Shown here: piece by piece, positions 1-58,425 of the stretch
Numbering within the stretch: position 1 is the stretch's first letter
How the letters are laid out: each line of letters opens with the position of its first letter
Assembly (NCBI RefSeq): GCF_000495475.1
Contig: NZ_ASGZ01000012.1
Span: forward strand, 1-58,425
Source of the DNA: Candidatus Halobonum tyrrellensis G22
GTDB taxonomy: Archaea; Halobacteriota; Halobacteria; Halobacteriales; Haloferacaceae
Reading direction: 5' to 3'
Length of the DNA stretch: 58,425 nt
Translations under genes and position numbers: made by a program
Notes under the pieces: generated by a model
What the model was told of the DNA's origin: nothing
The model's database searches: none
What the model saw: only the letters and a program-made list of their open reading frames with translations

Positions 1-1
1 C

Positions 2-1297
2 GCCGACGGGAGCGAGCGGCGCGGCGACGCGGCCGACCGCGACGGCGGGCGAGCGGTCCGCCGACTCGACGAGTGGGACGCGGCGACCCTCCGGGACCGC
101 GCGGCCGACCACGGCACGCCGCTGTACGTCACCGACCCCGAGCGCGTGCGGGAGAACTGCGCGCGCCTCCGCGCGGCGTTCCCCGACGCCGACGTGCGCT
201 ACGCGGTGAAGGCGAACACCGCGCGCGCGGTGCTCGGGACGGTGCGCGAGGCGGGACTCGACGCCGAGTGCGCGTCGGCGGGCGAACTCCGACGGGCGCT
301 CGACGCCGGGTTTTCGGGCGAGCGACTCCACTACACCGCGGTCAACCCGCCCGCACGCGACCTCGACTCCGTCGTGTCGTGGTGGGGCGACCACCCGGCC
401 CTGACGGTGACGGTCGGCGCGCGCGACACGCTCGACAGGCTGCGCGAACGGGGGTACGACGGCCGGGTCTGCGTCCGGGTCAACCCCGGCGTCGGCGCGG
501 GCCACCACGAGAAGGTGCGGACCGGCGCGGCCGCGAAGTTCGGCGTGCCGATAGAGCGCGCGGCCGAACTCGTCGCGGACGCCCGCGAGGGGTTCGACGT
601 GGTCGGCGTACACGCCCACGCGGGGTCGGGCATCCACGGCGAGGCGGACCTGCAGGCACACCGCGAGTTCGTCGCGCGGATGGGCGAGTTGGCTCGCGAC
701 GTGGGCGAGTTGGAGTACGTCGACGTCGGCGGCGGGTTCGGCGTCCCGTACCGCGAGACGGACGACCCGCTCGACCTGGAGGCGGTGGCGGCGGCGACGC
801 GGGACGCCCTCGGCGACGTGGACGCCCGGCTGGCGGTCGAACCCGGGCGGTACGTCGTCGCCGACGCGGGCGTCCTCGTGACTCGCGTGAACACGGTGAA
901 GGAGGCGCGCGAGTCGCTCGTCGCGGGCGTCGACGCGGGCATGACTGACCTGCTCCGCCCCGCGATGTACGGCGCGTACCACCCCGTCGGCTCGCTCGCG
1001 CCCGACGCCGACGCGCGCGAGGAACTGCCGGTCACCGTCGCGGGACCGGTCTGTGAGAGCGGCGACACGTTCTGCGAGGACCGCCCGCTGCCGTCGCCCG
1101 AGCGGGGGGACCTCCTCGCCGTCGGCAACGCGGGGGCGTACGGCTACGAGATGGCGTCGACGTACAACTCCCGCCCGCGGCCCGCGGACGTGACCCCCGA
1201 CGGGACGGTGCTCCGCGAACGGGAGGCGCTCGCCGACCTCACGCGGCTGGAACCCGCGGCGGGAGCCGACGGCGACGGGCCGGGGGGTGAGCGGTGA
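2..1297 (+). CDS. lysA: Diaminopimelate decarboxylase (5' end outside window)
   Basis: PLP-dependent enzyme that decarboxylates meso-diaminopimelate to L-lysine, the last step of the DAP pathway. The reading frame is open from base 2, so the start codon lies upstream; an internal GTG at 146 is not the start because TPLYVTDPERV just before it is typical family sequence. Visible motifs are RYAVKANT with the PLP lysine, HAHAGSG, DVGGGFG, EPGRYVV and PVCESGDTFCEDR with the dimer-interface cysteine region. It overlaps dapF by GTGA, so the genes are translationally coupled. Fold-type III identity is clear; ornithine/arginine decarboxylase is made unlikely by the dap neighbours. Confidence 0.93.
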   Translation, partial: ADGSERRGDAADRDGGRAVRRLDEWDAATLRDRAADHGTPLYVTDPERVRENCARLRAAFPDADVRYAVKANTARAVLGTVREAGLDAECASAGELRRALDAGFSGERLHYTAVNPPARDLDSVVSWWGDHPALTVTVGARDTLDRLRERGYDGRVCVRVNPGVGAGHHEKVRTGAAAKFGVPIERAAELVADAREGFDVVGVHAHAGSGIHGEADLQAHREFVARMGELARDVGELEYVDVGGGFGVPYRETDDPLDLEAVAAATRDALGDVDARLAVEPGRYVVADAGVLVTRVNTVKEARESLVAGVDAGMTDLLRPAMYGAYHPVGSLAPDADAREELPVTVAGPVCESGDTFCEDRPLPSPERGDLLAVGNAGAYGYEMASTYNSRPRPADVTPDGTVLREREALADLTRLEPAAGADGDGPGGER

Positions 1298-2280
1298 GCG
1301 TCCCGCGCGTCCCGTTCGAGAAGTACCACGGCACGGGCAACGACTTCCTCGTGGTCCGGGCGGACGCGGACGTGCCCGACCGGGCGGCGTTCGCGGCGGC
1401 CCACTGCGACCGCGAGACGGGGGTCCGCGCGGGCGAGCGGTCCGAGGGCCGGCGCGGCGCGGACGGCGTGTTGTTCCTCTCGCTCGACGCCGAGGCGACG
1501 CCGCCGCGCGTGCCGATGACGCTGGTCCAACCCGACGGCTCCATCGCGGAGATGTGCGGCAACGGCGCGCGCTGTGCCGCGCTGTGGGCGACCCGCGACT
1601 GCGGCGCACGGCGGGTCGTACTCGACACGCCGGCGGGCGACCGGCGCGCGACGGTGACCGACCCCGGCGCGGGCGCGGCCGACCCGGCGACCGTCGAGGT
1701 GGAGATGGGGCGGCCGTCGTTCGACCCCGAGCGGGTCCCGCTGTCGGAGGCGGTCGGCGAACCGCTCGTGGAGGAGAACGTGGAGGGGCTGACCGTGACC
1801 GCGGTGAACACGGGCGTCCCGCACGCCGTCGCGTTCGTCGACGACGTGAACGCGGTCGACCTCGATGCGGTCGCGCCGCCGGTCCGACACGCGGACGTGT
1901 TCCCCGAGGGCGCGAACGTGACGCTCGCGTCCGTCGCCGACGACGGCGACGACGGCGACGACGAGCGGACGGACGCGGCGGGCGCGAGCGGAGCGGACGC
2001 GGCGGACGCCGACGCCGCGGACGGCGCCGACGACGCCCCCGTCGCGTTCCGCCAGCGGACGTACGAGCGCGGTGTCGAAGGCGAGACACGCGCGTGCGGC
2101 ACCGGCGCGGTGGCGGTGGTCGCCGTCGCGCGCCGCCTCGGGCTGACCGACGGCGCGTCGCTCCGCGTCTCGCCGCCGGGCGGCGACCTCCGGGTGACGG
2201 TGCCCGCGGGGGGACCGGCGACGCTCACCGGCCCGGCGACACGCGAGTTCGCGGGCGAGTTGGAGGCCGACCCTCGATGA
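1294..2280 (+). CDS. dapF: Diaminopimelate epimerase
   Basis: Converts LL-DAP to meso-DAP without a cofactor, using two cysteines as acid/base. The start is the GTG at 1294 inside the lysA stop overlap, giving MSVPRVPFEKYHGTGNDF, a canonical DapF N terminus. Both catalytic cysteines are present: C88 in MCGNGARC and C268 in ACGTGA. Residues of about 213-247 form an Asp/Ala-rich low-complexity insertion between two beta strands, which looks like a haloarchaeal surface loop. It overlaps dapE by ATGA. 328 aa is longer than bacterial DapF (about 275 aa) mainly because of this insertion. Confidence 0.95.
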   Translation: MSVPRVPFEKYHGTGNDFLVVRADADVPDRAAFAAAHCDRETGVRAGERSEGRRGADGVLFLSLDAEATPPRVPMTLVQPDGSIAEMCGNGARCAALWATRDCGARRVVLDTPAGDRRATVTDPGAGAADPATVEVEMGRPSFDPERVPLSEAVGEPLVEENVEGLTVTAVNTGVPHAVAFVDDVNAVDLDAVAPPVRHADVFPEGANVTLASVADDGDDGDDERTDAAGASGADAADADAADGADDAPVAFRQRTYERGVEGETRACGTGAVAVVAVARRLGLTDGASLRVSPPGGDLRVTVPAGGPATLTGPATREFAGELEADPR

Positions 2281-3479
2281 GCGGTACGGCGGGGTCCGCG
2301 GCGTTCGACCCGGTCGCGTTCCTCGAAGAGGCGGTCCGCGTCGAGTCGCACGAGTCGCCCGGGACGATGCGCGACCTGCTGGTCGACAGCCTGCGCGAAC
2401 ACGGCGCGGAGCCGCGGGTCGACGCCGCCGGCAACGTCCGCGCGACTCGCGCGGGCGACGCCGACGGCCCGCACCTCGTGCTCAACACGCACGTCGACAC
2501 GGTGCCCCCGCACGTCCCGTTCGAACGCGACGGCGGGGTGATCAGGGGGCGCGGGTCCTGTGACGCGAAGGGGCCGCTCGCGGCGCTGGTCGCGGCGTTT
2601 CTGGCGACGGAGCCGGCGCGCGGCCGGCTGACGCTCGCGGTGACGCCCGACGAGGAGACCAGTTCGGCGGGCGCGGACGCGCTGGTCCGCGGGACGGGCG
2701 GGGTCGACCCGGTCGAGGGCGACGCCTACGTCGTCGGCGAGCCGACCGACTGCGACGTCTGTACCGCCGCCCGCGGGCGGTTCGAGGGGACTCTCACCCT
2801 CCGGGGGAGCGCCGCACACGCCTCCCAGCCCGACTCGGGCGCGAACGCCGTCGCGGCGTTGGAGGGGGCGCTCGCGGCGGTCCGCGGGTTCGACGACGGG
2901 CGCGACCCCCACCCCAGACTCGGCGCGCCGACGCTCGTCCCCACTCGGGTCGCGGGCGGCGAGGCGTCGAACCAGGTGCCCGCCGAGGCCCGGGTGACGC
3001 TCGACCGCCGGTCGGTGCCGCCCGAGACCGCCGACGGGTTCGCGGAGTCGCTCGCCGCCGCGGTCCGCGGGGCGGTTCCCGACGCGGTGGGGGTGAGCTT
3101 CGACCTGACCGACCGGGAGACGCCGTTCCTCGAAGCGTTCGACACCGACCCGGAGCACGAACTGGTCCGGGCGGTGTCGGCGGCGGCGCGCGAGGCGGGT
3201 CGCGGCGGCGACGGGACGAACGACGCGCCCGACGGGACGAACCGCGCGCACGAGGGGACCGACGCGGGCGGCGACAGCGGCGACGGCGCGGTCCGGCCGT
3301 TCGGCGCGGCGACGGAGGCGTCGTACTTCGCACCCGCTCCGACCGTCGTGTTCGGACCGGGCCACCTCGCGGACGACGAGGGCGGCGTCGCCCACAGCGA
3401 CCGCGAGTACGTCCGGGTCGACCGGGTGCGGACCGCGGCGACGGCGGTCACCGACGCCGTCGGTCGACTGCTCGACTGA
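2277..3479 (+). CDS. dapE: Succinyl-diaminopimelate desuccinylase / M20 peptidase family
   Basis: M20-family metallohydrolase, expected to release succinate from N-succinyl-LL-DAP and feed DapF. The start is the ATG at 2277 overlapping the dapF stop, giving 400 aa. Metal and catalytic motifs are visible: THVDTVP, GRGSCDAKGPLAA, TPDEETSSAGA and VVGEPTD. A Gly/Asp/Asn-rich linker of about 30 residues sits late in the protein (about residues 305-340), before AATEASYFAPAP. Position after lysA and dapF argues for DapE, but M20 paralogs (ArgE, LysK) cannot be separated from motifs alone. Confidence 0.88.
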   Translation: MSGTAGSAAFDPVAFLEEAVRVESHESPGTMRDLLVDSLREHGAEPRVDAAGNVRATRAGDADGPHLVLNTHVDTVPPHVPFERDGGVIRGRGSCDAKGPLAALVAAFLATEPARGRLTLAVTPDEETSSAGADALVRGTGGVDPVEGDAYVVGEPTDCDVCTAARGRFEGTLTLRGSAAHASQPDSGANAVAALEGALAAVRGFDDGRDPHPRLGAPTLVPTRVAGGEASNQVPAEARVTLDRRSVPPETADGFAESLAAAVRGAVPDAVGVSFDLTDRETPFLEAFDTDPEHELVRAVSAAAREAGRGGDGTNDAPDGTNRAHEGTDAGGDSGDGAVRPFGAATEASYFAPAPTVVFGPGHLADDEGGVAHSDREYVRVDRVRTAATAVTDAVGRLLD

Positions 3480-3543
3480 CGGGACCCCGCTTCCGGGCCG
3501 CGACTGCGACCCCTTTTCCCGTTGCCCGCCGTAGCCGGGAGCC

Positions 3544-4320
3544 ATGTGTACGCTCGTCCTCGCGTGGCGCGCCTTCGCCGACGCGCCGGTCGTCGTCGCG
3601 GCCAACCGCGACGAGGCGGTCGACCGCCCCTCCGACCCGCCCGCCGAGTTGGAACCGGGGGTCGTCGCGCCCCGCGACGCCGAGGCCGGCGGGACGTGGG
3701 TGGGGTACGCCGACACCGAGTCCCCGTCGGGGCTGTTCGCCGGCGTCACCAACCGATGGGTGGAGGGGCTGGCGGCCGAGCGCTCGCGCGGGCTGCTCGT
3801 CCGCGACTGCCTCCGCGCCGACTCCGCGGAGGACGCCGCGCGCCTGGTCGAGGAGTCGTGTCGCGAGTACGAGTACGACGGGTTCAACCTCGTGCTCGCG
3901 GACGCGAACGCGGCCCTGTTGCTGGAGTGGGACGGCCACCTGTCGGTGACGAACTTCGACCCCGGGGTGCACGTGGTGGGGAACGTGGGCCACGACGGCA
4001 CGTACTTCGAGCCGGCCGGCCGGCCGGAGGCCGGTCCCGAGGAGGCGCACGACGCCCGTCGCCTGCTCGACGCCCTGCGACCCGAACCCGGCGAGACGGC
4101 GGAGCCGTGGTTGGCGCGGGCGGGCGACGCGCTCGGCGATCACGAGTTCGGCGTCTGCGTCCACACCGACCGCGGGTACGGCACCCGCTCGTCGTCGCTG
4201 CTCCTGTTGGGAACTGGCGGCCGGCGGCGCTACGAGTTCGCCGACGGGCCGCCCTGCGAGACGGCGTACGAGGTGGTCGTCGACGACGACGGCGCGGGCG
4301 ACGGCGGCGGAGCGACGTAG
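3544..4320 (+). CDS. NRDE family (TANGO2-like) protein
   Basis: 258 aa starting MCTLVLAWRAF, with the family signature AANRDEAVDRPS at about residues 20-31 and a WVGYA.TESPSGLFAGVTNRW block. Cys2 directly after Met1 is the position of the predicted Ntn-type nucleophile in NRDE proteins. TANGO2 relatives have been linked to heme or lipid handling in eukaryotes; the haloarchaeal role is unknown. The C terminus SSSLLLLG matches the family's usual end. It stands alone between dapE and a regulator, with 64 bp to the dapE stop. Confidence 0.85.
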   Translation: MCTLVLAWRAFADAPVVVAANRDEAVDRPSDPPAELEPGVVAPRDAEAGGTWVGYADTESPSGLFAGVTNRWVEGLAAERSRGLLVRDCLRADSAEDAARLVEESCREYEYDGFNLVLADANAALLLEWDGHLSVTNFDPGVHVVGNVGHDGTYFEPAGRPEAGPEEAHDARRLLDALRPEPGETAEPWLARAGDALGDHEFGVCVHTDRGYGTRSSSLLLLGTGGRRRYEFADGPPCETAYEVVVDDDGAGDGGGAT

Positions 4321-4389
4321 CGGTCGCCGACGGCGACCGGAGCGGCGGCCCGGCCCGCGAGAGCCGGACGGACGACGAACCGGAAGGCG

Positions 4390-4399
4390 AAAGTTAAAC
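4390..4399 (+). promoter_or_regulatory. TATA-like element for the 4424 gene
   Basis: AAAGTTAAAC in an otherwise GC-rich gap, centred about 29 bp upstream of the ATG at 4424. The spacing fits a leaderless haloarchaeal transcript. Confidence 0.5.
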
Positions 4400-4423
4400 G
4401 GGCGCCGCCCCCAGAGGTCGGGT

Positions 4424-4777
4424 ATGAGCGTCTCGGACCTCGAAGCCGACCTCTCCGACGACGAACGGGCGGGGCTGGAACTCGTCCGCCAGTCGGGCGG
4501 TATCCACCAGAGCGACTTCTGGAAGGAGCTCGACGTCTCCTCGCGGAAGGGCAGCCGCATCGCGGACAAACTCCACGAACTCGACCTGATCGAACGCGAG
4601 GACGCGGTGTACGACGGCCACAACACCTACCTGCTCCAGCCCACCGCCGCCGACCTCGACTTCTCGCTGCTGATGGCGGGGGACATGCTCTCGCCGTTCA
4701 TCGGCGAGGAGGAGATAGACCCCAACGGCGACGCGTTCACCCAGTGGCTGATGAACCTCGCGTACGAGGAGTACTGA
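4424..4777 (+). CDS. Winged helix-turn-helix transcriptional regulator
   Basis: 117 aa. Residues of about 20-75 read as a winged HTH (GGIHQSDFWKELDVSSRKGSRIADKL split by a turn, then a wing around YDGHNTYLLQPT), closest in style to the Lrp/MarR-like single-domain regulators of haloarchaea. The C-terminal segment LLMAGDMLSPFIGEEEID has no transmembrane span and may be a dimer or ligand surface. No DNA target can be inferred; neighbouring genes are in different units. The start is supported by the TATA-like element 29 bp upstream. Confidence 0.8.
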   Translation: MSVSDLEADLSDDERAGLELVRQSGGIHQSDFWKELDVSSRKGSRIADKLHELDLIEREDAVYDGHNTYLLQPTAADLDFSLLMAGDMLSPFIGEEEIDPNGDAFTQWLMNLAYEEY

Positions 4778-5100
4778 GCTCTCGCCGACCGCTACGCCGT
4801 TGGTCCGCCGGTTCTCCCGACCGCTCGCCGCCGCAGCGACAGCGACCGAACCGCCTCGGAAGCCCCCGCGTCGTGCGCTCGGGGGACTCGCTGCGTGCCT
4901 CGCTCGCTCGCGTTCGCTCGTGCTCCGGTGCTCGGTTCGTCCGCCGTCGCGCACGACGCGGCCCCTTCCGGTCCCACTCGCGCCGGTCGGGCGGGTCGCC
5001 GCGTGTCGGCGGTCGGGGTCGTTGCGTGTCGGCGGTTCGGGTCGCCGCGTCGGACTCCCCCGACGTCCCGGCGGGGAGTCGGCGAGCATCGCTCGGCGTG
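4778..5100. other. 323-bp gap between convergent genes, no gene seen
   Basis: Lies between the winged-HTH gene and the end of purB, which converge. Open frames here are GC-driven and lack recognisable protein sequence. It holds imperfect short repeats, such as two copies of GCGTGTCGGCGGT at about 5007-5040 and TCGCTCG runs at about 4895-4920. No hairpin with a T-run that I would call a terminator. Confidence 0.6.
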
Positions 5101-6513
5101 TCAGTTCGCGCCGTCGCGTTCCTCCGGTTCGTCCAACTCGTCCACGAGTTCGCCGCCGTAGCCCACGTACGTCGCGGGGGTGAGCGCGTTCAACTCCTCC
5201 CGCACCGACTCGGAGACGTCCAACTCCGCGAACAGGTCGCGGAAGTCGTCGAGCGTCGTGCGGCTCCCCCTCGTCAGTTGCTTCACGCGCTCGTAGGCGT
5301 CGGTGTCGCCCTCCCGTCGGAGGACGGTCTGGACCGCCTCGCCGATCACTTCGGGGTTGGATTCGAGGTCGTCGCGCATGACGCGCTCGTTCGGCGTCAC
5401 CTTCGAGAGCCCCGCGTCGGTCTTGGTGTAGCCGATCAGACAGTGGGCGAGCGCCGCGCCGACGTTCCGTTTGACCGTCGAGTCCGAGAGGTCCCGCTGG
5501 AGCCGCGAGGTGGTGACGTAGTCCGCGAGGAACGTGAGATCCGAGTTGGCCTTCGAGAGGTTCCCCTCGCTGTTCTCGAAGTCGATGGGGTTCACCTTGT
5601 GGGGCATCGTCGACGACCCCGTCTCGCCGTCGACGGTCTCCTGTCCCAGATAGCGGTCGGAGACGTACAGCCACATGTCGCGGTCGCAGTCGAGGAGGAC
5701 GTTGTTCGCCCCCCGGAGCGCGTCGAAGAGGGCCGCGAGGTCGTCACACGGATTGACCTGCGTCGACAGCGGCGTGTGCTCCAGCCCGAGCGACCGGACG
5801 AACGACGCCGAGAACCCGCGCCAGTCCACGTCGGGGTAGGCGGCGCGATGGGCGGCGTACGTGCCCGACGCGCCCGCGAGTTTGCCCGAGAGGCCGTCGG
5901 TCGCCTCCGACACCCGCCCGAGCGCGCGGCCGAGGCGGGCGGCGTACACCGCCGCCTCCTTGCCGAACGTCGTCGGCGTCGCGGGCTGACCGTGCGTCCG
6001 CGCGAGCATCGGCAGGTCGCGGTGCTCCCGCGCCATCGCGGTCAGGGCGTCGCGCACCTCCCGCAGCGCGGGCACCAGCACCGACTCGACGGCGGGCCCG
6101 ACGAGCAGGCGCTGTGCGAGGTTGTTCACGTCCTCGCTGGTCAGCCCGAAGTGGATCCACGGGTGGACCCGCTCGGGGCTCCGGGTTCGGAGGAAGTACT
6201 CGACCGCCTTCACGTCGTGGTTGGTGGCGTCGTACCCCTCGGCGCCCTCGGTCTCCAACCGCTTGACCAGGCGGGCGTCGTCGGCGCCGAACGACTCGTA
6301 ACAGTCGCGGAGGTCCGAGCGCTCGGCCTCCGAGAGCGTCAGGTCGACGCCGTCGGCCTCGGCGAGCGCACACAGGTACTCGACTTCGACGCGGACGCGC
6401 GCGCGGACGAGCGCCGCCTCGCTCGCGTACGGGACCAGCGGCTCCGTCCGACTCGCGTACCGGCCGTCGAGCGGCGAGACGGCCGCGAGCGGGTCGTCGC
6501 GGGGGAGGTTCAC
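5101..6513 (-). CDS. purB: Adenylosuccinate lyase
   Basis: Acts twice in purine synthesis: SAICAR to AICAR plus fumarate, and adenylosuccinate to AMP plus fumarate. 470 aa, fumarase/aspartase superfamily. The signature loop GSSTMPHKVNP with the catalytic Ser is present, as are TSEDVNN and ARTHGQPATPTTFGKE with the catalytic His. The start is a GTG at 6513 (MNLPRDDPLAAVSPLDGRY); the upstream AACGACTTTCCCC on the minus strand lies about 28 bp away and could be its TATA region. Divergent from purN-purH across a palindrome-bearing gap. Confidence 0.96.
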   Translation of the reverse strand: MNLPRDDPLAAVSPLDGRYASRTEPLVPYASEAALVRARVRVEVEYLCALAEADGVDLTLSEAERSDLRDCYESFGADDARLVKRLETEGAEGYDATNHDVKAVEYFLRTRSPERVHPWIHFGLTSEDVNNLAQRLLVGPAVESVLVPALREVRDALTAMAREHRDLPMLARTHGQPATPTTFGKEAAVYAARLGRALGRVSEATDGLSGKLAGASGTYAAHRAAYPDVDWRGFSASFVRSLGLEHTPLSTQVNPCDDLAALFDALRGANNVLLDCDRDMWLYVSDRYLGQETVDGETGSSTMPHKVNPIDFENSEGNLSKANSDLTFLADYVTTSRLQRDLSDSTVKRNVGAALAHCLIGYTKTDAGLSKVTPNERVMRDDLESNPEVIGEAVQTVLRREGDTDAYERVKQLTRGSRTTLDDFRDLFAELDVSESVREELNALTPATYVGYGGELVDELDEPEERDGAN

Positions 6514-6604
6514 GCCCGCCGATGCCGCCGCGGCGGGGAAAGTCGTTCCGGTCGCGTCTGGCCACGAGCTTGCATACTCTCGCGGGTGTCAGCGCACTTC
6601 GACG

Positions 6605-6626
6605 GCATCCGTATCCACGTGGATGC
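6605..6626. promoter_or_regulatory. Palindromic operator candidate between purB and purN-purH
   Basis: Contains the perfect 12-bp palindrome ATCCACGTGGAT (6613-6624), nested in a wider inverted repeat GCATCC (6605-6610) / GGATGC (6621-6626). It sits about 100 bp upstream of purB and about 60 bp upstream of purN-purH in the shared divergent control region. The adjoining TATA-like AACCGTTTTT at about 6649-6658 is 27-30 bp from the purN-purH start. No purine regulator is identified here. Confidence 0.45.
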
Positions 6627-6682
6627 ATACGCCCGCGGGCCGGACCGCAACCGTTTTTCCGTCGGCGCGGGAGCGGTCGCGT

Positions 6683-8275
6683 ATGCAGGTAGCCGGCATG
6701 GCGAGCAACCGCGGGCGGAACCTCCTGGCCATCGCGGACCGCGCCCCCGGCGGGGCCGAGTTGGCGGTGGTGCTCACGAACGACGCCGACGCGCCGGTGC
6801 TGGAGGCGGCAGCCGAGCGCGGCATTCCGACCGAGGTGGTCCAACGCGACGAGGACGAGGAGCGCGAGGCCCACGAGGCGCGCGTGGTGGAGGCGCTGTC
6901 GGCGTACGACGTCGACCTGGTCTGTCTCGACGGGTACATGCGCGTGCTCACCGACGAGTTCATCGACACGACGCCGACGACGCTCAACGTCCACCCGTCG
7001 CTGCTGCCGTCGTTCAAGGGGCGGAACGCCCACGAGCGGGTGCTCGACGCGGGCGTCAAACAGACCGGCTGTACCGTCCACGTCGTCACCGAGGACGTCG
7101 ACGGCGGCCCCATCGTCACCCAGGAGGCGGTCCCCGTCTACGAGGGCGACGACGAGGCGTCGCTGAAGGAGCGCGTGCTCCACGAGGCGGAGTTCCGCGC
7201 GTACCCCCGCGCGGTGGCAGCGTTCGCGGAGGGCCGCGTCGAGGTGGACGAGGCCGCCGAGACCGTCCGCGTCGACGGCGACGAGGGCGGCGACCTGCCC
7301 GCGCGCCGGACGACCAGCGAGGACCGGGTGCGGGAGCTTCGGTACGGCGAGAACCCCCACCAGGACGCCGCGCTGTACGCCGACACGACGGCGACGGAGG
7401 CGAACGTCGTCGACGCCGAGCAGTTGAACGAGGGGGCGAAGGCGCTGTCGTACAACAACTACAACGACGCCGACGCCGCGTTGAACCTGGTCAAGGAGTT
7501 CGACGACCCCGCGGCCGCGGTGATCAAACACACCAACCCCGCGGGCTGTGCGACGGCGGCGACGCTCGCCGACGCGTACGCCGACGCGCTCTCGACGGAC
7601 GCCAAGTCGGCGTTCGGCGGCATCGTCGCGCTCAACCGCGAGTGCGACGCCGAGACGGCCGAGCGGGTGGCCGACTCGTTCAAGGAGGTGGTGGTCGCGC
7701 CCGGCTACACCGACGACGCGCTCGCGACGCTCTCGGAGAAGTCGAACCTCCGGGTGCTCGACGTGGGCGAGTTGGGCGAGGGCGACGACCGGTACGGCGA
7801 GCGGTTCACCGAGAAACCCGTCGTCGGCGGCCGCCTCGTTCAGGAGCGCGACTTCCAGTCGCCGACCCGGGCGGACCTCGAAGTCGTCACGGAGCGTTCG
7901 CCCACCGACGAGGAGTACGAGTCGCTGCTGTTCGCGTGGCGCGTCATGAAACACGTCAAGTCGAACGGCATCCTGTTCGCGACGGGCACCGAGACGGTCG
8001 GGGTGGGGATGGGGCAGGTGAGCCGCGTGGACGCGGTGACGCTCGCGGCGATGAAGGCGGAGAAGGACGCCGAGGGGAAGTCCGCCGACGGCGCGGTGAT
8101 GGCGTCGGACGCGTTCTTCCCGTTCCCCGACGGCATCGAGGAGGCCGCCGACGCCGGGATCCGAGCGGTGATCCAGCCCGGCGGGAGCGTCAACGACGAC
8201 GACGTGATAGCGGCGGCCGACGACCACGACATGGCGATGGTCTTTACGGGCGACCGGAGCTTCCGTCACTCCTAG
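6683..8275 (+). CDS. purH: Fused GAR transformylase-AICAR transformylase (PurN-PurH without IMP cyclohydrolase domain)
   Basis: Two purine formyl-transfer steps in one 530-aa chain. Residues 1 to about 190 are a PurN-type GAR formyltransferase: MQVAGMASNRGRNL, the folate/catalytic LNVHPSLLPSFKG and VTEDVDGGPIV with the catalytic Asp. From about 205 to the end is the AICAR transformylase half of PurH (LRYGENPHQ, LSYNNYNDADAAL, VIKHTNPAG with the catalytic Lys-His, SAFGGIVALN). The N-terminal MGS-like IMP cyclohydrolase domain of bacterial PurH is absent; in archaea PurO usually does that step. The ATG at 6683 is preferred over upstream GTG because it begins the GART fold and has a TATA-like element 27-30 bp upstream. 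Divergent from purB. Confidence 0.93.
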   Translation: MQVAGMASNRGRNLLAIADRAPGGAELAVVLTNDADAPVLEAAAERGIPTEVVQRDEDEEREAHEARVVEALSAYDVDLVCLDGYMRVLTDEFIDTTPTTLNVHPSLLPSFKGRNAHERVLDAGVKQTGCTVHVVTEDVDGGPIVTQEAVPVYEGDDEASLKERVLHEAEFRAYPRAVAAFAEGRVEVDEAAETVRVDGDEGGDLPARRTTSEDRVRELRYGENPHQDAALYADTTATEANVVDAEQLNEGAKALSYNNYNDADAALNLVKEFDDPAAAVIKHTNPAGCATAATLADAYADALSTDAKSAFGGIVALNRECDAETAERVADSFKEVVVAPGYTDDALATLSEKSNLRVLDVGELGEGDDRYGERFTEKPVVGGRLVQERDFQSPTRADLEVVTERSPTDEEYESLLFAWRVMKHVKSNGILFATGTETVGVGMGQVSRVDAVTLAAMKAEKDAEGKSADGAVMASDAFFPFPDGIEEAADAGIRAVIQPGGSVNDDDVIAAADDHDMAMVFTGDRSFRHS

Positions 8276-8292
8276 AACGAACCTCTTTTAAC

Positions 8293-8343
8293 GGGGTGGC
8301 TTCCTCGCGGCCGGCGGAGCCGGCCGCTGCGGAGAGCCACCCC
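8293..8343. repeat. Nested hairpin 1
   Basis: Outer arms GGGGTGGCT (8293-8301) and AGCCACCCC (8335-8343) enclose inner arms GCGGCCGGC (8307-8315) and GCCGGCCGC (8319-8327) with a GGA loop. All pairs are perfect. Confidence 0.85.
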
Positions 8344-8362
8344 GCCAAAACCCGTTCATGCT

Positions 8363-8385
8363 GTCGGATTCCGGAGAAATCCGAC
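8363..8385. repeat. Hairpin 2
   Basis: Perfect 8-bp arms GTCGGATT (8363-8370) and AATCCGAC (8378-8385) with a 7-nt loop. Confidence 0.85.
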
Positions 8386-8390
8386 TGCCA

Positions 8391-8413
8391 ACAGGACCGC
8401 GCAGCGGTCCTGT
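8391..8413. repeat. Hairpin 3
   Basis: Perfect 10-bp arms ACAGGACCGC (8391-8400) and GCGGTCCTGT (8404-8413) with the 3-nt loop GCA. Confidence 0.85.
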
Positions 8414-8436
8414 GATGCCAAAAGGGCCGCTCGCTC

Positions 8437-8455
8437 GGGCCGCCGGAGGCGGCCC
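8437..8455. repeat. Hairpin 4
   Basis: Perfect 8-bp arms GGGCCGCC (8437-8444) and GGCGGCCC (8448-8455) with a GGA loop, the same loop as the inner stem of hairpin 1. A weaker stem GTGGGC/GCCCCCAC follows at about 8470-8487. Confidence 0.8.
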
Positions 8456-8517
8456 TCGCTCGCGGTGACGTGGGCTACTGCCCCCACAGCGAGACTCCCG
8501 CTACCGCCCATGAAAAA

Positions 8518-8535
8518 TTACTATAACCATAGTAA
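8518..8535. promoter_or_regulatory. AT-rich inverted repeat, operator candidate at the UspA promoter
   Basis: TTACTAT (8518-8524), spacer AACC, ATAGTAA (8529-8535): perfect 7-bp arms. It overlaps the only AT-rich stretch before the UspA gene, so a bound dimer would cover the TATA region. The gene start is 47 bp downstream, leaving room for a short leader with GAGGTG as ribosome-binding sequence. Confidence 0.6.
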
Positions 8536-8581
8536 AGACACAGAAACGCCTAAGGACGCCCGTCACGTAGGTTGAGGTGTA

Positions 8582-9070
8582 ATGAGCGTAAACGCGAGCG
8601 AGACGGGGGAGGCAACGGGGACGAGTGAACTGGAGACGATCCTGCTGGCGGTCGGCGGCACCGACGGCGCGCGCGTCGACTCGCTGGTCGAGGCGGTCCG
8701 GGAGGTCGCCGGTCCGACGGGCGCGCGGGTCGTCGTCGCGCACGTGTTCGACCCGGCGACGTACGACGACACCGTCGACCGCGTCGTCGGCACCGACCGC
8801 GGCGACATCGGCGCGGACGAACTCGCGGCGCGGATGACCGTCGTCCGGGACGTCCAGAAGCGACTCGCCGCCGAGGGCGTCGAGGCCGAGGCCCGCGGTG
8901 CGGTCGGCAACCGCGGCGACTCCGTCGTCGAGATCGCGGATGCCGTCGGCGCCGACCGCGTCGTGATCGGCGGGCGCGAGCGGTCGCCCGCGGGGAAGGC
9001 GCTGTTCGGCAGCACCGCCCAGTCGGTGATGCTCGGCGCGCCCTGTCCGGTGACGTTCGTCCGGGACTGA
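8582..9070 (+). CDS. Universal stress protein, UspA family
   Basis: 162 aa single-domain cytoplasmic Usp. The first strand is ETILLAVGGTDG and the ATP-binding-type motif is VVIGGRERSPAGKALFGSTAQ split over about residues 131-150, followed by PCPVTFVRD at the end. The first 19 residues are an acidic extension. GAGGTG lies 4 nt before the ATG, so unlike many neighbours this mRNA probably has a leader. The perfect inverted repeat in its promoter suggests dedicated control. Monocistronic. Confidence 0.9.
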   Translation: MSVNASETGEATGTSELETILLAVGGTDGARVDSLVEAVREVAGPTGARVVVAHVFDPATYDDTVDRVVGTDRGDIGADELAARMTVVRDVQKRLAAEGVEAEARGAVGNRGDSVVEIADAVGADRVVIGGRERSPAGKALFGSTAQSVMLGAPCPVTFVRD

Positions 9071-9222
9071 ACGGGAACGCGGCCGGCGGCGGTCGGCCCG
9101 CGACGACGCGGTGACCCGGCGGGGGGACCGGGTCGTCGCGCACCGCGGCGGCGGGAGGCGAGTGGGTCGTCCGGCCGTGCCGCTCCGTTAGCCTCAAGCC
9201 CCGGCCGCCGGTCCGTGCGCGT

Positions 9223-11712
9223 ATGGAGTACTACGAGGCGGCGAACTTCCTCTTCGGTCTCCGTCGCTTTCAGGTCGACCCGGGCACCGAGTCGGTGCGC
9301 GACCTGCTCGCCCACCTCGGCGACCCCCACGAGGGCACCGAGTTCGTCCAGGTGGCGGGGTCGAACGGGAAGGGGAGCGTCGCGCGGATGCTGGAGTCGA
9401 CGCTCCGCGCCGACGGACGGACGGTCGGTCTCTACACCTCGCCGCACTTCGAGGACCTCCGCGAGCGGATCCGCGTCGACGGGCGGATGATCCCCGAGCG
9501 GGCGGTGACGGCGTTCGTCGAGGAGGCGAAGCCGTGGCTGGTCGAGCGCGCGGCCGACGGCGAGCCGCTCACGTTCTTCGAGGTCGTGACCGCGATGGGC
9601 GTCTGGCGGTTCGGGCGGGCGGACGTCGACGTCGCGGTCCTGGAGGTGGGGATGGGCGGCGAACTCGACGCGACCAGCGTCGTCGACCCCGTCGCGGCGT
9701 GCGTCACCACCGTCTCGCTCGAACACACGGCGGTGCTCGGCGACACCGTCGAGGAGATAGCGACGACGAAAGCGAAGGTCGCGCCCGCAGACGCGCCGCT
9801 GGTCACCGCGACGACGGGAGCCGCCCTCGACACCGTCCGGGAGGTGGCGGGCGAGGTGGTGACCGTCGGCGGTCCCGGCGACGGTGCGGACGTGACCGCC
9901 GAGTACGGCGGCGCGGTGACCCACCAGGAGTCGCGCGTCTCGCTGGCGGGCGACGACTGGCGGGTGGAGACGCGACTTCCCCTGCTCGGCGCGTACCAGG
10001 CCACCAACGCGGGCGTCGCGGCCGCGCTCGCCCGACAGGTCGGCGTCGACGACGCGGCGCTCGCGCGCGGACTCCGGTCGGCCCACTGGCCCGGCCGGTT
10101 CGAGGTGATAGAGACCGAGCCGTTCGTCGTGCTCGACGGCGCGCACAACCCCGACGCGTGCGCGACGCTCGCGGCCGCGCTCGACGAACTCGACTTCGAC
10201 TCGCTCCACCTCGTCTTCGGCGCGATGCACGACAAGGACCACGACGAGATGGCGGCCGCGCTGCCCGACCCCGAGACCGTCCGGACCTGCGCGCCCGCGA
10301 CCGACCGCGCGGAGGACCCCGAGGTGCTCGCGCGCGTGTTCGAGCGCGCGACCGACGCGGACGTCCGTCCGAACCCGAGCGTCCCGGACGCGCTCTCGGC
10401 CGCCCGCGACGCCGCCGGCGCCGACGACTGCGTGCTGCTCGCGGGGTCGCTGTTCTGCGTCGCGGAGGCGCGGACCGCGTGGACGCGGACGGCGACGCCG
10501 AAGGCGGTCGACTCCCCCGAACGCGCCGCCGACGTGCTCCGGGGGGCGAACGCGCCGCCCGACGCGGTCGACCGCGCGCGCGAGGAGGCGGTCCACCGCG
10601 TCGTCGAGACGCGGGTGACCGAGCGGCAGGCGGCCGTCCTCGAACGACGGATGCCCGCGGTCGGCGGCGACTGCGTCACGTCGGGACTCGACGGCGGCGG
10701 CGAACTCCACGAGGTGGTGCTGACGGGGACGCTCGGCGCGTTCCGGCGACTGGTCGCCGACCTCGACGGCGCGAGCGCGGGCGGGACGGCCGGACCGAAC
10801 GGGGCGGGCGGGCTCTCGGACGTGGCCGACCGGGTTCGCCGAGCGGCCGGTCTCGACGCCGGCCCGCCGGGCCGCGGCTACCCCTGGGAGGAGGGGACCG
10901 CGGTGATGGGCGTGCTCAACGTGACGCCCGACTCGTTTCACGACGGCGGGGAGTTCTTCGACCGCGAGGACGCACTCGCGCGGGCCGAACGGTTGGTCGA
11001 GGCGGGCGTCGACATCGTCGACGTGGGCGGCGAGAGCACCCGGCCCGGCGCCGAGGAGGTGGCCGTCGAAGACGAGATCGCGCGGATCGTCCCGGTGATC
11101 GAGGCGATCGCCGGCGTGGACGCGCTGGTGTCCGTCGACACCCGGAAGGCCGAGGTCGCCGCAGCCGCACTCGACGCGGGCGCGGACCTCCTCAACGACG
11201 TGACCGGGCTGGAGGACCCCGAGATGCGATTCCTCGCGGCCGAGCGGGACGTGCCGGTGATCGTGATGCACAGCATCGACGCGCCGGTCGACCCCGACAC
11301 CCGGGTGGAGTACGACGACGTGGTCGGCGACGTGATCGACCAGTTGCGCGAGCGAGTGCTGCTCGCGGAGAAGGCGGGCGTCCCCCGCGAGCACGTGGTC
11401 GTCGACCCCGGGGTCGGCTTCGGCAAGTCGAAGCGGGAGAACTTCGAGATGCTCGGGCGACTCGGCGAGTTCGACGCGCTGGGCTGTCCCGTCCTGTTCG
11501 GCCACTCCCACAAGTCGATGTTCGAACTCGTCGGCGGCGAGGGCGGCGACGCCGGCCCGGAGACGGTGGCGGCGACCGCGCTCGCGGCCGCCAACGGCGC
11601 CGACATCGTCCGCGTCCACGACGCCGCGGAGAACGTTCGGGCGGTCCGGGTCGCGGCGGCCGCGGCCGACCCCGAGGGGTTCGACCCGCCGGGCACGGGC
11701 GAGGATGAGTGA
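9223..11712 (+). CDS. folCP: Fused folylpolyglutamate synthase / dihydropteroate synthase
   Basis: 829 aa joining two folate enzymes. Residues 1 to about 420 are FolC (Mur-ligase fold): the P-loop VAGSNGKGSVAR, SPHFEDLRERI, VLEVGMGGELDAT and FVVLDGAHNPDA. About 530-829 are FolP: VMGVLNVTPDSFHDGG, VDVGGESTRPGA, LLNDVTGLEDP, GVGFGKSKRENFEML and VRVHDAAENVRA, which hold the pterin and pABA sites. The linker of about 110 residues includes VTERQAAVLERRMPAVGGD and EVVLTGTLGAFRRLV and looks folded; I cannot name it. Such fusions are established in haloarchaea. The stop overlaps the start of rnp3 by 8 bp. Confidence 0.94.
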   Translation: MEYYEAANFLFGLRRFQVDPGTESVRDLLAHLGDPHEGTEFVQVAGSNGKGSVARMLESTLRADGRTVGLYTSPHFEDLRERIRVDGRMIPERAVTAFVEEAKPWLVERAADGEPLTFFEVVTAMGVWRFGRADVDVAVLEVGMGGELDATSVVDPVAACVTTVSLEHTAVLGDTVEEIATTKAKVAPADAPLVTATTGAALDTVREVAGEVVTVGGPGDGADVTAEYGGAVTHQESRVSLAGDDWRVETRLPLLGAYQATNAGVAAALARQVGVDDAALARGLRSAHWPGRFEVIETEPFVVLDGAHNPDACATLAAALDELDFDSLHLVFGAMHDKDHDEMAAALPDPETVRTCAPATDRAEDPEVLARVFERATDADVRPNPSVPDALSAARDAAGADDCVLLAGSLFCVAEARTAWTRTATPKAVDSPERAADVLRGANAPPDAVDRAREEAVHRVVETRVTERQAAVLERRMPAVGGDCVTSGLDGGGELHEVVLTGTLGAFRRLVADLDGASAGGTAGPNGAGGLSDVADRVRRAAGLDAGPPGRGYPWEEGTAVMGVLNVTPDSFHDGGEFFDREDALARAERLVEAGVDIVDVGGESTRPGAEEVAVEDEIARIVPVIEAIAGVDALVSVDTRKAEVAAAALDAGADLLNDVTGLEDPEMRFLAAERDVPVIVMHSIDAPVDPDTRVEYDDVVGDVIDQLRERVLLAEKAGVPREHVVVDPGVGFGKSKRENFEMLGRLGEFDALGCPVLFGHSHKSMFELVGGEGGDAGPETVAATALAAANGADIVRVHDAAENVRAVRVAAAAADPEGFDPPGTGEDE

Positions 11713-12496
11713 CGGACCGGGCGCGGACGGGACCGACGGCGTCAGCGACGCGGCCGGGACCGACGACGCGAGCGACGACGGCGGGACGAGCCACCCGCCG
11801 TACGAGGCGGTGACGGCCCACCCCGAGGGCGACGCCACCGTCTCGCGGTACGTCCGCGCCGCCCGCGAGTACGGTTTCGGCGGCGTCGTCGTCCGGACGC
11901 GTGGGGCCGAGTTCGACGCCGACGCGCTCGAATCGCGGTACGGCGTCGACGTGGTGCCGGCGGTGGAGATCGCCGCGGACGCGCCCGACTCCGCGAGCGG
12001 GAGCGTCGGCAACTTCCGACCCGAGTTCCCTCTCCTGTCGGTGCGCGGCGGGACGGACGCGCTCAACCGGTTCGCGGTCGAGCAGGACCGCGTGGACGTG
12101 CTCGCGCGGCCGATGGCGGGCGACGGCGACTTCAACCACGTGCTCGCGAAGGCGGCCGCGACCCACGGCACCCGCGTCGAGTTCGACTTCGGACCCGTGC
12201 TCCGGGCGTCGGGCGGCCGGCGCGTGAAGGCGCTCAAGGGGCTGCGGAAGCTACGCGAACTCGTCTTTCAGTACGACGCGCCGTTCGTCGTGAGCGGTCG
12301 GCCCGCCTCCCACCTCGAACTCCGCGCGCCGCGGGACCTCGTCGCGGTGGGGGAGGCGGTGGGGTTCCCCGCCGACGCGGTGCGGGCGGGACTCGCGGAG
12401 TGGGGACGGCTCGCGGCGCGCAACCGCGAGCGTCAGTCCGATTCGTTCATCTCCCCGGGGGTCCGACTGGGAGGGTGTGAAGAAGACGATCGATGA
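11705..12496 (+). CDS. rnp3: Ribonuclease P protein component 3 (Rpp30)
   Basis: TIM-barrel-like protein subunit of archaeal RNase P, which matures tRNA 5' ends. 263 aa with an N-terminal Asp/Gly-rich tail of about 30 residues, then YEAVTAHPEGD, FGGVVVRTRG, VVPAVEI, DVLARPM, VEFDFGPVLRASGGRR and PFVVSGRPASHLELRAPRD, all at places expected for Rpp30. Overlaps folCP by 8 bp and the following methyltransferase by 20 bp. Rnp2 is encoded two genes downstream, so two of the protein subunits share one transcription unit. Confidence 0.9.
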   Translation: MSDGPGADGTDGVSDAAGTDDASDDGGTSHPPYEAVTAHPEGDATVSRYVRAAREYGFGGVVVRTRGAEFDADALESRYGVDVVPAVEIAADAPDSASGSVGNFRPEFPLLSVRGGTDALNRFAVEQDRVDVLARPMAGDGDFNHVLAKAAATHGTRVEFDFGPVLRASGGRRVKALKGLRKLRELVFQYDAPFVVSGRPASHLELRAPRDLVAVGEAVGFPADAVRAGLAEWGRLAARNRERQSDSFISPGVRLGGCEEDDR

Positions 12497-13136
12497 GCAC
12501 GCCGAGCGGTTCTCGGAGATCGCCGACTCGTACGACGACGACAAGACGCCCGAGTACGAGGCGTGCGCGAGCCTGGTGATCGAACGCGCCGCGCCGAGCG
12601 CGACCGACACGGTGCTCGACGTGGGATGTGGGACGGGCGCCATCGCGCTCGCACTCGCCGCGGAGGCGGAGCGGGTGGTCGGCCGCGACATCAGCGACGG
12701 GATGCTCGACCGCGCGAGAGAGAAGGCCGACGAGCGGGGGCTGGAGAACGTCGAGTTCGGCTACGGCGAGTTCCGCGACCCCGACTACGACGGCGTGGCG
12801 AACGTCGTCGTCTCCAACTTCGCGCTCCACCACCTCGGGGAGGCGGAGAAACGGGAGGCGATCGAGACGATGGCGGGACTCGACGGCGGCGGCAGCGACG
12901 CGCGGTTCACCGCGCCCGGGCCGCGTCGGATCGTCCTCGGCGACGTGATGTTCTTCGGGTCGCCCGACCCCGACGAGCCGTTCTACGGTCCCGGCGTGGA
13001 CGACCCCTCGACGGTCGGGTCGCTGGTCGAGATGTTCACGTCGGTCGGCTACGCCGTCACGCACGTCGACCGCGTCCACGACCAGGTCGGCGTGATCACG
13101 GCCGAGCGACTCCCGGACGACGGGCGCGCCGAGTGA
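12477..13136 (+). CDS. Class I SAM-dependent methyltransferase
   Basis: 219 aa Rossmann methyltransferase. Motif I is VLDVGCGTGAIALAL at about residues 44-58, followed by VVGRDISDGMLDRA and the motif IV region VVVSNFALHHLG. The start is a GTG at 12477 inside the end of rnp3, giving MKKTIDEHAERFSEIADSYD, a typical UbiE-like N terminus. The substrate is not evident. Its place between two RNase P subunits suggests a link to tRNA or RNA, but UbiE-like N-termini are commoner in small-molecule methyltransferases. Confidence 0.85.
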   Translation: MKKTIDEHAERFSEIADSYDDDKTPEYEACASLVIERAAPSATDTVLDVGCGTGAIALALAAEAERVVGRDISDGMLDRAREKADERGLENVEFGYGEFRDPDYDGVANVVVSNFALHHLGEAEKREAIETMAGLDGGGSDARFTAPGPRRIVLGDVMFFGSPDPDEPFYGPGVDDPSTVGSLVEMFTSVGYAVTHVDRVHDQVGVITAERLPDDGRAE

Positions 13137-13149
13137 GCCGGGGGAGCCA

Positions 13150-13635
13150 GTGAAACACCTCCCGAAGCACGTCCGCCCCCGGTGGCGCTACCTCGCGGTC
13201 GGCATCGAGACGTGGCCGGGTGCGAGCCTCTCGCGGGGGGCGTTCCAGCGGGAGGCGTGGTACGCCGCCCAGAACCTGCTGGGGGACGCCGGCAGCGCCG
13301 ACGCCGACGTGACGGTGGTCCGCTTTTCGCACGCGGCGGGCGCGGGCGAGGCGGCGGTGCGCGCGCGCCGCGACGAGGTGGACGCGACGCGGGCGGCGCT
13401 CGCGTGTCTCGACGCGGTGGACGGGACGCCGGTCGGACTCCGCGTGCGGGGAGTCTCGGGGACGATCCGGGCGTGTGAGGAAAGGTATTTAGGACGCGCG
13501 GGCGGAATCCGTGACGAGAGAGACGTCGTGTTCGGGACCGATCGACGGCGGGGCCACGCGCGCGACGGCGCGGTGGATATCGAGACGCCGTCGGGGTTCG
13601 TGGGCGCGACGGACGCCGACATCTCCGATACATAA
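13150..13635 (+). CDS. rnp2: Ribonuclease P protein component 2 (Pop5)
   Basis: Archaeal Pop5 homolog that pairs with Rpp30 in RNase P. 161 aa from GTG 13150: MKHLPKHVRPRWRYLAVGIE, then a ferredoxin-like domain with VTVVRFSHAAGAGEAAVRARR and PVGLRVRGVSGTIRACEERYL, the conserved SGTI/CEE block. The C-terminal 50 residues are an acidic tail beyond the usual Pop5 fold. Starts 13 bp after the methyltransferase and ends 2 bp before psmA. Confidence 0.9.
   Translation: MKHLPKHVRPRWRYLAVGIETWPGASLSRGAFQREAWYAAQNLLGDAGSADADVTVVRFSHAAGAGEAAVRARRDEVDATRAALACLDAVDGTPVGLRVRGVSGTIRACEERYLGRAGGIRDERDVVFGTDRRRGHARDGAVDIETPSGFVGATDADISDT
13482..13492 (+). promoter_or_regulatory. TATA-like element inside rnp2, possible internal promoter for psmA
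   Basis: AAGGTATTTAG within rnp2, notable in coding DNA that almost never carries AT runs. About 150 bp upstream of psmA, so it would give a leadered transcript. It may simply be the codons for the ERYL segment. Confidence 0.25.
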
Positions 13636-13637
13636 CA

Positions 13638-14429
13638 ATGCAGGGACAAGCCCAACAGCAGGCGTACGACCGGGGTATCACTATCTTCTCCCCGGACGGT
13701 CGCCTCTACCAGGTCGAGTACGCGCGCGAGGCGGTCAAACGCGGGACGGCGAGCATCGGGGTCCGGACGGCCGACGGCGTGGTGTTGGCCGCGGACAAGC
13801 AGTCGCGCTCGCCGCTGATGGAGCCGGAGTCCGTCGAGAAGCTCCACAAGGTCGACGACCACATCGGCATCGCGAGCGCCGGCCACGTCGCCGACGCGCG
13901 CCAGCTCATCGACTTCGCGCGTCGGCAGGCGCAGGTGAACCGCCTCCGCTACGGCGAGGCGATGGGCATCGAGACGCTGACGAAGACGGTGACCGACCAC
14001 ATCCAGCAGTACACGCAGGTCGGCGGCGCGCGGCCGTTCGGCGTCGCGCTCATCATCGGCGGCGTCGAGGACGGCGAGCCCCGCCTGTTCGAGACGGACC
14101 CCTCCGGCACTCCCTACGAGTGGAAGGCGCTCTCCATCGGCGCCAACCGGACGGACGTCCGCGAGTACCTCGAGGAGGGGTACGACGAGGAGCTGTCGCT
14201 CGACGCGGGTATCGAACTCGCGTTGGGCGCGCTCGCGGAGACGGGCGACGACGACGAGGGGCTCACCCCCCAGGGGGTCGGTCTCGCCACCATTGACGCC
14301 GACGACCCGGAGTACCACGACCACGACGCCGCCAGCGTCGAGGGCTACCTCGACGAGTTCGACCTGCTCGCCTCCGGCGACGAGGCGGGGAGCGACGACG
14401 GCGGCGACGACCAGTCGGGCGAGCAGTAA
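13638..14429 (+). CDS. psmA: Proteasome subunit alpha
   Basis: Outer-ring alpha subunit of the 20S proteasome, forming the gate through which PAN/Cdc48-type ATPases feed substrates. 263 aa. The gating N terminus QAYDRGITIFSPDGRLYQVEYA is present (split here for length), followed by KRGTASIGVRTADGVVLAAD with the conserved Lys of the ATPase-docking pocket region and GIASAGHVADARQL. The C-terminal 35 residues are an acidic Asp/Gly tail typical of halophiles. Two bases separate it from rnp2. Confidence 0.97.
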   Translation: MQGQAQQQAYDRGITIFSPDGRLYQVEYAREAVKRGTASIGVRTADGVVLAADKQSRSPLMEPESVEKLHKVDDHIGIASAGHVADARQLIDFARRQAQVNRLRYGEAMGIETLTKTVTDHIQQYTQVGGARPFGVALIIGGVEDGEPRLFETDPSGTPYEWKALSIGANRTDVREYLEEGYDEELSLDAGIELALGALAETGDDDEGLTPQGVGLATIDADDPEYHDHDAASVEGYLDEFDLLASGDEAGSDDGGDDQSGEQ

Positions 14430-14608
14430 CCCCGACCCGCTGTCTCCCGGCGCGTGCCGTCTCGCGTCGCGACGCCGCTTTTCCCGCCCGGAACCACCCG
14501 ACACAGCCGTGGCTGGGCGGGGAGCGGCCGGCCGAAAAACGCGGTGGGGGTCGACGACGTGGGCTGGACGCGACGCGCCCACCGACGGTCGGATCTTTAC
14601 TCGGCGTA

Positions 14609-14619
14609 GAATAAACCTT
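14609..14619 (+). promoter_or_regulatory. TATA box of the glucose dehydrogenase gene
   Basis: GAATAAACCTT, centred about 32 bp upstream of the ATG at 14646, in an otherwise GC-rich gap. Confidence 0.5.
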
Positions 14620-14645
14620 TTGCCGACGGACGCCCACCGGTGTTC

Positions 14646-15710
14646 ATGGACGCTATCGCGGTGCGACGGGGGGAGACGACACCGACGCTGGTCGACGTAC
14701 CCCGGCCCGAACCCGCGGCGGGCGAGGCGCTGGTTCGGGTGCTGCGGGTCGGCGTCGACGGGACCGACCACGAGGTGCTCGCGGGGGGTCACGGCGGGTT
14801 CCCCGCGGACGACGACTACCTGGTGCTCGGCCACGAGGCGGTCGGCGTCGTCGCCGACGCGAACGGGACCGACCTCGACGAGGGACAGGTCGTCGTCCCG
14901 ACGGTGCGCCGGCCGCCGAACCCCGGCGGGAACGACTACTTCGCGCGCGGCGAACCCGACATGGCGCCCGACGGCCAGTACCACGAGCGCGGCATCGTGG
15001 GCGCACACGGGTTCATGGCCGAGTACGTCACCAGCCCCGCCGAGTACCTGGTCCCGGTCCCCGACGAGGCGGCCGACCTGGGCTTTCTGGTCGAGCCGAT
15101 ATCGATCACGGAGAAGGCGCTCGAACACGCGCGCGCCGCGCGCTCGGCGTTCGAGTGGACGCCCGAGTCGGCGCTCGTGTTGGGCAACGGCAGCCTGGGA
15201 CTGCTCACCCTCGCCATGGTGTCGGAGGGCGTCGACCGGACGTACTGTCTGGGCCGGCGCGACCGGCCCGACCCGACGGTCGACCTGATCGAGGAGTTGG
15301 GGGCGACGTACGTCGACTCGCGGGAGACGCCCGTCGCCGAGGTGGCCGACGCCTACGAGGGGATGGACCTGGTGTACGAGGCGACGGGGTACGCCCGGCA
15401 CGCGCTCGACGCCGTCCACGCGCTCGCGCCCAACGGCGTGGCGGTGCTGTTGGGCGTGCCGGACCCGTGGGAGATCGAGGTGGACGCCGGCGCGTTCCAC
15501 CGCGAACTCGTCCTCCACAACAAGGCGCTCGTCGGGTCGGTCAACTCCAACGTGAGCCACTTCGAGCGGGCGGTCGACACGCTCGCGGACCTGCCCGAGG
15601 GGTTCCTCGACGAGTTGGTGACCGGGGTGTACGGGCTCGACGAGTTCGAGCGCGCGTTCGCGGATGACGACACCACTATCAAGACGGCCGTGGAACTCTC
15701 GACGCGATGA
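14646..15710 (+). CDS. gdh: Glucose 1-dehydrogenase, zinc-dependent MDR family
   Basis: Oxidises glucose to gluconolactone with NAD(P)+, the first step of the haloarchaeal semi-phosphorylative Entner-Doudoroff route. 354 aa. With the ATG at 14646, the metal ligands fall at D38, H63 and E64, the same numbers I recall for the crystallised Haloferax mediterranei enzyme (Asp replacing the usual Cys38), which fixes the start over the GTG at 14640. Further motifs are VVPTVRRPPNPGGNDYF, GIVGAHG and VLGNGSLGLLTLAM (nucleotide fold). Its stop overlaps the gfcR start by ATGA. Confidence 0.95.
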   Translation: MDAIAVRRGETTPTLVDVPRPEPAAGEALVRVLRVGVDGTDHEVLAGGHGGFPADDDYLVLGHEAVGVVADANGTDLDEGQVVVPTVRRPPNPGGNDYFARGEPDMAPDGQYHERGIVGAHGFMAEYVTSPAEYLVPVPDEAADLGFLVEPISITEKALEHARAARSAFEWTPESALVLGNGSLGLLTLAMVSEGVDRTYCLGRRDRPDPTVDLIEELGATYVDSRETPVAEVADAYEGMDLVYEATGYARHALDAVHALAPNGVAVLLGVPDPWEIEVDAGAFHRELVLHNKALVGSVNSNVSHFERAVDTLADLPEGFLDELVTGVYGLDEFERAFADDDTTIKTAVELSTR

Positions 15711-16345
15711 AGAACGTCGACGACCTCATTGAGGACGCCACCGAGTTGGCCGAGCGGGGCCTGTCGAAGGGGGAGATCGCGGACGAACTCAACGTCTCCC
15801 GGGAGACGGCGTCGTGGCTGGTCGACCGCGCGGGGGCCGAGGCGGGTCCCACTTCGGGCGTCGGAGGGGTGCCCAGCGGGCCGCAGGACATCCACGTCGA
15901 CTGGAACGCCATCGGGCGCGACAGCACCCGGCTCACCCACATCGGGCGCGCGATGGCGGACCTGCTCGTCGACGAGGGGGCGGACGTCGACCTGACGGTC
16001 GGCATCGAGAAGGCGGGCACGCCGCTGGCGACGACGATCGCCCGGGAACTCGACACGGACCTCGCGGCGTACGCGCCCGCGAAACACCAGTGGAACGAGG
16101 GCGACATCGACGAGCGCGGCGGCGGGTTCTCGCGCAACTTCGCGCCGATCCGCGACCGGGACTGTTTCGTCGTCGACGACACCGTCACCTCGGGGACGAC
16201 GCTGACGGAGACGGTCGAGGCGGTCCAAGAGGAGGGGGGTAATCCCGTCGCCTGCGCGGTCATCGTCGACAAGCAGGGACTCGACGAGGTGGCCGGCGTC
16301 CCGGTCCACTCGCTCATCACGGTCGTCGGCGTCGGGCGCGAGTGA
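15707..16345 (+). CDS. gfcR: GfcR-type sugar catabolism regulator (HTH plus phosphoribosyltransferase-like domain)
   Basis: 212 aa. Residues of about 5-45 form an HTH (SKGEIADELNVSRETASWLV); residues of about 85-210 form a type I PRTase-like fold with the PRPP loop CFVVDDTVTSGTT and the flexible-loop region KHQWNEGD. In Haloferax volcanii GfcR activates glycolytic/Entner-Doudoroff genes; PRPP or a related metabolite is the likely ligand, acting as a sensor rather than a catalyst. Coupling to gdh by a 4-bp overlap fits control of glucose use. Often misannotated as orotate phosphoribosyltransferase. Confidence 0.9.
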   Translation: MKNVDDLIEDATELAERGLSKGEIADELNVSRETASWLVDRAGAEAGPTSGVGGVPSGPQDIHVDWNAIGRDSTRLTHIGRAMADLLVDEGADVDLTVGIEKAGTPLATTIARELDTDLAAYAPAKHQWNEGDIDERGGGFSRNFAPIRDRDCFVVDDTVTSGTTLTETVEAVQEEGGNPVACAVIVDKQGLDEVAGVPVHSLITVVGVGRE

Positions 16346-16418
16346 GCGGTCGGGTGACCGCCGGTCGGCGTCCACCGACGGCGCAACCCCTTTCAAGGCG
16401 TCCGCCCGTAGTATACCC

Positions 16419-16778
16419 ATGACGTTCCAGCCCGGAAGCGACCTCTCCGACGATGAGGTTCGAGAGCGCGTCGACACCGCCATCGAGGACAACGACGTCG
16501 TGCTGTTCATGAAGGGCAACCAGTTGATGCCCCAGTGCGGCTACTCGAAGCGCGCGCTCGAACTGATCTCCGGACACGTCGACGAGTTCGAGACGGTCGA
16601 CACCCTGCCCGCGCTGGAGTCGTTCCGGGCGGCGCTCTCCGAGCACAGCGGCTGGGAGACCATCCCGCAGACGTACGTCGACGGCGAGTTCGTCGGGGGG
16701 AGCGACATCCTCGCGGAACTCGACGAGCGGGGGGAACTCGGCGACGCCCTCGCTGGCGCCGACGAGACGCCCGCGTAG
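16419..16778 (+). CDS. Monothiol glutaredoxin (Grx4/GrxD type)
   Basis: 119 aa thioredoxin-fold protein expected to bind or carry [2Fe-2S] clusters with a glutathione-like thiol (gamma-glutamylcysteine in haloarchaea). The active site is C40-G-Y-S, a Tyr variant of the usual CGFS, preceded by VVLFMKGNQLMPQ and followed by ETIPQTYVDGEFVGGSDIL with the cis-Pro and the GG-D loop. AACCCCTTTCAAGG about 27-40 bp upstream is the likely promoter. Monocistronic. Confidence 0.92.
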   Translation: MTFQPGSDLSDDEVRERVDTAIEDNDVVLFMKGNQLMPQCGYSKRALELISGHVDEFETVDTLPALESFRAALSEHSGWETIPQTYVDGEFVGGSDILAELDERGELGDALAGADETPA

Positions 16779-16862
16779 GGCAGAGCTAATATAAGCACAG
16801 GGCACGTATAACCCGCTAAGCGGGCGTCACGCAGAAAATCCAGTCCGACTCCCACACCCACC

Positions 16863-17423
16863 ATGTCAGGCCGTGTATACCGACTTCACTCGACGCTCGA
16901 ACTGCCACTTGAGGACGTACAAGACCACTTCGATTCGAACCCGAAGCTCCCGGACAAGATAGACGACATCGACATCACCCGACGGAACAACACGCTCATC
17001 ATCAAGGCCGTCTCCTCCGACGAGGAGATCAGCAAGTACACCCCCACCGCCCAGTTGAAGGCGAGCGTCTCGGAGACGCGCGTCTACGAGGAGGAGCCGC
17101 CGAAGACGGGCGGCGGGTGGATGCAAGAGGAGGAGGAGGAGATTCCGAGCGAACTCGTGGAGTTCGCCTGTTTCAAGGGCGACCGCGAGACGGTGCTCCA
17201 GAACACCGCGCTCCAGTTCCCCATGTTCGAGGTGCTCCGCGAGATCGCGCTGCTGTCGGAGAAGGGGACGCTCACCGCGATCACCGAGGTGGACGGCGAA
17301 CTCCGCGCCCACCGGATCGTCGAGGGTGAGGAACGCCCCGCCAGCGTCGAAGTCGTCGAGAGTCCGCGCCAGAACGGCGGCGACGGCGGCGTCAACTGGC
17401 GCGACAACAAGTTCATCAGCTAA
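16863..17423 (+). CDS. Conserved haloarchaeal protein of unknown function
   Basis: 186 aa, soluble and acidic. An N-terminal domain (MSGRVYRLHSTLELPLEDVQ to about residue 75) looks like an alpha/beta module; a Glu-rich stretch near residues 90-97 leads to a second module with SELVEFACFKGDRETVLQNTALQ and the end GVNWRDNKFIS. No catalytic motif is visible. The sequence is low in Ala/Gly repeats and free of indel-like loops, which suggests strong conservation. Two AT-rich elements upstream (about 16786-16797 and 16803-16812) imply a leader of tens of bases. Confidence 0.75.
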   Translation: MSGRVYRLHSTLELPLEDVQDHFDSNPKLPDKIDDIDITRRNNTLIIKAVSSDEEISKYTPTAQLKASVSETRVYEEEPPKTGGGWMQEEEEEIPSELVEFACFKGDRETVLQNTALQFPMFEVLREIALLSEKGTLTAITEVDGELRAHRIVEGEERPASVEVVESPRQNGGDGGVNWRDNKFIS

Positions 17424-17571
17424 CGTCGCCGCGACCCGTCGGATCGTCTCCTCGCCGTCGGCCACGTCTATCACGTCGGTCACTCGACAGCAGCCGCCCT
17501 CGGAGCGGCAGCGCCTCCGGGAACACCGGAACTCAGAACCTATCTCCGTCTCTTAGGTGGGTAGTTACCCG

Positions 17572-17869
17572 ATGCGGCAGGTGCTCTGGTGGCTTATCGG
17601 CGCGGGGCGGCCGGAACCGCCTCCGTATCGTCCGCACGCTCCAGGAGCGCCCGATGAACACGAACCAACTCGCCGAGGAACTCGACTTGAACTACAAGAC
17701 GGTCCAGCACCACCTCGAAGTGCTCGAGGAGAGCGCCGTCCTCACGACGCAGGGCGACGACTACGGGAAGATGTACTTCCTGACCGACCGGATGACCCGG
17801 AACCTCGACGTCCTCGACGAGGTGGCCGACCAGGCCGACATCGACCTCAGCGACAGCGGGGATACGTCA
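17572..17869 (+). pseudogene. Winged-helix regulator, apparently frameshifted
   Basis: The frame at 17572 reads MRQVLWWLIG, then the family sequence continues in the next frame as GGRNRLRIVRTLQERPMNTNQLAEEL... with wing YGKMYFLTDRM. A 2-bp loss in the GCG-rich stretch near 17602 explains the shift. An internal ATG at 17654 could still yield a truncated protein with most of the HTH. Without a stop at 17867 the frame runs on to 18061 in nonsense (APRSPRRRSS). The family is a common short haloarchaeal ArsR-like regulator. Either decay or sequencing error. Confidence 0.65.
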
Positions 17870-18282
17870 CGATACGTGAACGCTCCGCGCTCGCCAAGAC
17901 GGCGCTCGTCACCGGCGCGGCGGTCCTCGTCGGCGTCGCCGCCGCCGCGCTCGAACTGTTCCCGTTCCCGCCGGGCGGACCACCGCCGGAACTGCTGGTG
18001 CTCCTCATCCGGGTCGAACTGTTCGTCACGACGTTCACCCTCGTCATGCTGGTGGCGCTGACGGCGACGTACGCCGGTCTCTACCGCGACCTGCCGAACA
18101 AGTACACGCGGAGCATGCTCGTGTTGAGCGTCGCGCTCCTGCTGTATGCGGTCACGTCGAACCCGTACGTCCCCGTCCTCTTCGGGTTCCCGCTGCGGCC
18201 GGGCATCGGCCCGTTCGTCTTCCTCCCCGACGTGTTCGTCGGGCTGGCGATCGCGGTTCTCTTCTACCAGAGCCAGACGTGA
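17866..18282 (+). pseudogene. Four-helix membrane protein lacking a start codon
   Basis: Reads TIRERSALAKTALVTGAAVLVG and carries about four transmembrane segments (KTALVTGAAVLVGVAAAA, LFVTTFTLVMLVALTATY, SMLVLSVALLLYAV, FVGLAIAVLFY), ending YQSQT. No ATG, GTG or TTG precedes the first helix in frame. Codon 17866-17868 is GTC, where GTG would be a start; the same base change would also make TGA, the missing stop of the upstream regulator. Such regulator/membrane pairs are frequent in haloarchaea. Function unknown. Confidence 0.6.
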
Positions 18283-18700
18283 GCGCCGGTGAGTCGGGTC
18301 GCGGTCCCCGACTCCGCCGCGCCCCACCCGCTACCGGCCGGTCGACGCGCGCGACTCTCCCGCGTCGAAGCAATCGGCGTCGACTCGGCGTGCGCGGAGC
18401 GGCCACTCGCTCCCGAGTGTGACGGCTGGTGGCCATCTTCCGGCCGTCGAGTCGCCACCCCGCCAACCCGGAAAACCGACGCGCAGCGATCGATCACCGA
18501 ACGTAGGCCGTCGATACCCGCGATCGGTCGGAGCTACCGCCGCTTCGAGACCGGACGACCAGCGATCCGCCGGGTCGTGGGGATGCCCCGACACCACCGA
18601 GATCCATGTGACCGATGTACACGGTAGCCGGCGTCTGCGCGGCAGTTCGCGGGAGTAAAGCCCCAATATTCTTTATCGGGCAATTATATCTCATTAGTAC
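18283..18700. other. 418-bp gap, no gene seen
   Basis: Upstream of the first CysD-like gene. Open frames on both strands (for example 18289-18627) have random composition and no motif. G+C drops somewhat, and the last 50 bp are AT-rich (AATATTCTTTATC at about 18664, AATTATATCTC at about 18685), providing a promoter for 18701. The long leader region could hold a regulatory site. Confidence 0.55.
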
Positions 18701-19669
18701 ATGCCAGAGGACTTCCCAGAGTACCTCGACGTGGACTACGGCGACGGCGAAGGCGAGTCCCCCGAGGACTACCCGTCGCTCGAACACAAGATCGAGAAGG
18801 CGATCGAGGTCACGAAGACCGGCCTCGAACAGTACGAGAACCCGGCCGTGATGTGGACCGGCGGGAAGGACTCCACGCTCACGCTGTACTTCGTGAAGGA
18901 GGTGTGTGAACAGCACGACCTCGAACTCCCGCCGACGGTGTTCATCGACCACTACCAGCACTTCGAGGAGATCCACGACTTCGTCGACCACTGGGCCGAC
19001 GAGTGGGGCCTCGACGTGATCTACGCGCGCAACGAGGACGTCGGTGCGTACGCCGAGGAACACGACCTCGAACCCGGCGACGACATCCCCGTCTCGGAGC
19101 TCTCGGAGCACAACCAGCACCACGTCCGCGACCTGCTGGAGTACGAGGAGGACACGTTCCCGTTCCTGCTCGACACGTACGTCGGCAACCACCTGCTGAA
19201 GACGGTCGCGCTCAACGACACGCTCGAGGAGTACGACATCGACGGGATCATCTCGGGCGTCCGGTGGGACGAACAGGAGGCGCGCGCCGACGAGACGTTC
19301 TTCTCGCCCCGCCACGACCCCGAGATCTACCCGCCGCACGACCGGATCCAGCCGATCCTCCAGTTCGACGAGCGCGCGGTGTGGGACGTCTTCTGGAACT
19401 TCGTCGTCCCGGACACGGTCGAGGGCTACCCCGAGGGGCACGTCCCGCAGTCGGACACCGACCTGCCCGAGGGTCTGACCCAAGAGGACATCCCGGTGTC
19501 GCCGAAGTACTTCGCCGGCTTCCGCTCGCTCGGCAGCGAGGTGTCGACCGAGAAGGCCGACAACGAGCCGGCGTGGCTCCAGGACATCGAGAACACCACC
19601 GAGCGCGCGGGCCGCGCTCAGGACAAGGAGGACTTGATGGAGCGCCTGCGCGACCTCGGCTACATGTAA
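18701..19669 (+). CDS. CysD-like ATP pyrophosphatase (PAPS reductase family), copy 1
   Basis: 322 aa adenine-nucleotide alpha hydrolase. The PP-loop is MWTGGKDSTLTLYF (about residues 47-60), then PPTVFIDHYQHF, GNHLLKTVALNDTL and ISGVRWDEQEARADETFFSPRHDP. The C terminus AGRAQDKEDLMERLRDLGYM resembles the end of the sulfate adenylyltransferase small subunit CysD. No CysN partner or Fe-S cysteines are seen, so sulfate activation versus another PP-loop reaction is undecided. Strongly AT-rich promoter, unlike copy 2. Confidence 0.85.
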   Translation: MPEDFPEYLDVDYGDGEGESPEDYPSLEHKIEKAIEVTKTGLEQYENPAVMWTGGKDSTLTLYFVKEVCEQHDLELPPTVFIDHYQHFEEIHDFVDHWADEWGLDVIYARNEDVGAYAEEHDLEPGDDIPVSELSEHNQHHVRDLLEYEEDTFPFLLDTYVGNHLLKTVALNDTLEEYDIDGIISGVRWDEQEARADETFFSPRHDPEIYPPHDRIQPILQFDERAVWDVFWNFVVPDTVEGYPEGHVPQSDTDLPEGLTQEDIPVSPKYFAGFRSLGSEVSTEKADNEPAWLQDIENTTERAGRAQDKEDLMERLRDLGYM

Positions 19670-19895
19670 AGTCGGGCGCGTAGCCGCCTTCCGGCGACCG
19701 TACCGTTCTTTTCGAGCGACCGTCGACCGACCAGCCGCCGCGTCGGTCGACCGCTCGGCGCGGGCGTCGACCGGACACGCCGCCCCCGACCGCTCCGCCG
19801 AGCGAACCGGACTACTGGCCCGCCCGCGGTGGCGCGTGCACCGTGATAGCGGCTGTGCGTGTACGGTTATGCTCCGAGCCGCCGTCCGTTCGGAC

Positions 19896-20843
19896 GTGAC
19901 TGCCACCGCTCCACGCGACGTCGACTACGAGGCGGGTACCGGGACGAGCGCGGCCGACTACCCGACGCTCGCGGCCAAACTCGAACAGGCCGCCGCGGTG
20001 ACCGCGACCGCACTCGACGCGTACGACCGCCCGGTCGTGCTCTGGACCGGCGGCAAGGACTCCACGCTCGTCCTCTACGTCGTCCGGGAGGTGGCGCGCG
20101 AACGCGGCGAGGCGGTCCCGCCCGTACTCTTCATCGACCACTTCGCGCACTTCCCCGAGACGCTCGCGTTCGCCGAGCGGTGGGCCGACGAGTGGGACCT
20201 CGACCTCCGGGTCGTCCGCAACGAGCGGTTCGCGGCGCTCGACCCCGCGGTCGGCGACGAGTTCGCGGTCGCGGACCTCGACGGCGAGACCCGCGCCGAG
20301 CTCGACCGACTCGACTACGACGGCGAGACGCTGACGTTCGACCCCGACTCGCTGGCGGGGAACCACCTGCTGAAGACGGTGCCGCTCAACGACGCGCTCC
20401 GCGCGGGCGGGTTCGACGCCGCCTTCTCGGGCGTCCGGTGGGACGAACAGGAGGCGCGCGCCGAGGAGACGTTCTTCTCGCCCCGCCACGACGACGAGCG
20501 CGCCCCCTCGCACGACCGGGTCCAGCCGGTCCTCCAGTTCGACGAGCGCGCGGTGTGGGACGCGTTCTGGAACGTCGTCGTCCCCGACGCCGTCGAGGGC
20601 TACCCCGAGGGGCACGCCCCCGAGTCGGCGGCCGACCTCCCGACGGGGGTCGCCGTCGAGGATCTCCCCGTCTCGCCCAAGTACTGGGAGGGGTTCCGCT
20701 CGCTCGGAACCGAGAGCGGCTCCGGCGCGGCCGCGGACGACCCCGCGTGGGTACAGGACCTCGGCGACGGCGGCGAGCGCGCGGGCCGCGCGCAGGACAA
20801 GGAGGACCTGATGGGCCGGTTACGCGACCTCGGGTACATGTGA
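19896..20843 (+). CDS. CysD-like ATP pyrophosphatase (PAPS reductase family), copy 2
   Basis: 315 aa from GTG 19896, chosen because MTATAPRDVDYEAG then aligns with the start of copy 1; ATG 19869 or GTG 19836 are possible. It is similar to copy 1 along its whole length: LWTGGKDSTLVLYV, VLFIDHFAHF, GNHLLKTVPLNDAL, SGVRWDEQEARAEETFFSPRHD and AGRAQDKEDLMGRLRDLGYM. It is more GC-rich and more diverged in the middle (residues of about 95-135), with no AT-rich promoter. The 226-bp gap before it has no gene. Confidence 0.83.
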   Translation: MTATAPRDVDYEAGTGTSAADYPTLAAKLEQAAAVTATALDAYDRPVVLWTGGKDSTLVLYVVREVARERGEAVPPVLFIDHFAHFPETLAFAERWADEWDLDLRVVRNERFAALDPAVGDEFAVADLDGETRAELDRLDYDGETLTFDPDSLAGNHLLKTVPLNDALRAGGFDAAFSGVRWDEQEARAEETFFSPRHDDERAPSHDRVQPVLQFDERAVWDAFWNVVVPDAVEGYPEGHAPESAADLPTGVAVEDLPVSPKYWEGFRSLGTESGSGAAADDPAWVQDLGDGGERAGRAQDKEDLMGRLRDLGYM

Positions 20844-20886
20844 ACGCCGACCCGGCCCGCTCCGACCGGGTGACCGTGTGACCGCG

Positions 20887-21951
20887 TCACCGCCGCCGGT
20901 TGCCGGTCCCGGGTTCGATCGGGATCCGCGTCCACCGCGACTCGCGGTCGCCCTCCTCGACGGTACGCGCCCGGAGGCGGGCGACCCGCTCGTCCATCGG
21001 GGGGTGGGTCGACAGCAGTCGGACCAGCGGGTGCTCCTCCTCGGCCCCGTCGCGCCGCCGGTACAGCGGCGGGAGCGGCACCGAGCCGCCGGCCGCACGG
21101 TCTATCTTTCCGAGCGCGCGCGCGAGCGCGAGCGGCCGGCCGGTCACCTCGACCGCGCGGTCGTCGGCGGCGTGCTCCCGGCGCCGCGAGTAGGCGCGGA
21201 CGAACATCGTCAGCCCGACCAACAGGAGAGTCACCCCCTGTAACAGGCCGGTCCGGACCCGGCCGAGCGCGGTCCGGCGCCACGACTCGGGCGACCCGCG
21301 CACGAGCGCGACGCCGCGGGCGAGTCCGCCGGCGACGAACGCCAGCGGCGCGAGCACGAGCGCGACCGCCCCGGCGACCGTCTGGACGAAACTGTACGCG
21401 AACGCCTGTGTGAGGCTGTCGTACCCCTCGACGTGCGCGAGTTCGTGCGCCAACACGCCCTCCAGTTCCGGCGGGTCGAGCAGGCCGAACAGGGTGTAGT
21501 CGAGCACCAGCGCCGGCCGACTCCCGCCGAGCGCGAGCGCGTTCGGCTCGCCGAGGCGGGCGACGTACAGCGCCGGCGCTTCGAGGTCCATCGACTCGGC
21601 GAGGCGGTCGCGGATCCGGTGGACGCTCGGCGCGAGGTCGCGCGGGAGCGGGCGCGCGTCGAGACCGGCGAGCGCGCGCGCGGTCCCGAGCCGGTAGGTC
21701 AGGTAGCCCGACAGCACCGTCGCTCCGAGGAGGAGGGCGCCGAACGCGAGCGGGTCGGGACGGTTCGCCCAGACGACCCGGACACCCTCGTACAGCAGGT
21801 ACGCCGCCGCCGTGTACGTCGCGATCGTGAGGGCGCCCACGGCGACCATGAGGGCGCGGAGACCGAATCCGGTCCGTCGCACGGAACCGGGTACGGGCCG
21901 CTCCGTCGAAACGGTTGGGGTCCGTACCGACGACGGGTCGGGAACCGTCAC
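20887..21951 (-). CDS. M48 family metalloprotease, HtpX-like
   Basis: 354 aa integral membrane zinc protease, likely for membrane protein quality control. The zinc motif H169-E-L-A-H173 is present and the third-ligand region is REHAADDRA. Hydrophobic segments lie at about 33-55, 66-88, 190-215 and 240-260, giving the usual HtpX order: two N-terminal helices, catalytic domain, two more helices. The N-terminal 30 residues are Pro/Ser/Thr-rich and the true start could be internal. It diverges from dph6 with 32 bp between starts. Confidence 0.87.
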   Translation of the reverse strand: MTVPDPSSVRTPTVSTERPVPGSVRRTGFGLRALMVAVGALTIATYTAAAYLLYEGVRVVWANRPDPLAFGALLLGATVLSGYLTYRLGTARALAGLDARPLPRDLAPSVHRIRDRLAESMDLEAPALYVARLGEPNALALGGSRPALVLDYTLFGLLDPPELEGVLAHELAHVEGYDSLTQAFAYSFVQTVAGAVALVLAPLAFVAGGLARGVALVRGSPESWRRTALGRVRTGLLQGVTLLLVGLTMFVRAYSRRREHAADDRAVEVTGRPLALARALGKIDRAAGGSVPLPPLYRRRDGAEEEHPLVRLLSTHPPMDERVARLRARTVEEGDRESRWTRIPIEPGTGNRRR

Positions 21952-21983
21952 CGGTATAGCGGTCGACCGCCCACCCTCACCGC

Positions 21984-22724
21984 ATGATGGACTCCGCGAG
22001 CGAGGCGGCGTGGGTGGGGCTCTTCTCGGGCGGGAAGGACTCCTCGTGGGCGCTCTACCGCGCGCTCGAGGAGGGGTTGGCCGTCCGCCGACTCCTGACC
22101 GTCCACCCGGCCGGCGACTCGTACATGTACCACGTCCCCGAGACGCGGCTCGCGACGCTCGCGGCCGAGAGTATCGGGATCGAACTCGTGGAGGTCGAAC
22201 CCGACGACTTCGACGCCGGCGCCGCCGTCGACTCCGGCGCGCAGGGCGACGCCGAACTGGAGCCGATGGAGGCGGCGCTCCGCGATCTCTCGGCCGACCT
22301 GCCGCTCGCGGGCGTGACCGCCGGCGCCGTCGAGAGCGACTACCAGACCTCCCGGATCGAGGCGATGTGCGAGCGGCTGGGGGTCGACCTGTTCGCGCCG
22401 CTGTGGCAGCGCGACCCGCGCGCGCTCGCCGACGAGATGCTCGACGCCGGCTTCGAAATCACGGTCCTACAGGTGGCGGCCGCCGGTCTCGACGAGTCGT
22501 GGCTGGGGCGGACGCTCGACGCCGCCGCGTTCGACGAACTGGAGCGACTCGGCGACGAGTACGGCGTCCACCTCCTCGGCGAGGGGGGAGAGTTCGAGAC
22601 GTTCGTCACCGACGGGCCGCACATGGACCGGCCGGTCGAACTCGACTACGGGACGGAGTGGGAGGGGTCGCGCGGCCGGGTCCGCGTGACCGACGCGCGT
22701 CTCGGCGACCCCGAGGAGTCGTAA
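21984..22724 (+). CDS. dph6: Diphthine--ammonia ligase
   Basis: ATP pyrophosphatase that amidates diphthine on elongation factor 2 to make diphthamide. 246 aa. PP-loop LFSGGKDSSWALY at about residues 12-24; GVTAGAVESDYQTSRIE; LAPLW-type FAPLWQRDPRAL; and the family signature LLGEGGEFETFVTDGP. The length and the EGGEFET motif match archaeal Dph6. Start at ATG 21984 or the adjacent ATG 21987. Confidence 0.9.
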   Translation: MMDSASEAAWVGLFSGGKDSSWALYRALEEGLAVRRLLTVHPAGDSYMYHVPETRLATLAAESIGIELVEVEPDDFDAGAAVDSGAQGDAELEPMEAALRDLSADLPLAGVTAGAVESDYQTSRIEAMCERLGVDLFAPLWQRDPRALADEMLDAGFEITVLQVAAAGLDESWLGRTLDAAAFDELERLGDEYGVHLLGEGGEFETFVTDGPHMDRPVELDYGTEWEGSRGRVRVTDARLGDPEES

Positions 22725-22764
22725 CCCGCCGGCGGGCGGTGCTGGCACCGTTCGTCGGCCGTCG

Positions 22765-23739
22765 TTACCCGTCGATGCCGTCGTGCAGTTCGGAGTGCGC
22801 GCCGATGAGCGCGCCCGAGAGGTCGAGACCGTCGATGATCGTCTCCTCGTCGATGATCGACTCGCGGATGTCGGCGTCGCGGATGATGGCGTTCTCGAAC
22901 ACGACCGAGCGGTCGAGCGACGAGTCGGTCACCTCCGCGCCCGCCATCACGTGGACGTTGTCGCCCATCTCGGAGTTCTCGACGGTGGCGTCGGGGTGGA
23001 CGTAGTTGTCGCCGCCGAGCGACCACGCGACGGCTTCGAGGTACGACTCGGGCGTCCCGATGTCGAACCACGCGTCGTCGAAGGTGAACGCGTACACGTC
23101 CTCGCGGCTCTGTAGCCACTGGATGAACCAGCCCGGCTCGTCGGGGTTGTTGCCGTTCTCGAGGTACGTCTCCAGCTTCGGGAGCGTCTCCCGCGTGTAC
23201 GCGTAACACGCGATGGAGACGAGCGTGCTCTTGGGGTCTTCGGGCTTCTCCTGGAAGTCGACCACCCGGTCGCCGTCGAGGTCGACGATGCCGTACGCCT
23301 TCGCGCGTTCGGCCGTCTCCACGTCGTACGCCGCGAGCGTGGAGGCGCCCTTCGACTCGAAGAAGTCGATGAACTCCGACATGCCGAACGAGATGAGGTT
23401 GTCGCCGGCGACCACCACGAGGTCGTCGTCGACGTTCTCGCGGTCGACCAGTTGGGCGAGCGCGCCGACGACGCCGAACTTCTCGGACTCGGCGCTGGTG
23501 TCCTCGACGGAGACGGTCGGCTTGTCGAACTCGGAGTCGGCGAGGTACTCCTCGAAGCGGTCGGCGAACCGCTCGTTCGTGCTCACGAACACCTCGTCGA
23601 CCCGGTCGTCGTTCTCGAAGTCGTCGAACACCTGGTCGATGACGGTGCCGTCGCCGACCGGGAGGAACATCTTCGGCCGGTGTCGAGTGATCGGCCAGAG
23701 TCGAGTCGCGTACCCGCCGGCAAGTACGACTGCCTTCAT
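22765..23739 (-). CDS. Sugar nucleotidyltransferase (NDP-sugar synthase)
   Basis: 324 aa. The nucleotidyltransferase signature GGYATRLWPITRHRPKMFLPV splits as GGYATRLWP and RPKMFLPVG at the N terminus, with VVVAGDNLI and DIGTPESYLEA downstream. From about residue 245 hexapeptide-type repeats begin (NSEMGDNVHVMAG, ENAIIRDADIRESII). It activates a sugar-1-phosphate with NTP; glucose- or GlcNAc-type substrate for surface or S-layer glycan is likely but not provable. The promoter on its strand is ACGACTTAACCG about 25-35 bp upstream. Convergent with dph6. Confidence 0.88.
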   Translation of the reverse strand: MKAVVLAGGYATRLWPITRHRPKMFLPVGDGTVIDQVFDDFENDDRVDEVFVSTNERFADRFEEYLADSEFDKPTVSVEDTSAESEKFGVVGALAQLVDRENVDDDLVVVAGDNLISFGMSEFIDFFESKGASTLAAYDVETAERAKAYGIVDLDGDRVVDFQEKPEDPKSTLVSIACYAYTRETLPKLETYLENGNNPDEPGWFIQWLQSREDVYAFTFDDAWFDIGTPESYLEAVAWSLGGDNYVHPDATVENSEMGDNVHVMAGAEVTDSSLDRSVVFENAIIRDADIRESIIDEETIIDGLDLSGALIGAHSELHDGIDG

Positions 23740-23901
23740 GCTATACCGGTGGGTCCACGGGCACGGTTAAGTCGTTTTTGTGTGTCTCACCGAACCCGTC
23801 ACAAAAACGAACGGTACAGGTCGCCGGCGCGGCACTCGAACCGGGGTCATCCCCCGATACGGGCCGAAAGGGTCTCGGTTCGGGGTCCCCTCGTCGTCCG
23901 T

Positions 23902-24186
23902 ATGCCGGAGCGGACGACCCGCCAGCGGATCGCCGACCGCCTCCGCGACGCGCCCGCCACCGCGACGGACATCGCCGCGGACCTGGCGGTCCCGACGCCA
24001 CAGGTGTACGAACACCTCCGTCACGTCGCGCAGTCGACCGAGGAGGCGGAACTGCTCGTCGCGCCCCCCGAGTGCGAGGACTGCGGCTTCGACGGGTTCG
24101 ACGACCCGCTGAACGCCCCCTCGCGGTGTCCAGACTGCAAGAGCGAGAGCATCGCCGACCCCGTCTTCACCATCGAGGAGCGGTGA
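23902..24186 (+). CDS. Small HTH/zinc-ribbon transcriptional regulator
   Basis: 94 aa: N-terminal winged HTH (RQRIADRLRDAPATATDIAA, VPTPQVYEHLRHV) and a C-terminal rubredoxin-like zinc ribbon with CEDCGF and CPDCKSE. This architecture is widespread in archaea as a predicted regulator. The ATG at 23902 gives a compact protein; longer upstream frames are GC artefacts. No target evident. Confidence 0.85.
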   Translation: MPERTTRQRIADRLRDAPATATDIAADLAVPTPQVYEHLRHVAQSTEEAELLVAPPECEDCGFDGFDDPLNAPSRCPDCKSESIADPVFTIEER

Positions 24187-24318
24187 GCGCCCGCGGCGGG
24201 GACGGTTCGTCCCGTCCGACGCGGCCGTCCGCGCACGCCGAGTCCCGGTTCCCTACCGCCGCGGGACGCCCCCGGCCGGCGTCGGATGCTTTATTCTGTC
24301 CGGCCCACTACGGCGGGT

Positions 24319-24597
24319 ATGCCAGTCGGCACGCGGACGGTGTTCGCGCTGATCGGCGGGGCGGTGCTGACGGTCGGGGTGCTCCTCCACGCGAGCGACC
24401 GGGAGGGACCCGGACTCGCGGCGTTCGCGGTCGGCTGTCTGTTCGCGTGCGGGTGGGCGTTCCTCGGGATGGAACTCGCACAGCGGGGGGTGACGTCGGC
24501 GCCCGCCGAGACGTACCTCTCGGGCGGGATGGCGGCGCTCGTGATGACGATCTACTTCGGGTTCCGGGCGAACGAAGTGTTGTTCTCCCGGGAGTAA
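24319..24597 (+). CDS. Small membrane protein, three predicted helices
   Basis: 92 aa: three hydrophobic segments (TVFALIGGAVLTVGVLL, GLAAFAVGCLFACGWAFLG, YLSGGMAALVMTIYFGF). GCTTTATTCT about 30 bp upstream of the ATG is a good promoter. No family I can name. Confidence 0.7.
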   Translation: MPVGTRTVFALIGGAVLTVGVLLHASDREGPGLAAFAVGCLFACGWAFLGMELAQRGVTSAPAETYLSGGMAALVMTIYFGFRANEVLFSRE

Positions 24598-24704
24598 AGT
24601 AGACGACTCGAAGCGAGTCCCCGGATCGACACCCTGTTTGTTTTCTTATCGGATTTCCTTGTGGTGAATGTATCGGTTCCCGTCGGGTCGATACCACAAC
24701 CTTA

Positions 24705-24717
24705 AGTATGGGATACT
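24705..24717. promoter_or_regulatory. Inverted repeat at the peptide transporter promoter
   Basis: AGTAT-GGG-ATACT lying within the AT-rich promoter stretch, 15 bp before the ATG at 24733. Short arms, so chance is possible, but the position suits a repressor. Confidence 0.3.
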
Positions 24718-24732
24718 GTTACGAGGGTGCGT

Positions 24733-26826
24733 ATGTCCGACAACCAGACCGATTCCGGGCGGCGCCGGTTCATGAAGGGAACCGGGGTCGCCGCGGTGTC
24801 GCTCGGGCTCGCCGGCTGTTCGGGCGGGGGCGACGAGGGTACCGAGACCACGTCCGAGGGGACGACCTCCGAGGGGACCGAGACGACCGAGTCGACGCCG
24901 ACCGAGGCCGGGAGCGCCGAGGACATCGAGGAGGGGGGCATCTTCAACTTCGGGATGGGGCAGCCGCCAAACAACATCAACCCCATCGCGTCGTCGTCCG
25001 CCTACTCCGGGGTCATCACCGACCGTATCTACGAGTCGGGCGCGGCGATCGACCCGGTCAACTTCGAGATGCACCCGAACGTCTTCACCGACTGGACGTC
25101 GGAGGAGATGGACGAGACCGGCGACGACGACCAGCCCAACGTTCGACTCCTGTTCAACGTCCGCACCGACGGGCTGACGTGGAACGACGGGACGGAGTTC
25201 ACCGCCGAGCAGGTCGTCTGGTCGTACAACTACCTGCTCGAACAGATGCCGGGCGCGTACGTCGCCTCGCTGAACGCCATCGACGAGGTCAGCATGTCCG
25301 ACGAGAGCGACTGGGACTGCGAGATGATCCTCAACAGCCCCGTCGGGACGTTCGCGTTCGACCAGTTCGGCATCCCGATCCTCCCGAAACACAAGTGGGA
25401 GGGCGTCTCCGACTTCAGCACCTACCAGCCGTACGAGAACGACGGACCCGTCGGTCTCGGGCCGGGCGTGGTCACGCAGTACCAGCCCGACACCTCGATC
25501 GAGGTGTCGTTCGCCGAACGCGAGGGCGAGTACAACCTCGCGAGCCTGCCGTGGCGCGAGGAGGTCAACGGCATCATCGCGGGCGGGCCGTTCATCGACG
25601 CGATGCGGATCAGCGTCTACTCCAGCGAGTCGGCGCTCACCCAGGCGTTCCTCGAAGGGGAGATCGACTCGCTGTACGACAACATCCGGACGTCGAGCAT
25701 CGACGAGGTGGAGAACACCGACGGAGTGGAACTCGTCGACGGGTTCGACACGGGGTACAGCCACGTCTCGTTCAACCTCCGTCGCACCCCGCTCGACGAC
25801 CTGCCGTTCCGGCAGGTCCTCGGGTTCGCCTTCGACGACGTCTACTGGGTCCAACAGCTCCAGCGCGGCTACGCCCAGAAGGGCGACTTCGTCATGCCGC
25901 CGGGGTACACCGCGGTCCGGCCCGAGACGAGCAACAACGCCGAACTGCTGACCGCGCCGGCCACGAACGCGTTCGACTTCCGGCAGGGTGACTCGCCGGG
26001 CGCCGTCGACGTCGACGGGGTCCGCTCGTTCCTCACCGAGGGGCAGATGATCACCGGCGAGGGCGGCACGTACGCCGGGTTCGACTACCCGGGGAGCCTG
26101 ACGGGCGTCACCGCCAGCCAGACGGAGCCGAAACACGAGTACACGTTCGGCCCGGTCGAGTCGTCGGTGCTCCGGCAGTCCGACGCGGACCCCGACCAGG
26201 AGATCCGCGTCGACGGCGAGACGATCACCTCGATCAACGACGGCCCGCTGACGATGTTCGTCGACCCGCCGCAGGACTCGCCGCAGATGGCGAAGATGAC
26301 CGAGAACTGGGTCTCCATGCTCCAGCAGATCGGCATCCCGGTCGAACAGCAGGTGCTGTCGTTCAACACCGCGCTGACCCGGGTGTACTCCGAGGAGAAC
26401 TTCGACATGTTCGAGATGGGGTGGGTCAACCTCTCGCCGTTCGCGACCAACACGCTGTACGGGCTGTTCCACAGCGACAACGCGGACGACCACTCGGTCG
26501 CCGAGGGCGACGACGAGGAGAACAACACGTCCACGTCGCTCAACAACCCGATGGGGTACGGTCTCTTCGAGGACGCCACCGCCGACGACCTCATCTCGAC
26601 GGCGCGGACGTCGCTCGACACCGAGGCGCGTAACGCGGCCGCCCGCGAGGCCGTCGAGAAGATCTACCTCGACTTCCCGACGATGGTCACCATGTACAAC
26701 GTCGTCAAGTGGCCCGTCAACTCCGCCGAGTGGGACGGGTTCCTCGGCGACATCCCCGGTCCGGGGTCGACGTACCTCGGCGTCCAGATGCTCCAGGTCC
26801 ACCAGGCCGGTTCGGGCTCGGAGTAA
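24733..26826 (+). CDS. Peptide ABC transporter substrate-binding lipoprotein
   Basis: 697 aa extracytoplasmic solute-binding protein, SBP family 5 (DppA/OppA). Tat signal GRRRFMKGTG at residues 9-18 followed by lipobox LAGC with the lipidated C29; then a Thr/Glu/Ser-rich linker of about 40 residues, normal for haloarchaeal lipoproteins. The mature domain shows DGLTWNDGTEFTAEQVVWSYN, the family 5 signature. Length exceeds the usual 530 aa; extra material lies around residues 410-510. First gene of a five-gene importer; 158 bp precede the permease. Confidence 0.92.
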   Translation: MSDNQTDSGRRRFMKGTGVAAVSLGLAGCSGGGDEGTETTSEGTTSEGTETTESTPTEAGSAEDIEEGGIFNFGMGQPPNNINPIASSSAYSGVITDRIYESGAAIDPVNFEMHPNVFTDWTSEEMDETGDDDQPNVRLLFNVRTDGLTWNDGTEFTAEQVVWSYNYLLEQMPGAYVASLNAIDEVSMSDESDWDCEMILNSPVGTFAFDQFGIPILPKHKWEGVSDFSTYQPYENDGPVGLGPGVVTQYQPDTSIEVSFAEREGEYNLASLPWREEVNGIIAGGPFIDAMRISVYSSESALTQAFLEGEIDSLYDNIRTSSIDEVENTDGVELVDGFDTGYSHVSFNLRRTPLDDLPFRQVLGFAFDDVYWVQQLQRGYAQKGDFVMPPGYTAVRPETSNNAELLTAPATNAFDFRQGDSPGAVDVDGVRSFLTEGQMITGEGGTYAGFDYPGSLTGVTASQTEPKHEYTFGPVESSVLRQSDADPDQEIRVDGETITSINDGPLTMFVDPPQDSPQMAKMTENWVSMLQQIGIPVEQQVLSFNTALTRVYSEENFDMFEMGWVNLSPFATNTLYGLFHSDNADDHSVAEGDDEENNTSTSLNNPMGYGLFEDATADDLISTARTSLDTEARNAAAREAVEKIYLDFPTMVTMYNVVKWPVNSAEWDGFLGDIPGPGSTYLGVQMLQVHQAGSGSE

Positions 26827-26984
26827 CCCTCGGGCGACCGTCGCGGGCCCACCCCTCGCCCGCCGCGCCAGTTTCGGTTTCGGTCTATACGCCGTCGCAC
26901 GCGCGTTTAACGTCCGGTACCGATGCAACACCTTCATAACTCATCCCCCAGTGATTTACCGCAAGACGCACGGTCTGACACCCC

Positions 26985-27974
26985 ATGACCAGAATTAGTG
27001 GACGATACTTGGCGAAACGAATCGTCGTCTCCTACCTGACCCTCTTGGTCATCATGAGCCTCCTGTTCGTGCTCCTCCGGAGCATGCCGGGGTCGTTCAT
27101 CACCAGCATGATCAACCCGCAGATGACGCGCGAACAGATCGAGCGCATCCGGGAGACGTGGGGGCTCAACGAGCCCCTCTGGCGGCAGTACGTCCAGTTC
27201 ATGATCAACTACCAGACGGGCGACTTCGGCCGCTCGCCCACGTACAGCACCGCGGTCTCGGAACTCATGCTCCGCCGGCTTCCGCGGACGCTGATCCTGT
27301 TCGGGTCGACGTTCATCGTCGGCTACATCGTCGGGCCGCTGGTCGGCATGTACCTCGGCTGGTGGCGCGGGTCGAACAAGGACAAGAGCATCTTCAGTTC
27401 GTCGCTGCTGATGTACTCGATGCCCTCGTTTTGGATCGCGTGGCTGTTCATCTGGCTGTTCAACTACCACCTCGGCTGGCTGCCGAGTTCGTACATGTTC
27501 ACGCAGTTCCCCGAGTTCGAGTGGACGGCGTTTACGGTGATGCGCGACGTGCTGTACCACCTCGCGTTGCCACTCCTGAGCGTCTCGTTCATCGGCTGGG
27601 TGGGCGCGATGCTGATCATGCGGCCGTCGATGAACAACGTGACCGAGGAGGGGTACGTCTTCCTCGCACGCGCGAAGGGACTCTCCGAGCGGACGGTGAT
27701 GCTCAAACACGCCGCTCGGAACGCGCTCATCCCGGTCGCGACCGGTGCGATCGTCGGGCTGGCGTTCATCATCGACGGCGCGGTCGTCATCGAGAACGTG
27801 TTCAGTTGGCCCGGCATGGGACAGCTCATCGTCAACGCCGTGTTGAGCCGGGACTTCCCGGTGGCGCAGGCGGCGTTCTTCGTCATCGCCGCGCTGATCG
27901 TCGTGATGCGGCTGTTTACCGACGTGGTGTACACGTATCTGGACCCGCGGATCAAGTTCGGGGAGGGTGAGTGA
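26985..27974 (+). CDS. Peptide ABC transporter permease, DppB type
   Basis: 329 aa. One N-terminal helix (VVSYLTLLVIMSLLFVLLRS) and then the BPD-transport domain with five helices. The EAA loop that docks the ATPase reads ARAKGLSERTVMLKHAARNALIPV. The sequence GDFGRSPTYSTAVSELM is the typical DppB periplasmic segment. Its stop overlaps the next permease by ATGA. Confidence 0.93.
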   Translation: MTRISGRYLAKRIVVSYLTLLVIMSLLFVLLRSMPGSFITSMINPQMTREQIERIRETWGLNEPLWRQYVQFMINYQTGDFGRSPTYSTAVSELMLRRLPRTLILFGSTFIVGYIVGPLVGMYLGWWRGSNKDKSIFSSSLLMYSMPSFWIAWLFIWLFNYHLGWLPSSYMFTQFPEFEWTAFTVMRDVLYHLALPLLSVSFIGWVGAMLIMRPSMNNVTEEGYVFLARAKGLSERTVMLKHAARNALIPVATGAIVGLAFIIDGAVVIENVFSWPGMGQLIVNAVLSRDFPVAQAAFFVIAALIVVMRLFTDVVYTYLDPRIKFGEGE

Positions 27975-28936
27975 TGGCGACCGAACGCTCCGACGACCGG
28001 TCGACTCTCGAAGCGGCCAGAAAGCGGTGGGAGCCGCGGTTCGAACGCCTCCGCTCGGGGTGGAGCCGGTTCACCGAACACCGGATGGGCGTCGTCGGCC
28101 TGTTCATCTTCGTCGTCTACGTGCTGTGGGCGCTGTTCCCCGGGGTGTTCGCGCCCCACTCGACCCAGTGGGTCGCGTACCTGGGCGAACCGCCGTTCGA
28201 CGCGCGACTGAGCGCCGAACAGATCGAGACGCTCCCGCACCCGCCCGCGTTCGGCGACCCGTTCTTCGCGCCGCTCGGCACCAACTCGGACGGCCAGGGG
28301 GTCCTCACGCTCCTGATCTACTCGGCGTACAACGCGATGTACATCGGGCTGGCGGCGGGACTGCTGTCGACGCTGGTCGGCGTACCGCTCGGGCTGATCT
28401 CGGGCTTCTACGGCGACACGTGGATCGACGAGACGATCCAGCGGTTCGTCGACATCATGTACGGCCTGCCGTTCCTGCCGTTCCTCATCGTCCTCGTGGC
28501 GATCCGGGGGATGTCGACGACGAACATCATCATCGGTATCGCGGTCACCTCGTGGCTCAACAACTGCATCGTCATCCGCGGCGAGACGCTCTCGCTGAAG
28601 GAGCGGTCGTACGTCGAGTCGGCGAAGGTGGCGGGCGCGTCGGACACCCGGATCATCTTCCGGCACATCATGCCGAACGTGCTCCCGCTGTCGTTCGTCT
28701 ACCTCGCACAGGACGCCGCGGGGGCGATCCTCGCGCAGGCGTCGCTCGCGTACCTCGGGCTGGCCGACTTCACCTCGTTGTCGTGGGGGATCATGCTCCG
28801 CAACATCCAGAACAGCGGCTACGTCTTCCAAGCGTGGTGGTGGCTGATCCCGCCGGGGCTGGCGCTGATGCTCCTCGCGGCGGCGTTCTACTTCATCGGC
28901 TTCTCGATGGAGGACGTGACCAACCCACAACAGTAA
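27974..28936 (+). CDS. Peptide ABC transporter permease, DppC type
   Basis: 320 aa from ATG 27974. N-terminal cytoplasmic region, one helix (GVVGLFIFVVYVLWALFPGV), a long extracellular segment with LGTNSDGQGVLTLLIY (DppC signature) and five further helices. EAA loop: ESAKVAGASDTRIIFRHIMPNVLPL. Pairs with the DppB-type subunit to form the pore. Confidence 0.93.
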   Translation: MATERSDDRSTLEAARKRWEPRFERLRSGWSRFTEHRMGVVGLFIFVVYVLWALFPGVFAPHSTQWVAYLGEPPFDARLSAEQIETLPHPPAFGDPFFAPLGTNSDGQGVLTLLIYSAYNAMYIGLAAGLLSTLVGVPLGLISGFYGDTWIDETIQRFVDIMYGLPFLPFLIVLVAIRGMSTTNIIIGIAVTSWLNNCIVIRGETLSLKERSYVESAKVAGASDTRIIFRHIMPNVLPLSFVYLAQDAAGAILAQASLAYLGLADFTSLSWGIMLRNIQNSGYVFQAWWWLIPPGLALMLLAAAFYFIGFSMEDVTNPQQ

Positions 28937-28942
28937 CTCAAC

Positions 28943-30100
28943 ATGACACTACTCGAAGTAGAAGACCTCTCGGTTCGGTACGCGGTCGACGACGACTCGG
29001 CGGTTCACGCGGTCGACCACGTCTCGTTCGACGTCGAGGCGGGCGAGACGTACGGACTGGTCGGCGAGTCGGGCTGCGGCAAGACGACGCTCGCCAAGAG
29101 CCTGATCCACCTGCTCGACTCGAACGGCTACGTCGAGTCGGGACACGTCTGGTACGACGGCACCCTCCCGGCGTGGGAGGACGACCACGGCGAGGCGAAG
29201 CAGGCGGTGATCGACGACCCCGACAAGCCGGTCCGCGGGGACGGCAAGACCGACCTCGCCGCGCTGTCGAACAGCCAGATCCGCGACGTCCGGTGGCGGG
29301 ACATCGCGCTCATCCCCCAGTCGGCGATGAACGCGCTCAACCCCGTCTACAAGGTCGGCGACCAGATCACCGAGGCGATATTGCGACACGAGCCGGAGAC
29401 TCCGAAACAGGAGGCCGACGACCGAGCGCGCGACCTGCTCGAACGCGTCGGGATCGAACCCGAGCGGGCGGACGACTACGCCCACCAGTTCTCGGGCGGG
29501 ATGAAACAGCGCGCCGTGATCGCCATGGCGATGGCGTGCAACCCCGACATGCTGATCGCGGACGAGCCGACCACCGCGCTCGACGTGATCATCCAGGACC
29601 GCATCCTCGAGGAACTGGAGGCGATCCAAGAGGAGTTCGGCGTCTCGATCCTCGTCATCAGCCACGACATCTCGGTGATGGCGGAGATCTGCGACCGGAT
29701 GGCGGTGATGTACGGCGGGAAGATAATGGAGTCGGGGCGGACCCGCGACATCTTCGAGGAGACGTCCAACCCGTACACGCTCGGGCTGAAGAACTCCTTC
29801 CCGACGATCACGGAGGCCGACCAGGAACTCGTCTCGATCCCCGGCACCCCGCCGACGCTGCGCGACCCCGAGGAGGGCTGTCGGTTCCGCGCGCGGTGTC
29901 CGTTCGCCATCGAGGAGTGTCACTCCTCGCACCCGCCGATGTACGACGTGGAGGAGGCCATCGAGACCGGTCGACTGGTCGAGGCGGCCGACCAGCGGGC
30001 GCACCGATCGGCGTGTTACCGAGTCGACGAACTCGACACGATCCGAACCCAAGCTACCAAGGAAGAAACATGGACGGAACAGACGATAGAGAGCCGCTAG
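28943..30100 (+). CDS. Peptide ABC transporter ATP-binding protein, DppD type
   Basis: 385 aa ATPase. Walker A GESGCGKTT, signature FSGGMKQRAVIAMAM, Walker B MLIADEPTTALD and switch His in VISHDIS. An insertion of about 30 residues after Walker A (SGHVWYDGTLPAWEDDHGE and following) is longer than in E. coli DppD. The C-terminal oligopeptide/dipeptide domain has CRFRARCPFAIEEC and ends SACYRVDELD. It overlaps the next ATPase gene by 31 bp. Confidence 0.93.
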   Translation: MTLLEVEDLSVRYAVDDDSAVHAVDHVSFDVEAGETYGLVGESGCGKTTLAKSLIHLLDSNGYVESGHVWYDGTLPAWEDDHGEAKQAVIDDPDKPVRGDGKTDLAALSNSQIRDVRWRDIALIPQSAMNALNPVYKVGDQITEAILRHEPETPKQEADDRARDLLERVGIEPERADDYAHQFSGGMKQRAVIAMAMACNPDMLIADEPTTALDVIIQDRILEELEAIQEEFGVSILVISHDISVMAEICDRMAVMYGGKIMESGRTRDIFEETSNPYTLGLKNSFPTITEADQELVSIPGTPPTLRDPEEGCRFRARCPFAIEECHSSHPPMYDVEEAIETGRLVEAADQRAHRSACYRVDELDTIRTQATKEETWTEQTIESR

Positions 30101-31452
30101 TCGAAGTAGAGAACGTTCGCAAGCTGTTCGACCTGTCGCAGGGCATCGTCGACACCGTCCTGGGACGCGAGCCACAGCCCGTGCGGGCAGTCGACGGCGT
30201 CTCGTTCGAGATCCAACGCGGCGACACGATCGGGATCGCCGGCGAGTCGGGCTGTGGCAAGACGACGCTCGGGAAGCTCCTGGTGAAACTGTACGAGCCG
30301 ACCGAGGGGACGATCCGGTTCGACGGCCGGGAGATCACCGACCTGACGAACGAGGAGGAGCGGGAGTTCCGCCAGCGGGTCCAGATGATCTTCCAGGACC
30401 CCTTCGAGTCGCTGAACCCGCGGATGACCGTGTTCAACACGGTGGAGGAGCCGCTCAAGATCAACGACATGGCCGACAGCTACGACGAGCGCCGCCGGCG
30501 CGTCAAGGAGGTGCTCGAGGACGTGGGACTCGGTCCCGCGGACGTCTACCTCGACGCGTTCCCCGACGAACTGTCGGGCGGCGAGCGCCAGCGGGTCGCC
30601 ATCGCGCGCGCGCTCGTGGTCGACCCCGACTTCGTGGTGTGTGACGAGCCGGTGTCGATGCTCGACGTGTCGATCCGCGCGGGCGTGTTGAACCTGATGA
30701 AGCGGCTCCAAGACGAGTACGGGCTGACGTACCTGTTCATCAGCCACGACCTCTCGCTGATCCGGTACATGTGCGGTCGTGCGGGGATCATGTACCTCGG
30801 CAACATGATCGAGAAGGGACCGACGGACGACATCATCACCGACCCCAAACACCCCTACTCGGAGGCGCTGTTCGACGCGGTGCCGGACGTGGCGCTCGGC
30901 GACGAGCGCCGGCGGGCGAACGCCACCGGCGAGGTGCCCTCGCCGCGGAACCCCCCGAGCGGCTGCCGGTACCACCCGCGGTGTGCCCACGTCATCCCGC
31001 CGGACGACTGGACTGGCAGCCAGGACGCGTTCCGGCGCGCACTCCAGTTCAAGCTCAAGGTCGAACGGAGCGACATCGGACCCGAGACGGTCGACGGGTC
31101 GGACACCTCCGACCCCACTCGGGAACTGGTCGAACACGGGCTGACGCTCGACGTTCCCGAGGAGTACCGCTCGGAGACGGAGATGGAGACGGGCGGGAGC
31201 CGGGTCGACCTGACGGCGGTCGACCTCCCGTCCGACGCGCGGGAGGCGCTGTTCGACGCCGCCGAGGCGTTGAACGGGGGCGACCGCGACGCCGCGCTCG
31301 GCGCGCTCGACGGGGTGGTCACCACCGTCTGCGAGCGCGAGTACCCCGAGCCGCGCACCGCGGGGAGCCGCTCGGTCGAGTGTCACCTCTACGGCGACGA
31401 CGCGACGTCGGCGACCGACAGCGGGGTCGCCGCCGCGCCGACGGAGGACTGA
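30070..31452 (+). CDS. Peptide ABC transporter ATP-binding protein, DppF type, with a long C-terminal insertion
   Basis: 460 aa from ATG 30070. Walker A GESGCGKTT, signature LSGGERQRVAIARAL, Walker B FVVCDEPVSMLD and FISHDLS. The C-terminal dipeptide-transporter domain starts as usual (GCRYHPRCAHV) but about 150 residues separate it from the closing VECHLYGDD. This insert is acidic, with LPSDAREALFDAAEALNGGD. Completes the importer A-B-C-D-F. Substrate could be peptides or other oligomers such as nickel or glycans; the binding protein favours peptides. Confidence 0.92.
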   Translation: MDGTDDREPLVEVENVRKLFDLSQGIVDTVLGREPQPVRAVDGVSFEIQRGDTIGIAGESGCGKTTLGKLLVKLYEPTEGTIRFDGREITDLTNEEEREFRQRVQMIFQDPFESLNPRMTVFNTVEEPLKINDMADSYDERRRRVKEVLEDVGLGPADVYLDAFPDELSGGERQRVAIARALVVDPDFVVCDEPVSMLDVSIRAGVLNLMKRLQDEYGLTYLFISHDLSLIRYMCGRAGIMYLGNMIEKGPTDDIITDPKHPYSEALFDAVPDVALGDERRRANATGEVPSPRNPPSGCRYHPRCAHVIPPDDWTGSQDAFRRALQFKLKVERSDIGPETVDGSDTSDPTRELVEHGLTLDVPEEYRSETEMETGGSRVDLTAVDLPSDAREALFDAAEALNGGDRDAALGALDGVVTTVCEREYPEPRTAGSRSVECHLYGDDATSATDSGVAAAPTED

Positions 31453-31507
31453 CGCGCTCGCCCGGATACGACAAAACACAAGACGACTGACGACAGAAAA
31501 ACTACAT

Positions 31508-31984
31508 ATGCCACGGTCCTCGCGCGTCCAACAGGTCCTCCTCGTCGCGTTGGCCGGCCTGCTGCTCGTGACCGGCTCCGCGTTCGCCACGACGTTCGGC
31601 TCGCAGTTGACGTGGCAACAGCGGGACGCGGTCGCCGTCTCGGCCGGCGAGTTCGCGGTCCACGAGGGCGACCCGCCGACCGTCACGGTCGAACTCGCGG
31701 TCGACAACCCCCTCGACCGGCCGGTCGAGACGACCGGCGCCGACCTCGTCGTCTACGACGGCGACCCGCCCTTCGCCGACGACGACCCCGTGTCGGTCCG
31801 GCGCAGCGCCGCGGTGCCCGCCACGACGGTCCCCGCCGGCGGCGAGCGGACGGTGACGGTCACGCTCGACCTCCCGGCGGACGGAGTCGAACGCGCCCGG
31901 ACGGCCGTCGACGACGGGTCGGCGTCCGTCTCCGGGACGGTCCGGCTGGAACTGCTCGGGAGGGAGTTCGGCGTCGATGTCTGA
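31508..31984 (+). CDS. Membrane-anchored extracellular protein, unknown
   Basis: 158 aa: one N-terminal helix (QQVLLVALAGLLLVTGSAFA) followed by a beta-rich, Asp/Thr-rich domain with VTVELAVDNPLDRPVETTGADLVVY, resembling LEA-like or CARDB-like beta sandwiches. Followed, with an 8-bp overlap, by a multi-helix membrane protein. Possibly an ectodomain partner of that protein; no function known. Confidence 0.7.
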   Translation: MPRSSRVQQVLLVALAGLLLVTGSAFATTFGSQLTWQQRDAVAVSAGEFAVHEGDPPTVTVELAVDNPLDRPVETTGADLVVYDGDPPFADDDPVSVRRSAAVPATTVPAGGERTVTVTLDLPADGVERARTAVDDGSASVSGTVRLELLGREFGVDV

Positions 31985-32447
31985 CCGCGACGCCGGCTCG
32001 GAGGTGTACGCGGCGCTCGTCCGGCCGGCGACCGCGAGCTACGGCTCGGCGCTCCAGCGTCGGACGGCCGTGGGGTTCGTCGGGCTGTTGGCCGGCCTGG
32101 TCGCCGCGATGGGGACGAGCGTCTTCCGGCTCGGCGACCTCGCGGCGCCGTGGGCGTCCGCCGAGGTGGTGGGCGTGGCGGTCGTGCTGTCGGGGGCGCT
32201 GGTGAAGCTCCTCTGTCAGAACCTCCGGACGAGCATCGTCGCGTTCGGCGTCGCGTGGGCCGGCGGCGCCGCCTTCGGTCTGGTGTTCGCCGTCGCGCCC
32301 TACTACCTGCTCGGCATCTCGACCGTCGGCGGGTGGGTGCTGCTGCCGGAACTCCGCGACGTGATCACCACCTCGCTCATGTACCAGTTCCCGCTCCAGA
32401 TCGTGGGCTACCTGCTCGCGGTCGTCTACGACGGGGTCACGGCGTAG
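31977..32447 (+). CDS. Multi-helix membrane protein, unknown
   Basis: 156 aa with about four hydrophobic segments (VGFVGLLAGLVAAMGTSVF, ASAEVVGVAVVLSGALVKLL, SIVAFGVAWAGGAAFGLVFAVA, and the C-terminal FPLQIVGYLLAVVYD). Overlaps the preceding gene by 8 bp, so the two are co-translated. Confidence 0.7.
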   Translation: MSDRDAGSEVYAALVRPATASYGSALQRRTAVGFVGLLAGLVAAMGTSVFRLGDLAAPWASAEVVGVAVVLSGALVKLLCQNLRTSIVAFGVAWAGGAAFGLVFAVAPYYLLGISTVGGWVLLPELRDVITTSLMYQFPLQIVGYLLAVVYDGVTA

Positions 32448-32564
32448 CCGCCGGCCGGTTCGACCTCGGTCGGGCCGCCCGCGCGAGACGGCTGCGGGCC
32501 GACTCGGCGACTCGGGACGCGCCGTGACGACACACCTATGCCGTCGGGACCGCTACCGCGGCGC

Positions 32565-32825
32565 ATGCCGAAGGAGATACCGACCGAGGAGAAGTCGGTC
32601 CGCGAGCGCGGCACGTACGCCGAGCACGGCGACGACGCGACGCTCGCCTCGTACCTCTCCTCGCTGTTCTTCCTGCTGTCGGTTCCCGGGCTGGTGCTCG
32701 TCGCGTACGCGGGCTACTGGTCGGGGTGGTACGACGAGCCGACCGTCGTCCCCGTGTTCGCCGGCCTGTTCGTCGCGGCGCTCGCGGTCGCGTTCGGCGT
32801 GATGCACGTCCGGACCGGCCGGTAG
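32565..32825 (+). CDS. Small membrane protein with two helices
   Basis: 86 aa from ATG 32565 (an ATG at 32538 adds nine residues). Polar N terminus (MPKEIPTEEKSVRERGTYAEHG), then two helices: LSSLFFLLSVPGLVLVAYAGYW and VVPVFAGLFVAALAVAFGVMHV. No family recognised. Confidence 0.65.
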   Translation: MPKEIPTEEKSVRERGTYAEHGDDATLASYLSSLFFLLSVPGLVLVAYAGYWSGWYDEPTVVPVFAGLFVAALAVAFGVMHVRTGR

Positions 32826-32896
32826 GTTGCGGGTCCGACCGCGGGCGGGGAGAAAGGGCGCGCCGAGTCGAGCGGGGGTCCGTCGAGTCGCGCCGC

Positions 32897-33487
32897 TCAG
32901 TACCACATGTCCTCGTACTCACACTGGAGGGGTTCGGTGACCAGGTTCGTCACCAGCGCGAGCGTCACCAGCCCGACGGCGCCGTCGTACTCGTCGAGTT
33001 CGACGTCGTCGCCGCTCCACCCCGCGACACCGACGCCGAGTTGGGTGTGCCAGTCGAACACCGTGACCAGCCACTCGTCGGGGAGTTCGCGGTCGCCGGC
33101 GGCGGTCCCCTCACCTTCACCGTCGCTCCCCTCGGCGTCGGGGGCGGCCGCGTCGGCGGTCGTGAGTCGGAACAGGTACTTGAACGTGGTGTCGTCGCGC
33201 CAGCCGACGTCCGTGCCGGCCTCGAACTCGGGGAACTGCGGCGTGCCGAACAGTTGGACCAGCCGGTAGAGGGCGGTCCCGATGTCGTCGGCGGGACCGC
33301 GCGACGTGGGGTCGGGCTCCATCTCGACGTACACGTCGCTGCGCGACTCGCGGAGGTTGCGCTCGACGAGTTCCTCGCCGTCGTCGCGTCGGCGTCGGAT
33401 CTCCTCGCCCGCTATCGGGACGAGCGTGAACTCCCGTAGCTCCTCGGTCGGCGGCGCGTCGGGGTGGTCCCGGATGTCGACCCCCAT
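32897..33487 (-). CDS. Conserved hypothetical soluble protein
   Basis: 196 aa from ATG 33487, 2 bp after the upstream gene's stop. Shows GVDIRDHPDAPPTEELREFTLVP, GTALYRLVQLFGTPQFPEFEAG and a C-terminal hydrophobic-looking LVTLALVTNLVTEPLQCEYEDMWY. An Asp/Gly-rich linker splits it near residue 130. It pairs with the small membrane protein immediately upstream. No known motif. Confidence 0.7.
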   Translation of the reverse strand: MGVDIRDHPDAPPTEELREFTLVPIAGEEIRRRRDDGEELVERNLRESRSDVYVEMEPDPTSRGPADDIGTALYRLVQLFGTPQFPEFEAGTDVGWRDDTTFKYLFRLTTADAAAPDAEGSDGEGEGTAAGDRELPDEWLVTVFDWHTQLGVGVAGWSGDDVELDEYDGAVGLVTLALVTNLVTEPLQCEYEDMWY

Positions 33488-33489
33488 CG

Positions 33490-33732
33490 TCACTTGGCGA
33501 ACGCGAGGAAGGCCCGCCAGCCACCGTAGCCGGCCGCGAGACAAGCCACGCCGGTGCCGGCGACCAGCAGCGACTGGGTGTCAGTCAACGGGAGGCCGTT
33601 GAGTCCGAGATACAGGGTGAACGCGAGCATCAGGAAGATGTACCCGAGGACCGCGCCGGTCACGGTGACCCCGAGCGACACGAGGCTGATGGGCGTCAGG
33701 AGCTGTTCGGGGACGCTCTGTCGAACCCTCAT
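33490..33732 (-). CDS. Small two-helix membrane protein
   Basis: 80 aa: helices SLGVTVTGAVLGYIFLMLAFTLYL and LLVAGTGVACLAAGYGGW. First gene of a two-gene unit with the 33487 protein. An AT-richer stretch (GGTATATATCTCC at about 33759-33771) lies 28-40 bp upstream on the plus strand and could be its promoter. Confidence 0.7.
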   Translation of the reverse strand: MRVRQSVPEQLLTPISLVSLGVTVTGAVLGYIFLMLAFTLYLGLNGLPLTDTQSLLVAGTGVACLAAGYGGWRAFLAFAK

Positions 33733-33807
33733 TGTCTACGTCACACACGCACGTCCCCGGGTATATATCTCCCGTTCCCGCGGCTCCGGGGCGCACCCGC
33801 CGCCGGC

Positions 33808-34245
33808 TCACGACTCGTCGTCGGGCCGGTCGCGCTCGGGGGTTCCGTCCGCCCGCTCGTCGTCGCCGCGCGCGTCGCCCGGCGCGCTCCCGCCGAGCGG
33901 GCTCATCGCCGGGTCGAACTCGCCGTCGTCCCCCCGTTCGTCCTCGCGCCGGGTCTCGCCGTCGACGCCCGCTCCCGCCCCGCGGTCGGCGGCGGACGGG
34001 TCGTCCCGACCCGCCGACTCGCGCTCCTCGTCGCTCCCGAGCGCGTACGCCCGGCCGACGGGCTGGCGGGTCCGATAGCCGAGGAGGATCGACGCCGCGC
34101 CGAAGACGTAGTAGAACACCATCAGCGGCGAGGTTATCGGCAGTTCCCCGGTGACGACCGTCCGGTGGAGCGCATCGCCGAACGCGAGCGCGCCCACCAC
34201 GAGGAGGACCGTACTCACCAGTCGGAGAAACCGGATGGAGACCAT
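33808..34245 (-). CDS. Membrane protein with disordered acidic tail
   Basis: 145 aa from ATG 34245: MVSIRFLRLVSTVLLVVGALAFGD gives one helix and SPLMVFYYVFGAASILLGYR another; the remaining 85 residues are Asp/Glu/Arg/Gly-rich and probably disordered. Earlier in-frame starts cross the tandem 18-bp repeats and look unreal. Confidence 0.65.
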   Translation of the reverse strand: MVSIRFLRLVSTVLLVVGALAFGDALHRTVVTGELPITSPLMVFYYVFGAASILLGYRTRQPVGRAYALGSDEERESAGRDDPSAADRGAGAGVDGETRREDERGDDGEFDPAMSPLGGSAPGDARGDDERADGTPERDRPDDES

Positions 34246-34284
34246 ACCGCCCGTCGGGTCGGCGCGCCCAAAAACCCCCCGCGA

Positions 34285-34320
34285 CGCCCGCGACACTCCC
34301 AACGCCCGCGACACTCCCAA
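34285..34320. repeat. Two tandem 18-bp repeats
   Basis: CGCCCGCGACACTCCCAA occurs twice head to tail (34285-34302, 34303-34320), with a third partial copy at 34321-34331. It lies between two minus-strand genes. Too short for a CRISPR unit and without spacers. Confidence 0.85.
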
Positions 34321-34347
34321 CGCCCGCGACGCCTGTGACGCCGGCCG

Positions 34348-34914
34348 CTACCCGTCGCCCTCGTCGTCGACGACGACGACGGCGCCATCCTCGACTTCGA
34401 CGTTGATCAGCGTCTTGACCTGGTAGTCGGTGTCGTCGAGCTTGTTCGGACCCGCCTTCTTGATCACCGCGACCACGTCGACCACGTCGGCGCCGATGTG
34501 GGTGAGCGCGTCGAGGATCGCCTCCATCGTCCCGCCCGTCGAGAGCACGTCGTCGAGTACGAGCACCCGGTCGCCCTCGAACACGTCGTTGATGTACATC
34601 TCCGACTCGGAGTAGCCCGTCTGCTGGGAGAGCGACACCTCGCCCTCCAGCCCGTACCCCCGCTTGCGGATCACGACCAGCGGGATGTCGGTCATCAGCG
34701 ACAGCGCCGTCGAGATGTGGATCCCCATCGCCGCGGGCGTGACGATCTTGTCCACGTCCTCGATCTCCGCCTTCCGGATGATCCGGACGGCGATCTCCCG
34801 GAGCAGGTCGGGTTCGAGCATCGGGACGCCGTCGCTGATCGGGTGGACGAAGTACTGGTACTCTCCCTTCTCGATGATGGGCGCGTCGAGCAGGGACTGC
34901 CGCAGTTGGTCCAT
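34348..34914 (-). CDS. hpt: Hypoxanthine/guanine phosphoribosyltransferase
   Basis: Purine salvage: hypoxanthine or guanine plus PRPP to IMP or GMP. 188 aa archaeal HptA-type PRTase: [47 protein letters not shown] and the PRPP loop [16 protein letters not shown]. Adenine PRTase is the close alternative, but the N-terminal pattern is that of haloarchaeal Hpt. CATCTTTTACC about 30 bp upstream on its strand is the promoter. Confidence 0.9.
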
Positions 34915-35133
34915 GTCGCCGGTACTTCGACCGCCCGGTAAAAGATGGCGGATCGCCGGCCGCCCGGCGGCGGCCCCTCGCCGCCCGGGCGCACGCGCTT
35001 CGGGACGCGAACCGGATCTAAAAGATAAAGTCGTCTCTCGGATCGACAGCGAGCCGCGTTTGAGCTGACGATCTCGTTACTCCCCGTGGTCGGTTTGACA
35101 ACACCTAAGTCGGGGACACCCCACCCCTTCGGT

Positions 35134-37572
35134 GTGCTCGAAACCGTTCTCGCCGTCGTCTTTCTGCCGTTCGTGGGGGCGGCGCTCACCCCGCTCGTCT
35201 ACCGAGCGTTGGGCGAGCGCACCGCCTACTACGCGGCGGCGGTCGCGGCGGTCTGTCTCGCGCTCGTCGCCCGCCTGTACGCGACGGGCGCACACGGCGT
35301 CGCCCGCGTCGAGTGGGTGCCCTCGTTGGGCGTCTCGCTCGCCTTCTACGTCGACGGGCTGGCGCTGTTGATCGCGTTTCTCGCCTCGGGGGTCGGCGTC
35401 CTCATCCTCACGTACTCGGGGGGGTACATGCACGGCGAACCCGGCCAGGCGAAGTACTACGCCACGCTGTTGGCGTTCATGGGGTCGATGCTCGGGGTCG
35501 CGCTCGCGGGCGACCTGTTCGCGCTGTTCACCTTCTGGGAGCTGACGAGCCTCTCGTCGTTCGTGCTCATCGGCCACTACACGACCGACGAGTCGTCGCA
35601 GTACGCCGCCCGCAAGTCGATGCTGATCACCGTCTCCGGCGGGCTGTTCATGCTCGTCGGCTTCCTCGCGCTCTCGTGGGCCGGCGGCACCACCCTGATC
35701 GCCGGCGACGGCTCGCTGCTCGCGAACGCCGATGCGACCGTCGAGACGCTCCGGACCGCCGGGCTGTTCCTCCCGACGCTGCTGCTCGTCGGCCTGGGGG
35801 CGGCCACCAAGTCCGCGCAGGTCCCCTTCCACGTCTGGCTGCCCAACGCGATGGAGGCGCCCACGCCCGTCTCGGCGTTCCTCCACTCGGCGACGATGGT
35901 GAAAGCCGGCGTCTATCTCGTCGGCCGGTTCCGGCCGTTCTTCCTCGCGCCGTTCGACTCCGGCGACCACGGCGAGGGGGAGGCGGCCGCCGAGGCCGCC
36001 GCCGCGGCGGCGAGCGCCCTGCCCGCGTGGACGTGGGTGCTCGTGACGCTCGGGCTACTCACGATGACCGTCACCGCGATACTCGCGGTCGGTGCGACCG
36101 ACATCAAGGAACTGCTGGCGTACTCGACCGCCTCCCACCTCGGGCTGATCGTCGCCGGCTTCGGCGCGGCGAACACCTACGGCGCCGAGACCGGCGCGTT
36201 CCACATCCTCAACCACGCGTCGTTCAAGGCGACGCTGTTTCTCGTCGCCGGAATCATATCCCACGAGGCGGGAACCCGCGACATCTCCTCGCTCGGGGGG
36301 CTGCGACACGACCTCCCGGTGACGGCGGTGCTCGCGGGGCTGGCGTCGCTGTCGATGGCGGGTATCCCGCCGTTCAACGGATTCTACTCAAAGGAACTGC
36401 TGTTCGAGTCGATGTGGTATCTCGGCGAGGAGTTCGGCGGGCTGACGTGGCTGTTCCCGGCCGTTGCGGTGTTCGGCTCGGTGTTCACGTTCCTCTACTC
36501 GATCAAGTTCCTCTCGCTGTTCCTCGGCGACCGCCGGCCGTCGCTCGGCGAGGTCCACCGCCCGCCGGTCGCGATGCTCGCGCCGCCCGCGGTTCTCGGT
36601 GTCGCCGTGGCGGTCATCAGCGCGGTGCCGAACGTCGCCATCGACGCCATCGTCGGCGACGTGTACGCCAGCGCGGCCGTCGGCGAGGCCCACTCCTTCT
36701 CGGTCCACCTGCCGACCGAACTCTCGCCGTACGTGCTCATGAGCGCCATCACCATCGGGGTCGGCGCGCTGCTGTGGCCCCAGTACGACCGGATCCACGA
36801 CGGGATCCGGAGCCTGCTCCGCGGGCCGGTCCGCGCCAACTGGTGGTACGACAACGGCGTCGAGGGGCTGACCGCGGGGTCGAAGTCGGTCGTCCCGCGC
36901 GTACAGACGGGGCTACTCCGGACGTACGCCGCGTGGGCGCTCGCCGGCACGGCGGCGCTCGCGCTCGGCGCGTACCTCGCCGCGGGCGTCGGTCTCCCCG
37001 CGGTGGAACTCGCGGAGGGAACGACCGTCGCCGTGGTGCTCGTGTTGGGAGTCGCGCTCGTGGGTGCGGCCGCGGTGACGGTCGCCCCCTCCCACGTCGC
37101 CGGCGTGCTCACCCTCTCCATCCTCGGGTTCATGGTCGCCATCTTCTACATCCTCGCGGACGCGCCCGACCTCGCGTTGACCCAGTTGGTGGTCGAGACG
37201 CTCGTGCTCGTCATCTTCCTCCTGGTGCTCGACAGGCTCCCGGCGTACTACGGCAGTCCCGAGCGGCTGGTCGCGGCCCGCGACGCCGTCCTCTCGGTCG
37301 CGGTCGGGGGGACGGTGTTCCTCACCGTCCTGCTCGCCACCGCGGGGTCGCCCGACAGCATCGCGACGCGGCTGGTCGAACTCGCGGGGCTACCGCCCGG
37401 CGAGCACCACGCCCCGGTGTTCTTCGACTACGGCGGCGGGGCGAACATCGTCAACGTGATTCTGGTGGACCTCAGAGCGATGGACACGATGGGGGAGATA
37501 TCCGTCGTCGCCATGGCGGCGCTGTCGGTGCTCACGCTGATCCGGATGCGTAGCCGGGGGGAAGCGCGGTGA
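35134..37572 (+). CDS. mnhA: Mrp Na+/H+ antiporter subunit A
   Basis: 812 aa proton-channel subunit of the Mrp complex, related to complex I NuoL. The core of about 14 helices carries the conserved ELTSLSSFVLIGHY, HVWLPNAMEAPTPVSAFLHSATMVKAGVYL and HILNHASFKATLFLVAG. The C-terminal 200 residues contain the MbhD-like DUF4040 segment (GFMVAIFYILADAPDLALTQLVVETL) and an MbhE/MrpB-like part ending MGEISVVAMAALSVLTLIRMRS. GTG 35134 is preferred to GTG 35086 because AACACCTAAGT at about 35100-35110 would place the promoter right for it. First of seven overlapping mnh genes. Confidence 0.93.
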   Translation: MLETVLAVVFLPFVGAALTPLVYRALGERTAYYAAAVAAVCLALVARLYATGAHGVARVEWVPSLGVSLAFYVDGLALLIAFLASGVGVLILTYSGGYMHGEPGQAKYYATLLAFMGSMLGVALAGDLFALFTFWELTSLSSFVLIGHYTTDESSQYAARKSMLITVSGGLFMLVGFLALSWAGGTTLIAGDGSLLANADATVETLRTAGLFLPTLLLVGLGAATKSAQVPFHVWLPNAMEAPTPVSAFLHSATMVKAGVYLVGRFRPFFLAPFDSGDHGEGEAAAEAAAAAASALPAWTWVLVTLGLLTMTVTAILAVGATDIKELLAYSTASHLGLIVAGFGAANTYGAETGAFHILNHASFKATLFLVAGIISHEAGTRDISSLGGLRHDLPVTAVLAGLASLSMAGIPPFNGFYSKELLFESMWYLGEEFGGLTWLFPAVAVFGSVFTFLYSIKFLSLFLGDRRPSLGEVHRPPVAMLAPPAVLGVAVAVISAVPNVAIDAIVGDVYASAAVGEAHSFSVHLPTELSPYVLMSAITIGVGALLWPQYDRIHDGIRSLLRGPVRANWWYDNGVEGLTAGSKSVVPRVQTGLLRTYAAWALAGTAALALGAYLAAGVGLPAVELAEGTTVAVVLVLGVALVGAAAVTVAPSHVAGVLTLSILGFMVAIFYILADAPDLALTQLVVETLVLVIFLLVLDRLPAYYGSPERLVAARDAVLSVAVGGTVFLTVLLATAGSPDSIATRLVELAGLPPGEHHAPVFFDYGGGANIVNVILVDLRAMDTMGEISVVAMAALSVLTLIRMRSRGEAR

Positions 37573-38102
37573 GCGGCGCCGACGCGGGAGCGGGGACCGC
37601 CGAGGACGCGCCCGACGCCGAGTCGGGGCCCAGCCTGGGCTACGAGCGCCACACCACCGTCATCGCGCGGACGGTCGTCCGGGTGACCGTCCCGATCATC
37701 CTGCTCACGGCGGTCGCGCTCCTCCTCCAGGGACACAACCAGCCCGGCGGCGGGTTCATCGGCGCGGTGTTGACCGCGACGGCGTTCGTCCTGGTGTACG
37801 TCGTCTTCGGCCAGGCGTACCTCCAGTCGGACCTGCTCGGTCTCGACACCGCCGACGACACCCACCGCGCGGTCGAGTACTACCGGTGGCTGTTCACCGC
37901 CGGACTGGTGGTGGCGCTCGCGAGCGGTCTCGTCCCGCTCGCCTTCGGCTTCCCGTTCCTCACGCAGGCGGTGGCGATGCTGGAGGGGCTGCCGCTGTAC
38001 GGCCACATGGAGGTGGCCTCCGCGTTCGCATTCGACCTCGGCGTCTACTTCACCGTCGTCGGGGGGCTGCTCACGGTGCTCGGGGAGGTGGGGACCGAGT
38101 GA
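37569..38102 (+). CDS. mnhB: Mrp antiporter subunit B
   Basis: 177 aa: acidic N-terminal tail of about 25 residues, then four helices with the family block HNQPGGGFIGAVLTATAFVLVYV. Overlaps mnhA by GTGA and mnhC by GTGA, implying tight stoichiometric translation. Confidence 0.9.
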   Translation: MSGADAGAGTAEDAPDAESGPSLGYERHTTVIARTVVRVTVPIILLTAVALLLQGHNQPGGGFIGAVLTATAFVLVYVVFGQAYLQSDLLGLDTADDTHRAVEYYRWLFTAGLVVALASGLVPLAFGFPFLTQAVAMLEGLPLYGHMEVASAFAFDLGVYFTVVGGLLTVLGEVGTE

Positions 38103-38497
38103 CCCAGTGGATACTCGCGGGCGTGCTCGGCGTGCTGTTCACGCTGGGGACGTATCTCGTGCTCCGCCGCGACGTGGTGCGGGTGGTGTGGGGCGTCACC
38201 ATCATCTCCCAGTCCGCGAACGTCTACCTCGTCACGATGGGGGGGCTGGCGGGCGTCGCGCCCATCGGCCGCTTCGGCGAGGAGGGCGCGGCGACCCCGA
38301 CCGACCCGCTGGTGCAGGCGCTGGTGCTGACCGCCATCGTCATCGGGTTCGGGACGACCGCGCTCGCGCTCGTGCTCACCTACCGGGTGTACGAGGAGCA
38401 CGGCACCATCGACGTGTACGACCTCGGGCGGGGGCTGGTCGACGGTGCCGACGACGCGGACCGGGACCGCGGCCCCGTCGAGGGGGGTGAGCGGTAG
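38099..38497 (+). CDS. mnhC: Mrp antiporter subunit C
   Basis: 132 aa NuoK-like subunit with three helices. The start is GTG 38099 overlapping the mnhB stop. Key segments: GTYLVLRRDVVRVVWGVTIISQSANVYLV and TDPLVQALVLTAIVIGFGTTALALVL, which hold the membrane Glu-free NuoK-type core of MrpC. Ends in a charged tail. Confidence 0.9.
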   Translation: MTQWILAGVLGVLFTLGTYLVLRRDVVRVVWGVTIISQSANVYLVTMGGLAGVAPIGRFGEEGAATPTDPLVQALVLTAIVIGFGTTALALVLTYRVYEEHGTIDVYDLGRGLVDGADDADRDRGPVEGGER

Positions 38498-40206
38498 TGG
38501 CGAGTCCGGTCGTCGTCGCCCCCATCCTGGTCGCGCTCGCGACCGCCGTCCTCACGCTCGTGACCCGCTTCGACGCGCGCGCCCAGCGGGCGACGAGCGT
38601 GCTCGGCGGCGTCGCGTACTTCGCGGTCGTCGCGGTGCTGTTCGACCGCGTGGTGCTGTCGGGGCCGACGGTCGTCCCCTACTACGTCTCCAACTGGCCG
38701 GCGCCGTACGGCATCACGCTGGTCGCCGACGCGCTGTCGGCGTTCATGCTCGGGCTGGCGGCGGTCGTCGGTCTCGCGGCCGTCGTCTTCGGGTCGACGT
38801 ACGTCGACGAGTTCGGTCAGCGGCTGTCGTACCACCCCCTCTTTCACTTCATGATGGCGGGCGTCTCCGGCGCGTTCCTCACGGGCGACCTGTTCAACCT
38901 GTTCGTCTGGTTCGAGGTGATGTTGATGTCGAGTTACGTGCTCGTCCTCTTCTACTCCGGCCGCGAGCACACCCGCGCCGCGCTCAACTACGTCGTGTTG
39001 AACCTGCTCGCGTCGGCTGTGATGCTCGTCGCCATCGGCGGGCTGTACGCGACGACGGGCACGCTCAACATGGCGGATATGGCCCGGCGGCTGGCCGACC
39101 CCGCGGCGTACGGCGTCGAACTCGCGCCGACGCTCGGGCTGGCGTCGCTCCTCCTGGCCGTGTTCGCGCTCAAGGCGGGCGTCGTCCCGTTCCACTTCTG
39201 GGTGCCCGCGGCCTACCGCGCGGCGCCCGCGCCCGTGACGGCGGTGCTCGCGGGCGTGGTGAAGAAGGTGGGCGTGTACGCCATCATCCGGCTGTTCTTC
39301 ACGGTGTTCGCGGGCGGTGCGTACGCCAACACCGCGACGTTCGCGTACGTCGGACCCATCCTGGCGCTGATGGCGGGCGCGTCCATCGTCTACGGCGGGG
39401 TGGGCGCGGTCGGTCGCGACGACGTCGACGGGCTGTTGGCCTTCTCCAGCGTCGGGCAGGTTGGGTTCATCGTCCTGCCGCTCGGGGTGGGGATGGCCGC
39501 CCCCGACCTGACGGTGGCGTTCGCGGGCGCCGAGCGCACGCTCGCGGCGCTCGGCGTCGCGGCGGCGCTCGTGTACGCGTTCAACCACGCGCTCGCGAAG
39601 TCGCTGCTGTTTCTCGCCTCGGGGACGCTCCACGCCACGGTCGGGACGACCCGGCTCGACCGCCTGGGCGGGCTGGCCGCGCGCACGCCGCTCGTGGCGG
39701 CGTCGTTCCTGCTCGGGGGGCTGTCGCTGATCGGCGTGCCGCCGCTGGTCGGCTTCTTCGGCAAACTGCTGGTGTTCCGGACCGCGACCGAGGCGATGGC
39801 GGGCGGGACGCCCGGCGCGGGGGTGGCGCTCGCCGTCGCGCTCGGGGGGGCGGTGCTCACCATCGCGTACGTGACGCGCGCGTGGAATGCCGTCTTCTGG
39901 GGTGAACCCTCCGAGACGGTCCGGACGGTGCTCCCCGAGCGGTGGCGCGGCGTCGGTGCGGGCGGCGACGCGGCGACCGACGGCGGGACCAACGGGGGCG
40001 GAAGCGACGCCACCGACCGTGCGCTCGCGGTCCAGGTGACGACGCTGGTCGCGCTCGCGCTGTGTATCGTCGGCTTCGGCGTCGGCGTCGAGTTCGTCGT
40101 CGACGCGGCTGCACACGCCGCCCACGCCGCGACCGACACGCAGGGGTACGTCTCGGCCGTGTTCGACCCCGCCACCCAGCCCGGCGGCGAGGGGGGTGGG
40201 CACTGA
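38497..40206 (+). CDS. mnhD: Mrp antiporter subunit D
   Basis: 569 aa NuoM/N-like proton-channel subunit. Motifs: NLFVWFEVMLMSSYVLVLFY with the channel Glu, KAGVVPFHFWVPAAYRAAPAPVTAVLAGVVKKVGVY, and FNHALAKSLLFLASG. About 14 helices. An Asn/Gly/Asp-rich loop at about residues 480-510 is a halophile insertion. One-base overlap with mnhC and with mnhE (TGATG). Confidence 0.93.
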   Translation: MASPVVVAPILVALATAVLTLVTRFDARAQRATSVLGGVAYFAVVAVLFDRVVLSGPTVVPYYVSNWPAPYGITLVADALSAFMLGLAAVVGLAAVVFGSTYVDEFGQRLSYHPLFHFMMAGVSGAFLTGDLFNLFVWFEVMLMSSYVLVLFYSGREHTRAALNYVVLNLLASAVMLVAIGGLYATTGTLNMADMARRLADPAAYGVELAPTLGLASLLLAVFALKAGVVPFHFWVPAAYRAAPAPVTAVLAGVVKKVGVYAIIRLFFTVFAGGAYANTATFAYVGPILALMAGASIVYGGVGAVGRDDVDGLLAFSSVGQVGFIVLPLGVGMAAPDLTVAFAGAERTLAALGVAAALVYAFNHALAKSLLFLASGTLHATVGTTRLDRLGGLAARTPLVAASFLLGGLSLIGVPPLVGFFGKLLVFRTATEAMAGGTPGAGVALAVALGGAVLTIAYVTRAWNAVFWGEPSETVRTVLPERWRGVGAGGDAATDGGTNGGGSDATDRALAVQVTTLVALALCIVGFGVGVEFVVDAAAHAAHAATDTQGYVSAVFDPATQPGGEGGGH

Positions 40207-40787
40207 TGCGCCGCTGGGTCGTCAACGCGCTGACGTTCACCGTCCTCTGGCTGTTCGTCAGGGGCGTCCCGCTGTTGCCGCCGGAGACGGGACTCGTCCG
40301 TATCGCCGAGGAGGGACTGATCGGACTCGCCGTGAGCGTCCCGGTGGCGTACGGCCTCCGCAACTTCTACCGCGGGCCGCCGACCGCCCGGACGCTCCGC
40401 GTCGCGCCGTACGCCGTCCTCTACGCGTTCGCGTTCCTCAAGGAACTGCTGGTCGCCAACCTCGACGTCGCGCGCATCGTCATCGCGCCGTCGCTCCCCA
40501 TCGACCCGGCGGTGGTCGAAGTGCCGCTGCGGGTCCGCTCGGACGTCGCGGTGACGACCATCGCCAACAGCATCACGCTCACGCCCGGCACCCTCACCAT
40601 GGATTACGACGACGACGCCAACAGCCTCTACGTCCACAGCATCAACGGCGAAGACATCCTCGACACCATCCGCACGTGGGAGGACTACGCGCTCGTCATC
40701 TTCAACGAGGAACTGAAACCCGGCGACCCCGTCCCCGACCGGGTGGAGGCGAACGGCGACGGGGAGGGAGGTGGGACCGATGAGTAG
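40206..40787 (+). CDS. mnhE: Mrp antiporter subunit E
   Basis: 193 aa: two to three N-terminal helices (FTVLWLFVRG, IGLAVSVPVAYGL, PYAVLYAFAFLKELLVANL) and a cytoplasmic C-terminal domain with TTIANSITLTPGTLTMDY, the MrpE signature. Translationally coupled to mnhD and mnhF. Confidence 0.92.
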   Translation: MRRWVVNALTFTVLWLFVRGVPLLPPETGLVRIAEEGLIGLAVSVPVAYGLRNFYRGPPTARTLRVAPYAVLYAFAFLKELLVANLDVARIVIAPSLPIDPAVVEVPLRVRSDVAVTTIANSITLTPGTLTMDYDDDANSLYVHSINGEDILDTIRTWEDYALVIFNEELKPGDPVPDRVEANGDGEGGGTDE

Positions 40788-41094
40788 CGCGGGTCCCGTC
40801 GTGGACGCGCTGCCGACGGTGCTGTCGGGCGCGCTCGCGCTGTCGGCGCTGTTGACGCTCGCGGTCGGCTACCGGGTGATCCGCGGCCCGACGACGCCCG
40901 ACCGGGTGGTCGCGTTGGACGTCATCGGGACGAACGTCGTCGCCATCGCGCTGGTGTTCGCCGTGCTCCGCGCCACCGACTCCGGCGGGAACGGCGGCAT
41001 CTTCGTCGACGTGAGCCTCGTGCTCGCCATCATCGGGTTCATCAGCACCGTCACCGTCGCTCGGTACGTCACCGAGGGGGACATCATCGAATGA
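40780..41094 (+). CDS. mnhF: Mrp antiporter subunit F
   Basis: 104 aa from ATG 40780, inside the end of mnhE. Three helices with the family blocks GYRVIRGPTTPDRVVALDVIGTN and VSLVLAIIGFISTVTVARY. Overlaps mnhG by ATGA. Confidence 0.92.
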   Translation: MSSAGPVVDALPTVLSGALALSALLTLAVGYRVIRGPTTPDRVVALDVIGTNVVAIALVFAVLRATDSGGNGGIFVDVSLVLAIIGFISTVTVARYVTEGDIIE

Positions 41095-41501
41095 CCGGAG
41101 TCGACCCGGTCCTGCTCGCGGCCGCGGGCGGCGGCGCGGGACCAGTCGGACCGGTCCGCGCGGCGCTCGTCATCGCGCTGACGGTCGTGGGGCTGTTCTT
41201 CCTCACCATCGGGACGGTCGGGCTACTCCGGCTGCCGAACGTGTACAACCGCCTGCACGCCACCTCGAAGGCGACGACGCTGGGCGCGTCGGGTAACGCG
41301 CTCGCGGCGTGGGTGTACTTCGGTCCCGGCGGCAACGGGCTGAAGGCGCTCGTGACCATCGCGTTCCTGTTCCTCACGGCGCCGACCGGCGGGCACATGA
41401 TCTCGCGGGCGGCCCAGCGGATGGGCGTCGAGTTCGAGGCGGGCGTCACCTGGCCGGGGACGACGGGGTCGCGGCCGGACGACCCCGCGGACGACGACTG
41501 A
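41091..41501 (+). CDS. mnhG: Mrp antiporter subunit G
   Basis: 136 aa: three helices, with GTVGLLRLPNVYNRLHATSKATTLG and TAPTGGHMISRAA, diagnostic of MrpG/MnhG. Last gene of the operon; the acidic tail ends 13 bp before the convergent coaBC stop. Confidence 0.92.
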   Translation: MTGVDPVLLAAAGGGAGPVGPVRAALVIALTVVGLFFLTIGTVGLLRLPNVYNRLHATSKATTLGASGNALAAWVYFGPGGNGLKALVTIAFLFLTAPTGGHMISRAAQRMGVEFEAGVTWPGTTGSRPDDPADDD

Positions 41502-41514
41502 CGGGGTGGCCGGG

Positions 41515-42678
41515 TCACAACTCGGCGGCCAACTCCTCGGCCACGCGGACCCCGAGTCCGAGTTTCGACCCCTCGTACTCGGCGACGGAGTCGGCGCGGA
41601 CCACGAGCGCCCGCGTCCCCGCCTCGCCCATCACGCCCGCGTCGTTGCCGACGACGAACGCCAGTCCCGCGCGGTCGAGCGTCGCCCGCGCGCGGTCGAC
41701 GAGCGCGTCGTCGTCGCCCTCGCTTTCGGCTTTGAACCCGACCATCGCGAGGTCGGGGTACGCCTCGCGGACGGTGTCGAGCAGTTTCGGGGTGGGTTCG
41801 AGTTCGAGCGTCAGCGACTCCGCGCCCGACCGGATCTTCTCGTCGCTCGCCGCGACCGTGTAGTCCGATATCGCCGCGGCCGACACCAGCGCGTCGGCGC
41901 CCGCGCAGGCGTCGACGGCGGCGTCGGTCATCTCGGCGGCCGACTCCACCCGCCGGCCGTCGGCGTACGGCACGTCGGGCCCGTCGTGGAGTAGCGTCAC
42001 GTCCGCGCCCGCGGCGCGACACGCGCGGGCGACCGCCCGGCCCGTCCGGCCCGACGCCCGGTTGGTCAACACGCGTATCGGGTCGACCCGCTCGCTCGTC
42101 GCGCCCGACGTGACGACCACCCGCCGCCCGTCCAGGGGGCAATCACCCGCCGCGCGCGCCGTCTCCGTCACGATGGCCCCCTCGGAGGCGACCTTGGCCT
42201 TCCCCTCCTCGATCCGCGGGTCGACGAAGCGGACGCCCCACGACTCCACCCGGTCGAACGCGTCCGACACGCCGGGGTGGTCGTACATCGGCTCGTGCAT
42301 CGCCGGCGCGACTACGACCGGCACGCCCGCCCCGAGCGCGGTGGTCGCGCAGGTCGTCACGGGCGTGTCGTCGACGGCGGCGGCGACCTTCCCCACCGTG
42401 TTCGCGGTGGCGGGCGCGAGCAACAGCACGTCCGCCCAGCCGTCGCGGCCGCACAGTTCGACGTGTTCGACCCGGCCGGTGAGTTCGGTCACCACGTCGT
42501 GGTCGGTCGCGAACTCGACCGCCCACGGGTGGACGATACCGCGGGCGGCGTCGGTCATCACCGCGCGGACGGACGCGCCGCGCCGCCGGAGTTCGTGGGC
42601 CAACTCGACGGTCGTGACCGCCGCGATACTGCCCGAGACGCCGAGCGCGACGTTCGCGCCCGCGAGGAGGTCGCTCAT
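41515..42678 (-). CDS. coaBC: Phosphopantothenoylcysteine decarboxylase / phosphopantothenate--cysteine ligase
   Basis: Bifunctional coenzyme A enzyme. 387 aa from ATG 42678. Residues 1 to about 180 are the FMN-binding CoaC half ([43 protein letters not shown]); about 190-387 are CoaB ([56 protein letters not shown]). Longer upstream in-frame sequence is a shadow of the ABC exporter. Convergent with mnhG. Confidence 0.94.
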
Positions 42679-42787
42679 GCCCGGAGTTTGCGGGGGAACG
42701 TGGTAAAAGTGAACCCCGGCGTCGCCACCGCCGTCCGCCGCCGCCCGGCGACGGGCGGGTCGCGGTCGACCGCCGCCGGGTCGCCGC

Positions 42788-44749
42788 TCAGTCGTCGTTC
42801 CCCGAGACGACCGTCTCGGCCTGTCGGGCGCGCGCCCGCTCGACGAACTCCTCGGGGAGCGACTCGATCTCGCCCGCCTGGACGCCCCAGAGCTTGGCGT
42901 ACAGGCCGTCCTCCGCGAGCAGGTCGTCGTGGGTGCCGCGTTCGACCACCTCGCCGTCCTCCAACACGATGATCCCGTCGGCGTCACGCACGGTCGACAG
43001 CCGGTGGGCGATGATGAACGTGGTGCGGTCGGCGGCCAGGGTGTCGAGCGACCGCTGGATCAGCATCTCCGTCTCCGTGTCGACCGACGACGTGGCCTCG
43101 TCGAGCACGAGGATCTCGGGGTCCTGGAGGACGGTCCGCGCGATGGAGAGCCGCTGGCGCTGGCCGCCCGACAGCTTCACGCCGCGCTCGCCGATCTGGG
43201 TGTCGTAGCCGTCGGGGAGGTTGGTGATGAACTCGTGCGCCTCGGCGGCGCGGGCGGCGTCGTGGACCGCCTCGTCGCTCGCGTCGAACCGGCCGTAGCG
43301 GACGTTCTCCGCGACCGAGCCGTCGAACAGGTAGGTGTCCTGCGAGACGTAGCCGATCGACCGCCGGAGGCTGCGGGCGGTCACGTCGCGCACGTCGTGG
43401 CCGTCGACGCGGACCGCCCCGTCGCTGACGTCGTACAGCCGGAGGAGCAACTTCAACAGCGTCGACTTCCCCGCGCCCGTCGGGCCGACGAGCGCGAGCG
43501 TGTTCCCGGGTTCGACCTCGAAGTTCACGTCCCGGATCACCGTCTCGGCGTCGCCCTCGACGCCCGCCGCGGCGTCCGTGCTCTCGGCGTACCGGAAGCT
43601 CACGCCGTCGTACTCGACGCGTCCGTCCACGTCGTCGAGTTCCACGGCGTCGGGCTCGTCGGTGACCCGCCGGGGGATGTCCTGTAACCCGAACACGCGC
43701 TCGCAGGAGGCTTTCGCGTTCTCGTACTGCGAGACGATGTTCGACACCTCCGCGAGCGGCGTGACGAACCGCTGGGAGAGCAGGATGAACGTGACGAACG
43801 CGCCAGCGGTCAACTCTCCCGAGAGCGGCCCCGGCGCGGCGCCGGTGATGAGCCAGAGACCGCCGACGACGAACGTGACGCCGAACGAGACGCCAGCGAG
43901 CAGTTCCATCCCCGGCCGGTAGACGTAGTTGAGCCGGAGCATCGCCAGCGTCTTCCGGAAGTAGTCGTAGGAGGTGTCCTCGACCCGTTCGGTCTCGTAC
44001 GTCTCCGTGCCGGTGGTCTTGACCAGTTCCATCCCGCCGACCGCGTTCTCCAGCCGGGTGTTGAGGTCGGCCACCGCCTCCCGTTGGGCGACGTACCGCG
44101 GCTCGACCGTCTTCATGAACCAGTAGGTGAACGCCACCATCACCGGGACGGCGACGAGCGTGACGAACGCGAGTTGGGCGTTCTCCAAGAAGAGGACGAC
44201 GCCGATGCCGAGCAGCATCACGCCGATGCGGACGGAGTTCTGGAGCGCGTCGTCGAGGAAGCGTTCGAGGTTGGTGGCGTCGTTGTTGAGCACCGACATC
44301 ACCTCGCCCGTCTGCTTGTCGTCGAAGAACCACATGTCCAGATCCTGCATCTTCGTGTACGAGTCGGTCCGGACCGCGTGCATCACGCGGTGGGCGAAGT
44401 TGTTGGCGGAGACGCCGTACACCCACGTGAGCACCGCGGTGACGAGGAACGACGCCACGATCAGCCCGACGGAGAACCAGAACTGTTCGATGTCGGGTGC
44501 GTTCGTCGGGAGGAGGCTCGCGGGGACCAGCGGCAGTTCGTACGCCTCGTCGCCGTCGAGCGCGCTGTCGATGGCCGCCCCGAGCACCACCGCCGGGAGC
44601 AGACTCGACACCCGGGCGACGACGTTGCCGACCATCCCGACCACCAGCCACGGCCACTCGTCGAGACCGTACTCCGTGAACAGCCGGTAGAGCGGCCGGT
44701 CGACCCGGTCGCGGTAGACGTCGAAGACGCTCTCCTCGTCGGCACTCAT
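42788..44749 (-). CDS. ABC-type exporter, fused permease and ATPase
   Basis: 653 aa half-transporter: six-helix ABC transmembrane domain (about residues 30-340) and a nucleotide-binding domain. Walker [10 protein letters not shown], signature [13 protein letters not shown], Walker [13 protein letters not shown], switch in [15 protein letters not shown]. Likely works as a homodimer exporting lipids or hydrophobic compounds; the substrate is unknown. GAACATAAGG on its strand about 25-35 bp upstream is the promoter. Confidence 0.93.
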
Positions 44750-44965
44750 TCGTTACGATTCGAAACACGACGCGCGACCTTATGTTCCCCGGCTCGACGG
44801 GCGCGGACGCCCGGCGAACGGCACCGTCGGCCGGGAGGGCGGCCCCCGAGCGACCGGGGACTCGACGGACGACGCGAGCCACCAGTCGACCGACGCGCCC
44901 CCGACGCTACCACCGGCGATAACCGGACGGACGGACTTATCGACGGTCTCCCGCGAGGGGCGACC

Positions 44966-46237
44966 GTGGTCGAACTCCTGTCGGTCCGGTCGGGTGTGGC
45001 GCTGCTGCTGTGGGGGCTGCTCGTCGTCTACGGGCTGTCGGCGCTCTGGTGGCTCGTCGAGACCACCGTACTCGCCCGCGGGTGGCGGGCGGGCGACGAG
45101 GAGGCGTGGGGGCTCGACGAGGTGCAGGTCCGCGTGCTGACGGTCGACGCCGAGGCGGTGGTGCAGGGCACCGTCGACGCGATTCCCGACGGCGTCGCGG
45201 ACGTTCGTGTGGTCGCCGAACGCGGGGTCGACGTCGACGGCGCGACGGTCCACGTCGTCCCCGACGCGTTCGACTGCCGGGCGACGAACAAGGGCCGGGC
45301 GGTCGAGTGGGCGCGCCGGCACGTCGACTGCGATAGGGAGTACGTCCTCTACCTCGACGAGGACACCGTCGTCACCGAGTTCACGGGCCTGCCGGACGCC
45401 GACGTCGTGCAGTTCACCGAGAAGCCCATCTACACCGGGTCGCGGCTGGCGTACCTCTGTGAGGTGTTCCGGGTCGGCTACCAGTTCGAGCAGTTCGGCT
45501 TCCACCGCCTGCGCTACCCGCTGTACGCGTGGGGCGGCGGGTTCGCGGTTCGACACGACGTCGAGTCGGAACTCGGGTGGGACCGACGGACGCTCACCGA
45601 GGACACCAACTTCCTCTGGTACGCCGCGTCGGTCCGAGACGTCGACTACCGCCTCCTGGACAAGCGGTTCCGCAACCAAGCGCCTCCCTCGATCCGGGCG
45701 ATGCTCCGGCAGCGACGGCGGTGGATGTCGGGGACCGTCGCCGACGACCACCTCCTCCCGCTCCGGTACCGGCCGCTGTACGCTACGCGGGTCGTCGCGT
45801 GGGCGTTCTCCCCGTTCGTGCCGGTGCTCGTCGCCGCGTCGCTGCTCGCGCTCGACGCCCCGTCGCTCGCGTTCGGCGCCTTCGGCGCGTTCGACGCCCC
45901 GTCGAGCGCCACGGCGTACGGGCTCCTCTCGACGGCGCTGCTCGGGATGCTGTTCGTCTACATGCTCCTCGGCGTCCGCGCCTACCGGAAGAGTCCGCTT
46001 CTGTGGCCGCTGTTTCTCACACTCACGCCGGTCGCCGTGGTCGCACACTCCGCGGGGTCGCTGTGGGGAATCTTGCGCCCGGTCGAGGAGTTCGAGGTGA
46101 CCGAGAAGGTTCCCCCCGAGACGGTCGAGGCGGTCAACCCCGGCCTCGCGACCGGCGACCTCAGCGACCACGACGGCACCGAACGGCTGGTGCGCGAGTC
46201 GGCCGACGGCGTCCATCCGACCGCGTTCGAGGACTGA
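44966..46237 (+). CDS. Membrane glycosyltransferase, family 2
   Basis: 423 aa from GTG 44966, with GGACTTATCG about 28 bp upstream. One N-terminal helix (SGVALLLWGLLVVYGLSALWWLV), a GT-A domain with YVLYLDEDTVVT (metal-binding DxD), GGGFAVRHDV, LTEDTNFLWYA and QRRRWMSG (QxxRW, as in processive GT2 enzymes), then three C-terminal helices. It probably adds sugars to a lipid or secreted polymer. Similar in layout to Egh-type mannosyltransferases. Confidence 0.85.
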   Translation: MVELLSVRSGVALLLWGLLVVYGLSALWWLVETTVLARGWRAGDEEAWGLDEVQVRVLTVDAEAVVQGTVDAIPDGVADVRVVAERGVDVDGATVHVVPDAFDCRATNKGRAVEWARRHVDCDREYVLYLDEDTVVTEFTGLPDADVVQFTEKPIYTGSRLAYLCEVFRVGYQFEQFGFHRLRYPLYAWGGGFAVRHDVESELGWDRRTLTEDTNFLWYAASVRDVDYRLLDKRFRNQAPPSIRAMLRQRRRWMSGTVADDHLLPLRYRPLYATRVVAWAFSPFVPVLVAASLLALDAPSLAFGAFGAFDAPSSATAYGLLSTALLGMLFVYMLLGVRAYRKSPLLWPLFLTLTPVAVVAHSAGSLWGILRPVEEFEVTEKVPPETVEAVNPGLATGDLSDHDGTERLVRESADGVHPTAFED

Positions 46238-46304
46238 CGCCGACCGCGCCATCGGCACCTCAGCCGGCCGTAGCGGCCGCGCCGGCGGCGCTCGACCGCC
46301 GCGG

Positions 46305-47495
46305 TCAGAACTCGCCGGTGACGATGTCGGCGACGCGCTGGCGGTCGAACAGTTCCTCCTCGACGCCGTACAGTTGGCTGGCGCCCCGTTCGGTCAAGAC
46401 GAGATTCGAGATGGGACCCTGGTACAGCGGTCCGCCGCGGTACACGTCGCCCTCCTCGACGGCGGTGAGCGAACTCGCCACCTCGTGGTTCCGCATGAAC
46501 TCGACGACCGTGTCGTCGAACTCCTCGGCGGTCTGGGCCTCGTGACCGCGGAGCAACAGCACGTCCGGGTCGATCTCCAGGAGGGTCTCGTAGTCGACCT
46601 CGCCGCGGTTGGCGTGGAAGTCGCGCACGTCCGTGTTCGCGAGCGCGTCGTCGACCTGCAGGTCGCGCCACTGCTTGAAGCTCGTCCCGTCGCCGACCAG
46701 GTACGGCGAGAACGTCTCCGGTTCGTCGCCGCTCGCCCACATGACCGCCACGCCGGGCCGCGCGCCCTCGTCGGGGACGACGTCCGAGACGCGGGTGAGG
46801 AACTCGTCGTGGAGCGCGCTGAACGCCTCGTAGCGCTCGGTCTCCTGGAACATCTCGGCCACCTTCTCGAACGCCTCGTACAGCGTGTAGTACTGGTAGT
46901 CCTCGTGCCAGGCGTAGCCCGTCGAGAAGATGCTGTTGCCGTAGAAGGGGCCGACGTTCTCGACGATCTCGTCGATGTCGGACTGCTCCCACGACCCCCG
47001 GTTCATGAGGAAGTTGGGGTCCATCACGTGGACGTCGGCGTCCATCTCGTAGAACCGCTCCTTGTCGACGCCGCTGTCGCCCCACAGCTGTTGGAGCGCC
47101 TCCTGGTCGACACTCACGTCGGGGATGTCGTCGTAGTACTGGGTGTGCCACCGGCTGGGGAGCCAGACACCGAGCGGCTGGTCGCGTCCGAGCGCGACAC
47201 CCATGTCGCCCCAACTGCCGTTGTTCGCCACCCAGACCTCCGGCACCGACTCGAACGTCACGTCGCCGACCGGCTCCATCGACACCGTGTAGCTGCCGGA
47301 CGCCGCGTCCGTCTCCGACGCCTCGGTCTCGGTCGAAGTGTCGGTCGCCGTGTCGGTCCCCGTGGCCGCGGTCGACGCCGCGCCGCCGTCGCCCGCGTCG
47401 GTCGTCGTCCCGTCGCCGCCGGCACACCCGGCCAGCGCAGCCACCAGTCCGGCGCTCGCGCCGAGGAACCGCCGTCGGTTCGGTGCGTGGTCCAT
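46305..47495 (-). CDS. Iron(III)/siderophore ABC transporter substrate-binding lipoprotein
   Basis: 396 aa periplasmic-binding-type protein. Tat signal NRRRFLGASAG and lipobox LAGC with C24 lipidated, then an Asp/Thr/Ala-rich linker. The domain has VWVANNGSWGDMGVALG, DVSVDQEALQQLWG and ETLLEIDPDVLLLRG, typical of class III metal-binding proteins (BtuF/FecB). Two iron-regulator-type boxes overlie its promoter, which argues for iron. No permease or ATPase is encoded next to it. Confidence 0.86.
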   Translation of the reverse strand: MDHAPNRRRFLGASAGLVAALAGCAGGDGTTTDAGDGGAASTAATGTDTATDTSTETEASETDAASGSYTVSMEPVGDVTFESVPEVWVANNGSWGDMGVALGRDQPLGVWLPSRWHTQYYDDIPDVSVDQEALQQLWGDSGVDKERFYEMDADVHVMDPNFLMNRGSWEQSDIDEIVENVGPFYGNSIFSTGYAWHEDYQYYTLYEAFEKVAEMFQETERYEAFSALHDEFLTRVSDVVPDEGARPGVAVMWASGDEPETFSPYLVGDGTSFKQWRDLQVDDALANTDVRDFHANRGEVDYETLLEIDPDVLLLRGHEAQTAEEFDDTVVEFMRNHEVASSLTAVEEGDVYRGGPLYQGPISNLVLTERGASQLYGVEEELFDRQRVADIVTGEF

Positions 47496-47500
47496 ACGGA

Positions 47501-47514
47501 TTGGGCTAGCCTAA
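47501..47514. promoter_or_regulatory. DtxR/SirR-type iron box 1
   Basis: TTGGGCTAGCCTAA, one mismatch from the dyad TTAGGCTAGCCTAA used by DtxR/IdeR-family iron regulators. Starts 6 bp upstream of the minus-strand ATG at 47495, so it would cover the transcription start. Confidence 0.7.
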
Positions 47515-47536
47515 ACCGACAAAAGGCCATCGGAGT

Positions 47537-47550
47537 TTAGGCGAGCCGAA
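47537..47550. promoter_or_regulatory. DtxR/SirR-type iron box 2
   Basis: TTAGGCGAGCCGAA, two mismatches from TTAGGCTAGCCTAA. Centred 36 bp from box 1, with the presumed TATA region (CCTTTTGTCGG on the minus strand, 47517-47527) between them. Confidence 0.6.
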
Positions 47551-47602
47551 CGATACGGCGGCGGCCCGGAACGCTTACCCGATTCGCCCCGGACCCGCCC
47601 GC

Positions 47603-48145
47603 ATGGACCGACTCGTCGTCTCGACCGACGTGTACGCCGACCCGGAGACGGTGTACGAGTTCCTCCTGGAGTTCCCCCGCTACGAGCGCTACTCGGAGTA
47701 CCTCGACTCGGTCGAACGGACCGGCGGCGACGGCGGCGCGGGGAGCCGGTACGCGATGCGCTTCTCGTGGTGGAAGCTCACCTACACCGCCCACTCGGAG
47801 GTGACCGACGTCGACCCGCCCTACCGGATCGACTGGCGGGTCGTGAAGGACATCGACGCCCACGGCGCGTGGCAGATCGACCCCCTCGATTCGCTCCCCG
47901 CGGACGCGCCCGCCGACGCCGAATCGGGGTGTGAGGTGCGGTTCGAGGTGCAGTTCGACGCCGAGTCGGCCGACGCCTCCGCGGTGTCGCTGCCCGCGAT
48001 GGTGTCGTTCGGCTGGGTGCTCGACAAGGTCACGCCGCTGGTGCGCGAGGAGGCCGAGCGGGTCGTGAAACGCGCGGTCCGCGACCTGGAGGGGCGCGAC
48101 CGGCCGGTCAGGCTCGACGTCGACACGAACTCCGCGGAGCTCTGA
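47603..48145 (+). CDS. SRPBCC (START/polyketide cyclase-like) family protein
   Basis: 180 aa helix-grip fold: DRLVVSTDVYADPETVYEFLLEFPRYERYSEYLDS at the N terminus and the long C-terminal helix VREEAERVVKRAVRDLEG. Binds a hydrophobic ligand in relatives, as in the CoQ-binding COQ10 group. AACGCTTACCC about 30 bp upstream is the likely promoter. First of three same-strand genes of unknown pathway. Confidence 0.85.
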   Translation: MDRLVVSTDVYADPETVYEFLLEFPRYERYSEYLDSVERTGGDGGAGSRYAMRFSWWKLTYTAHSEVTDVDPPYRIDWRVVKDIDAHGAWQIDPLDSLPADAPADAESGCEVRFEVQFDAESADASAVSLPAMVSFGWVLDKVTPLVREEAERVVKRAVRDLEGRDRPVRLDVDTNSAEL

Positions 48146-48197
48146 GCGCGGCGCGGCCGATGGACCCGCTTATCCCGCCGCCGGCCGACCCCCGACC

Positions 48198-49067
48198 GTG
48201 AACGTGTTCGTCGCCGGGGGGACGGGGTTCGTCGGCCGGTCGCTGTGTGCGGTGCTGGCCGACCGCGGCCACGCCGTCACCGCGGCGTCGCGGTCGCCCG
48301 ACCCGAGCGGACTCCCGCCGGGCGTCGACACCGCCGCCGTCGACGTGACCGACCCGGACCACCTCTCGGACGCGGTGGCGGGCCACGACGCGGTCGTCAA
48401 CCTGGTGGCGCTCCCCTCGCACGTCCAGCCGCGCGGTCGGAGCCACGACGCCGTCCACCGCGGGGGGACGCGCAACCTCGTCCGCGCCTGCGGGGAGCGC
48501 GGCGTCGACCGGTTCGTCCAGATCAGCGGGCTGGGCGTCGACGGCGGCGCCCACACCGCCTACTTCGCGGCCAAGCGCCGCGCGGAGCGGCTGGTCCGGC
48601 GCTCCGACCTCGAGTGGGTGGTGTACCGCCCGTCGGTCGTCTTCGGCGACGGCTGTGCGATCCTCCCGTTCGTCCGGTCGGTCGTCCCGCCGGGGGTCGC
48701 GTTCCTCCCCGGCGGCGGCGACGCGATGCGGCTCCAGCCGCTGTGGGTCGGCGACCTCGCACCGATGCTCGCCGACGGCGTGACCGACGCCCGCCACGTC
48801 GGCCGGGTGTACCGCTTGGGCGGGCCGGAGGTGCTCACGCTCGCGGAACTCGCGCGGCTGGTCCGGCGCGTCCGTCTCGTCGTGCCGGTGCCGCTCCCGG
48901 CCGCCGCCGTCGCGTTCGGCGCGGCCGAACTGCTCCCGTGGGTCCCGTTCGGTCTCGACCAGTACCGCGTCCTCCGACTCGACAACACCGTCGCCGACAA
49001 CGACGTCGGCGCGTTCGGCGTCGACGAGGCGGCGATGCTCCGCCTGCGCGAGTACCTCCGGCGGTAG
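48198..49067 (+). CDS. NAD(P)-dependent epimerase/NDUFA9-like Rossmann protein
   Basis: 289 aa from GTG 48198: MNVFVAGGTGFVGRSL with the nucleotide-binding GxxGxxG, VVNLVALPS, FVQISGLGVDGG, YFAAKRRAERLV (YxxxK variant of the SDR catalytic pair) and VYRPSVVFGDG. This pattern is that of the atypical SDR/complex I NDUFA9 group. Substrate unknown. Confidence 0.85.
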   Translation: MNVFVAGGTGFVGRSLCAVLADRGHAVTAASRSPDPSGLPPGVDTAAVDVTDPDHLSDAVAGHDAVVNLVALPSHVQPRGRSHDAVHRGGTRNLVRACGERGVDRFVQISGLGVDGGAHTAYFAAKRRAERLVRRSDLEWVVYRPSVVFGDGCAILPFVRSVVPPGVAFLPGGGDAMRLQPLWVGDLAPMLADGVTDARHVGRVYRLGGPEVLTLAELARLVRRVRLVVPVPLPAAAVAFGAAELLPWVPFGLDQYRVLRLDNTVADNDVGAFGVDEAAMLRLREYLRR

Positions 49068-49186
49068 GCGCCGACCGCCGGCCGGAGACGCCGACGCTCC
49101 GGTCGTCGGCACCGAACAGTAATGGCGGACCGGCGTGTACGCGGGCACATCACTCACCCTACATCCGCGGTTCGGCGGTGGCGACG

Positions 49187-49870
49187 GTGACGGGGCTGTT
49201 CGAGCGCGCGCTCGGCGACGACTGGGACGACCTCCACCCGGCGATCCGCGAGCGGTACGGCCTCACCGCGGGCGACGGCCGGACCGCCGTCGGCCGCGGC
49301 GTGATGGACCGGGTCGACCGGAACCCCCTCGCGCTGCCGGCGCTGTGGCTCGGGACGCTCGACGACTTCCTCTTCCCCGAGGCCGGGACCCACGTCCCCT
49401 TCACCGTCGCCGCCGAGGCGTTCGTCGACGACGCGGGCCGGGAGGCGCTGTTCCTCCGCCGGCGGTTCGACACCGACCCGCCGCGGGAGTTCGTCGACAC
49501 CCTCCGGTGGAACCCCGAGCGGGGCTGTCTCGCCGACTACTTCGGCCACCACGGCGCGGTCGTCGCCGACGTCCACCTCGGCGTCGAGGGCGACGCGCTC
49601 GCGCTCCGGGTCGGCGACCAGTGGCTCCGCGCCGGCGACCGGTTCCTCCCGCTCCCCGGCCTCCTCTCGGCGCGCGGCACCCTCCGCGACCGGTACGACG
49701 ACGACGCCGACGAGTTCCGGGTCGAAGCGGAGATAACCACCCCGATTTTGGCCCCGGTCGGTCCGGTCTTCGGCTACCGCGGCCGGTTCGAAAACGAGTT
49801 CCGCGCGACCGGGGACGACCGGGTCGGGTCGTCGCTCGGCGGGGTTCCCCTTCCCGGGACCGACGGGTGA
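49187..49870 (+). CDS. DUF4166 domain protein
   Basis: 227 aa from GTG 49187 (GTG 49178 adds three residues). Begins MTGLFERALGDDWDDLHPAIRERYG and ends with TPILAPVGPVFGYRGRFENEF, matching the DUF4166 layout; a second conserved zone is TLRWNPERGCLADYFG. No catalytic motif. Elsewhere DUF4166 is fused to dehydrogenases or DoxX proteins, so its place after an SDR gene is suggestive. Confidence 0.8.
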   Translation: MTGLFERALGDDWDDLHPAIRERYGLTAGDGRTAVGRGVMDRVDRNPLALPALWLGTLDDFLFPEAGTHVPFTVAAEAFVDDAGREALFLRRRFDTDPPREFVDTLRWNPERGCLADYFGHHGAVVADVHLGVEGDALALRVGDQWLRAGDRFLPLPGLLSARGTLRDRYDDDADEFRVEAEITTPILAPVGPVFGYRGRFENEFRATGDDRVGSSLGGVPLPGTDG

Positions 49871-49895
49871 GCGGGCGGGCCGCACGGGGATCCGG

Positions 49896-49961
49896 AATCC
49901 TGATACGCCCCGCTCGACTCGTACGTCCATGACCGAGGTGACGCCGCCGTGCGCGTCCTGA
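49896..49961 (+). promoter_or_regulatory. trkA promoter and overlapping 10-codon upstream ORF
   Basis: AATCCTGATACG (49896-49907) is the TATA-like element; a start about 26 bp later falls on ATG 49929, which opens a 10-codon ORF (MTEVTPPCAS, stop 49961) that overlaps the trkA GTG start at 49949 by 13 nt. A leaderless transcript would therefore begin with this small ORF. Confidence 0.4.
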
Positions 49962-51286
49962 TCATCGGGGCGGGGCAGGTCGGCGAGTCCATCGCCGCGG
50001 ACCTCGACGACAGCCACGACGTGGTGATCGTCGAGTCCGACCCGAGCCGGTGTGAGGAGTTGACCTACCGGCTGGACGTGCTGACCGTCAGCGGCGACGG
50101 CACCGCCATCTCGACGCTCGAGGAGGCGGGCATCCACGAGGCCGACATGGTGATCGCGACGACCGACGACGACGAGACCAACATCGTCGCGTGTTCGACC
50201 GCGAAGGCGACCTGTCAGGCGTTCACCATCGCGCGCATCAAGAACACCGAGTTCCTCAACACCTGGCAGCGGTCGGGCACCGCCTTCGGCATCGACTTCA
50301 TGGTGTGTACGAACCTCCTCACCGCGGAGTCCATCGTTCGCTTGATCGGCCTGCCGGCCGCCCGCGACGTCGACCCGTTCGCGGACGGTCGCGTCCAGAT
50401 GGCCGAGTTCGAGGTGGGCGAGGACAGCCCCATCGCCGACCAGACCGTGAGCGAGGCCGACCGGTTCGACTCGCTGACGTTCGCGGCGCTGTTGCGCGAC
50501 GACGACGTGGTGATCCCGCGCGGGGAGACCCCAATCGACGTCGGCGACCGCGTGGTCGTGATCGGCAGCCCCGAGAGCGTCCGCGAGTTCGCCGCCGACG
50601 TCGCCCCCCACGAGCACGTCGGCACCAACGAGGAGGTGGTGGTCGTCGGCGGCAGCGAGATCGGCTACCACACCGCCCGCCTGCTGGAGGAGCGCGGGTT
50701 CGACCCCCGACTGGTCGAGCGCGACCCCGACCGCGCCCGCTCGCTCGCGGAGGAACTCCCCGGGACGGTCGTGATGGAGTCGGACGCGACCGACGTGGGC
50801 TTTCTCGAACGCGAACACGTCGGCGAGGCGGACGTGCTGGTGGCGGCGCTCGACTCCGACGAGAAGAACCTGCTGTCGTGTCTGCTCGCCAAGCGGCTGG
50901 GCGTCGAGCGCACCGTCGCGGTCGTCGACCAGACCGCCTACGTCGACCTGTTCGAGACGGTCGGCATCGACATCGGCGTCAGCCCGCGGGCGGTCGTCGC
51001 CGAGGAGATAACCCGCTTTACACGCGAGGGCCGCGCCGAGAACGTCGCGATCATCGAGTCCGACCGCGCGGAGGTGATCGAAATCGAGATCGACGCCGAC
51101 AGCGCGCTCGCGAACCGCTCCATCCAGGAGTCGATCGCCGACCTGCCCGAGGGGCTGGTCATCGGCGCGATCACCCGCGGCGACAGCCTGGTCGTCCCCC
51201 GCGGGGAGACGGTCGTCGAACCCGGTGACCGCGTCGTCGTGTTCGCCGACGCCGACGTCGCCGACGAGGTCACCCCGCGTCTGTGA
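49949..51286 (+). CDS. trkA: Trk potassium uptake regulatory protein, two-lobed TrkA
   Basis: 445 aa cytoplasmic gating ring protein binding NAD(H)/ATP. Two tandem units, each RCK_N plus RCK_C: first Rossmann MRVLIIGAGQVGESIAADL (1-130), first TrkA_C (about 135-215), second Rossmann EVVVVGGSEIGYHTARLL (about 230-350) and second TrkA_C (about 360-445). The second loop, GGSEIG, departs from GxGxxG. GTG start at 49949 lies in the upstream small ORF. Followed after 81 bp by its channel partner trkH. Confidence 0.94.
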   Translation: MRVLIIGAGQVGESIAADLDDSHDVVIVESDPSRCEELTYRLDVLTVSGDGTAISTLEEAGIHEADMVIATTDDDETNIVACSTAKATCQAFTIARIKNTEFLNTWQRSGTAFGIDFMVCTNLLTAESIVRLIGLPAARDVDPFADGRVQMAEFEVGEDSPIADQTVSEADRFDSLTFAALLRDDDVVIPRGETPIDVGDRVVVIGSPESVREFAADVAPHEHVGTNEEVVVVGGSEIGYHTARLLEERGFDPRLVERDPDRARSLAEELPGTVVMESDATDVGFLEREHVGEADVLVAALDSDEKNLLSCLLAKRLGVERTVAVVDQTAYVDLFETVGIDIGVSPRAVVAEEITRFTREGRAENVAIIESDRAEVIEIEIDADSALANRSIQESIADLPEGLVIGAITRGDSLVVPRGETVVEPGDRVVVFADADVADEVTPRL

Positions 51287-51367
51287 GCCCGTGAGCCGGC
51301 CCGACGGACCGCGGACCGACCGGAGGAGAACGGCAGGTTCAAACCGCCGCCCGCGCCCGTTCCGGGC

Positions 51368-52993
51368 GTGAACGTCCGCGTCGACTACCGCGCCAGCCTG
51401 AGCCTGGTCGGCACCGTCGTTCGGTACCTCTCGGTCCCGCTGTTCGCGCCGCTGGTCGTCTCGCTGTACTACGGCGAGACGGTCGCGCCGTTCGTCGTCG
51501 CCGTCCTGCTCGCGGTGGTGGTCGGGGGCGGACTCGAACGGCTCGACCCTGACCCGGATCTGGGCGCCCGAGAGGGGTTTCTCATGGTCGCTCTCACCTG
51601 GTTGGCGGTCGCGTGCGTCGGCGCGGTCCCGTACCTGATCGAGGCGTACGGCGTCCCCGGCGTGGCGCCGGCCGCGCGGCCGGGGTCGTCGCTCGCCCGC
51701 CCCGCGAACGCGCTGTTCGAGTCGATGTCGGGGTTCACCACGACCGGCGCGACGGTCGTCGGCGACATCTCGTTCGACGGCCACACCCGCGGGGTGCTGC
51801 TGTGGCGACAGCTCACCCAGTGGCTCGGCGGGATGGGGATCGTCGTCCTCGCCGTCGCCATCCTCCCCGAACTCTCCGTCGGGGGTGCACAGCTCATGGA
51901 CGCGGAGGCGCCCGGCCCGGGCATCGAGAAACTCACCCCGCGGATCGCCGAGACCGCCCGGGTGCTGTGGGGGGCGTACGTCGGGTTCACCGCCCTGGAG
52001 ATCACCCTGCTGTACGGGATGCACGTCGTCGGGCCGGCGGTCGGACTGCCGGGACTGGCGCCGAATATGACGCTGTACAACGCGGTCGCACACGGGTTGA
52101 CGACGATGCCGACCGGGGGGTTCTCCCCGGAGGCGCGGAGCATCGAGGCGTTCTCCGCGGCGGTCCAGTGGGTGATCATCCCGTTCATGGTCGCGGCGGG
52201 CACCAACTTCGCGCTGTTCTGGCACGCGCTCACGGGCGACCCCCGTCGGCTGTGGCGCGACGGGGAGTTCCGCTTCTACCTGGGCGTGATGGCGGCGCTC
52301 ACCGCGGTGCTCGCGACGCTGTTGGTCTCGGGGAGCGGCTTCGTCGACGCCGCGCCCGCCGGGGGGACGTACGACGCGGAGTACCTCCGGACGTGGTCCG
52401 AGCGCGTCGGCGGCAGCCTGGAGCCGGCGGTGCGGCACGCGCTGTTTCAGGTGGTGTCGATCGTGACGACGACTGGGTACGCGAGCACCGACTTCAACGC
52501 GTGGAGTCAGGCGTCCCAGTACGCCCTACTGTTCGCGATGTTCGTCGGCGGGTCGGCGGGGTCGACCGGCGGCGCGGTGAAGATGGTGCGCTGGCTGGTC
52601 ATCGTGAAGGCGATCCGGCGAGAACTGTTCACGACCGGCCACCCGCAGGCGGTCCGGCCGGTGCGGCTCAACGGCCGGGCGGTCGACGAGCGGGCGGTGC
52701 GCGGCATCTTCGCGTTCACCCTGCTGTACGTCGTGCTGTTCTTCGTCGGCGCGTTCCTCCTCCTGTTGGACGGCGCGCGCGTCGGCGGCGAGCAGTCCGT
52801 CTACGAGGTGATGAGCGCCGCCGCCTCGACGCTCGGCAACGTCGGTCCCGGGTTCGGCGTCGTCGGCCCGATGGGGAGCTACCGGTCCTTCTCGGCGGCG
52901 GGGAAGCTGCTGATGGTGGTGTTGATGTGGCTCGGCCGGCTGGAGATCCTCCCGGTGCTCGTCTGTCTCACGCCGGAGTACTGGCGGCGCTGA
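51368..52993 (+). CDS. trkH: TrkH family potassium uptake protein
   Basis: 541 aa K+ transporter with four M1-P-M2 repeats. Selectivity-filter segments: ESMSGFTTTGATVV, HGLTTMPTGGFS, IVTTTGYASTDFN and AASTLGNVGPGFG. The start is GTG 51368, with GGTTCAAACC about 30 bp upstream as its own promoter, so it may be transcribed apart from trkA. Confidence 0.94.
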   Translation: MNVRVDYRASLSLVGTVVRYLSVPLFAPLVVSLYYGETVAPFVVAVLLAVVVGGGLERLDPDPDLGAREGFLMVALTWLAVACVGAVPYLIEAYGVPGVAPAARPGSSLARPANALFESMSGFTTTGATVVGDISFDGHTRGVLLWRQLTQWLGGMGIVVLAVAILPELSVGGAQLMDAEAPGPGIEKLTPRIAETARVLWGAYVGFTALEITLLYGMHVVGPAVGLPGLAPNMTLYNAVAHGLTTMPTGGFSPEARSIEAFSAAVQWVIIPFMVAAGTNFALFWHALTGDPRRLWRDGEFRFYLGVMAALTAVLATLLVSGSGFVDAAPAGGTYDAEYLRTWSERVGGSLEPAVRHALFQVVSIVTTTGYASTDFNAWSQASQYALLFAMFVGGSAGSTGGAVKMVRWLVIVKAIRRELFTTGHPQAVRPVRLNGRAVDERAVRGIFAFTLLYVVLFFVGAFLLLLDGARVGGEQSVYEVMSAAASTLGNVGPGFGVVGPMGSYRSFSAAGKLLMVVLMWLGRLEILPVLVCLTPEYWRR

Positions 52994-53032
52994 CACGTTC
53001 CGCGTCCCCGGCCGCTCCGGGGCGACAACCCT

Positions 53033-55129
53033 TTGTTCGTCCGAGCGAACTCACCGGCCGATGGAGGCGCTGGGGGGTGGAGTCGACTGATCGCGTTCTC
53101 CGACGTCGGGGGGGACCTGGTGGTGCGCGACGACATCGAGGACGCCGTCCTCCGACTCGACGCCGACGGGCCGCGCGCGTCGGCGTCCGCCGACGCGTTC
53201 ACCTTCCCGGTCGAGTCGGCGTGCCGCGTGCGGACCGACCGGGTGGCGTTCTACCAGTCGTTCGTGCTCTGCGTCCACGAGGGGGGTGACCTCGTCGAGA
53301 CGACGGCGCCCGACGAGACGGTCGACCTCGGCCCGGGCACGTACGAGTTCCAGGTCACCGCCGCGCCGATGAAGCTCTACCTCCGCGCGGAGGGGCCGCT
53401 CCGGGTGGTCGACGACGGCCGGCGGACCGAACTGTCGTTCGACGGCGACCGCGACGTCTCTGTCGGCGCGCGGTCGTTCCACATCCGGCCGGCGGGCACC
53501 GTCACCGTCCCCGAGACGCCGCGGGGGCTGATGCGCGCGGTGTCGACGTTCGGGTCGGCGCTCGCGACCACCTCGCCCGAGCGGTCGTTCCCCACCCTCC
53601 GCGGGCACCCGCCGCTGGTCGCGTTCGGCGACGAGGTGGCGGTCCCCGAGTTCGCCGAGCCACCCGACACCGGCGTCGAGGTGGTCGTCCCCGACCGCTG
53701 GAACGACGTGTACACGGTCGCGACGCTCGCGTACTACCTCGGCGCGACCGTGGTTCCGGGCGACGAGCCGGCGGTGTGCGCCGCCGGGCGGTCGTACCCG
53801 CTCGACGCCGACCCGCTGTTCGAGTCGGTCCAGCGGCTGCTCGAACACGCGTTCCTGCTCGACTGTGTCGTCCGGACCGAGGGCTTTTACGACGTCGACC
53901 TCCACGAACGGGCGGCCGTCGAGCGCCGGGTCGACATCGACCCCGAGCGGCTGTACGACCTGCCGCTCGACGAACGGCTGGCGGCGTACTTCGACGTGCC
54001 GGTCGACCCGCTGTCGGACTTAGTGGGGTGGCACCTGACGGCCGACGTGGAGCCAACCCCCGAGAGCGCCGAACTCCTCCCGTTCGTGGTCAACGACATG
54101 GCGTCGGTCCGCGACCCGTCGACGGTCGACCACGGCGACTCCGCGGCGGGCGACGACTCGATCGAGTCGTTCTTCCGCGCGGGGTCGGACGCCGACGGCG
54201 GCGCGGGCGCGAACGAACGCGTCGTCTCGCCCGCGCGGACGGACACCTCCGGACACGTCTGGGTCGGCGACGGCTACCCAACCGGCGCGTCCAAACCGAC
54301 GGTCGACGCCTACCGCCACCGCCTCGACCAGCGGGCGTCCGACTCGGCCGTCATCGACGTGACCGTGGTCTGTAACGAGGCGTCGATGCGCGAGGAGACC
54401 GAACGGCTGTACGGCTTCCGCGACCACCTGGAGTTCGACATCGACGTCGAACTCGACCGCTCGACCGACGAGTTGCGCGCGCTACTCGCGGAGGAGCACG
54501 ACCTGTTCCACTTCGTCGGCCACGTCGACCCCGAGGGGATGAAGTGCCCCGACGGCCACCTCGACCTCCACACGCTGGAGTCGACCGGGGCGAAGGCGTT
54601 CTTCCTCAACGCGTGTTCGTCGTACGACCAGGGGATGCAACTCGTCCGCGCGGGCGCCATCGGCGGGCTGGTGACGACCAGCGACGTGGGCAACATCATG
54701 GCGACCAACGTCGGGCGGACGATGGCGCGGCTACTCGACTACGGGTTCGACCTCCACGGCGTCCTCGACGTGGCCAAGCGGGTCCACGTCGTCGGCGGGT
54801 CGTACTCGGTGGTGGGCGACGCCGGGGTGACGCTGTGTCAGGCCAACAGCGGGACGCCGACGGCCCTCGTCGTGAACACGCACGACCAACCCGCTCCCGA
54901 CGTAGTCGAGTTCGACCACGCCGTGTACACCACTCGGAACTTCGGGGTCGGGAGCCTCCTCGCCGACTGGTTCGAGGAGGACGGCACCCAGTACGTCGTC
55001 GGCGGGGTCACGCCGCACCACCGGGTCTCTCGGGAACAGTTCGAGGAGGTCTCCGAAGGACGACGGTACCCGCTTCTCGTCGATTTAGAACTCCGCTGGT
55101 CGGACGAACTCGACTTCGACTCGCTGTGA
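53033..55129 (+). CDS. CHAT-like (caspase-like) protein of haloarchaea, start uncertain
   Basis: 698 aa if read from TTG 53033. The first 450 residues contain beta-rich material (TFPVESACRVRTDRVAFYQ, TAAPMKLYLRAEGPLRV) and an alpha-rich middle with RLLEHAFLLDCVVRTEGFYDVDL. From about residue 440 the fold is CHAT-like: H493-F-V-G-H497 and, after a strand, FFLNAC528SSYDQG and GAIGGLVTTSDV, the order of the His-Cys protease dyad; FFLNACSS replaces the usual LSAC.T. Other starts exist (GTG 53120, 53123), and ATG 53061 at the best TATA distance is out of frame beside a G6 run. It abuts a 43-aa gene on the other strand. No TPR or NACHT domain is seen. Confidence 0.75.
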   Translation: MFVRANSPADGGAGGWSRLIAFSDVGGDLVVRDDIEDAVLRLDADGPRASASADAFTFPVESACRVRTDRVAFYQSFVLCVHEGGDLVETTAPDETVDLGPGTYEFQVTAAPMKLYLRAEGPLRVVDDGRRTELSFDGDRDVSVGARSFHIRPAGTVTVPETPRGLMRAVSTFGSALATTSPERSFPTLRGHPPLVAFGDEVAVPEFAEPPDTGVEVVVPDRWNDVYTVATLAYYLGATVVPGDEPAVCAAGRSYPLDADPLFESVQRLLEHAFLLDCVVRTEGFYDVDLHERAAVERRVDIDPERLYDLPLDERLAAYFDVPVDPLSDLVGWHLTADVEPTPESAELLPFVVNDMASVRDPSTVDHGDSAAGDDSIESFFRAGSDADGGAGANERVVSPARTDTSGHVWVGDGYPTGASKPTVDAYRHRLDQRASDSAVIDVTVVCNEASMREETERLYGFRDHLEFDIDVELDRSTDELRALLAEEHDLFHFVGHVDPEGMKCPDGHLDLHTLESTGAKAFFLNACSSYDQGMQLVRAGAIGGLVTTSDVGNIMATNVGRTMARLLDYGFDLHGVLDVAKRVHVVGGSYSVVGDAGVTLCQANSGTPTALVVNTHDQPAPDVVEFDHAVYTTRNFGVGSLLADWFEEDGTQYVVGGVTPHHRVSREQFEEVSEGRRYPLLVDLELRWSDELDFDSL

Positions 55130-55261
55130 TTACGGGCCGTTGTTGGCGCTGGCGATCGCCGCCGCGTTACTCGCGCTCGCGAGTAGCATGCACATCGTGA
55201 ACACGATACCGCAGGCCTTCGGGTGCTCCGCGAGGTACGCCTTGATGGGGTTGTCTGACAT
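55130..55261 (-). CDS. 43-aa hydrophobic peptide, conserved haloarchaeal type
   Basis: Translation: MSDNPIKAYLAEHPKACGIV at 1-20, a hydrophobic stretch with FTMCMLLASASNAAAIASA, and the end NNGP. I recall similar haloarchaeal peptides of 40-45 residues with an AEYLAEHPR-like N terminus, a short helix and a GP end, but I cannot name the family with certainty. ATG 55261 to TAA 55130; the last base touches the CHAT-like gene's stop on the opposite strand. Could be a membrane-active peptide, a protease substrate, or a lipid-anchored factor; nothing is proven. Confidence 0.7.
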   Translation of the reverse strand: MSDNPIKAYLAEHPKACGIVFTMCMLLASASNAAAIASANNGP

Positions 55262-55322
55262 CGCATTCGTTTCAGAGTAGCATAGGAAGAAAGTTACACG
55301 CCTCCTACGCCGACCCGGGCCG

Positions 55323-55345
55323 CGAGGTACGTACGTACTACCTCG
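55323..55345. promoter_or_regulatory. Inverted repeat upstream of the 43-aa gene
   Basis: Arms CGAGGTA (55323-55329) and TACCTCG (55339-55345) around a CGTACGTAC core. About 62-84 bp upstream of ATG 55261 on its strand, and downstream of the trkH stop at 55494. Either an operator or a trkH terminator stem. A second repeated element, ACCGGTAAGAAACCGGT, lies at about 55460-55477. Confidence 0.45.
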
Positions 55346-55493
55346 TTGCCGGATCGAGACCGTCCGAGTTCACAGTGGATGGGGTCGGTACGCACGTCGA
55401 CGACCGACCGGGAGAGGATCGCCCTACGGCGCCGGGGTAGGGAGCGGTATCGACTGCCTGACCGGTAAGAAACCGGTACCTACGGGCGTGCGG

Positions 55494-57173
55494 TTACGGG
55501 TCCATCCCGAACAGCAGCGACCGGAGGAAGACGAGCACCGGGATGATCTCCAGCCGGCCGACCCACATGTTGAGCAGGAACATCCCCTCCGCGAGCGACG
55601 GCATCCCGGGGCCGGTGATCCCCGTCGAGAGCCCGACGTTCCCCTGTGCGGACGCGACTTCGAACAGCACGTCGGCGTACGTGAACCCCGGACCCGCGAG
55701 GTCGACGAGCACGAGCGACGCCGCCCCGAGCACGCCCAGCCACAGCAGGGTCACGATCGACGCCTCGGCGAACTCCCGGTCCATCTCCTCGCGGTCGAGC
55801 GTCCGGCCGCCGAACCGTACGTTCACGACGGCGTTCCCGGGGAGGAACACCCGACCGATCTGCCAGCGGATCCCCCGACCGACGGTGTACGCGCGGACGA
55901 TCTTGATCCCGCCGACGGTCGACCCGGCGGCGCCGCCGATCACCATCGCGCCCGAGACGATCACCTTCCCGCCCGCGCTCCAGTCGCCGATCGGCGCCGA
56001 CTGGAAGCCGGTACACGACAGCGCGCTCACGAACTGGAAGGCGGAGTCGCGGAACGCGTCGGCGCGGGCCGCACCGACGACGGGGCCGAGACCCAGCCAC
56101 CCGGTCGGAGTGAACGCGTCCGCGGCCGTCGCGACGGTGGCGGCGTTCTGCGCCGCGAGCACGGCCGTCCCGACCGCGAACAGGGTGAACAGCCACCGGG
56201 TCTGGAGGTCCTCGTACAGCGACGAGAGGTCCCGCTCGCGGAGGACGACGTAGTGGACCGGGAACGCGATCGCCCCCAGCGCCATCACGGGGAGGAGCAC
56301 CCCCTCGATCAGCGGCGAGTCGTACGTCGCGATCGAGTTGTCGGTCACGGAGAACCCGCCGGTCGACAGCCCGGTCATGGCGTGGTTGAGCGCCTGCCAA
56401 CCCACCTCCCAGAGCGGCAGTCGCGAGCCGTAGTCGCTGAGCGAGATCGCGACGAACAGCACCGCCACCGACAGCGCGGTGTAGCCGAGGAAGATCTTCC
56501 ACACCGTCCGGACCGTCGAAATCACGCTCGGGTGGATGCGCTCCTCGCGGGCCTCGCCGCGGTAGAGCGCGTAGCTCCCGCTCCCCGGCCGGGCGAGGAT
56601 GGAGACGGTGAGCACGATCACGCCGACGCCGCCGACCCACTGGATGAACGACCGCCACCACTGGAACGCGTGCGGCAGCGACGGCTCGTGGATCGCCATC
56701 GTGAGCCCCGACCCGGTCCACCCGGACATCGACTCGAACAGCGCGTGTAGCGGGTTCCGGAAGTAGACCAGCGACGACTGCGAGGTGACGCCTCCGACCG
56801 TCGCCGCCTCCCAATCGGCGCCCGCCGGCACGAACGTCGCCATCACCTCGGCGGGGGTGAGATACGCGGCGAAGAGGAACGGGAGCGCGCCGAACATCGC
56901 GGTCGTGAGCCAGCCAGCCGCGGCGATCACCATCCCGTGTTTCATCTCGGGGTTGGACGCGTCGGCGAACCGCCGCCGCACGCCGAAGCCGACGGCGACC
57001 GTGAGCCCGCCCGCGAGCAGGAACGCCAGCGCCGGATACCACTCGCGGAAGGCGAGCGCGACGGCGGCCGAGCCCGTCATCATCGTCGCCTGCATCACCA
57101 GGAGCGACCCGACGTCGCGCGCGACGGTCGCGGCGTGACTCGTCACTCTAGCGAGACGTGACCCGCGGACCAT
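55494..57173 (-). CDS. trkH: Second TrkH family potassium uptake protein
   Basis: 559 aa, separate subfamily from the 51368 copy. Filter segments: ESMSGWTGSGLTMAI, HAMTGLSTGGFSVTD, SALSCTGFQSAP and ASAQGNVGLSTGI; the first filter WTGSG lacks the TTTG seen in the other copy. N-terminal helices VGSLLVMQATMMTGSAAVAL and LAFLLAGGLTVAVGF. Lies downstream of its own trkA (11 bp gap). Confidence 0.93.
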   Translation of the reverse strand: MVRGSRLARVTSHAATVARDVGSLLVMQATMMTGSAAVALAFREWYPALAFLLAGGLTVAVGFGVRRRFADASNPEMKHGMVIAAAGWLTTAMFGALPFLFAAYLTPAEVMATFVPAGADWEAATVGGVTSQSSLVYFRNPLHALFESMSGWTGSGLTMAIHEPSLPHAFQWWRSFIQWVGGVGVIVLTVSILARPGSGSYALYRGEAREERIHPSVISTVRTVWKIFLGYTALSVAVLFVAISLSDYGSRLPLWEVGWQALNHAMTGLSTGGFSVTDNSIATYDSPLIEGVLLPVMALGAIAFPVHYVVLRERDLSSLYEDLQTRWLFTLFAVGTAVLAAQNAATVATAADAFTPTGWLGLGPVVGAARADAFRDSAFQFVSALSCTGFQSAPIGDWSAGGKVIVSGAMVIGGAAGSTVGGIKIVRAYTVGRGIRWQIGRVFLPGNAVVNVRFGGRTLDREEMDREFAEASIVTLLWLGVLGAASLVLVDLAGPGFTYADVLFEVASAQGNVGLSTGITGPGMPSLAEGMFLLNMWVGRLEIIPVLVFLRSLLFGMDP

Positions 57174-57183
57174 CGACGCGGGA

Positions 57184-57915
57184 TCACTCCCCGCCGTCGG
57201 CGTGGCTGTCGAGTCGGTGGGGTACCTCGCCCGCCGCGTGGTCCTCGTAGTGGCCGAACACGTCGGTCACCTCGGGGGTCGCCCCCTGCCCGCAGTAGAC
57301 GGTACAGAGATCGCCCGCCTCCATCCGCGTCGACCCCCGCGGGGTTATGGGGTCGTTCGCGCCGGACCGTTCGATGGCGACCACGAGCAGGTCCCGACCG
57401 ATCAGCCCCTCGTCGGTCGCCTCCTGTATCGTCTTGCCGGCGATGGGGGCCTCGTCGCCGATCCGGATCTCGAACACCTCGGCGTGCTCGCCGATCCGCA
57501 TGAAGTCGACGATCGAGGGGCGCTTGACCGCGCGGTAGAGGTACTCCGCGATCAGCCGCTGGGGGTTCTCCATCGTGTTCACACCGATCCGGCGGAACAG
57601 GCCCATGTGCTCCTCGTCGTGGACCACCGAGACGATGTTGGGCACGTCGAGTTCCTGTGCGAGCAGACAGACCATCACGTTGGTCGCGTCGTGGTCGGTC
57701 GTCGAGATCAGCGCGTCCGCCCGGTCGGCGCCGGCGTCCTCCAACACCTCCTTGGAGGTGGCGTCGTCGTTGACCACGAGACAGTCGAACCTGCCGGCCG
57801 CCCGCTCGGCCTTCTCCGGGTCGCGTTCGATGACGACCACCTCGTTACCCCCGACGGTCGCCATCTCGGTCAGGGGGGTGCCGATGTTGCCTCCCCCGAC
57901 GATGACCAGGTACAT
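57184..57915 (-). CDS. trkA: Second TrkA family protein, single-lobed
   Basis: 243 aa from ATG 57915 (GTG 57939 adds eight residues). One RCK_N (MYLVIVGGGNIGTPLTEM, VVVIERDPEKAE, ISTTDHDATNVMVCLLA) plus one TrkA_C (FEIRIGDEAPIAGKTIQEA to VYCGQG). About half the size of the other TrkA, so it must assemble as more subunits. TAGTTTTTCG about 25-35 bp upstream on its strand is the promoter. Operon with trkH. Confidence 0.92.
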   Translation of the reverse strand: MYLVIVGGGNIGTPLTEMATVGGNEVVVIERDPEKAERAAGRFDCLVVNDDATSKEVLEDAGADRADALISTTDHDATNVMVCLLAQELDVPNIVSVVHDEEHMGLFRRIGVNTMENPQRLIAEYLYRAVKRPSIVDFMRIGEHAEVFEIRIGDEAPIAGKTIQEATDEGLIGRDLLVVAIERSGANDPITPRGSTRMEAGDLCTVYCGQGATPEVTDVFGHYEDHAAGEVPHRLDSHADGGE

Positions 57916-58050
57916 GTAATCGGGGTCGAACGTGCGCACTCGAAAAACTACCGTTCCGCCGACGACGAGGCGACGCGGCGGTCGCGTGGGGACGACGCGG
58001 TAGTCGCGTGGGGACGACGCGACGGCCGTACGGCCGACGCCCTCCCGACG

Positions 58051-58425
58051 CTACTCCTCGACCGCGCTCGCGGCGCGGATCACGGTCTCCTCGCCGAACG
58101 CCGGCCCGACGAACTGCATCCCGACCGGTAGCCCCGCGCTCTCGCCCGCGGGCACCGAGACGGCGGGGAGGTTGGCGAGGTTGACCGGCACCGTGTTGGC
58201 GTCCATCAGGTACAACGACAGCGGGTCGTCGAGGCTCTCGCCGCGTTCGGGCGGCAAAACGGGCATCGTGGGCGTCGCGAGCACGTCCGCCGACTCGAAC
58301 GCGCCCTCGAAGTCGCGTTTCACCCACGCGCGGGCGTCCTGCGCCTTCTTGTAGTACTTGTCGTGATAGCCCGCAGACAGCGCGTACGTCCCGAGGAGCA
58401 CCCGGCGTTTGACCTCCGCGCCGAA
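58051..58425 (-). CDS. gatA: Amidase / Glu-tRNA(Gln) amidotransferase subunit A, C-terminal part
   Basis: The last 125 residues: FGAEVKRRVLLGTYALSAG at the window edge, then YYDKYY-like YHDKYYKKAQDARAW, DVLATPTMPVLPP, NTVPVNLANLPAVSVPAG and LPVGMQFVGPAFGEETVIR. The block order and LMDANTVPVNLANLPA favour GatA, which makes glutaminyl- or asparaginyl-tRNA by amidation. The catalytic Ser-Ser-Lys region and the start lie outside the window. Confidence 0.85.
   Translation of the reverse strand, partial: FGAEVKRRVLLGTYALSAGYHDKYYKKAQDARAWVKRDFEGAFESADVLATPTMPVLPPERGESLDDPLSLYLMDANTVPVNLANLPAVSVPAGESAGLPVGMQFVGPAFGEETVIRAASAVEE

Follow-up and report, generated by a model that had tools for sequence, protein, structure and literature searches.

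A dispersed four-hairpin repeat behind haloarchaeal genes, possibly acting as a two-way gene-end terminator

The stretch of DNA analyzed here (the window, 58,425 nucleotides of the forward strand of contig NZ_ASGZ01000012.1 of Candidatus Halobonum tyrrellensis G22) carries a cluster of hairpins at positions 8279-8465, between two genes of the plus strand. The upstream ORF (6623-8275, plus strand, stop codon TAG at 8273-8275) encodes a PurN-PurH fusion, named after an earlier note on this sequence, and its last 250 residues, which were the part scanned, match the Pfam family AICARFT_IMPCHas. Beyond the hairpins lies an ORF for a UspA-like protein (8582-9070, plus strand), also named after that note. 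The four perfect inverted repeats described there are all present in the sequence, and the two identical GGA loops are those of the hairpins called H1 and H4; the weak fifth hairpin is probably the pairing GTGGG/CCCAC at 8470-8474/8483-8487, and it was not found within the conserved element. The four hairpins are a single element with conserved linkers, in the order H1, ATGC, H2, TGCCA, H3, GATGCC, AAAA, GGG and H4.

H1 (8279-8357, plus strand) begins 3 nt past the purNH stop codon and reads GAACCTCTTTT, stem, AAAACCCGTTC. Its core, consisting of GCGGCCGGC (8307-8315), the loop GGA and GCCGGCCGC (8319-8327), is nested in a 10-bp stem (8292-8301/8335-8344) and in an outer stem of GAAC/GTTC and TTTT/AAAA, all of which form one hairpin of 8279-8357. 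The sequence TCTTTT at 8284-8289 places a T-tract (8286-8289, plus strand) in the 5' arm of H1 and just downstream of the purNH gene, where it is a candidate stop signal for purNH transcripts. The linker ATGC (8358-8361, plus strand), in which A, T and G are nearly invariant among 23 aligned copies, leads to H2 (8363-8385, plus strand; 8 bp, 8363-8370/8378-8385) and H3 (8391-8413, plus strand; 10 bp, 8391-8400/8404-8413, loop GCA). H4 (8427-8465, minus strand) was defined through exact motif copies and alignment A1 and reads CCGCGAGCGAG ... CGAGCGAGCGG with tandem G.A mismatches; its core of 8 bp (8437-8444/8448-8455, loop GGA) is lengthened to 8427-8465 by symmetric TC/TC mismatches, which are GA/GA on the minus strand. 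The AAAA at 8420-8423 is a TTTT tract of the minus strand right after H4 and a candidate stop signal in the antisense direction, so that H4 followed by four T would read as a hairpin terminator on that strand. Over 240 nt, the predicted fold energies are -127.1 kcal/mol for the plus strand (z -5.72) and -148.2 kcal/mol for the minus strand (z -7.68), with 0 of 200 dinucleotide shuffles folding as well on either strand. A palindrome, TTACTATAACCATAGTAA, lies at 8518-8535 between the element and the UspA-like gene and is a possible operator or two-way promoter.

As the earlier note had proposed, BLASTN was run against the same genome and its relatives, and matches were found in both. In its own genome the element matches 48 places at E values up to 10, ten of them besides itself below E 0.005, including copies of H1 behind other genes and of H2-H3-H4 elsewhere. 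The H4 motif CGCGAGCGAG-N(1-30)-CGAGCGAGCGG has 10 exact copies in this genome, that of the window included, and its reversed control has 0; the exact H1 arm occurs six times, with 14 more places at two to three mismatches vs six for the reversed control. Matches at E 0.001 were present in seven of ten chosen relatives, which had been selected because an earlier BLASTN search already matched most of them, and the entire four-hairpin unit was found away from purH in relatives such as G004 (76%, 1-194) and G031 (75%, 8-195). With exact motif copies in the genome and matches in relatives and in genomes of the class, the dispersed repeat family that had been put forward as one of three options is the one that proved right.

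Across the class, H1 was searched for with a model, R1, that matches the window at 8279-8361 with 79 bits; together with a further search it superseded a loose H1 pattern whose 212 matches were mostly noise. At E<=0.01, R1 found H1 in 115 of the 292 genomes of the class. The filters were strict and 15 candidates were scored in each genome, and at E 0.01 per genome a few of the 115 may be due to chance. Among named genomes (37 picked from 80), 15 were matched, with E values below 1e-7 in Natronolimnohabitans innermongolicus, Natrinema hispanicum, Haloterrigena sp. H1, Halorientalis marina and Haloarcula rara. Six of seven Halorubrum genomes searched gave none, and H. halodurans gave one (4e-4). 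The R1 matches were split by hand into the window's family and others, one f4, two f10, one Halorientalis marina and one Haloarcula rara locus being counted as others; family f7 is referred to as Natrialbaceae-type by way of its named members.

None of 72,556 plasmid records and 50,697 phage records matched the window element, and an origin from a plasmid or phage was rejected on this basis. A Natrialbaceae-type copy matched five plasmid records, three of which list no feature there, one of which lists a gene whose end the copy touches and one of which is without annotation; on pHTUR01 of Haloterrigena turkmenica DSM 5511 the copy meets a PAS-domain gene at its annotated end. Like Rfam families, the element has a covarying secondary structure, but unlike them it belongs to none at the cut-off: positions 8100-8700 of the window gave four matches at E values up to 10, the best of which (Bp2_287) scored 22.6 bits vs a cut-off of 70. 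Membership in an Rfam family was rejected, as none reaches the gathering cut-off. Among the open-licence papers listed, judged by their titles and the beginnings of their abstracts, no report of this element family was found.

A structured noncoding RNA was another of the options raised, and what held of it is the covarying structure only. The covariance test of the stems was run on 104 H1 copies aligned to R1, in which 92.0% of the pair cells were standard vs 74.9% in shuffled and 37.9-53.2% in slid versions; this percentage leans upward because the alignment (A3) was fitted to the R1 structure and contains the training copies, and its cells count copies rather than events. Two-sided changes occur in 14 of the 18 H1 pairs. 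At the outermost pair, 68 of the 104 copies have G-C and 35 have C-G. The four U-A pairs of the T4/A4 stem are kept in 98, 102, 104 and 98 of these copies while the G-C pairs vary, and since the former hardly vary, their letters matter beyond pairing. H1 copies follow the pattern GAACCnCTTTT - stem - AAAACCCGTTC or a variant, CAACC...GTTG, whose outer pair is swapped. Some H1 copies are 130-146 nt long instead of about 80 (L185:2179-2324, L268:1118-1250 and L252:1501-1630), with extra sequence inside the stem, which suggests that elements nest or grow.

The linkers ATGC, CTGCTAA/CTGCTGAC, TGATGCC and CAAAAG recur, and the H2-H3 unit can be absent or doubled, its linker being found in 25 of 77 window's-family copies and at least two times in six. 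A set of 25 H2-H3 copies parsed from the 104 matches has 13 distinct H2 arms and 12 distinct H3 arms, with stems of at least 7 bp in 24/25 and 21/25, respectively. Several independent terminators in a row were rejected as a description, given that linkers and hairpin order recur between genomes. The element is a dispersed structured repeat, present in several copies, whose pairing is kept through two-sided changes.

In 101 of 104 copies the better-folding strand is the one antisense to the upstream gene or, where no upstream gene abuts, the one opposite to the orientation of the element itself; this holds for 75/77 of the window's family and 26/27 of the others. The mean antisense advantage is about 13 kcal/mol in the window's family and about 11 kcal/mol in the others; in 138 control windows the strand means are equal and the mean absolute difference is 7.3. 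The sense strand folds with a mean of -85.4 kcal/mol in 190 nt vs -82.2 in control windows. Tandem GA/GA hairpins were counted 79 times on the antisense and twice on the sense strand, and the non-Watson-Crick cells of H1 comprise 53 G.U and 52 G.A on the antisense strand and 26 G.U and 6 G.A on the sense strand. In the 130 nt after H1, AAAA, that is, an antisense T-tract, is present in 67/77 window's-family copies and TTTT in 6/77, and AAAA was found in 17/62 control intergenic windows. By a strict count that required six or more perfectly paired bp, 25/77 of these copies have a hairpin beside the antisense T-tract, vs 4/62 controls.

With gene calls made by our own codon-usage scorer rather than taken from annotation, the distance from a same-strand stop codon to the start of H1 is at most 20 nt in 66 of the 77 window's-family copies, and in 61 of these it lies between -2 and +4 nt. 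By our own estimate, which assumes roughly 3,500 genes, 22 nt each and both strands of 3.5 Mb, about one such copy would be expected by chance. The stop codons are TGA (31), TAA (20) and TAG (15). Among the others, 6/27 copies lie within 20 nt of a sense stop codon, and in an overlapping pattern-based set the stop-adjacent copies numbered 45/52 vs 4/33 in other families. No antisense gene ends within 20 nt of the element's other side in any of the 77 copies, and one does within 60 nt. A sense gene lies upstream in 74 of the 77, and the next gene is on the same strand in 32, convergent in 33 and not called in 9 of these. Two named matches are placed otherwise, that of Halobellus sp. DFY28 about 350 nt past an annotated sense gene and that of Natrononativus amylolyticus between divergent universal stress protein genes.

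The 68 upstream proteins fall into 22 clusters formed by homology, the largest of which unites two CDC48-like paralogues. Fifteen clusters are present in more than one genome, and these are not independent events, since 7 of the 15 window's-family genomes with copies belong to genus g5; by our own count of genus labels, nine of the 15 span at least two genera. Between genomes, H1 copies have an identity of 0.749 where the gene is shared (133 pairs) and of 0.730 where it is not (1,942 pairs); at homologous genes the place is kept, but the stem is hardly more alike than at unrelated genes. The differing stems at shared positions suggest either fast evolution under which only structure is kept or exchange between copies.

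Of the cluster representatives, 20 of 22 were scanned and 18 had a Pfam family, giving a mixed set of housekeeping genes: CDC48-type AAA ATPase, glycosyltransferase, MenB, 2-oxoacid ferredoxin oxidoreductase beta, aCPSF1, PhoU, EtfA, SDR, GATase (which we take to be CarA), DNA polymerase subunit B, thioredoxin reductase, AOR, glutamine synthetase, TrmB, PurH, AstE/AspA, TFIIB and ScpA. A regulon was rejected because these genes are unrelated. The aCPSF1 match (TIGR03675), found in five genomes, is of 365 bits on a 250-aa fragment and lies below the 580-bit cut-off set for the whole protein. As aCPSF1 is described as the general archaeal termination factor, an element behind the matching gene may hint at feedback.

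The purH site itself was examined in loci from 30 of the 57 genomes that have a BLASTN match to the element. H1 was found behind purH at E 0.01 in none of 29 relatives' loci and in none of 80 named loci (best E 0.036), two of which end less than 200 nt after the stop codon. The H4 model matched at E 0.001 in locus L146 and at 0.011 in L140, the latter match being poor on reading. In L146, of genome G034, a sister-type element begins 12 nt after the purH stop codon in the same orientation, with the sequence CCTTTTTC, stem, GAGGAAAAAA, GATCAAAAAGGGCCGCGAGCG..., and two of the 80 named loci (L051 and L081) have an H4-like hairpin with five T on the sense strand after purH. The purH position is thus shared with at least one relative, which bears another subtype, and the view of the purH copy as a recent lineage-specific gain was dropped in light of this element and the two H4-like hairpins. 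In a loose census of tandem-mismatch hairpins at the 80 named purH loci, GA/GA occurred 12 times among hairpins of 12 or more pairs, where the next unrelated class had 5, and 20 vs 15 times at 10 or more pairs; because GA/GA was only mildly the commonest intergenic class, models were used instead.

Two other kinds of hairpin were observed around these loci. One is a second hairpin family, TTTnAGACACGACTGAGCG...GGAGTGTCTAAA, which contains tandem G.A mismatches and has the purH stop codon inside its stem in L037, L047, L056 and L078, and similar sequence is present in L022, L035, L043, L050, L071, L082 and L085. The other is a sister-type composite in which H4 and five to six T are followed by GATCCACATTTTTCGAGG - stem - CGACGAGGAAAAAGGTGG, seen in G000 at C36:12395, 12558, 13360 and 18531 (L104-L107), in L146 at 2076-2185 and in L166. 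The composite is in sense orientation in C36, in opposite orientation behind purH in G034 and likewise in opposite orientation in G006, behind the end of a 2-oxoacid ferredoxin oxidoreductase beta gene. At G000 C36:12395-12590 (L104, L105), a gene 3' end seems to have been duplicated in tandem along with a composite element.

In some genomes, near-identical and sharply bounded copies lie at unrelated sites: 100% over 157 bp in G084, 99.4% over 163 in G149, 96-99% over 175-193 in three of the four copies of G306 and 98% over 262 in G173. The four copies of G087 are 91-96% alike, and lower values were obtained for the fourth G306 copy (77-79%), the G086 copies (83%) and the window's-family copies (mostly 68-95%). 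Since some Natrialbaceae-type copies are near-identical at unrelated sites, the family also spreads, and the repeat has the look of a mobile element in one lineage, whereas in another its positions are kept. With regard to MITEs, which have terminal inverted repeats and a target duplication, the ends of the near-identical copies showed no clear inverted ends when read by eye. Between G356 and a Natrialbaceae-type copy, homology runs exactly up to the first base of H1, which marks a boundary only, as the left flank is shared and the other side differs.

The remaining option of the earlier note, a remnant of an IS200/IS605 element, found no support. No convincing H1 or H4 turned up in 42 IS605 loci, taken from 64 matches across eight genomes; the best E values were 0.012 for H1 (a 45-nt partial match at TnpB locus L324 of the own genome) and 0.15 for H4. 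Because these loci extend for about 1.5 kb from the domain that was matched, some left ends may lie outside them. Short BLAST matches to IS605 loci (17-62 nt) had no consistent end. The search for tnpB relics that had been suggested returned two TnpB matches and no Y1 transposase match in the genome; Y1 transposase was likewise not found in the copy-rich G016 and was present in six of the eight genomes searched.

Bacterial REP, BIME and REPIN sequences are extragenic palindromes that form modular hairpins, as the element does, and in REP/RAYT systems a tag sits at one palindrome end. This tag is GTAG or CGTC (named in the title of PMC3733652), and in the first six columns before ten H4 copies GTAG was found in 0/10 and CGTC in 1/10. 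Unlike these bacterial families, the element is archaeal, low in copy number and made of four distinct hairpins with no consistent tag, and it resides in a genome with no Y1 transposase match. The palindrome-associated transposable elements (PATEs) of Haloquadratum walsbyi, whose palindromes are similar to those of IS605-type transposons, resemble it, according to the excerpts of PMC3119063, in being short, non-coding, palindromic, haloarchaeal and present in several copies, whereas it differs from them, so described, in its lack of a convincing H1 or H4 counterpart at the 42 IS605 loci and in its window's-family copies abutting stop codons.

At gene ends, a close comparison is with Haloferax volcanii, where, in the excerpts of PMC7237163, T stretches are the intergenic termination signal, T5C stops 95% of reporter transcripts and hairpins lie upstream of 503 termination sites. 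As at those sites, there is a T-tract downstream of genes, with hairpins near some sites. Compared by description with the T-stretch motif in these excerpts, the element differs in its four hairpins, its fixed boxes, its T-tracts on both strands and its copies behind homologous genes of different genera.

From this anatomy, with its position at stop codons, covariation, strand bias and T-tracts, we infer that the element may be a modular two-way terminator or boundary of gene ends, a tentative reading to which we give a probability of about 0.45. The transcript of the upstream gene would end at or near the sense T-tract, and transcripts coming from the other side, whether convergent, divergent or antisense, would end at the H4 hairpin and its T-tract, so that the 3' border of the gene would be fenced in both directions. 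Copies would have spread through duplication or transposition and would then have been kept at gene ends. Counting against a terminator are the T-tracts of the window, which have four T only, and the order in the sense direction, in which the hairpin comes after the T-tract, unlike in a classical terminator. Further points against it are that just 6/27 of the other copies abut a sense stop codon, that the matches of Natrononativus amylolyticus and Halobellus sp. DFY28 are placed otherwise and that the strict count of hairpin plus T-tract gave 25/77 in the window's family. In addition, with at most 15 matches per genome (15 candidates scored), the element is hardly the general terminator. A more specific proposal, which we consider unlikely, is a strand-specific, antisense-folded gene-border module that a putative factor would read at stop codons and that would be kept across genera. 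Its parts would be the purine-rich internal loop GGG/GnG between the GAAC and T4/A4 stems together with the tandem G.A stems, and mobile copies might supply the replacement stems by exchange. Little is understood so far of the way in which archaea mark the ends of genes and exclude antisense transcription from them, and intergenic repeats of such kind tend to stay unannotated; the strong covariation, fixed boxes, fixed strand and tight stop-codon distance make this family directly testable.

The element may alternatively be a non-autonomous mobile element of the PATE or REP kind that moved as a folded single strand and has no host function, with stop codons as a harmless or preferred target, an explanation that we regard as somewhat doubtful. 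The near-identical, sharply bounded copies at unrelated sites of some genomes count in its favor, but the fourth G306 copy, the G086 copies and most window's-family copies are less alike. The better folding of one strand also fits; against it, no transposase or IS605 end was found alongside. H1 was not found at purH in the 29 relatives' loci at E 0.01 or in the 80 named loci, which likewise favors it, yet one relative has a sister-type element there, and carriage of the element by homologous genes in different genera is not predicted by random insertion. The spacing from stop codons looks too tight for mere tolerance. One orthologous pair in which homology ends exactly before the first base of H1 (that of G356) is in line with a mobile element, but it is not a clean empty site.

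Two further explanations place the function in RNA. A structured noncoding RNA made from the antisense strand, or the 3' UTR of a convergent gene, acting in trans or binding a protein, would account for the antisense folding bias with its tandem G.A mismatches and for the nearly invariant antisense boxes GAACGGGTTTT and AAAAGnGGTTC around variable stems; we hold it to be improbable, as the next gene is on the same strand in 32 of 74 copies, where no antisense gene supplies the transcript, and Rfam gave no match at the cut-off. A stabilizer of the mRNA 3' end that blocks 3'-5' exonucleases would sit, as the element does, right after stop codons, and the sense strand folds too, but the antisense strand folds better in 101/104 copies and the T-tract, which precedes the hairpins after the stop codon, could end the transcript first, so that this function appears very improbable.

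Many of the f7 loci (the L251 to L302 type, e.g., L292, L304 and L202) share the sequence GTGAAACnCGCGgtnAGTACAG upstream of H1. The same sequence is present without H1 in G356, and it could be a target, a promoter or the end of another repeat. A repeat of about 85 bp at L292:896-981 has many copies in genomes of genus g34, which are 83-94% identical among the matches listed.

What the first reader, a model, noticed from the sequence alone, without database searches (positions are those of the whole stretch)
53033..55261. CHAT-like protein tail-to-tail with a 43-aa hydrophobic peptide
The sequence shows a large protein with a His...Cys arrangement (HFVGH, then FFLNACSS 31 residues later) next to a tiny ORF whose stop adjoins its stop. 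CHAT proteases elsewhere act on small or neighbouring partners in cell-death or defence systems. I infer a two-gene module: protease or sensor plus membrane-active or regulated peptide. It sits between two K+ uptake operons, so a link to ion stress is possible. This is the best candidate here for an undescribed system.
Basis: partly seen in the sequence, partly recalled or inferred. Interest (0 to 1): 0.75.

Follow-up and report, generated by a model that had tools for sequence, protein, structure and literature searches.

The report
Caspase-like protease with tail-to-tail microprotein partner
Nearly all salt-loving archaea carry a caspase-like (CHAT) protease gene pointing tail-to-tail at a tiny gene whose protein almost always ends in Gly-Pro, and in one genus the tiny protein has repeatedly swapped its membrane anchor for up to 14 copies of that tail, so the tail looks like the protease's dedicated partner and the pair like an undescribed protease-control module.

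Summary
The window protein is a true CHAT protease: His/His/Cys motif invariant in 95 relatives, AlphaFold model (pLDDT 92) matching gingipain, separase, SAVED-CHAT and Craspase. The 43-aa ORF is Pfam DUF7503, under protein-level purifying selection. The pair is nearly obligate in Halobacteria: 95/108 CHAT loci carry a convergent DUF7503 (usual gaps 0, -4, -17), and 40/40 loci drawn from DUF7503 hits carry the CHAT gene.

Two features change the interpretation. First, remote paralogs have convergent microproteins with unrelated bodies but the same C-terminal Gly-Pro. Second, within Haloplanus the membrane segment was exchanged at least twice for tandem copies (2-14) of the GP tail, varying almost only at third codon positions. 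The tail, not the hydrophobic segment, is therefore the functional unit; a pore-forming toxin or secreted peptide is unlikely. My best model: the tail binds the CHAT protein, and a membrane anchor or tandem array presents it multivalently, tethering and probably activating the protease. Binding, activation and topology are inferred. A KaiC-like DUF7504 gene lies upstream in about half of loci. The K+ link is local synteny. No paper in the held library describes the module.

The parts
53033..55129 (+). CHAT-family protease gene, 698 aa from TTG (true start unsure)
   Evidence: ORF; Pfam CHAT matches 6 of 15 family members (best 4e-5) though not this member; AF2 model and fold matches
53087..53542 (+). 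N-terminal all-beta domain (model residues 1-about 144)
   Evidence: only weak matches to beta-supersandwich folds (Z 7.7 or less)
54029..54844 (+). clan CD protease region (model residues 315-586) that aligns with gingipain R/K, separase, SAVED-CHAT and Craspase
   Evidence: Z 18.7 to about 12
54509..54523 (+). HFVGH motif, H493 and catalytic H497
   Evidence: both His in 95 of 95 relatives
54614..54616 (+). catalytic Cys C528 in FFLNACSS
   Evidence: 95 of 95 relatives
54683..54685 (+). D551, Asp/Glu in 88 of 95; position suggests an S1 acid as in separase (would favour Arg/Lys at P1)
   Evidence: assignment inferred from my knowledge of separase, not from a superposition
55130..55261 (-). 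43-aa microprotein, DUF7503, convergent, gap 0
   Evidence: Pfam PF24335 1.6e-12, 47 bits against cut-off 27; selection
55217..55225 (-). HPK, the [HN]P[RK] motif before the hydrophobic segment (Pro in 132 of 132)
55157..55213 (-). single hydrophobic segment
   Evidence: sequence; family pattern
55133..55162 (-). variable tail ending in the conserved Gly-Pro
   Evidence: G in 127 and P in 123 of 132; encoded by 14 different codon pairs

Best explanation
A haloarchaeal CHAT (caspase/separase/gingipain-like) cysteine protease with its own dedicated microprotein. Step 1 (shown): the two genes are a conserved, convergently arranged pair, both conserved at protein level, and the peptide usually has its own AT-rich upstream region. 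Step 2 (strongly indicated): the working part of the microprotein is its about 10-residue C-terminal tail ending in Gly-Pro; the rest is an interchangeable carrier. Step 3 (inferred): the tail binds the CHAT protein. Step 4 (inferred): the carrier presents many tails together, either as a membrane-embedded, probably self-associating single helix or as a soluble tandem array. This gathers CHAT molecules and switches the protease on by proximity, or holds it at a site. Step 5 (inferred): the KaiC-like DUF7504 protein encoded upstream in about half the loci, and in some lineages a HalX response regulator, supply the input. Step 6 (inferred from gene spacing): overlapping 3' ends let the two transcripts pair or interfere. 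The cellular target of the protease is not known.
For: Pairing in both directions: 95/108 and 40/40. Final tally: 164 of 188 catalytically intact genes but 1 of 6 motif-less ones have the microprotein (part of this set was drawn from DUF7503 hits, so it is not an unbiased rate). Protein-level selection, synonymous GP codons, CHAT/peptide distance correlation r 0.54. GP tail kept when bodies differ: 16 of 125 convergent ORF ends against 1.0% background, P 4e-13, plus divergent GP-ended microproteins in a genome without DUF7503. Haloplanus: same locus, same -4 overlap, similar N-terminus; 3 species with the membrane form and 9 with 2-14 tandem tails; variable sites in the units almost only at third codon positions; at least 2 switches forced by well-supported branches. 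Losing the anchor goes with multiplying the tail, as expected if local tail concentration matters. CHAT fold and invariant dyad. Precedent: a SAVED-CHAT protease solved as an 'activated filament' (PDB 8tl0).
Against: No binding, cleavage or expression data. The [RK] before the membrane segment predicts N-inside/C-outside, which would put the tail away from a cytosolic CHAT protein; this conflict is unresolved. No CHAT domain stood out as co-varying with the tail once overall divergence was removed (partial r 0.12 or less). 24 intact haloarchaeal CHAT genes show no GP-ended or DUF7503 partner (a few of these have convergent microproteins with altered ends). A two-copy repeat form exists, so high valency is not essential. 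Inhibition would fit the gene data about as well as activation.
Confidence: 0.45

Rival explanations
1. The tail is a pseudosubstrate or blocking inhibitor: the microprotein keeps the protease off, much as securin does for separase, and its loss or removal frees the protease.
For: Best structural relatives include separase; near-obligate pairing with intact proteases but not with motif-less ones; separate promoters allow dosage control.
Against: 24 intact CHAT genes show no detected partner. A simple inhibitor does not need tandem copies or a membrane anchor.
Confidence: 0.2
2. The microprotein is the substrate: CHAT cuts it, for instance after the conserved basic residue in [HN]P[RK], releasing the tail-bearing part or the N-terminus.
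For: Fold closest to Arg/Lys-specific gingipains and to separase; acidic residue at a likely S1 position in 88 of 95; R/K in 129 of 132 peptides at that site.
Against: Haloplanus repeat forms have lost the [HN]P[RK] site and their repeat units hold no K or R; some peptides have Q or H there. The basic residue may only set topology.
Confidence: 0.17
3. The tail is a secreted peptide signal, the rest a signal-peptide-like leader, and tandem copies raise output as in pheromone precursors.
For: Leader pattern (basic residue, short hydrophobic core, A-x-A before the tail), variable tail, tandem units in Haloplanus.
Against: Repeat forms and some soluble forms have no visible signal sequence; leader residues are far more conserved than a signal peptide needs; the CHAT protein has no visible export signal.
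Confidence: 0.08
4. The peptide is a membrane-damaging toxin released or restrained by the CHAT protease (defence or cell-death module).
For: Single hydrophobic helix with conserved small and polar residues; CHAT proteases serve in CRISPR and other conflict systems (PMC10028731, PMC10907252).
Against: The helix is dispensable; no relatives in viral or phage collections; only one weak, isolated PADLOC hit among 15 members; broad, largely chromosomal distribution.
Confidence: 0.06
5. Mere convergent neighbours kept together by chance or linkage, without physical interplay.
For: Convergent pairs can persist in slowly rearranging genomes.
Against: Pairing holds for multiple paralogs in one genome, across many genera and on plasmids while other neighbours change, and the GP end is kept across unrelated bodies.
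Confidence: 0.04

Closest known systems
Separase-securin
   Same: Clan CD protease with a second, pseudo-protease-like part and a dedicated partner; among the best fold matches (Z 17.3 to 12.9)
   Different: No sequence hit; partner is a tiny GP-tailed protein encoded convergently; no evidence of a cohesin role
Gingipain R/K (clan CD cysteine proteases)
   Same: Closest fold by Z (18.7), covering both subdomains
   Different: Gingipains are secreted (my knowledge); this family shows no export signal and has a different N-terminal domain
Craspase TPR-CHAT (Csx29) and SAVED-CHAT
   Same: CHAT protease fold and dyad; protease works with a dedicated partner or as an activated assembly (PMC10028731)
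   Different: No TPR or SAVED domain found, no CRISPR link seen; partner is a 40-200 aa tail carrier
DUF7503 / DUF7504 (Pfam PF24335 / PF24336)
   Same: The peptide is a DUF7503 member; DUF7504 is the frequent upstream gene
   Different: Both are listed without function; no paper in the held library names either
Bacterial gasdermin with protease; type I toxin-antitoxin pairs
   Same: Protease plus membrane protein; small hydrophobic peptide with convergent antisense-prone layout (from my knowledge)
   Different: Hydrophobic part dispensable; partner is a protease, not an RNA; no gasdermin seen

Membership tests
CHAT proteases (Pfam PF12770, clan CD) | Match to the CHAT profile | tested here: inconclusive
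   Window protein none at E 1; 6 of 15 relatives match, best 4e-5
CHAT proteases (Pfam PF12770, clan CD) | Catalytic His-Cys dyad in H-x-x-G-H and N-x-C motifs | tested here: met
   95 of 95
CHAT proteases (Pfam PF12770, clan CD) | Caspase/gingipain/separase fold | tested here: met
   AF2 pLDDT 91.9; Foldseek 1e-6, VIA Z up to 18.7
CHAT proteases (Pfam PF12770, clan CD) | Proteolytic activity | not testable with these tools
   needs enzyme assay
DUF7503 (PF24335) | Profile score over the curated cut-off | tested here: met
   47.2 bits against 27
CRISPR Craspase / SAVED-CHAT systems | Co-encoded Cas effector, or SAVED/TPR domains | tested here: inconclusive
   No such domain in the Pfam scan and none among recurrent neighbours, but neighbours were gene-called roughly
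Known anti-phage systems in PADLOC | Profile match of the protease | tested here: not met
   no family for the window protein; 1 of 15 members hits JAB at 0.0025
Type I toxin-antitoxin | Toxic membrane peptide essential to the locus | tested here: not met
   membrane segment absent in 9 of 12 Haloplanus loci and in several paralog loci
KaiC/RecA-like ATPases (for the upstream DUF7504) | Sequence kinship to KaiC with a Walker A loop | tested here: inconclusive
   Best profile hits in PDB are all KaiC but only E 0.03; no Walker A in the alignment

The most novel reading that the evidence does not exclude
A new kind of protease control: a Gly-Pro tail peptide acts as a modular multivalent ligand that assembles an archaeal caspase-like enzyme, with membrane self-association and covalent tandem repetition as interchangeable, repeatedly swapped ways to reach valency. 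It could also include the unknown source of the caspase-like activity reported in Haloferax volcanii.
Probability: 0.35. Interest if true: 0.93.

Novelty: new variant of a known kind. Interest (0 to 1): 0.8.

Why it matters
It would be a widespread archaeal caspase-relative pathway with an identifiable partner: the protease was found in 131 of 145 sampled Halobacteria genomes and DUF7503 in 120 of 145. Caspase-like activity linked to salt stress in Haloferax volcanii has been reported without a gene (PMC3615174); Haloferax species carry this module, so the question becomes testable by deletion. The natural swap between a membrane anchor and tandem tails inside one genus is a ready-made evolutionary experiment on how such proteases are assembled. 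The microprotein lacks a listed gene in both plasmid records examined.

Tried and rejected
Virus origin: no relative in IMG/VR or phage records. PDB relatives by sequence: none for the CHAT protein. K+ link: Trk genes flank only the window pair and its nearest relative. Frame artefact or antisense ORF: rejected by pN/pS and third-position variation. Mapping the tail to one CHAT domain by distance correlation: partial correlations weak, no conclusion. N-terminal domain: best Z 7.7 (mutarotase-like beta-supersandwich), at the level of chance matches, so no fold is claimed. One alignment call failed on coordinates and was replaced. Literature: no paper found with DUF7503, DUF7504, CHAT plus haloarchaea or Haloferax, or CHAT protease plus microprotein; the library lacks most subscription journals.

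Full report
OBSERVATION. The window is haloarchaeal. The 698-aa ORF (53033-55129, +) and the 43-aa ORF (55130-55261, -) meet with adjacent stop codons. Flanking genes are TrkA/TrkH on both sides. The 43-aa ORF is Pfam DUF7503 (1.6e-12). The large ORF alone hits no Pfam, NCBIfam or PDB sequence, but 6 of 15 relatives hit Pfam CHAT, best 4e-5.

THE PROTEASE. In 95 relatives (31-64% identity) both His of HxxGH and the Cys of LNAC are invariant. The AlphaFold model of the window protein is confident (pLDDT 91.9, pTM 0.92). Residues about 315-586 match gingipain R (Z 18.7, rmsd 3.2, 236 aligned), separase (Z 17.3), gingipain K (16.7), DdvA (16.2), SAVED-CHAT (15.9) and Craspase TPR-CHAT (14.8). An Asp/Glu 23 residues after the Cys (88 of 95) may be an S1 acid, which would suggest Arg/Lys at P1; this is inferred. 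The N-terminal all-beta domain, folded alone, has only weak matches (Z 7.7 or less).

THE PAIR. The own genome has four CHAT paralogs; two have convergent DUF7503 over the cut-off and a third a weaker DUF7503-like partner. In 145 Halobacteria genomes the protein occurs in 131 and DUF7503 in 120. Of 108 distinct CHAT loci collected by CHAT similarity, 95 have a convergent DUF7503 within 150 bp; gaps 0 (35), -4 (18) and -17 (7) are commonest. Conversely, all 40 loci chosen from DUF7503 hits have a convergent CHAT gene (39 of the loci within about 260 bp, one at 992 bp). A final tally on all distinct loci held gives 164 of 188 catalytically intact genes with a convergent microprotein and 1 of 6 motif-less genes; this set includes loci drawn from DUF7503 hits, so the rate is biased upward. 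Two genomes without DUF7503 hits carry only broken CHAT genes (G048, G072).

THE PEPTIDE IS A PROTEIN. pN/pS is 0.33 in frame against 1.6 and 2.1 in shifted frames. The terminal Gly-Pro is written with 14 codon pairs. Pattern over 132 peptides: YL..[HN]P[RK]M.GVLFT..LLL[ST]QAG..AA, then a variable tail, then GP. The 60 bp upstream are AT-rich with a haloarchaeal BRE/TATA-like stretch about 25-36 bp before the start in many loci, suggesting leaderless transcripts of its own (by eye, not a motif test; the window's own copy is less clear).

THE TAIL IS THE CONSTANT PART. In 40 CHAT loci without a DUF7503 hit, 16 of 125 convergent ORF ends are GP against 1.0% background (P 4e-13). Bodies differ: soluble basic proteins ending KR[VI]STY[GR]GP (L180-L183, L190, L211), other hydrophobic proteins ending STSTGP (L176, L177), and a genome with no DUF7503 hit whose intact CHAT loci mostly carry divergent hydrophobic microproteins ending GP or a close variant. 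In Haloplanus (12 species, one CHAT gene each, all with -4 overlap), three species have the ordinary form, e.g. MSESDSGTVAAYLNDNPRMMGVLFTMLLLLSQAGTVAASNGGGISGP. Nine have lost the membrane segment and carry 2-14 tails in tandem, e.g. (TADGNSGGISGP + Y/F/S) x 13 (one array holds masked bases and is undercounted). Sites that vary among units are almost all third codon positions (0,0,11 in the 13-unit array). A tree of the CHAT proteins forces at least two switches between forms.

SURROUNDINGS. The gene directly upstream of CHAT, same strand, is DUF7504 in 60 of 116 loci. Its profile's best PDB hits are all KaiC, at only E 0.03, and the alignment shows no Walker A loop: a likely degenerate RecA/KaiC-like sensor (inferred). 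A HalX response regulator lies upstream of the peptide in 13 of 75 loci. Trk genes recur only in the nearest relative. No relatives in viral or phage collections; 25 haloarchaeal plasmids carry the protease. Four genomes of the same phylum outside the Halobacteria sample carry a single CHAT relative; none of them has the peptide.

HOW IT LIKELY WORKS. The tail is kept when everything else changes, so it should be what touches the partner, and the only universal partner is the CHAT protein. Losing the anchor together with multiplying the tail fits a need for local concentration of tails, in line with caspase-type activation by proximity (my knowledge) and with the activated SAVED-CHAT filament (PDB 8tl0). 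I therefore favour a tethering/activating scaffold (0.45), with securin-like inhibition (0.2) and substrate (0.17) as main rivals. A secreted signal or pore toxin fits poorly because the hydrophobic part is dispensable. Unresolved: charge pattern predicts the tail outside the cell in the membrane form.

NOVELTY. CHAT proteases with partners are known; this near-obligate convergent microprotein with exchangeable anchor and tandem tails was not found described in the held library. Caspase-like activity of unknown gene in Haloferax volcanii (PMC3615174) gives a direct test; predicted Arg/Lys preference would not match its Asp substrates, so the link is only a candidate.

Noticed in passing
L192-L203 (Haloplanus), 3' of the CHAT gene: 39-bp coding repeats with 2-14 copies differing between species; possible slippage-driven length variation of the tail array.
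   Followed up: partly
L085 and L100 (Haladaptatus), L187 (G023): Tandem CHAT paralogs (two or three in a row) without a detected microprotein; in L085 and L100 the same downstream sequence follows.
   Followed up: no
L213/L216 (G048) and L212/L217 (G072): Broken or shortened CHAT genes in genomes that also lack DUF7503, suggesting joint loss.
   Followed up: partly
L207-L227 (G123): One genome with 11 CHAT matches and no DUF7503 over the cut-off; several partners end in GP plus a few residues (GPREP, SGPTNP, KGPSNP).
   Followed up: partly
L204 and L205 (Halorussus plasmids): Convergent GP-ended peptides are present at 5222-5359 and 6025-6162 but absent from the plasmid gene tables (which are incomplete).
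   Followed up: yes
L140 (G012): Two near-identical DUF7503 copies in tandem next to one CHAT gene.
   Followed up: no
G000, seven places: DUF7504 is a multi-copy family in the own genome; only one copy adjoins a CHAT gene.
   Followed up: no
L169-L172 (same phylum, outside the Halobacteria sample): Single CHAT relatives in a shared neighbourhood of large conserved ORFs, three of four lacking the exact HxxGH / LNxCxS pattern used here.
   Followed up: partly
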